Made by a program: the position numbers and the translations under genes
Part shown: positions 1-26,156 of the stretch, one piece after another
Layout of the letters: every line of letters starts with the position of its first letter
Numbering within the stretch: the stretch's first letter is position 1
The notes under the pieces: generated by a model
What the model was told of the DNA's origin: nothing
Seen by the model: only the letters and a program-made list of their open reading frames with translations
The model's database searches: none
From: a virus
Direction: 5' to 3' (one strand)
DNA: 26,156 nt
Virus record (IMG/VR): IMGVR_UViG_3300034021_001303
Span: 1 to 26,156 of that record

Positions 1-1348
1 AGTAGATTATAGAGACTCCCAACCAAAGTTGGTGTGTTATTATGTTGGTAAACCAAGTGAACACTTGGAACTCAAGTCAAATCCTGAATATCAATTCAAG
101 ACTGACTCTTTTCAATTTGATTGTGGTGGTGACCAACCATTGGTAGATAATCTACAAAATAAGACCAATTGGGGACAATCAAATAAGGTTGTTGCGTTCA
201 ATGTGGATTTCGGTACTAGGAATCAAGGGGTTTTCTATAGTATTCAGTTGGACCAAAACTCAGCTGCCGCCACAAGTGAATCAAACAGGGTTGTTACTGA
301 CATAGCCCTACAAGCGGGAGGTAGAAATGCGATGAGTTCAAGTGTAGGATTATTTAATTTTTATAAAACACGAAGTTATGAATGTAGAGTTGAATCTATG
401 GGGAATGTCATGATTCAACCAACGATGTATTTCAATCTACAACATGTCCCTATGTTCTATGGACCATATATGATTCAATCGGTAGAACACGTAATCGATT
501 CGGGTAATTTCAGAACATACTTCTCAGGAATTAGAATGCCGGTATACTCAATACCTTTAATTACCCAACAACTTGTAAGTCTAAATAAGAATTTGTTATC
601 TCAATTGGTACAACAGATTTCGAGGTTGAAAGAAACCACGGTAGTTAACCCTTCGAAGAATATTATTGCGGTAGGTAATTCAATACAGAATAACAGTGAG
701 TTTACCGCGGCTAATCCTGCTCAATGTGCTAACGATATTGCTGTGGCTAACCAAAGGTATAGAAATTTTGTGGGGATTGATAGTCCAACATTACGTTCGA
801 TTGCTTACAACGATTTCGCAACAATTATTAAAAATAATGTTGCCGACAGAGTTGCCCGTGGTATGGTATTCTTCAATGCCTACGTTAATGGACATGATGA
901 CACCAAAATATACGCCTACGATTATGATTTGGGAGGAACACCTCTTGGAGGAACAATTTACCAAAACATAAGTTACGCTCAGAGAGGAGAGATTTATTTA
1001 AGACGAGAGTATTCATGTCGTTCTAATCAGGGGGTAACAGCACCTTATGCGACTTTTGACAGTTTTCAAAAATCTGTAGAGTTCATTGAATCCTATTATT
1101 TGAATAAGTCAGGTCCACAAAATAAATCTATCGTTTATTCTAATCCAAGTTACAAATGGAATAATAAATCTGATTATGCAATCAGTTTAGTTCAAGTGTG
1201 GTTGGAATGGTGGCCAACAAAACGTTGGAATACAGAAGCGGAAAAAGAAAAATGGATTAAGGCCAATCAAAAGAATTTCAATGAATTGGTGAAAGCAGCT
1301 GACGAAGTCACCGAGAAAGCAATCAGTTTAGGTCTTATTTCGTTTTAA
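1..1348 (+). CDS. Probable baseplate hub protein, 5' end cut by the window edge
   Basis: The reading frame is open from the left edge (first whole codon at position 2) to the TAA at 1346-1348, so at least 448 residues are visible and the true start lies outside. The segment MFYGPYMIQSVEHVI followed by SGNFRTYFSGIRMP resembles the end of late-control-D/gp27-type hub domains, in which a Y-x-V/I-x-x-V-x-H-x-I core is followed by a strand ending in a G-x-R motif. Here that block sits around nucleotides 450-545. The C-terminal half, from about 720, is different and contains APYATFDSFQKSVEFI, which recalls the closing part of glucosaminidase (GH73-like) domains. If both readings hold, this is a hub fused to a tail lysozyme, analogous in role to T4 gp27/gp5. 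The family assignment comes from pattern memory only. A TTG at 29 is not the start, because the frame continues upstream of it. Confidence 0.5.
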   Translation, partial: VDYRDSQPKLVCYYVGKPSEHLELKSNPEYQFKTDSFQFDCGGDQPLVDNLQNKTNWGQSNKVVAFNVDFGTRNQGVFYSIQLDQNSAAATSESNRVVTDIALQAGGRNAMSSSVGLFNFYKTRSYECRVESMGNVMIQPTMYFNLQHVPMFYGPYMIQSVEHVIDSGNFRTYFSGIRMPVYSIPLITQQLVSLNKNLLSQLVQQISRLKETTVVNPSKNIIAVGNSIQNNSEFTAANPAQCANDIAVANQRYRNFVGIDSPTLRSIAYNDFATIIKNNVADRVARGMVFFNAYVNGHDDTKIYAYDYDLGGTPLGGTIYQNISYAQRGEIYLRREYSCRSNQGVTAPYATFDSFQKSVEFIESYYLNKSGPQNKSIVYSNPSYKWNNKSDYAISLVQVWLEWWPTKRWNTEAEKEKWIKANQKNFNELVKAADEVTEKAISLGLISF

Positions 1349-1352
1349 TTGA

Positions 1353-1360
1353 TATTTATA
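1353..1360 (+). promoter_or_regulatory. TATTTATA motif before the 74-residue gene
   Basis: The short gap between the hub gene and the next start contains TATTTATA, 11 bases before the ATG. The same TATTTAT core occurs in three other non-coding gaps of this window (5781, 10731, 13102), which suggests a phage promoter or other regulatory element. Its function is inferred only from this recurrence. Confidence 0.35.
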
Positions 1361-1371
1361 GAGAAAAAAGT

Positions 1372-1596
1372 ATGAATCTAAAGCAACATCTTGACAATTA
1401 TCTTGGAACTAATTCAAGATATAGTGAAAAAACCACAGGTAATGGATACACGGAAGTTTGTGACTTGAACACTGGTGATTGTTACACAGTTAGAGACCGT
1501 GATGGTCTTATCGAAAGAGTTGATAACACGATGAGAACCAATAAAAGAGTCCAAGTTGAAACACCACAAGGAGTGAAACAATTATTAAATGGTTAA
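1372..1596 (+). CDS. Small protein of unknown function, 74 residues
   Basis: An intact short gene starts with ATG 23 bases after the hub gene and stops three bases before the next gene. The product is polar and has two cysteines in a compact stretch (EVCDLNTGDCYTVRDRDG, about residues 28-45), where a strand-turn-strand is plausible. It has no signal peptide or membrane segment. I do not recognise the family. Its position between a hub gene and an acidic coiled-coil protein, ahead of a terminator, suggests it belongs to the same late transcription unit and may be a small virion or assembly protein. That is context only. Confidence 0.7.
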   Translation: MNLKQHLDNYLGTNSRYSEKTTGNGYTEVCDLNTGDCYTVRDRDGLIERVDNTMRTNKRVQVETPQGVKQLLNG

Positions 1597-1599
1597 ACA

Positions 1600-2268
1600 A
1601 TGAACACTGTAGACAAAAAAATATTAGAACAACTTAAGAGACACAACTCGATTAACAAGTATATCACAGAACAAGGGGTACCCGAAGCGTTACCACCTGG
1701 AACTGAAGCACCTGCTGAGTTAGGTGCGGAAACCGCTACTCCTCCAGCACCTGAAGTTGACCCTACTTTGGCCGAACCTCAGGCAGAACCTGAAGTTATT
1801 GATGTTACCAAGGACGATGACGTGGAAAAAATTGATGATTCTGGTTCATCTACAGAAACCGAAGAAGGTTCAGAGGAACTTGATATTACTGATTTAGTAA
1901 ATTCACAAAAAAACATGGAGTCAAAACAAAATGAGTATTTTGACATGATGTTCAAGCAACTTGAAGGTCTACAGGGTAAGTTAGCTGAGATGGAAGGTTT
2001 GGTTTCACAATTGAATTCTATTGAAGAAAAAATTGAAAAATACCGACCTAAAACAGCTCAAGAGAAACTTGAATTAAGAACTTTGGATAGTGGACCATAC
2101 CACCAAAAACTTTCAGATTTTTTCCAAGACAAGCAACAAGATATGGAAAAACAAGGTAAGAACGAATACGTTCTCACCTCAGACGAAGTTGAGCAAATCG
2201 TACCAAGTGAAATTAAAAAAACATTTGACCAGTACGGTGCTGAACCAACCGGTACATCTTTCAGATAA
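1600..2268 (+). CDS. Acidic protein with Pro/Glu-rich linker and coiled coil, unknown function
   Basis: This 222-residue protein starts three bases after the preceding stop codon. Three parts are visible. An amphipathic N-terminus (residues 1-25) contains the local motif INKYITEQ. A low-complexity region rich in Pro, Ala, Glu and Asp follows (about 26-95). A helical segment (about 98-150) has heptad-like Leu/Met spacing and probably forms a coiled coil. The last 70 residues are charged and end in a Gly/Thr/Ser tail. I cannot assign a family. The architecture would suit a scaffold, prohead-core or adaptor protein, but nothing in the sequence proves it. The gene is followed directly by a strong terminator, so it ends its transcription unit. 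Confidence 0.75.
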   Translation: MNTVDKKILEQLKRHNSINKYITEQGVPEALPPGTEAPAELGAETATPPAPEVDPTLAEPQAEPEVIDVTKDDDVEKIDDSGSSTETEEGSEELDITDLVNSQKNMESKQNEYFDMMFKQLEGLQGKLAEMEGLVSQLNSIEEKIEKYRPKTAQEKLELRTLDSGPYHQKLSDFFQDKQQDMEKQGKNEYVLTSDEVEQIVPSEIKKTFDQYGAEPTGTSFR

Positions 2269-2300
2269 GCTTGAAAAGGTTGAGTTATTAACTATAATAT

Positions 2301-2327
2301 AAGGGTCACGTTGTGACCCTTTTTTTT
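2301..2327 (+). terminator. Strong intrinsic terminator
   Basis: AAGGGTCAC (2301-2309) pairs perfectly with GTGACCCTT (2313-2321) around a short GTT loop. The T run occupies 2320-2327. It lies 32 bases after the stop codon of the acidic coiled-coil gene and just before the gp32 promoter, so it separates the two transcription units. Confidence 0.9.
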
Positions 2328-2336
2328 GGCGACTGA

Positions 2337-2368
2337 TTTGACGAAACAATAAACTTGGCGTATATTTT
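2337..2368 (+). promoter_or_regulatory. Promoter for the gp32-like gene
   Basis: Two consensus patterns overlap here. TTTG (2337-2340), then 20 bases, then TATATTTT (2361-2368) fits the Bacteroidota primary-sigma pattern TTTG-N19-21-TAnnTTTG with one mismatch in the -7 box. The same bases also read as TTGACG (2338-2343), 17 bases, TATATT (2361-2366), which matches the sigma-70 consensus at 10 of 12 positions. It follows a terminator and precedes the ATG at 2400. Transcription probably starts near 2371-2374, giving a leader of about 27-30 A/T-rich bases without a Shine-Dalgarno sequence. Confidence 0.75.
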
Positions 2369-2399
2369 TTATGTCCTAACAAACTAATTTTAATTTAAC

Positions 2400-3242
2400 A
2401 TGAGTAATGCACTTGACGCAGTACTGGCTCAGTACGAAAAGAACTCACAAGGTTCAAGTGACAGCAATCGTATGTCACAAGAAGAAAGAATGAAGAAATA
2501 TTTTGCTTGTATTCTACCGCAAGGTCAATCACAAGGTCAACGTAGAGTACGTATTCTTCCAACAAAAGATGGTTCTTCACCTTTTGTTGAAGTTTATTAC
2601 CACGAACTTCAAGTAGGTGGTAAATGGCAAAAGTTCTATGACCCGGGAAAGAACGACAACGAACGTTCTCCTTTGAATGAGGTTCACGAAGAACTTATGG
2701 CTACAGGAAAAGAATCCGATAAAGAACTTGCTCGTCAATACAAATCACGTAAATTCTACATCGCAAAAGTTGTAGACCGTGATGCGGAAGACGAAGGTGT
2801 AAAGTTTTGGAGATTCAAACACAATTACAAGAACGAAGGTATCTTGGATAAAATTATCCCCATTTGGAGACAAAAAGGTGATATCACCGACCCTGAAAAA
2901 GGACGTGACCTTATCATTCAGCTTGTAAAACAGAAGACTCCTGGTGGTAAAGATTACACATCAATTCAGACCATTATGCACGATGACCCATCAATTCTTC
3001 AGGAAGATGCTGAAGTTATGAAGTCATGGTTGGCAGATGAACTCACTTGGCAAGATGTGTATTCCAAAAAACCTGTTGAGTATCTTGAGGCAATCGCTCG
3101 TGGTGAAGAGCCACGTTGGGATAGTGAAACAGGTAAGTATGTTTACGGAGATGAAGCTATCATGTCTATGGGTGGTGGAAAGTCATCTGGTGTGGCAGAC
3201 CCTCAAGCAGGAGCTGACCCTGACGAAGATTTACCGTTCTAA
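2400..3242 (+). CDS. 32: gp32-like single-stranded DNA-binding protein
   Basis: The 280-residue product coats single-stranded DNA during replication and recombination. Similarity to T4 gp32 is visible in order: RRVRILPTKDGSSPF (residues 48-62, T4 has VIRFLPSKND...APF), a His in YYHEL at 68 (T4 His64), GGKWQKFY at 73-80 (T4 GKWYIE), and FYIAKVV near 119 (T4 ANILVVKD). The T4 zinc site is His plus three Cys. Here only the His remains, because the sole Cys of the protein is residue 37. The C-terminus is acidic and ends DPDEDLPF, like the tip of bacterial SSB proteins rather than the T4 gp32 tail. The gene has its own promoter and is followed by a hairpin, so it can be expressed as a separate cistron. 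This suits a protein needed in large amounts. Confidence 0.93.
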   Translation: MSNALDAVLAQYEKNSQGSSDSNRMSQEERMKKYFACILPQGQSQGQRRVRILPTKDGSSPFVEVYYHELQVGGKWQKFYDPGKNDNERSPLNEVHEELMATGKESDKELARQYKSRKFYIAKVVDRDAEDEGVKFWRFKHNYKNEGILDKIIPIWRQKGDITDPEKGRDLIIQLVKQKTPGGKDYTSIQTIMHDDPSILQEDAEVMKSWLADELTWQDVYSKKPVEYLEAIARGEEPRWDSETGKYVYGDEAIMSMGGGKSSGVADPQAGADPDEDLPF

Positions 3243-3247
3243 TTAAC

Positions 3248-3275
3248 AAGGGTGCAGGCGGTGTCTGCACCCTTT
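3248..3275 (+). terminator. Hairpin after gp32, probably a partial terminator
   Basis: AAGGGTGCAG (3248-3257) pairs perfectly with CTGCACCCTT (3265-3274) around a 7-base loop. Only three T residues follow directly, then AATATTTTTTAAT, so the U tract is interrupted. This suggests incomplete termination, or a structure that stabilises the 3' end of the gp32 mRNA while letting some transcription continue into uvsX. No separate uvsX promoter is evident in the 46-base gap. Confidence 0.7.
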
Positions 3276-3288
3276 AATATTTTTTAAT

Positions 3289-4299
3289 ATGGCACTAAAG
3301 AAAAACGATTTCAGTTCAATCAAGAAGAAGTACTCTACTTCTGCAAAATACAAACCCCAAAGATTCTTTGACTTGGGTTCCGACTTTTTGGATGCTGTGG
3401 GACTACCTGGTCCCGCAATTGGTCATTTGAATATGTTCTTGGGACACTCAGATACAGGTAAGACCACTGCGTTGGTTAAAACTGCGGTCTCGGCTCAGAA
3501 ACAAGGTATTCTCCCTGTATTCATTATCACCGAACAAAAGTGGAGTTTCGAACACGCGAAACTTATGGGTTTTGAGTGTGAAGAAGTTGTTGACCAACAG
3601 ACTGGTGAATTGGAATGGGATGGATTTTTCATTTTCAATAATAATTTCGACTACATTGAACAAATTACTGACTACATCAATAGTTTGTTGGACGCTCAAG
3701 AAAAGGGTGAACTTGATTATGATTTACTGTTTCTTTGGGATTCAGTTGGTTCTGTTCCTTGTAAGATGACTTACGATGGAAAGGGCGGTAAACAACACAA
3801 TGCATCTGTGTTAGCAGATAAGATTGGTATGGGTATTAACCAACGTATTTCAGGTTCAAGAAAGGCTGATACCAAATTTGAAAACAGTTTGGTTATTGTC
3901 AATCAACCATGGGTTGAACTTCCCGATAATCCTTTCGGTCAACCCAAGATTAAAGCTAAAGGTGGTGAGGCCATTTGGTTAAACTCATCTTTGGTATTTT
4001 TGTTTGGTAATCAAAAAGGTGCTGGTACCACCAAGATTACAGCAACCAAGGATAAGCGAACTGTTAAGTTTGCAACTCGTACCAAAGTTTCCGTATTGAA
4101 AAATCACATCAATGGATTGGGTTACGAAGACGGAAAAATCATTGTCACCCCACATGGTTTCTTGGCCGGTAAAGAGGCTGCTGAAGAAAAGGCATCCATC
4201 GAATCCTACAAGAAAGACCATGCCGATTATTGGAAAACTATAATTGGTTCAGATGGTGATTTTGCGTTGTCAGAGGAAAAGGAAAGTGAAAATCTATAA
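3289..4299 (+). CDS. uvsX: UvsX, RecA-like recombinase
   Basis: The 336-residue product is a RecA/Rad51-family ATPase that forms filaments on single-stranded DNA and drives strand invasion in recombination-dependent replication. The Walker A loop is GHSDTGKTT at residues 52-60. A Thr-Glu pair at 81-82 lies where the catalytic glutamate of the RecA fold is expected. Walker B is LLFLWDS at 146-152. Residues from about 165 (KGGKQHNASVLADKIGMGINQ) to 230 match the L1/L2 core region of phage UvsX rather than cellular RecA, which has a different Walker A (GPESSGKT). The protein is shorter than T4 UvsX (about 390 residues), mainly at the N-terminus. Its place between gp32 and rnh agrees with this role. 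The acidic C-terminus could bind partners. Confidence 0.92.
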   Translation: MALKKNDFSSIKKKYSTSAKYKPQRFFDLGSDFLDAVGLPGPAIGHLNMFLGHSDTGKTTALVKTAVSAQKQGILPVFIITEQKWSFEHAKLMGFECEEVVDQQTGELEWDGFFIFNNNFDYIEQITDYINSLLDAQEKGELDYDLLFLWDSVGSVPCKMTYDGKGGKQHNASVLADKIGMGINQRISGSRKADTKFENSLVIVNQPWVELPDNPFGQPKIKAKGGEAIWLNSSLVFLFGNQKGAGTTKITATKDKRTVKFATRTKVSVLKNHINGLGYEDGKIIVTPHGFLAGKEAAEEKASIESYKKDHADYWKTIIGSDGDFALSEEKESENL

Positions 4300-4310
4300 A
4301 CATCTTTTTA

Positions 4311-5318
4311 GTGAGGACTCTTTTAGTAGATGGTGATAACCTATTCAAAATCGGATTTCATGGAGTCAGAGAATTCTATGTCGATGGTGAACATATTGGA
4401 GGAGTCTTCCACTTTGTCAACACCCTTAGAAAACAAGTGGATGAGTACGACTACGACAAAGTCGTTGTCTTTTGGGACGGTATCGGTAACTCATCCGTCA
4501 GACGTGAAATATATCCTAAGTACAAACTGAATCGTCGTCAGACGATGAATGAATACCAACACGAGTCCTACAGATACCAAAAGGAACGTGTTAAACAGTA
4601 TTTGGAGGAATGTTTCATTAGACAAATTAGAGTTGATAACAACGAAGCTGACGACCTTATTGCCTACTACTGTTTAATCGGTACTGATGAACAAAAGGTA
4701 ATATTGTCTGCAGACCAAGATTTAATCCAACTCGTAAGTCCCACAACATCTATTTATTCACCAATTAAGAAGTTCTTCATTAGAAATGGGGAAAAAATTA
4801 ATATGTTAGGACAACAAATCCCACATGAAAATGTAAGAACAATTAAGGTGATTATGGGTGACAAAAGCGATAATATTGATGGTATTTCTTTGATGGGTGA
4901 CAAAACCTTTCTAAAATTTTTTCCTGAGGTAGTTGACAGAGTTGTCAATGTATCGGATATTTTGGAGAGAGGACAACAACTTTTAGAAGAACACAAATCA
5001 AACAAAGCCCTTATGAATCTTACTAAAGGAATCACTAAAGACGGTGAGTTGGGTTTGGAGTTCTTCGAAAGAAACAAAAAGATTGTTGACCTGTTGAACC
5101 CTTTGATTTCAGATGAGGGTAAAGAAATGGTCGAACTTTATTATCGTGAAACATTGGACCCCGAAGGGAGGGGGTCAAAGAACCTTATCAGAATGATGAC
5201 AGAGGATGGGTTTTTTAAGTACCTTCCAAAGGATGATGAAGCGTTTGTGAACTTTGTTAAACCTTTCACCAAACTCACAAGAAAAGAAAAAAGAAAATTC
5301 AATCAAGAAAACAATTAA
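4311..5318 (+). CDS. rnh: 5'-3' exonuclease / flap endonuclease (T4 RNase H type)
   Basis: The 335-residue product belongs to the FEN/5'-3' exonuclease family and probably removes RNA primers and flaps on the lagging strand. Metal-binding acidic residues are in the expected order: Asp7 and Asp9 (LLVDGDN), Asp56 (FWDG), Glu112/Asp114/Asp115 (NEADDLIAYY), Asp135/Asp137 (SADQDLIQL) and Asp184/Asp187 (GDKSDNIDGI), the last starting the helix-hairpin-helix region. An Arg/Lys-rich segment (RREIYPKYKLNRR, 64-76) matches the arch that handles the 5' end. The start is GTG at 4311, because no ATG fits and the family N-terminus begins only a few residues before LLVDGDN. It lies 11 bases after uvsX. The length and a basic C-terminus (LTRKEKRKF) agree with T4 RNase H. 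Confidence 0.92.
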   Translation: MRTLLVDGDNLFKIGFHGVREFYVDGEHIGGVFHFVNTLRKQVDEYDYDKVVVFWDGIGNSSVRREIYPKYKLNRRQTMNEYQHESYRYQKERVKQYLEECFIRQIRVDNNEADDLIAYYCLIGTDEQKVILSADQDLIQLVSPTTSIYSPIKKFFIRNGEKINMLGQQIPHENVRTIKVIMGDKSDNIDGISLMGDKTFLKFFPEVVDRVVNVSDILERGQQLLEEHKSNKALMNLTKGITKDGELGLEFFERNKKIVDLLNPLISDEGKEMVELYYRETLDPEGRGSKNLIRMMTEDGFFKYLPKDDEAFVNFVKPFTKLTRKEKRKFNQENN

Positions 5319-5328
5319 TTAAAATTTT

Positions 5329-5778
5329 ATGAAAGAACAAGATATTGTAAAAATGGAGTTTTTGATTACGTTGAACAACAACATCGTAATCCAAAGATAC
5401 TTCAATGTCCGAGGTTATAACCCAACCGCTCGAGCGTCTATGGACCTACATGAGTATGTCAAAGATTTTGTTGACAGTTTTGAAAGTACCCAAAAGATGC
5501 GCACCGTAATGTACATGATGGATAATCAGTACGAAATTTTGGAGGATGCGTCTATTTTGGAAACTAATAATACCGATGGACCTGAAGTATTTCATTTTTA
5601 CGTAAAAATTGGGGAGCAGACAATTTGTCATAGAATCCTTGATGCAAAAATTTTCCCACCTAAAATAAGATACACCGTAGACATCCGCCAGCAAGCAAAA
5701 ACTGTGCTTCGCGACCTAACTGACATATTTTCAGATGAAAATTTTACTACAAGTTACCTGAATTATCAACTCGCTTGA
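5329..5778 (+). CDS. Unknown protein in the replication block, 149 residues
   Basis: This gene sits 10 bases after rnh and 37 bases before the helicase gene. The product looks like a compact soluble alpha/beta protein. The N-terminus has a strand-rich stretch (MEFLITLNNNIVIQRYFNVRGYN, in two parts at residues 9-19 and 20-31), the middle is helical, and there is a second strand-rich part around 85-115. There is no nucleotide-binding loop, zinc motif, signal peptide or membrane helix. It does not resemble T4 gp59, UvsY or gp61 by eye. Its neighbours make a replication or recombination accessory role the natural guess, for instance a helicase loader or mediator, but that is inference from position only. 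Confidence 0.75.
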   Translation: MKEQDIVKMEFLITLNNNIVIQRYFNVRGYNPTARASMDLHEYVKDFVDSFESTQKMRTVMYMMDNQYEILEDASILETNNTDGPEVFHFYVKIGEQTICHRILDAKIFPPKIRYTVDIRQQAKTVLRDLTDIFSDENFTTSYLNYQLA

Positions 5779-5780
5779 GG

Positions 5781-5788
5781 TATTTATA
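5781..5788 (+). promoter_or_regulatory. TATTTATA motif before the helicase gene
   Basis: TATTTATA begins two bases after the stop codon of the 149-residue gene and 27 bases before the helicase ATG. It repeats the motif found at 1353 and, as TATTTATC, at 10731 and 13102. An A/G-rich stretch (GAAAAGGGAAAAAA) follows it and is the closest thing to a purine-rich ribosome site in the window. The regulatory role is inferred. Confidence 0.35.
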
Positions 5789-5815
5789 ACTTACAGAAAA
5801 GGGAAAAAATAAATT

Positions 5816-7192
5816 ATGTCAAATAGGAATTTCGAATACTTAGGAAATACATTTCAACTACAATTACTAAATCAAATAATACTGGACAAGGACTTTGCTC
5901 ATTCCATCATTGACGTAATTGAACCTTCTCATTTTGAGAACAAATACTTCAAAACTTTGTTGCAGTTAACTAAGGAATATTATTCTAAGTATGACTGCAC
6001 ACCATCGTTTGAAACTCTCGGACAGGTAGTAAAGAGTGAGTTCCCACAAGAACTCATGTTAAAAATACTCAACGATACAATCAAACAAATTCAAGACTCC
6101 TCGATTGAAGGTGCAAGTTTTGTTCAAGAAAAGGCTCTCAAGTTTTGTAAACAACAAGAGCTTCAAAAGGCCATTGTCAAATCCCAAAAAATTCTTGATA
6201 ATGGTGAGTTTGAGAACTACGAAAAACTTGAAGAACTATTCAGAGCCGCAATCCAAATCGGTGAAAATGGTAATAAAATCGAGGACGTATTCAATAATCT
6301 TGATGATGTCCTTAATGAAGATTTTAGACACCCAATTCCTATGGGAATTAGTGGTATTGACAAGTTATTGAAAGGTGGGCTTGCTAAAGGAGAGTTAGGT
6401 GTAATATTAGCACCAACAGGTGTGGGTAAAACAACTATTCTATCCAAAATTGCTAACAGTGCATTCAACAACGGATATAACGTATTACAATTATTCTTTG
6501 AGGACAATCCAAAAGTAATCCAAAGAAAACACTTTACGATGTGGACAGGAATCGCTCCCGATGAACTACCAAGTCACCGTGAAGAAGTTTTGGAAAAGGC
6601 ACGTCAAGTCAAAGAGGAAATGACAAACAAGTTGTTTCTCAAAAAGTTACCATCAGACCAATTTACCATGAATCAAATTAAAAATATGATTCGTAAAATG
6701 ATTGCCGATGGACATCGAATTGATATGATAGTTTTGGACTACATCGATTGTATTGTTCCTGACAGAAACTTGGGTGACGAGTGGAAAAGTGAAGGTTCGG
6801 TCATGCGTGGATACGAAGCACTGTGTCATGAATTAGGAGTTGTAGGTTGGACTGCAACACAGGGTAACAGAAGCTCTATATCTTCTGAGGTTGTTACCAC
6901 CGACCAGATGGGTGGTTCTATCAAAAAAGCACAAGTAGGTCACGTTATCATTTCTGTGGCAAAAACATTACAACAAAAAGAAATGAATTTAGCAACTATC
7001 GCAATTACCAAATCACGTGTTGGTAAGGACGGAGTTATCTTTGAAAACTGTAAGTTCAACAACGAGTTGTTGGATATTGATACGGAAAGCTCTGTAACTT
7101 TCTTAGGATTTGAAGAAAAGAAAGAGGAGAAAAACAGAGACCGAATCAAAGAACTTATGGAAAAAAGAAAACAAAGAGAACATACAAATTAA
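5816..7192 (+). CDS. 41: Replicative DNA helicase, gp41/DnaB type
   Basis: The 458-residue product is a hexameric DnaB-family helicase that unwinds the fork and would recruit primase. The N-terminal helical domain (1-150) resembles DnaB-N in pattern ([14 protein letters not shown], ...). The RecA-like motor begins at about 170 with the family signature [21 protein letters not shown]. Walker A is APTGVGKTT (199-207), a glutamate follows at 229 (FFEDN), Walker B is MIVLDYID (304-311), and the sensor segment GWTATQGNR lies at 344-352. [19 protein letters not shown] near the end corresponds to the arginine-finger region of DnaB (TKNRxG...). The last 30 residues are a charged Lys/Glu tail. The length matches T4 gp41 (475). 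It lies between the replication genes and nrdB, and the nrdB start is only 14 bases away. Confidence 0.95.
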
Positions 7193-7206
7193 ATTTTATA
7201 AAGAAT

Positions 7207-8166
7207 ATGGAAAAGATTTTGCAAGAAAATCCCGGACGTTTCGTGTTGTTCCCTATACAACATCATGACTTGTGGAAATTATATAAACAAGCTGAAGCAT
7301 GTATTTGGACTGCGGAAGAAATCGATTTGTCTCAAGACTTAATCGATTGGGAAAAATTAAATGAGGGTGAAAAACACTTCGTTAAACACGTGTTAGCGTT
7401 CTTCGCAGCAAGTGATGGTATTGTTAATGAAAACTTGGCAGAAAACTTCGTCAAAGAAGTACAATATACTGAAGCTAAGTTCTTCTACGGATTCCAAATA
7501 ATGATGGAAAACATTCACTCAGAGACCTACTCACTTTTGATAGATACCTATATTAAAGATAAAGAAGAACAAAATAGATTGTTCAATGCAATTGATACCG
7601 TACCTGCGGTACAGAAAAAAGCTCAATGGGCATTAAAGTGGATTAACTCAGAATCATTTGTTGAAAGATTGTTGGCGTTCGCTGCCGTTGAAGGTATTTT
7701 CTTTTCGGGCTCATTTTGTTCAATCTTTTGGCTCAAAAAACGTGGTTTGATGCCTGGATTGAGCTTCTCAAATGAGCTGATTTCTCGAGACGAAGGTTTA
7801 CATACAAATTTTGCGGTACACTTGTATAACCAACACATCGAAAATAAACTTTCCAAAGAAAGAGTCATTGAAATTTTAGGTTCGGCTTTGGAAATTGAAA
7901 AAGAATTTATTACAGAATCACTTCCTGTTGATTTGATTGGTATGAATTCTACATTAATGTCTCAATACTTGGAATATGTGACTGACAGATTGTTGGTTGA
8001 TTTGGGTATTGGAAAAGTATATAACTCAGAAAATCCTTTTGATTTCATGAAAAATATTGCTTTGGAAAACAAAACAAATTTCTTTGAAAAAAGAGTTTCA
8101 GATTATTCCAAGAGTGGTGTTGGTGATGTTGAAGAAAAAGAATTAAACTTTGAAGAAGATTTTTAA
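7207..8166 (+). CDS. nrdB: Class I ribonucleotide reductase, small (radical) subunit
   Basis: The 319-residue product generates the tyrosyl radical used for reduction of ribonucleotides to deoxyribonucleotides. All expected di-iron ligands are present and spaced as in mammalian R2: Asp70, Glu101, His104, Glu162, Glu196 and His199, with radical Tyr108 in [11 protein letters not shown]. Long stretches match animal RRM2 as I remember it, for example [12 protein letters not shown] (65-76), [10 protein letters not shown] (161-170) and [11 protein letters not shown] (189-199). The C-terminus LNFEEDF corresponds to the tail that docks on the large subunit (TLDADF in mammals). The length lacks only the N-terminal extension of the eukaryotic proteins. 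nrdA follows after two bases, so the two are probably cotranscribed and translationally coupled. Confidence 0.97.
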
Positions 8167-8168
8167 TT

Positions 8169-10634
8169 ATGGAAGTAGTAAAAAGAGACGGAACCCGAGA
8201 ACCTGTCAAGTTTGATAAAATCTCGGCAAGAATTAAAAAACAAACATACGGACTCAACGAAGATTATGTTGATTATGTAGAAGTTTCTAGGAAAGTCATC
8301 GCGGGTTTGTATGACGGGGTAACTACTGAAGAGTTGGATGTTTTGGCGGCAGAAACCGCGGCATCACTTATCACAAATCATCCTGATTACTCCAAACTTG
8401 CATCAAGAATTGCTATCAGTTCTTTGTATAAAAGAGTTGATAAACACTTTAGTTCTACGGCAAAAAAGTTGTATGAATATATCAATCCGAAAACAGGTGA
8501 AAAGGCTGGTATGATTTCAGACGAAACATATTCTGTGATTGAAAAGTATGGTCGTGAACTTGATGCAATGATGGTACATGATAGAGATTTCAATTTTGAT
8601 TACTTCGGATTCAAAACTTTGGAAAAAAGTTACCTACTGAAAATGTATGGACAAGTTGCTGAAACACCACAACATCTTTACATGAGAGTTTCGGTAGGTA
8701 TATGGGGAGACAATTTGGAAATGGTTCAGAAAACATACGATATGTTGAGTGAAGGTTTATTTACTCACGCAACACCAACATTGTTTAACGCTGGTACCAA
8801 ACGTCCTCAACTTTCATCGTGTTTCTTAATCGATGTTCATGATGATTCTATTCCTGGTATCTACAAAACTCTCAGCGATGCTGCGGTAATTTCACAAAAC
8901 GCTGGTGGTATTGGAATTAATATTCACAAAATTAGGGCAAAAGGTGCATACATTAAAGGTACTAACGGAACATCAAACGGAATTGTTCCGATGTTGAAAG
9001 TATTCAACGAAACTGCTCGATATGTAGACCAAGGTGGTGGAAAAAGAAAAGGTTCGATAGCAATCTATTTAGAACCATGGCATGCTGATGTAGAGGATTT
9101 CTTAGATTTACGTAAGAACCATGGTAAAGAAGAGATGAGAGCTAGAGATTTATTCTTAGCTCTTTGGACACCAAACTTATTTATGGAAAGAGTAGAATCT
9201 GGTGGTGATTGGTCACTATTCTCTCCTGACGAGGTACCTGGTTTGGTCGATGCGTATGATAATCCTGACGATAAAAAGTTTACCAAACTTTATGAAAAAT
9301 ACGAGTCGGAAGGAAAGGCTATTAAAGTGATGAAGGCGAGAGATTTGTGGGAAAAGATTTTGGATGCTCAGATTGAAACTGGTACACCATATATGTTGTA
9401 TAAGGACCAAGCTAATTCCAAATCAAATCAAAAGAATTTGGGAACAATTAAGTCTTCAAATCTTTGTACAGAAATTATTGAATACACCGATTCTAAAGAA
9501 ACTGCGGTCTGTAACTTAGCGTCTATTGCACTACCTAAATTTGTTGAGATTCCTAGTGGAAAAGTTAGAGAAAAGAATAAAAAACTCAGAACTTTTGATT
9601 TCAAACATCTCTATGATGTAACCTATCAGGCGACAGTTAATTTGAACAAAGTTATTGACGTTAATTTTTATCCTACACCTGAAACCAAACGTTCAAATAT
9701 GAAACACCGTCCAATAGGACTGGGAGTCCAAGGATTAGCAGACACGTTTGCTCTTTTAGGTTTATCATTTGAGAGTGAAGAAGCTCAAGAATTGAATAAA
9801 AATATATTTGAAACAATGTATTTTGCAGCAATGACAGCATCAAAGGACTTGGCAAAAAAAGATGGTCCATATGAATCATTCAAAGGCTCTCCAACTTCAA
9901 AAGGTATTTTCCAATATGATATGTGGGGATATACTGAAGACCACCTATCAGGTATGTGGGATTGGTATTCTTTGAAAAAAGAAGTAATGGAGGTTGGTCT
10001 TAGAAATTCATTATTGATGGCTCCGATGCCAACAGCATCAACAGCTCAAATTTTGGGTAACAATGAATGTTTTGAACCATTTACTGCGAACCTTTATAAA
10101 AGAAACACTTTGAGTGGGGAATATGTTATTATCAACAAATACTTAATCGAAGACTTGGTAAACCTTGGGTTGTGGAATGAAAAAATCAGACTTCAATTGT
10201 TTGCTGAAAACGGTTCGGTTCAAAATATCGAAAGTATCCCTAGTGAAATTCGTGAGACATATAAAACTGTTTGGGAAATGAAAGGTAAAACTTTGTTAGA
10301 CATGGCTCGTGACAGAGCAGTCTTCATTGACCAATCACAATCTTTGAACTTGTTTATGCAAGATGTCACACATTCTAAACTTTCATCGGCACATATGTAT
10401 GGATGGAAATTGGGATTAAAGACTGGTATGTATTATTTGAGAACCAAAGCTAAGGCTTCGGCAATTAAAGGATTGGGTGTCGACATGTCACAACTTCAAC
10501 CGATGGAAGAACCAACTGTTGTAAAAAATACAACAGTTCAAGATGACAAATTATCTGATTTAGGTGTAACTGAGGAGATGATGAGTAAGGTTTGTTCATT
10601 GGATGACCCAAATTGTTTAACTTGTTCTGCATGA
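8169..10634 (+). CDS. nrdA: Class I ribonucleotide reductase, large (catalytic) subunit
   Basis: The 821-residue product binds nucleotide substrates and, with NrdB, makes deoxynucleotides for phage replication. An ATP-cone allosteric domain is intact at residues 1-95 (VVKRDGTREPVKFDKISARI). Catalytic residues are all visible: Cys218 in LSSCFL, Asn431-Cys433-Glu435 in NLCTEI, and Cys448 in AVCNLASI. The positions are nearly identical to human RRM1 (218, 427, 429, 431, 444). The radical-relay tyrosine pair is in GMYYLRTKA, and the redox-shuttle cysteines 816 and 819 are in the C-terminal NCLTCSA. The protein is complete and has no intein or intron. A strong terminator follows 42 bases downstream and closes the replication/nucleotide block. 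Confidence 0.97.
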   Translation: MEVVKRDGTREPVKFDKISARIKKQTYGLNEDYVDYVEVSRKVIAGLYDGVTTEELDVLAAETAASLITNHPDYSKLASRIAISSLYKRVDKHFSSTAKKLYEYINPKTGEKAGMISDETYSVIEKYGRELDAMMVHDRDFNFDYFGFKTLEKSYLLKMYGQVAETPQHLYMRVSVGIWGDNLEMVQKTYDMLSEGLFTHATPTLFNAGTKRPQLSSCFLIDVHDDSIPGIYKTLSDAAVISQNAGGIGINIHKIRAKGAYIKGTNGTSNGIVPMLKVFNETARYVDQGGGKRKGSIAIYLEPWHADVEDFLDLRKNHGKEEMRARDLFLALWTPNLFMERVESGGDWSLFSPDEVPGLVDAYDNPDDKKFTKLYEKYESEGKAIKVMKARDLWEKILDAQIETGTPYMLYKDQANSKSNQKNLGTIKSSNLCTEIIEYTDSKETAVCNLASIALPKFVEIPSGKVREKNKKLRTFDFKHLYDVTYQATVNLNKVIDVNFYPTPETKRSNMKHRPIGLGVQGLADTFALLGLSFESEEAQELNKNIFETMYFAAMTASKDLAKKDGPYESFKGSPTSKGIFQYDMWGYTEDHLSGMWDWYSLKKEVMEVGLRNSLLMAPMPTASTAQILGNNECFEPFTANLYKRNTLSGEYVIINKYLIEDLVNLGLWNEKIRLQLFAENGSVQNIESIPSEIRETYKTVWEMKGKTLLDMARDRAVFIDQSQSLNLFMQDVTHSKLSSAHMYGWKLGLKTGMYYLRTKAKASAIKGLGVDMSQLQPMEEPTVVKNTTVQDDKLSDLGVTEEMMSKVCSLDDPNCLTCSA

Positions 10635-10676
10635 TTTATCCATCATTAGGTTGATAAAATAGAAACAATGTATTAT

Positions 10677-10705
10677 AAACCCATCATTAATTTGATGGGT
10701 TTTTT
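10677..10705 (+). terminator. Strong intrinsic terminator after nrdA
   Basis: AAACCCATCA (10677-10686) pairs perfectly with TGATGGGTTT (10693-10702) around a TTAATT loop, and the T run covers 10700-10705. It ends the nrdB-nrdA unit and separates it from the tail operon. Because this hairpin lies inside the longest reading frame upstream of gp25, it also shows that the gp25 start must be downstream of it. Confidence 0.92.
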
Positions 10706-10710
10706 GTTTG

Positions 10711-10738
10711 TTATAAAAAATATCAAGATATATTTATC
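10711..10738 (+). promoter_or_regulatory. Putative late promoter before gp25
   Basis: TTATAAAA (10711-10718), 12 bases, then TATTTATC (10731-10738). The identical two boxes at identical spacing recur before the giant tail protein (13082/13102). A TTTG also sits at 10707-10710, 20 bases before TATTTATC, which mimics the spacing of a Bacteroidota promoter with a diverged -7 box. The ATG of gp25 lies only four bases beyond the second box, so a transcript starting here would be nearly leaderless. Confidence 0.45.
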
Positions 10739-10742
10739 AGAT

Positions 10743-11204
10743 ATGGCTGATGGTAAAACATATGGTTTAACGTTCCCCTTCGTAGATTCCTTCGATGGTA
10801 AGTATTTGGATTTATCCGATTACACCGCTGAAGAGATTAGAAGTAATTTGATTCACCTATTACTAACAAGAAAAGGTAGTAGATATTTTCTTCCAAACTT
10901 TGGTACTCGTTTGTTGGAATATATCTTTGAGCCCTTGGACGGCCCAACCTTTCAGAGTATCGAAGCTGAAATTAGAGATTCAGTAGAAGCCTACATGCCA
11001 AATCTACAATTAACTAATATTTCTATCACAGCACCCACAGGAGAAGCGGCTACTTTGACTGCTACTTCAGCAGGTGGTGTGATTGCCCCTCAACTCACAA
11101 GATATCAGCAAGATGTTGGTGAATATACTGCGACAGTTAGAATTGATTACGCAATTTCTAATGATGTATTCAACACTAAAGATTTCGTAATCATCAATAT
11201 TTAA
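10743..11204 (+). CDS. 25: Baseplate wedge protein gp25
   Basis: The 153-residue product is a gp25/GpW-type baseplate wedge component, which bridges the wedge and the base of the sheath. The conserved core is RKGSRYFLPNFGTRLLEYIFEP, residues 43-64 in two runs, in which the E-P pair of the family's EPR-like motif is followed here by Leu rather than Arg. I chose the ATG at 10743 (MADGKTYG...) rather than an ATG at 10668. The longer version would translate straight through the nrdA terminator and add 25 residues absent from the family. The C-terminal part forms the expected strand-rich extension (TATVRIDYAIS). T4 gp25 is about 132 residues. gp6 starts four bases after the stop. Confidence 0.93.
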   Translation: MADGKTYGLTFPFVDSFDGKYLDLSDYTAEEIRSNLIHLLLTRKGSRYFLPNFGTRLLEYIFEPLDGPTFQSIEAEIRDSVEAYMPNLQLTNISITAPTGEAATLTATSAGGVIAPQLTRYQQDVGEYTATVRIDYAISNDVFNTKDFVIINI

Positions 11205-11208
11205 CAAT

Positions 11209-13050
11209 ATGGCACAAAGGAGAATATCTTATACCGTCAGAGACTTCGCGGCAATTCGTCAGGAATTAATCAATTATACCAGAACTTACTACCCTGAACT
11301 AATTGATAATTTCAACGACGCATCTGTATTCTCAGTATTTTTGGATTTGAATGCGGCTGTTGCAGATAACTTACATTATCATATTGACAGAAGTATTCAG
11401 GAAACAGTTCTTCAATATGCTCAACAACGTTCTTCAATCTATAATATTGCTAGAACTTATGGACTGAAAATACCTGGTCAAAGACCTTCAATAGCCCTTA
11501 TAGATTTCTCGATTACAGTACCGGCTTTTGGTGATAAAGAAGATGAAAGATATTTGGGTATCTTAAGAAGAGGGAGTCAAGTCATTGGCTCTGGTCAAGT
11601 ATTTGAAAACCTTTACGATATCAATTTTGCATCCCCATTTAACCAAGATGGTTTCCCAAACAGATTGAAAATTCCAAATTTTGATACATCAGGAAATCTT
11701 ATCAATTACACAATTACAAAACGTGAGACGGTAATTAATGGTATTACAAAAGTTTTCAAAAGAGTTATTACTCCAAACGATGTAAGACCTTTCTTTGAAT
11801 TTTTCTTACCTGAAAAAAATGTTTTGGGTGTGACATCAATAATCCAAAGAGACGGAACTTCATATTCCAATGTTCCAACCGCACAAGAGTTTTTGGGTGT
11901 GGACGGTAGATGGTACGAAGTATCTGCTTTAGCCGAAGATAGAGTTTTTATCGAAGACCCTACAAAACCATCAGACGACCCAGCAATTAAAGTTGGTAGA
12001 TACATCCAAACCCAAGAGAGATTCATGACCGAATATACTCCTGAAGGGTTTACCAAAATTACTTTCGGTGGAGGTACAAACACTGCTGAAGACCAACTTA
12101 GAGAATTTACCGCGTTGGATGTACCACTTAAGATTCAAAGATACCAAAATAACAGTATGTCTTTGGGTTCAACACCCAAAGCAAATACAACTCTGTTTAT
12201 TCAATACAGAATTGGTGGGGGTGTTGGAACTAACTTAGGTGTAAATGTAATCAATCAGATTGGTGCAACAGATTTCTTTGTGAACGGACCATCAGATATC
12301 ATCAACACTTCTGTAATCAACTCATTAACTTGTAATAACGTAACGGCGGCCATTGGAGGTGCTGGTTATCCTTCTACTGAAGAAGTTAGAAACTATGTGA
12401 CATTTAACTTCGCAGCACAAAACAGAGCTGTAACAATCAATGACTACGAGGCAATAATTAGGAACATGCCAGGTCAATTCGGTGCTCCAGCGAAGGTATC
12501 AATTACAGAAAACAATAATAAAATCAATGTAAATGTTCTATCATATGACCCGAGTGGAAATTTGACATCAGAGGTATCAAATACATTGAAACAAAATTTG
12601 GCAACTTATTTGTCAAATTACAGAATGATTAATGATTATGTTTCCATCGGAACTGCGGAAGTTTTGGACTTAGCTGTTGATGTTCAAATTGTATTGGATT
12701 CAACTCAAAATCAGGGAGTCGTTATTTCGAATGTTATTGACAGAATCACAACATTCTTTAGTCCAACATTAAGAGGTTTGGGTGAAGATATTTTAGTTTC
12801 AGAATTGAATAGAATCATACAATCTGAAAATGGGGTTATTAGTGTAGGTGATATATCAATCTTTGGTAGAGTAGGTGGACAATATAGTTCTGCTGAAACA
12901 TCTATGCCATATTCAAATCCTCTTACAAAACAAATTCAACTGACTGATAACACAATCTTTGCTGAACCAAATCAGATATATCAAGTAAGATTCCCAGCTA
13001 AAGACATTACCGTAAGAGTTAAGAATTATCAGACAACCAATTTCTCCTGA
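11209..13050 (+). CDS. 6: Baseplate wedge protein gp6 (Baseplate J family)
   Basis: The 613-residue product is the main ring-forming wedge protein of contractile tails. The N-terminus (ISYTVRDFAAIRQELINY, then NDASVFSVFLDLNAAVADN) is typical of T4-like gp6. A Gly-rich segment at about 288-345 (ITFGGGTN, GGGVGTNLGV) and the block PSTEEVRNYVTFNF to NRAVTINDYEAIIRNMPG (about 387-423, Tyr413) match the Baseplate_J consensus, in which a conserved R-A-V-T-x-x-D-Y-E follows the Gly-rich part. The length is close to T4 gp6 (660). It follows gp25 by four bases, as in T4 and other contractile systems. A 76-base spacer then separates it from the next gene. Confidence 0.93.
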   Translation: MAQRRISYTVRDFAAIRQELINYTRTYYPELIDNFNDASVFSVFLDLNAAVADNLHYHIDRSIQETVLQYAQQRSSIYNIARTYGLKIPGQRPSIALIDFSITVPAFGDKEDERYLGILRRGSQVIGSGQVFENLYDINFASPFNQDGFPNRLKIPNFDTSGNLINYTITKRETVINGITKVFKRVITPNDVRPFFEFFLPEKNVLGVTSIIQRDGTSYSNVPTAQEFLGVDGRWYEVSALAEDRVFIEDPTKPSDDPAIKVGRYIQTQERFMTEYTPEGFTKITFGGGTNTAEDQLREFTALDVPLKIQRYQNNSMSLGSTPKANTTLFIQYRIGGGVGTNLGVNVINQIGATDFFVNGPSDIINTSVINSLTCNNVTAAIGGAGYPSTEEVRNYVTFNFAAQNRAVTINDYEAIIRNMPGQFGAPAKVSITENNNKINVNVLSYDPSGNLTSEVSNTLKQNLATYLSNYRMINDYVSIGTAEVLDLAVDVQIVLDSTQNQGVVISNVIDRITTFFSPTLRGLGEDILVSELNRIIQSENGVISVGDISIFGRVGGQYSSAETSMPYSNPLTKQIQLTDNTIFAEPNQIYQVRFPAKDITVRVKNYQTTNFS

Positions 13051-13081
13051 TAATTTATTTTCCCACAAAACAACTTACTTT

Positions 13082-13109
13082 TTATAAAATAGTGCATAAA
13101 CTATTTATC
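13082..13109 (+). promoter_or_regulatory. Putative late promoter before the giant tail protein gene
   Basis: TTATAAAA (13082-13089), 12 bases, then TATTTATC (13102-13109), the same pair and spacing as before gp25. The second box is 17 bases before the ATG at 13127. The two boxes also contain a weak inverted repeat (AAATAG / CTATTT), so a small hairpin is an alternative reading. Confidence 0.45.
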
Positions 13110-13126
13110 ATAGAAAGTAATTTTTG

Positions 13127-16100
13127 ATGTCAAAAACTTATAGAGTTAGAACCCAAGTTGGCGTAGATAGACAAATCAATTTACAGATAGACCAAGATTT
13201 CGAACAAATAGAAATCCTGTCCTTGAAAGTAACAAGTGAAGATGTCTATACAAGGATGTGTGCCGATTATGGAATAATTGTCGGTAGGGTTTTTGCCAAT
13301 AATGGTTATGGTATACCAAACGCAAGAATAAGTGTTTTTCTACCTCTATCTGAAATAGACCAACAAAGTGAAATAATTAGTGCGCTTTATCCTTATACAT
13401 CTATCGAGGATGTGAATGAGGATGGTTATAGATATAACCTCTTACCTTATGAACAACAACATGGTGGACACGTACCTACTGGCACTTTTCCAAGTAGAAG
13501 TGACGTTCTTACCAACCCCGCTTTAATAGAGGTTTACGATAAGTATTATAAATTTACCGTCAAAACAAACGACAGTGGGGACTACATGATTATGGGGGTT
13601 CCTATTGGGACCTACACTCTTGTAATGGATTTGGATTTATCAGATATAGGTCCTTTTTCACTATCACCACAAGATTTAGTTAGAATCGGAAGAGCCACAC
13701 CTGAACAGTTGGATGGTGTTAATTTCAGGGCTGACGCTGACTTAAGTAGTTTACCACAAATTGTAAGTCTGAATCAATCGGTTGATGTAGAACCATTTTG
13801 GGGACAACCTGAAATTTGTCAAATAGGAATATCGAGACACGACTTTAACTTAGGTGAAGAGGGGATAACCCTGTCACCAACAGCAATTTTCATGGGTTCA
13901 TTGTTTACAGGAAATGCTGATAAAGCACTCAAGAAGAGTTGTCAAGTACCAACTGAGTTAGGTAATCTTTGTGACTTGGAAACAGGACCCGGTGAAATTA
14001 TTGGAATCAGACAAACAATATTTCAAGATACCAATGGATTGCCAATCTTAGAAAGAGCAACACTTCCAAGTGGAGGTAAAGTCATTGACGAAAATGGTGT
14101 TTGGGTAATGGATGTTCCTATGAATATGGATTACGTAACCACAAATGAATTTGGTGAACAAGTGTATAGTTCAGACCCAACCGTTGGTGTACCAACAAAA
14201 GGTCGATACAGATTCAAAATAAAATATAACCAACCCCAAAGTTTAGCGACAAACGAAGTAAGACGTGGATATTTTTTAGTACCTAACGTAAAAGAATATG
14301 GATGGTCTACATCAGACATCGACCCAATATACTCCTTGAATGTTGCTTCAACTTCTTTTAGAAATCTCAAAAGTTCATATTACTTCGGATTAGATTGGAG
14401 TGGTTATACTAACGGATTTACAGGTGGTGAATTAATCAATCGTCGTCAAGAAATTACAAATTGTGAAGATACTTTTTACGAATTTAGTTTTAATAAAGTT
14501 TACACTGTTGCAAGCCACATAGACCAATATTCAAATTCTGTTGGAAGACAAAGATTTATCGGTGTAAAAGAAATCACGGACCAAGAATGTGCGAGTGAAA
14601 ACAATAGATTTCCAACAGTAGATGCGGTTAACCAAAGAAATTTACTTACAACAATAATTACCATCTATTTTTTACCAATTTTATTCAGATTGGTTCAAGT
14701 TATTTTACCACTTGTGCACGTTTTAGCATTAATTTTTCAACCTGTTGTGTGGGTTATTAATTTATTCAGAAGATTCGATAATCAATTTTCAAATCCGTTC
14801 AGGAAAATTACGTTACCAATGTTAACATTTCCTGATTGTGAAACATGTGATTGTAGTGTAGATGATGTGGAATTGAGTCCCGAAAGTGAACAATTTCAAA
14901 ATTCGACATCTTTGAATGCGGATTTTTTCACATTTAGTAATTGGAATGTTGACCAAGTTTATCAAGGTACATTTGCTGGTTATGGTGCAACCACCGGAAA
15001 TAATTTTGATTTACCACCAACCTATTCACAAAAGGTTCCCGTAACAAGATTCGATGGTAACGATATGGATTTCATTAACAATTTACCACCATGGGAAGTT
15101 GTAAATAAATTTAACTTGAAGTCTAAATACTTTGATACGGATAAGTACCCTGGTTCCAATAGAATTAAAGTTCAAATAGAACCCACACTGAACCCAACCC
15201 AATCACACTACGATAATGTCATGGTTTCATTTGTCGACCCGGGTTCAGACAGATATGTACCTTCAGGTCAATTAATTGGATTTCAAGAAATTACAAAGTC
15301 TAAAGACCCAAACTGTACAGGTGCGACACTCCCAAATTCAACGACTACTGGAGTAAGTGGTACTTCAACACCAGGACAGGCAATTACCATCAATTTTGCA
15401 AACCCAACAAATCCATCTGTTTCCCAATCAGTTGTTTATAATTTTCCTTCTAACCCATCTGTTACAAAGAATTATAACTTCCCTTCAGATATTGAGTATT
15501 TCCAAGTTTTAACCGCAATGACTTATACTCAGTTTGTTCAATTGAATGCTGTCAACACCTCACAGCCGAGTAGTTGTAATTGTATAAAGTATGTGATTAA
15601 AAATGATGATGGACAACCAAATAATTTATCTGTAGTTTATACAGATTGTTTGGGTAATACAACCTCAACTTCAATTGGATATACATATGACCCCACCACA
15701 GGTGATTACATAGGAGACACCGATGAGGTATGTGCATGTGGTGTACCAAATTTGATAGGTGGCGGAAACATTGTATTTCAATCGCCCTGCTCAACACCAC
15801 TTAATCCAAGTTCTATTTTACAACAAAGTTTATTAAACCAACTTAATCAGACAATCAAATTATTCAAAAAAGATGGTAAAAGTGGGGCTCAAGTATATTC
15901 AAATTATCTGTCTCGATGGGTTGGTGGGGATATCATGATGGTTTTCATGGTAAGAGGTGTTGACCCATACTCAGGAAGAAAGAAAATTAAATACGATTTA
16001 TCACGAATTTTTGGATTTAACACAACAAATGCGGGGTGGGGACACCGAGTTGTTGAAGGTGATTTTTATGTAAATGTCCCTGTACAACCAGGATTGAAAA

Positions 16101-18211
16101 CTGTAAGACACAATCAAATTAATTCTAATTTGAATACTTACAATGGTAGTTACTTGTATTTTCCTTCATATCAGTATGTTGCGGGAAATGGGTATAGTTC
16201 TTACACTTCAAATTTACAGAGTTATTACTCAGCTTTAGACTCAAGCCAAACAAATGTCTTTATTCCGGACTCTAACTTTACCCCATCTCAATTAAATAAC
16301 TCGTTAGTTTCGACAGGACCTTCAGGAGAACTGTTGGTCAAATCAAATACTCCGGTAATATCACCGTCACCATACAGAGGTGTTGGTTATATTAATAATG
16401 AGTATGTTGAGGGTGGGACAATGATTGGATATGTGAATCGTAGTAACATCGTCCAAGTGGGTAATACCCCAACAACAGTTCAAAGTCCCAACAACGATGA
16501 TAATAATAATTTGACGCCTTTTTATTATTACTCACCTTCTTGGGCACGATTCGTTCCATCAACAATGTCTGTTCAGAAACAAAGATTGGTAATGAGGTCT
16601 GATAGACTTCCAGTAGGTACAGTACAAGATGTTAACGGTAATAACTTTTTTGCTTGGCAATCATCTAATAGTCTACCTTGGGTTTTATTTTCTGACACAG
16701 GGACTTCGGCGACAATTATTCCCCAAGATTCCTTCGCATTTTATGATAATGCGAACTCACAAGATATCACTACGGGTCAGACTGTCAACAAAGTAATTCA
16801 ATCATTTGATTGCAATGGAATGGTTGCGTTAGGTTGTTATCAGGGGTATGGACAAGGGTTTACTGTACTTCCTGCAGATAATCCATGTAACACCAATACA
16901 AACTTTATTAAAACCCTACCAGTTGTAAAAAACGGTTGTTATAGTTTAGTTAATTTTCCAATTGCAACTCTAAACCCGTTACTACCCAACAACGACTGGG
17001 CTCTACTCTTTCAATGGTTCCAAAGGTATAGATTTATGACTGCAGTTTGTAATGGGGCAATTAATCACAGTTTCATGAATTCATGGGTGAACGGGTCATT
17101 GTTTGCGTTTCCATTCAAAAATAATGCGTTCTTTGATGCTCAAAACCGACCACAGACAAGAAGAATAGATTCAGGGGAGGTAAAATTCTCGTATTGTGCG
17201 AATCTTCTCTACTTCGATTCTGACACATCAAATTTTTACTATAGGTCAAGTCCATATAATAACAATACCAACAAATTTATCGGAAAGGATGCTCCTGGTA
17301 ACAGTGCTCTAAATTTGAATAATAAAAATCTTCTTTTCCCAACAACTGTTTTAGACTTAGGACCCAAATTTTCATGGTCAAAAGATGTTATTAAATCTAT
17401 AGATTACTTTGGATATCAAATGGATAATATTCCATCTACCTCCTACAATGATGTATCGGATTTAACTTCATTATTTATTATTTCAAGATTAGCAAATTCT
17501 AAAACTTTTACTCTTGGAACTCTCTTAGATTTAACAATTGCCGGTCTATTCAGTAGAGCAGGTCTTTATCAAAGAGTTGATGGTGATTACGCCCAATCGA
17601 TTCAGGTTAACTCACAATATGGTATAACACCTTTTAGTGCTGAAAACTATCCCGACACTGGCTCAGTTTCCACAAATCCAATTTATGTGGGTGCATCAGT
17701 TCCTACTGGTGAAGCATTATTTGGTGTGTTTTTTAGTGGACAAACCGAAGCTAGAGATTTAATTTCACCAAGAAGAATCGATAGAAATATTACAGGACCA
17801 GTTTTGATTGCCGATTATTTGGGAACTAAATCACAAGAAATACCTTTCTATAAATGGCAAAATCAAGCGTGGAGACCAACGTTCCCTCAGAATAATATTT
17901 TTGGAGATGGTCAAAATGGTTGGTATACCGACTATTCAATTGCCGAGGGAGGATTCCAAACTGAATTATACCAAAATTTTGACAGATTGTCTTTCCCCCT
18001 ATTCCAAGGTAATAATAGTCTTATTCAAAACAGAAGAGGTTATATTTTCCAAGGAAATAATAGTGGAGGATATGTTCCAAGTATCAATGGAACTTCATCA
18101 CAAAACTACAGAACTTTAGTGTCTGCACCATGGTATTTCTATTTTGGATTAAAAAATGGAAAAACTGCGATGGATAAATATACAGAATTATACGTTCAAT
18201 TACCAGAATGA
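13127..18211 (+). CDS. Giant baseplate/tail protein with carboxypeptidase-regulatory-like domain
   Basis: The 1694-residue product is the largest in the window and occupies the place of T4 gene 7. I take the ATG at 13127, although a TTG lies directly before it. Near the N-terminus, GIIVGRVFANNGYGIPNARISVFLP (49-73, two runs) and, after an insertion, TNDSGDYMIMGVPIGTYTLV (147-166) match the carboxypeptidase-regulatory-like beta fold common in Bacteroidota surface proteins. Residues about 505-547 are a continuous hydrophobic stretch containing IYFLPILFRLVQVILPLV, followed by CETCDC (571-576). A second Cys-rich segment with CNC at 817-819, then TDCLG and CAC, spans to about 872. The rest is rich in Asn, Tyr and Gly, as in tail fibre and baseplate proteins. 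It could be a gp7 analogue or a peripheral wedge protein. The function is not proven. Its stop overlaps the next start (ATGA). Confidence 0.8.
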   Translation: MSKTYRVRTQVGVDRQINLQIDQDFEQIEILSLKVTSEDVYTRMCADYGIIVGRVFANNGYGIPNARISVFLPLSEIDQQSEIISALYPYTSIEDVNEDGYRYNLLPYEQQHGGHVPTGTFPSRSDVLTNPALIEVYDKYYKFTVKTNDSGDYMIMGVPIGTYTLVMDLDLSDIGPFSLSPQDLVRIGRATPEQLDGVNFRADADLSSLPQIVSLNQSVDVEPFWGQPEICQIGISRHDFNLGEEGITLSPTAIFMGSLFTGNADKALKKSCQVPTELGNLCDLETGPGEIIGIRQTIFQDTNGLPILERATLPSGGKVIDENGVWVMDVPMNMDYVTTNEFGEQVYSSDPTVGVPTKGRYRFKIKYNQPQSLATNEVRRGYFLVPNVKEYGWSTSDIDPIYSLNVASTSFRNLKSSYYFGLDWSGYTNGFTGGELINRRQEITNCEDTFYEFSFNKVYTVASHIDQYSNSVGRQRFIGVKEITDQECASENNRFPTVDAVNQRNLLTTIITIYFLPILFRLVQVILPLVHVLALIFQPVVWVINLFRRFDNQFSNPFRKITLPMLTFPDCETCDCSVDDVELSPESEQFQNSTSLNADFFTFSNWNVDQVYQGTFAGYGATTGNNFDLPPTYSQKVPVTRFDGNDMDFINNLPPWEVVNKFNLKSKYFDTDKYPGSNRIKVQIEPTLNPTQSHYDNVMVSFVDPGSDRYVPSGQLIGFQEITKSKDPNCTGATLPNSTTTGVSGTSTPGQAITINFANPTNPSVSQSVVYNFPSNPSVTKNYNFPSDIEYFQVLTAMTYTQFVQLNAVNTSQPSSCNCIKYVIKNDDGQPNNLSVVYTDCLGNTTSTSIGYTYDPTTGDYIGDTDEVCACGVPNLIGGGNIVFQSPCSTPLNPSSILQQSLLNQLNQTIKLFKKDGKSGAQVYSNYLSRWVGGDIMMVFMVRGVDPYSGRKKIKYDLSRIFGFNTTNAGWGHRVVEGDFYVNVPVQPGLKTVRHNQINSNLNTYNGSYLYFPSYQYVAGNGYSSYTSNLQSYYSALDSSQTNVFIPDSNFTPSQLNNSLVSTGPSGELLVKSNTPVISPSPYRGVGYINNEYVEGGTMIGYVNRSNIVQVGNTPTTVQSPNNDDNNNLTPFYYYSPSWARFVPSTMSVQKQRLVMRSDRLPVGTVQDVNGNNFFAWQSSNSLPWVLFSDTGTSATIIPQDSFAFYDNANSQDITTGQTVNKVIQSFDCNGMVALGCYQGYGQGFTVLPADNPCNTNTNFIKTLPVVKNGCYSLVNFPIATLNPLLPNNDWALLFQWFQRYRFMTAVCNGAINHSFMNSWVNGSLFAFPFKNNAFFDAQNRPQTRRIDSGEVKFSYCANLLYFDSDTSNFYYRSSPYNNNTNKFIGKDAPGNSALNLNNKNLLFPTTVLDLGPKFSWSKDVIKSIDYFGYQMDNIPSTSYNDVSDLTSLFIISRLANSKTFTLGTLLDLTIAGLFSRAGLYQRVDGDYAQSIQVNSQYGITPFSAENYPDTGSVSTNPIYVGASVPTGEALFGVFFSGQTEARDLISPRRIDRNITGPVLIADYLGTKSQEIPFYKWQNQAWRPTFPQNNIFGDGQNGWYTDYSIAEGGFQTELYQNFDRLSFPLFQGNNSLIQNRRGYIFQGNNSGGYVPSINGTSSQNYRTLVSAPWYFYFGLKNGKTAMDKYTELYVQLPE

Positions 18212-19935
18212 ACCAGAGTGATTATCTAATAGTAAAACCTGACTTACAGTATCAGTCTGCACCCCAATCTGATATTAGTATCAATACCTCTTTGGAACAA
18301 ACCCAATCCGAGGTAATTGATTACGATAGAACCGCCACTCTGAATTTAGCGACTTTATTTGATTCTGAACGTCAAACATCTTTTGTATACAGACCAACTC
18401 TTAAGTTAGGTTACCTTTATGAAAACCGATTGGTAGGTTCATCAATTTACGAACCTTTTAGAAATTCTTTATTCTATGTTAATCCTGAACTTTCATCCCC
18501 TTTAATTGGTGGTAATAACATATGGAGTGGATACCCCTCATATCAAGAGTTTGAATTCATTAGAACAGACGTTAACAATGTCCAACTCCCTTTTGTAACA
18601 AAGAGTGCATCATCATATAATTGGAGTGTCGTACTTTCGTACCCAACCGATAATGATTATTCATATCCGATGCAATTCTTTTTTTCGGATGGTACTGGTT
18701 TAACTCCATGGGTTTCGGGAGATGGTATACCGTTTTATATTACGGCAGGTTCGGACAATGGTTTACCAATTATACAATTTAATTGTCCCGTAAAACATGG
18801 ACTTTCGGTTGGTGAATATGTTCGATTGTCATTTTCATATAACGGTATTGATAATTTTCAAATTGACTCGGTTGGTAATGGAAAAGAAGGTTCTGATTTT
18901 TATGTGTTCAATATCTACAATATTGGATATACAGGAACAACTTTTGACTCAGGAAATGATGGGACTTTCAAAAGAATTATTGATATAAATAATTCTGGTG
19001 AAACAATGTCAAAATATTATGTTAGAACCCATAAAATAATTACAGACCCCCACGATAGTATTATAACTCGTAATGGTTTTGAGTTGGGTCCGTTTGCCGA
19101 TGAATCCTTCTACCAATTTTCATCCTTAACTCCAAACAATGTTGCGAGTATTGTTAAAATACAGAGTTCAGATACTTACAATGTAACTTTCGCTAAAGAT
19201 GTGGAAATTATTAATCAGTTGGATAATAATAAAAAACCGGTATCTCAAATTTTTGCAACCATTCAAAATGTTGGATATTTTGGGTGGTGGAACAAACTCA
19301 GAAGGGGGTGGGAGTTTAACATGTCACCTGGTGTTACAAATCCATGGTGGGACTCAACCAACGTAGACTCGCTCGAAAACAACGCAACCTCTGCCTACAC
19401 CAGGAACATAAACGGTTCAGTGATATGTAATAATCCGGCACAATGTTTCAACTTCAATGTTAACCTCCCAAGATATAGTGGAGATACGATGTATGGGGAT
19501 TGGTGTGAGTGGAACGACTCAGAACAGTTGGAGCGTGTTATTTCAAAGTACGTGAACAAGATGACCTATAACCGTAGTGTTTTTGATGTGTCTGATAGTT
19601 TTACAACAAATCCAAACGGGTATTATTACCAAGTTCATTTTCCAATTACCTTGAAGGTGTTTTCAGATTACTTGGAAACAGCTCAACAAAATTTGGTTGA
19701 TAATGTACCAAACTATGCTTACTTCAGTGACAATCAAAAATTATTTGTTTGGAGGGATTTGTACGATTATGGATTTATCGATTCGAGTCAACGAGGGGTT
19801 GATTACCCATTTATTAACGATTCACATTATCCATTTGAAAATATTCCGTTTAGGTTGTATCCCGAAGGTGCGTCATTTGACATAACTGAGACTTATCAGA
19901 TTGTATTAGACCCAATTATCGATGGCTGCGAATAA
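18208..19935 (+). CDS. Tail/baseplate protein of unknown function, gp8 position
   Basis: The 575-residue product starts inside the last codons of the giant protein gene (ATGA overlap), so translation is probably coupled. It is strand-rich and heavy in aromatic and Asn residues, without signal peptide or membrane helices. Noteworthy segments are YFGWWNKLRRGWEFN at about residues 356-370 and GDWCEWNDSEQLERVIS at 430-446. The latter looks like a conserved block, and I associate it only loosely with tail proteins of Bacteroidota phages. T4 gp8 occupies the comparable gene position but is much shorter (334), and I cannot see sequence similarity. I call it structural because of its place in the late operon. 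Its end overlaps the next gene by 14 bases. Confidence 0.75.
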   Translation: MNQSDYLIVKPDLQYQSAPQSDISINTSLEQTQSEVIDYDRTATLNLATLFDSERQTSFVYRPTLKLGYLYENRLVGSSIYEPFRNSLFYVNPELSSPLIGGNNIWSGYPSYQEFEFIRTDVNNVQLPFVTKSASSYNWSVVLSYPTDNDYSYPMQFFFSDGTGLTPWVSGDGIPFYITAGSDNGLPIIQFNCPVKHGLSVGEYVRLSFSYNGIDNFQIDSVGNGKEGSDFYVFNIYNIGYTGTTFDSGNDGTFKRIIDINNSGETMSKYYVRTHKIITDPHDSIITRNGFELGPFADESFYQFSSLTPNNVASIVKIQSSDTYNVTFAKDVEIINQLDNNKKPVSQIFATIQNVGYFGWWNKLRRGWEFNMSPGVTNPWWDSTNVDSLENNATSAYTRNINGSVICNNPAQCFNFNVNLPRYSGDTMYGDWCEWNDSEQLERVISKYVNKMTYNRSVFDVSDSFTTNPNGYYYQVHFPITLKVFSDYLETAQQNLVDNVPNYAYFSDNQKLFVWRDLYDYGFIDSSQRGVDYPFINDSHYPFENIPFRLYPEGASFDITETYQIVLDPIIDGCE

Positions 19936-20701
19936 CATAAGAGTTTTGTTTGATAACAGAGGTAAGGACTTGGTTATCCCAATCGAACAGACGTGGGATT
20001 TCCAAGGACAACAGCAAGCCGTTGAGGAATATGAAGCTCAAGTGGTTGCAGAAATCCTTAACAAAGACCAAGACTTTGAGGTAAACAGATTTGTTCACAA
20101 AGAGTACGACCCCAACAAATCTTCAATCAATTATGATTTTTATTTTTGGAGTTCAACAACAAACCCTGGTGTATATACAAACTCATATTTACCAAGATTT
20201 ACTCCAAATCAAATATACTACTACACAGGTCCGTTTGTTAAATCTTTTTGGAAGTTGGATTTCTATACCACCCCCCAAAATAGAGACCAACAAGCCTACA
20301 TAACAATTATTCTCCCCACTCAACAAGGGTTATTTCAACAAACATTGCTTAATAACACCACAAATGTTACAATAAGAAAACCATCTTATAGTTTGGATTA
20401 TATTGGTGATAAAGAAGGATTTTTCTTGTATTGGTTGAAAAAAAGAAATTTCTTGGATATTAACACCTTCTACATGACCGCCAAGTTTTTTGATGGTAGT
20501 ACAGGAGAGTTTACTAAGTTTATGAATCAACCTCAAAATACTTTGGCAAACCCAACGGATTTCCCTGGTGAAGAATATTTCTATTATAAAGTGGATTTGG
20601 ATTACATCTATCAAACATATGAAGTTTTCAGTTATCCAAACATCGTTCGAAGTGGTACGGTAAGTAATCCGATAAAATGGTATGAATACGTGAACCCATA
20701 A
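19922..20701 (+). CDS. Tail-operon protein of unknown function, 259 residues
   Basis: It starts 14 bases before the preceding gene ends and shares one base with the next start (TAATG). The product is soluble and very rich in Tyr and Phe. It opens with RVLFDNRGKDLVIPIEQTW, which looks like a strand-turn-strand, and has a helical stretch at about 30-55 (AVEEYEAQVVAEILNKDQDF). No catalytic motif, signal sequence or repeat is evident. The tight packing in the baseplate operon makes a virion role likely. I do not recognise the family. Confidence 0.72.
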   Translation: MAANNIRVLFDNRGKDLVIPIEQTWDFQGQQQAVEEYEAQVVAEILNKDQDFEVNRFVHKEYDPNKSSINYDFYFWSSTTNPGVYTNSYLPRFTPNQIYYYTGPFVKSFWKLDFYTTPQNRDQQAYITIILPTQQGLFQQTLLNNTTNVTIRKPSYSLDYIGDKEGFFLYWLKKRNFLDINTFYMTAKFFDGSTGEFTKFMNQPQNTLANPTDFPGEEYFYYKVDLDYIYQTYEVFSYPNIVRSGTVSNPIKWYEYVNP

Positions 20702-21780
20702 TGGATACACAAACAATGAGCATCAGAGTTTCTCCTGAGGTGTTGGACACCATCATTCATGATGTGACATCCAACAACCAAACATTTGGGGTATATTCTT
20801 CCATGACCGAAACTCTGACAGGGGGTACAAACAATACCTCGTTGTTAACAGGGTTGACGGTTCCTATTTTGCTTGTTCAAAACACCGTAGATATCGGTTA
20901 CTATTCGGTATTCGACGGTGCCATTTCCCAAATGAATGTGGTAAACAATTTCTTGTTTTCATCAACTACCACCAATCCATATGTTTGGAATGTTTATAAT
21001 ACTTCCGATATAGAATTTAATGCCTACTTGCAATTGGCGGCTTACAGAGTTGATTGGGGGGATGGTAGTCCAATACAATCTATTACGAGCTATGCTCCGA
21101 ACTCTTTGGTACATAATTATCCTGCAACTCCTGCCCAATATACAATTACATTACTTCAAACCAATCCATGGGGTAACACGACGGTATCTAAAAATATACA
21201 AGTTCCATACGTTGATGTTCCAAATTTCGACCCACAGGGAACGGCGTATTTCACTCCAAATGTGGGGGAATGGCAAAACACTCCGATTTCTTATAATTTT
21301 ATTTTCACGGGGGATAGTGTGAATACCGTAAATGCCCAAGTGAGTTCGGCGTATGTTACCGTACCATTTACCGTTACTGGATTAACGGCTTCGAGATTAA
21401 GTGAATTATCGCAATATGGTTCACAAAAATATCTTTTGTTGGTCCCTGTTCAAAGAGATGGTGTTGATTATGGTATTGTAACGGACATTTCCTTGACATA
21501 CACCGCCTACACCATTCAAGATGTAAACTACATTGACTACCAAGATGGCGTGACAATTTACTCATTGCAATCTTCAGGTTTGATACCAGAATGGATGGTT
21601 GCAGAACCTTTGGTAAAAGATGAGTTATTATTAGGCATTTCTGGTCAGGCAGAAATACAATCAAACATATTTATCGAAAGAGGGAAAAACTCTGCTTATG
21701 AACGTATCCAAAGAATTGGTGAAGTTGATAATCTTGGGGACCTCATAAAATATGGATATAGATTCTTTAACGTAACCTAA
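20701..21780 (+). CDS. Tail-operon protein with a PKD-like domain
   Basis: The 359-residue product starts on the last base of the preceding stop codon. Residues about 105-170 carry a PKD-type immunoglobulin-like fold. YRVDWGDGSPI (115-125) holds the WGDG signature, and LVHNYPATPAQYTITL (136-151) matches the H-x-Y-x-x-P-G-x-Y-x-V-x-L strand. PKD domains are common in extracellular and adhesive proteins and in some tail proteins. The C-terminus (VKDELLLGISGQAEI, FIERGKNSAYERIQRIGEV, then GDLIKYGYRFFNVT) looks like a distinct conserved tail-assembly segment, possibly the anchor to the baseplate. A second Met at residue 6 is an alternative start. The role as a structural or host-contact protein is inferred. 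Confidence 0.75.
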   Translation: MDTQTMSIRVSPEVLDTIIHDVTSNNQTFGVYSSMTETLTGGTNNTSLLTGLTVPILLVQNTVDIGYYSVFDGAISQMNVVNNFLFSSTTTNPYVWNVYNTSDIEFNAYLQLAAYRVDWGDGSPIQSITSYAPNSLVHNYPATPAQYTITLLQTNPWGNTTVSKNIQVPYVDVPNFDPQGTAYFTPNVGEWQNTPISYNFIFTGDSVNTVNAQVSSAYVTVPFTVTGLTASRLSELSQYGSQKYLLLVPVQRDGVDYGIVTDISLTYTAYTIQDVNYIDYQDGVTIYSLQSSGLIPEWMVAEPLVKDELLLGISGQAEIQSNIFIERGKNSAYERIQRIGEVDNLGDLIKYGYRFFNVT

Positions 21781-21782
21781 AA

Positions 21783-22691
21783 ATGGCAACAGGAACATAT
21801 GGAACGATTAGACCGGCTGATGTATCACCCGAGGACGTTCAAATCATTATGAACTATACTCCATCAAGAGATGTGACGGACAATTTTGTTCTTACTCAAC
21901 TTGATGCTTCGAGTATACTTCGACCTTACTTTAACAACGCCAACACTGGTGGAAATACAAATGAAATTTTGGGTGGTTTATACAACCTAAGACTTCCCGC
22001 AGATGTTTTCACACAGATTGGTATATACACTCTGTATATCAAACCAGCCGAGATACGAACCACGATTACTGATTGTGGTGTTTTATCTGCGTTACCAAAC
22101 GTAAAAGGAATCGTTATTGATTTGTCTGATGTTCCAAGTCAATTTGTAAACAAGTTTGTTGCCCAAGGTCTTGTTGGATTCCGTGTTGAATACTTAAATT
22201 CAGATGGTAGTAAAATTCCAAATTTTTTCAGAGTCATTACTTCCAATTTCTACGTAGAACCAATTGTTCAAAATTTATCGAATACTCTACAAAAAGCTGT
22301 TAGATATCGTTACACCGAAGGTGCAACAAATTTAGTTTTTTGTACCCTATCTCCGAGCTCAGCACCGACAAACAAACCAAATGCAACACCTTTCATCGGT
22401 CAACCAGCTCAAAGTATTGTTATTTCGAATACTTTCTTCAATCCACTAACTTTGGAAGTGCAAGTTTCTCAATATGACTTGGATACTCTTGGTATCGCAT
22501 TGTATGGAAACCAAACCAAATCTATGGAGGACGGTATCTACACTGTATACGACGCTCAAAATAATATTTACCAACAATTTAACCTTTACGAAATTAAAGA
22601 TGACTTTAACAATTTGTTGTATGAGGTTAAACAGAACAGAAATGAAAATATCGATTTCAGTAAATCTTTCCAAAATATTACTGAACAATAA
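21783..22691 (+). CDS. Tail-operon protein of unknown function, 302 residues
   Basis: The gene begins two bases after the previous stop codon and ends two bases before the next start. The product has an N-terminal segment TYGTIRPADVSPEDVQIIMNY, given here in two parts (residues 5-17 and 18-25), and then a strand-rich body with few charged clusters. One Cys lies in a hydrophobic setting near residue 98 and a second near 188. No enzymatic motif or membrane helix is visible. It is most likely a wedge or fibre-network component by context. No family can be named. Confidence 0.72.
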   Translation: MATGTYGTIRPADVSPEDVQIIMNYTPSRDVTDNFVLTQLDASSILRPYFNNANTGGNTNEILGGLYNLRLPADVFTQIGIYTLYIKPAEIRTTITDCGVLSALPNVKGIVIDLSDVPSQFVNKFVAQGLVGFRVEYLNSDGSKIPNFFRVITSNFYVEPIVQNLSNTLQKAVRYRYTEGATNLVFCTLSPSSAPTNKPNATPFIGQPAQSIVISNTFFNPLTLEVQVSQYDLDTLGIALYGNQTKSMEDGIYTVYDAQNNIYQQFNLYEIKDDFNNLLYEVKQNRNENIDFSKSFQNITEQ

Positions 22692-22693
22692 TA

Positions 22694-25648
22694 ATGGCTA
22701 AAAAGTTCATCCCCAATACCGCGGCTTCAGGTTCAGGTACTCCTTTCGATAATATTGTCGGGTTACAAACTGTGCAGGGTGGTGGACTGACTCAAGGTAA
22801 TTTTGAGTTCTCAACTGGGTTATCAGAAAAAGTTAATAGAAATTTTAACATAGGTGTTTTCCAAGACCCAGTTTCATTGGAGTCGTTGAACATAGAATCA
22901 GTTAACGAAGCAAGAGAATTATTAGCAAAAGAGTATCGTGTCTACCCAAACTACGATTTATCTGTTGTCACCAACTTTACCATTTATGGTTCTTTACAAA
23001 AAAGATTAGAAGTTTCTGTTCAGAGAATTATCAATTTCTTCCCTGCGGGAATCGAGATTGACTATGTTTATTATGATTTCACAACAGGTAATACGGCGAC
23101 AGGAATAACATACGATTCCATTTCGAACGAAACAGAACTGGTTATTAATGTTGATAGAATTAAAAACCCATTTTCATTAGATTATTCAACAAATTCTGTA
23201 ATAAATTTACAGAATAGGGAACAAGAGTTTTCGCCTATAAGAGATTTGACAAATCGATACAGAGATTATGCTCTTGTGGTTAGTGGAATTACTTATCCAA
23301 TAATAGACTTTACACCTTCCAATAGTTTATTCTCGGGACAAATCAGTTTAATCGTAGAGGGTAATCCATTCAGTGGTTCAATTTCTACTACGAGTTCATT
23401 GGTTATCAGACCAAATGATTATTATGTAGAAAAATCTTTTGCTGAAGATTTCGACGAGGTTGAAAGATTCTTACTCAACAGACTGACAGTACCAATTTAC
23501 ACGGCAACATTTAATGTTCCAACTGAGAGTGATAGTGGTGTAGTTACAGTTTCAAATCAAAGTGTTACATGGAGTAAAGATGGACTTTGGAATTTGGATA
23601 TTAGAACACCAGAATTCTCAAACTATCTTGAACAATTAAATGAAATTGGTGTAGAGTTCGATGCCTACAAAACAAATCTTATTGCTAGATTTTTAGTAAC
23701 TGAGTCTTTGTTGGAATTTGATACACCCGACCACAAAGTTGGTAAAGTATTACAAATTTACGGAAGAAGTTTTGACCAAATAAAACAATTCATCGATGCT
23801 TTGGCATACATGAATTCAGTTCAATACAACCCTGGTAATGATATACCATCGATGTTATTGAAAAATTTGGCACAAACTTTAGGTTGGTCCACTAACATTT
23901 CACCAATCACAAATGAATCTTTCTTGGATTCTGTTTATTCATCAACAGGTGTTACACAATACGAGGGATTTTCAAGAGAATTAACACCATCGGAATTGAA
24001 TTATCAATTCTACCGAAACTTAATTCTAAACTCGGCATATCTTTTCAAATCAAAAGGAACAAGAAGGTCCATTGAATTTACGATGAGACTTGTTGGTGCA
24101 CCCGATGCTTTGATTGAATTTAATGAACACGTTTATTTGGCGGACCAAAGAATAAACATGAGACAGTTCAATCAAGAATTTATTCAAATTACTGGTGGAA
24201 CTTATGTCGATGAATTTACCGTATTTGATTCAGGTAATACATTCTCAATTTTGGGTGTCAAATACACCGCATTTACCTCAACATCTGAAACTTTTATTGT
24301 TGACCAAGTAAGGGAAGATTATCCTGTAGACGATTTAGGTTATCCACAAGCCCCGATTGATACTGAAAATTATTTCTTTGAAAAAGGTGCTGGTTGGTTC
24401 GAGGCAACTCCCCAACACAGAAGTCCTGCGGTAGTTAATCAATCATTGTCTGTGTTTACAGGAAGTAGTCCAAATGTTCAAACTTTCCTACAACCATTTA
24501 CCTACGGACAAGAATATTTCAATAGATTCAGAAATTTCCCATACATGAATTTGGGATTCAAATTGAAACTCACAAAAGACAATAAGAAAAGTTGGCAACC
24601 ACCTGTCTACCGAGTCTCAAGAGATGCTGGGTATGAAGCTCTATATTACGCTGGAGATGACAAATTGGTTATGAATGCTAAGAATGTAGATTTATTCTTG
24701 AATCCGGCTCAAGGTATTTTGTATGATGTTTGGCAGATGTCACAAAATAATAACTACCCAATTCCGAATACAGGGATGACACCGGCATATCCATTTTTGG
24801 GAAGTTATGATTGGACATTTATCAATCCACAACCTAATAAGAAAACGTTTTTTGAATTTGCTCAAACGTTTATTAATAATACAATCAACATTTCTAATAG
24901 ATGGTATTCTACAGACGGAAAAACTGGCGGTTATCCTGACTTGTTAAACATCTATTACAACTATCTATTATCCGACCAAAATGTTGGAATCCCAAATGAC
25001 AATTTTACTTATAGAAAACTAATTGAATATGTTCAGGGATTAGGACCGTATTGGATACGATTGGTCCAACAGATGGTTCCAGCCTCAACTATTTGGAACA
25101 CAGGGGTTCGTTTAGAAAATTCGGCATTACAAAGACAAAAATACGTATACAGAAGACAAAGAGGTTGTCAAATTATTCCGATAGAAGTGGACCCATGTTT
25201 GGCTCAAGGAGATTTGTTCAAATATGATTGCACATCTGAAACTGCAACTTGTTCGATATTCCCATGGATAGGAGTAAGTACCTCAATTAACTCATTCTCT
25301 GAGGTATTATATTCAGTATTGAATACTTACGTGACATCAATAGGTAAAACTCTGAATGATTGTCAACTCAATACTCTATACACTGATTGGTATGTTGATG
25401 TAAGAATAGATGGGAATGTCGTTGTTCAATCATCTTTCTTTACAGGGTATGGACCATCCCAAGTTCCAACAAATAATCAGTGGAGAAGTGCCTTACTTCT
25501 TTATCTTTCACAATTAGTGAATGAAGGATTTTACTTCTATGTAAACGGTAATACTGTTACGGTATACAGATTGGAATGTGCGTCCGACTTGACTCCAAGT
25601 ACATTGGAAATAAATGTTGGAATAAATATTAATATAACTTGTAACTAA
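22694..25648 (+). CDS. Large baseplate protein with P2 gpI / gp7-like signature
   Basis: In this 984-residue product, residues about 330-480 hold the most informative region. LAQTLGWSTNISP is followed by NLILNSAYLFKSKGTRRSIE (439-460) and MRLVGAPDALIEF. The pattern of an Asn/Ser-rich helix, then K-G-T-R-x-x-I-E-F, then a short helix ending in LVG, is what I know from tail protein I of phage P2 and its relatives. In contractile systems, gpI-type proteins are the counterpart of the T4 gp7 core that pairs with gp6 to form the wedge. The first 300 residues are strand-rich. The C-terminus has a Cys-rich part (RRQRGCQIIPIEVDPC, then DCTSETATC) and probably a peripheral domain. Its stop overlaps the next start by one base. 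Confidence 0.7.
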   Translation: MAKKFIPNTAASGSGTPFDNIVGLQTVQGGGLTQGNFEFSTGLSEKVNRNFNIGVFQDPVSLESLNIESVNEARELLAKEYRVYPNYDLSVVTNFTIYGSLQKRLEVSVQRIINFFPAGIEIDYVYYDFTTGNTATGITYDSISNETELVINVDRIKNPFSLDYSTNSVINLQNREQEFSPIRDLTNRYRDYALVVSGITYPIIDFTPSNSLFSGQISLIVEGNPFSGSISTTSSLVIRPNDYYVEKSFAEDFDEVERFLLNRLTVPIYTATFNVPTESDSGVVTVSNQSVTWSKDGLWNLDIRTPEFSNYLEQLNEIGVEFDAYKTNLIARFLVTESLLEFDTPDHKVGKVLQIYGRSFDQIKQFIDALAYMNSVQYNPGNDIPSMLLKNLAQTLGWSTNISPITNESFLDSVYSSTGVTQYEGFSRELTPSELNYQFYRNLILNSAYLFKSKGTRRSIEFTMRLVGAPDALIEFNEHVYLADQRINMRQFNQEFIQITGGTYVDEFTVFDSGNTFSILGVKYTAFTSTSETFIVDQVREDYPVDDLGYPQAPIDTENYFFEKGAGWFEATPQHRSPAVVNQSLSVFTGSSPNVQTFLQPFTYGQEYFNRFRNFPYMNLGFKLKLTKDNKKSWQPPVYRVSRDAGYEALYYAGDDKLVMNAKNVDLFLNPAQGILYDVWQMSQNNNYPIPNTGMTPAYPFLGSYDWTFINPQPNKKTFFEFAQTFINNTINISNRWYSTDGKTGGYPDLLNIYYNYLLSDQNVGIPNDNFTYRKLIEYVQGLGPYWIRLVQQMVPASTIWNTGVRLENSALQRQKYVYRRQRGCQIIPIEVDPCLAQGDLFKYDCTSETATCSIFPWIGVSTSINSFSEVLYSVLNTYVTSIGKTLNDCQLNTLYTDWYVDVRIDGNVVVQSSFFTGYGPSQVPTNNQWRSALLLYLSQLVNEGFYFYVNGNTVTVYRLECASDLTPSTLEINVGININITCN

Positions 25649-26156
25649 TGTCGGCTTTTGGATATGTTTTATCGATTACTGGAACTTGTGATAACAACAT
25701 AGGAAGTGCGTTGATTACAGGTAGTGGTGGGGTTCCGCCATACACTTTTGATTGGTATGACCCTGACTTAGGAACCGGTCCTTATAAAACAAATTTAGCC
25801 GCGGGAACTTACTTAGTAAGAGCTAATGACTCAACCGCACCTGTTAACAACGAATTTTACATCAACGTACAAGTCGGAGATTCATTTGAACTTGATTTAA
25901 TTAGTGTTACGGGTACAACTTGCGGTGATAATAATGGTTATGTTAGAGTTTCTGCCGATACTGACAATAATATTGTCGATTGGTACCTCTACACGGGTTC
26001 AACTTATTTGATTGACAGTACATCCACGAATGATGGTTTTGCAGAATTTGATAACCTTGCACCGGGCACTTATTACATTTTGGGTCAGAATGGTGCGGGA
26101 TGTTCAGGAACCACAGCAGAATTCATAGTGTATACATCCTCAACCTTGGATTATGG
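25648..26156 (+). CDS. SprB-repeat-like adhesin or tail fibre, 3' end cut by the window edge
   Basis: The frame starts at ATG 25648 on the last base of the preceding stop codon and remains open to the right edge (169 codons). Two tandem immunoglobulin-like units are visible. Unit 1 (residues about 5-76) has TGTCDNN, GGVPPYTFDWYD and LAAGTYLVRAND. Unit 2 (about 83-163) has TGTTCGDNNGYV, VDWYLY and LAPGTYYILGQNGAGC. The order C-x-(D/N)-N-x-G, then G-G-x-P-P-Y-x-x-x-W, then L-x-x-G-T-Y is the pattern of SprB repeats from flavobacterial gliding adhesins. There is no signal peptide, as expected for a virion protein. It follows the baseplate genes, so a host-contact fibre or adhesin is likely. Confidence 0.75.
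   Translation, partial: MSAFGYVLSITGTCDNNIGSALITGSGGVPPYTFDWYDPDLGTGPYKTNLAAGTYLVRANDSTAPVNNEFYINVQVGDSFELDLISVTGTTCGDNNGYVRVSADTDNNIVDWYLYTGSTYLIDSTSTNDGFAEFDNLAPGTYYILGQNGAGCSGTTAEFIVYTSSTLDY

Follow-up and report, generated by a model that had tools for sequence, protein, structure and literature searches.

An uncultured virus encodes, within its tail gene cluster, a protein made of tandem Ig-like repeats of the SprB type, which we refer to as gene X. Based on our results, we hold with moderate confidence that its product acts as a tail-associated adhesion stalk in a T4-like phage with a Bacteroidota host, with a probable role at the host surface. The gene is best read as encoding a tail stalk or an adhesion scaffold. 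This places an SprB-repeat protein in an uncultured group of T4-like phages that is present in many metagenomes, and the group also gains a well-supported host phylum. The window, by which we mean the whole stretch of DNA that was analysed, corresponds to a 26,156-base virus record in IMG/VR, and its contig stops inside gene X. The features discussed below are collected in Table 1.

Table 1. Positions of features in the window and of a second SprB-like gene in large relatives
Feature	Position	Strand	Remarks
Replication block SSB - recombinase - exonuclease - helicase - NrdB - NrdA	2400..10634	+	blastp
gp25-like baseplate wedge protein	10668..11204	+	phrog_261, E 3.1e-15
gp6-like baseplate wedge protein	11209..13050	+	phrog_219, E 8.7e-23; 26% identical to Flavobacterium phage immuto
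984-aa tail-cluster protein	22694..25648	+	directly upstream of gene X
C-terminal domain of 984-aa protein	25265..25645	+	homologous to gene X C-terminal domain (hhalign)
Gene X, 5' part	25648..26154	+	frame open to contig end, 169 aa, no stop
Repeat R1 of gene X, aa 1-81	25648..25890	+	PF13573 SprB; GGVPPY 25726-25743; LAAGTY 25795-25812
Repeat R2 of gene X, aa 82-166	25891..26145	+	PF19081 Ig_7; LAPGTY 26056-26073
Second SprB-like gene	L204:3857-6070	-	
Second SprB-like gene	L206:10392-12878	-	
Second SprB-like gene	L207:6508-9198	-	
Second SprB-like gene	L208:9362-11683	+	

Gene X encodes a fixed array of seven SprB-type repeats

The preliminary description of this DNA had reported two tandem units sharing GGVPPY...W and LAAGTY or LAPGTY signatures. 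Both Ig-like units and both of the latter motifs are present, but GGxPPY occurs in R1 alone, with a W four residues after it, while R2 retains the W and LAPGTY. In Pfam, R1 matches PF13573 (SprB) with an E-value of 2.7e-5 and 24.2 bits, below the curated cut-off of 28, and the diverged R2 (31% identical to R1) finds its best match in PF19081 (Ig_7; E 6e-4, 20.4 bits, cut-off 27.3). The SprB cut-off, which the window fragment alone fails, is passed by the gene X family: six full-length orthologues score 51-90 bits, matches above the cut-off are found in 14 of 15 long viral records, and no other family comes near SprB in matching the full-length proteins. Since the fragment has orthologues at 33-59% identity and the six full-length ones reach these scores, the repeats of the window are not a chance resemblance. 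The claim of SprB-type repeats in a conserved tail-cluster gene is thereby borne out, and profile searches did not reassign the units to a different Ig-like family unconnected with SprB.

A search of IMG/VR with the fragment itself returned 23 stretches, and a similarity search of annotated phages gave no match. Using the upstream 984-aa gene, relatives of which are encoded by 196 IMG/VR stretches, we kept 80 loci; SprB-type repeats follow immediately in every one of the 69 loci that extend at least 1.5 kb beyond that gene. Extending the contig to the right had been proposed as a means of counting the repeats, and we read the count from the relatives instead: all 54 complete distinct gene X proteins have exactly seven repeats, followed by a C-terminal domain of ~135 aa. 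Thirty-seven of these copies are bare and of constant length (705-717 aa), ten carry an N-terminal module, four a C-terminal extension and three both. The repeats of the window take their expected places in this array, R1 being 48-68% identical to R1 of its nearest relatives and about 25-30% to other positions, and R2 having its best matches, up to 50%, in R2 of relatives.

Two observations concern other parts of these genomes and proteins. Two C-terminal extensions behind the stalk (376-422 aa; L031:15097-16362 and L059:15097-16224) are without a Pfam match, and the one in L031 contains repeated motifs such as VYNPTLNKMYACS that look beta-propeller-like by eye. In addition, four large relatives have a second gene, distant from gene X, that encodes 738-897 aa with two diverged SprB-like repeats and Thr/Pro linkers; the one copy that was scanned had no Pfam match.

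Position in the tail cluster and a shared C-terminal domain

The repeats had been described as directly following the baseplate genes. The position in the tail cluster was confirmed, but the direct neighbour, whose stop codon coincides with the start of gene X, is the 984-aa gene, with the wedge genes (gp25-like, gp6-like) at a distance of about 12.6-15 kb upstream. The 984-aa protein matches neither Pfam nor PHROGs and is a tail protein by position only. Importantly, its C-terminal domain aligns with that of gene X in hhalign (probability 94.6%, E 6.5e-8), and the domain common to both proteins suggests that gene X probably attaches to the same structure. One relative (L036) has a tail fibre-like gene downstream of gene X. 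Judging from gene order and this shared domain, the product of gene X would be located in the tail. For the tail proteins that follow gp6 in the window, the stretches of immuto and of Microcystis phage Mel-JY01 that were searched contain no detectable counterpart. Elsewhere in the cluster (20701-21777), a 359-aa protein shows by eye a PKD-like motif, RVDWGDGSP, with no Pfam match at E up to 1.

N-terminal modules are exchanged while the stalk is conserved

In close relatives, unrelated N-terminal modules are joined to the stalk through Thr/Pro linkers, and those that were scanned had no Pfam match. Between the loci L011 and L015, the 984-aa proteins are 98% identical and the stalks 86%, with modules at 25%; between L011 and L012, the modules are 81% identical on stalks that are 65% identical (984-aa protein, 78%), which indicates that modules move between phages. 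The gene X of the window is bare, and in a tree of the 984-aa protein the window is unplaced at the base of the module-bearing group. As the window phage and 37 of the 54 complete copies do without an extra module, host recognition by such a module is not general.

These data bear on the possibility that gene X encodes a pure structural spacer, whose seven beads set the distance from baseplate to fibre and bind nothing. The unvarying copy number, the narrow range of bare lengths and the bare majority of complete copies fit a spacer well, but receptor-binding parts are expected to behave as the N-terminal modules do, being replaced while the stalk stays conserved, and Ig-like phage proteins have mediated adhesion when displayed on another phage (PMC13370021). 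We therefore regard a spacer without binding function as unlikely, and prefer an adhesion stalk.

Structure models

The AlphaFold2 model of the window fragment, built from an alignment of 32 sequences, has two beta-sandwiches (mean pLDDT 90.7). In that of a complete 710-aa relative, seven sandwiches are accompanied by a C-terminal domain of alpha/beta type (mean pLDDT 82, pTM 0.35), and a pTM of this level does not define how the domains pack. Foldseek matched the window model to generic Ig/FN3 folds with TM-scores below 0.5, for which reason we draw no function from these matches. Among solved structures, the full-length model is closest in fold to GhpA, the grappling hook protein of Aureispira, a genus of Bacteroidota (E 2e-20), with the low TM-scores that one expects when the model does not define the packing of the domains.

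A search of solved structures with a single protein sequence gave no match, and a profile search of the PDB gave weak Ig-like matches that include a neck whisker protein and decoration proteins. Together with weak matches to Hoc-like head decoration proteins in PHROGs (E 1e-7 and 2e-5), these would fit a Hoc- or whisker-like Ig string that sits on the capsid or neck and not on the baseplate. However, such matches amount to generic Ig similarity, and both the gene order and the C-terminal domain in common with the adjacent tail-cluster protein point to the baseplate, which makes a decoration protein quite improbable and is consistent with a stalk in the tail.

Evolution of the repeats and their bacterial counterparts

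Between phages, repeats of the same position average 38-57% identity. Those at different positions are about 28% identical, both between and within proteins, the highest pair being R3/R7 (35-36%). A tree that includes 160 bacterial units recovers R1-R5 and R7 as one clade apiece (support 85-99) and groups the phage units together (5 changes vs 32.6 in shuffles), but it is poorly resolved and has too few columns to separate one capture from several. A test for recombination between repeat units had been advised, and position identities, tree and complete copies gave no sign of exchange, homogenisation or change in number among the phage repeats. Bacterial arrays are longer (median of 14 recognised units, some arrays being cut by locus ends) and internally more alike (36% vs 29% in the phages). 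Given this, and the position-specific repeats free of any sign of homogenisation, the seven-repeat array of the phages looks old.

The 80 bacterial loci with the greatest likeness to gene X carry Bacteroidota names in 78 cases; of the other two, one has no assigned phylum and one comes from a metagenome bin named Sphingomonadales. A comparison with bacterial adhesins, as had been advised, returned the same repeat family, but even the best relatives in these loci are about 25-32% identical to the gene X repeats, and the C-terminal domain of gene X was not found in any of the 80. Inspection of the N-terminus of gene X revealed no signal peptide of the kind that marks an SprB adhesin. As for a type IX secretion C-terminal signal, Por_Secre_tail matched full-length copies only below threshold, internally and over the repeats.

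It had been suggested that the fibre could mimic the SprB-type adhesins of its host or bind the same polysaccharides, those to which gliding cells adhere. Bacteroidota surface proteins do belong to the same domain family, and the closest fold among solved structures, GhpA, is an adhesin of such a bacterium. Against this, the array is fixed at seven position-specific repeats that are far in sequence from the bacterial ones (just about 25-32% identity), and the SprB repeat is common in Bacteroidota proteins, one Flavobacterium genome having 106 matches. In a module this common, sharing the repeat does not imply sharing a ligand, and we consider mimicry very improbable. The common domain family does not imply that an adhesin has been copied, and the idea of mimicry is corrected accordingly. 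A recent capture of an adhesin segment from host DNA, with repeat units still recombining, can be dismissed as extremely improbable: the family is shared with Bacteroidota, but no bacterial match exceeds about 32% identity among the 80 best loci, the C-terminal domain was not found in them, all 54 complete copies have seven repeats, and the orthology of the repeats is position-specific across the phage group. An adhesion stalk of long standing in the phages agrees better with these data.

The only annotated-phage match of a full-length query was LR756502.1, a 642-kb uncultured phage record in which a 1675-aa frame (L209:10870-15894) holds 14 SprB-type repeats, with a signal-peptide-like start and an NAFTPNGDGI end typical of type IX-secreted proteins. 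We rejected it as a phage relative, the protein resembling a bacterial secreted adhesin; either the record of a huge phage contains an adhesin of bacterial style, or the assembly includes bacterial sequence.

The host of the phage group

The repeats had also been taken as a clue to the host phylum, and this clue received independent support. The replication block of the window has the same six-gene order as in Flavobacterium phage immuto (24-43% identity by blastp), and its recombinase matches immuto phages only, among 50,697 records at E 1e-5. Immuto, the nearest relative in culture that retains this gene order, thus infects a member of the Bacteroidota, and not a host outside that phylum. 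The Shine-Dalgarno motif is at chance level both in a 295-kb relative, where 4% of genes have it (chance, 4%), and in immuto (6%; chance, 6%), in contrast to 40% in Mel-JY01 and 48% in T4; in the window it is found at 11% of 19 genes (4% by chance). Intergenic DNA of the 295-kb relative contains TATCTTTG, which we take to be a form of the Bacteroidota -7 element TAnnTTTG, 22 times vs 0.9 expected, and TATAAATA, presumably the T4 late promoter motif, 36 times vs 7.4 expected. The TAnnTTTG evidence comes from this one relative; the signal was absent from the 584 intergenic bases of the window and was not enriched in those of immuto (3.1 kb).

Expression signals of Bacteroidota type and a gene order shared with a cultured Bacteroidota phage are therefore both found in this group. 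As the synteny with immuto, the recombinase, the Shine-Dalgarno level, the promoters of one relative and the bacterial repeat loci agree, the host is very probably a member of the Bacteroidota.

The Microcystis phage Mel-JY01 (PP395634.1), whose named host is cyanobacterial, has distant homologues of the baseplate wedge proteins and the helicase (26-27% identity). A cyanobacterial host was considered through this phage and rejected: the baseplate identity is about 26%, SprB repeats were not found there, and its Shine-Dalgarno level is 40% vs 4% in the relative. The 295-kb relative (G001, L191-L205) also has about 28 tRNA genes clustered in L197-L198 and an over-represented intergenic motif, TCAGGTTC (27 vs 0.9 expected).

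A model for the gene X protein

In the adhesion stalk that we propose, seven SprB-type Ig-like beads, established in complete relatives by homology and modelling (two beads are visible in the window), would form a rod of fixed length. The C-terminal domain, homologous to that of the 984-aa protein, probably docks the rod to the baseplate. The N-terminus, which in close relatives carries exchangeable Cys-rich modules, probably points outward, and the protein would contribute to host-surface recognition or reversible binding. The beads appear to have a common origin with the repeats found in surface proteins of Bacteroidota, and the phage lineage probably acquired them long ago. More tentatively, we suggest that T4-like phages of Bacteroidota may possess a general adhesion scaffold made from host-type SprB beads, in which a seven-domain, ruler-like stalk and an anchor shared with its neighbour are combined with receptor-binding modules that are exchanged through Thr/Pro linkers and change specificity. 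With its exchangeable modules, the fixed stalk offers a concrete candidate for the way in which Bacteroidota phages recognise their hosts.

Comparison with known systems

SprB is the gliding adhesin of Flavobacterium johnsoniae, and bacterial SprB-repeat surface proteins are secreted by the type IX system. Gene X has PF13573 repeats in common with SprB and with other such proteins of Bacteroidota, but the bacterial proteins have longer arrays and type IX secretion, whereas gene X encodes about 710 aa, with no evident signal peptide and with a C-terminal domain that was not found in the bacterial loci. A BFVD entry named 'SprB repeat [uncultured Caudovirales phage]' (A0A6J5LD72) is a full-length match (34% identity over 728 columns, E 6.5e-63) and apparently belongs to the same family; its name is automatic, and we found no account of its position, copy number or modules. 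Our literature search found no paper that joins SprB repeats with phage tails or describes the gene X family.

Like Hoc of T4 and the Ig-like proteins of gut phages, which mediated adhesion when displayed on another phage (PMC13370021), gene X encodes an Ig-like string, and the known cases are tied to surface adhesion. Unlike them, it is of the SprB type, belongs to a baseplate cluster, and has seven beads and a C-terminal domain shared with a tail-cluster neighbour. The closest published precedent is the tandem arrays of BACON domains in tail-associated genes of crAss-like phages, for which a role in host binding has been suggested (PMC6949934). In both, tandem Ig-like domains associated with Bacteroidota are found in a tail gene cluster and are distinct from the bacterial repeats. 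Gene X would thus resemble the BACON arrays in how it works without being one of them: no BACON domain was matched in gene X among the Pfam results, and gene X differs from these arrays in its SprB family, in its occurrence in T4-like myoviruses (as judged by the wedge genes), in a copy number fixed at seven, in a C-terminal domain shared with its neighbour, and in its swappable modules.
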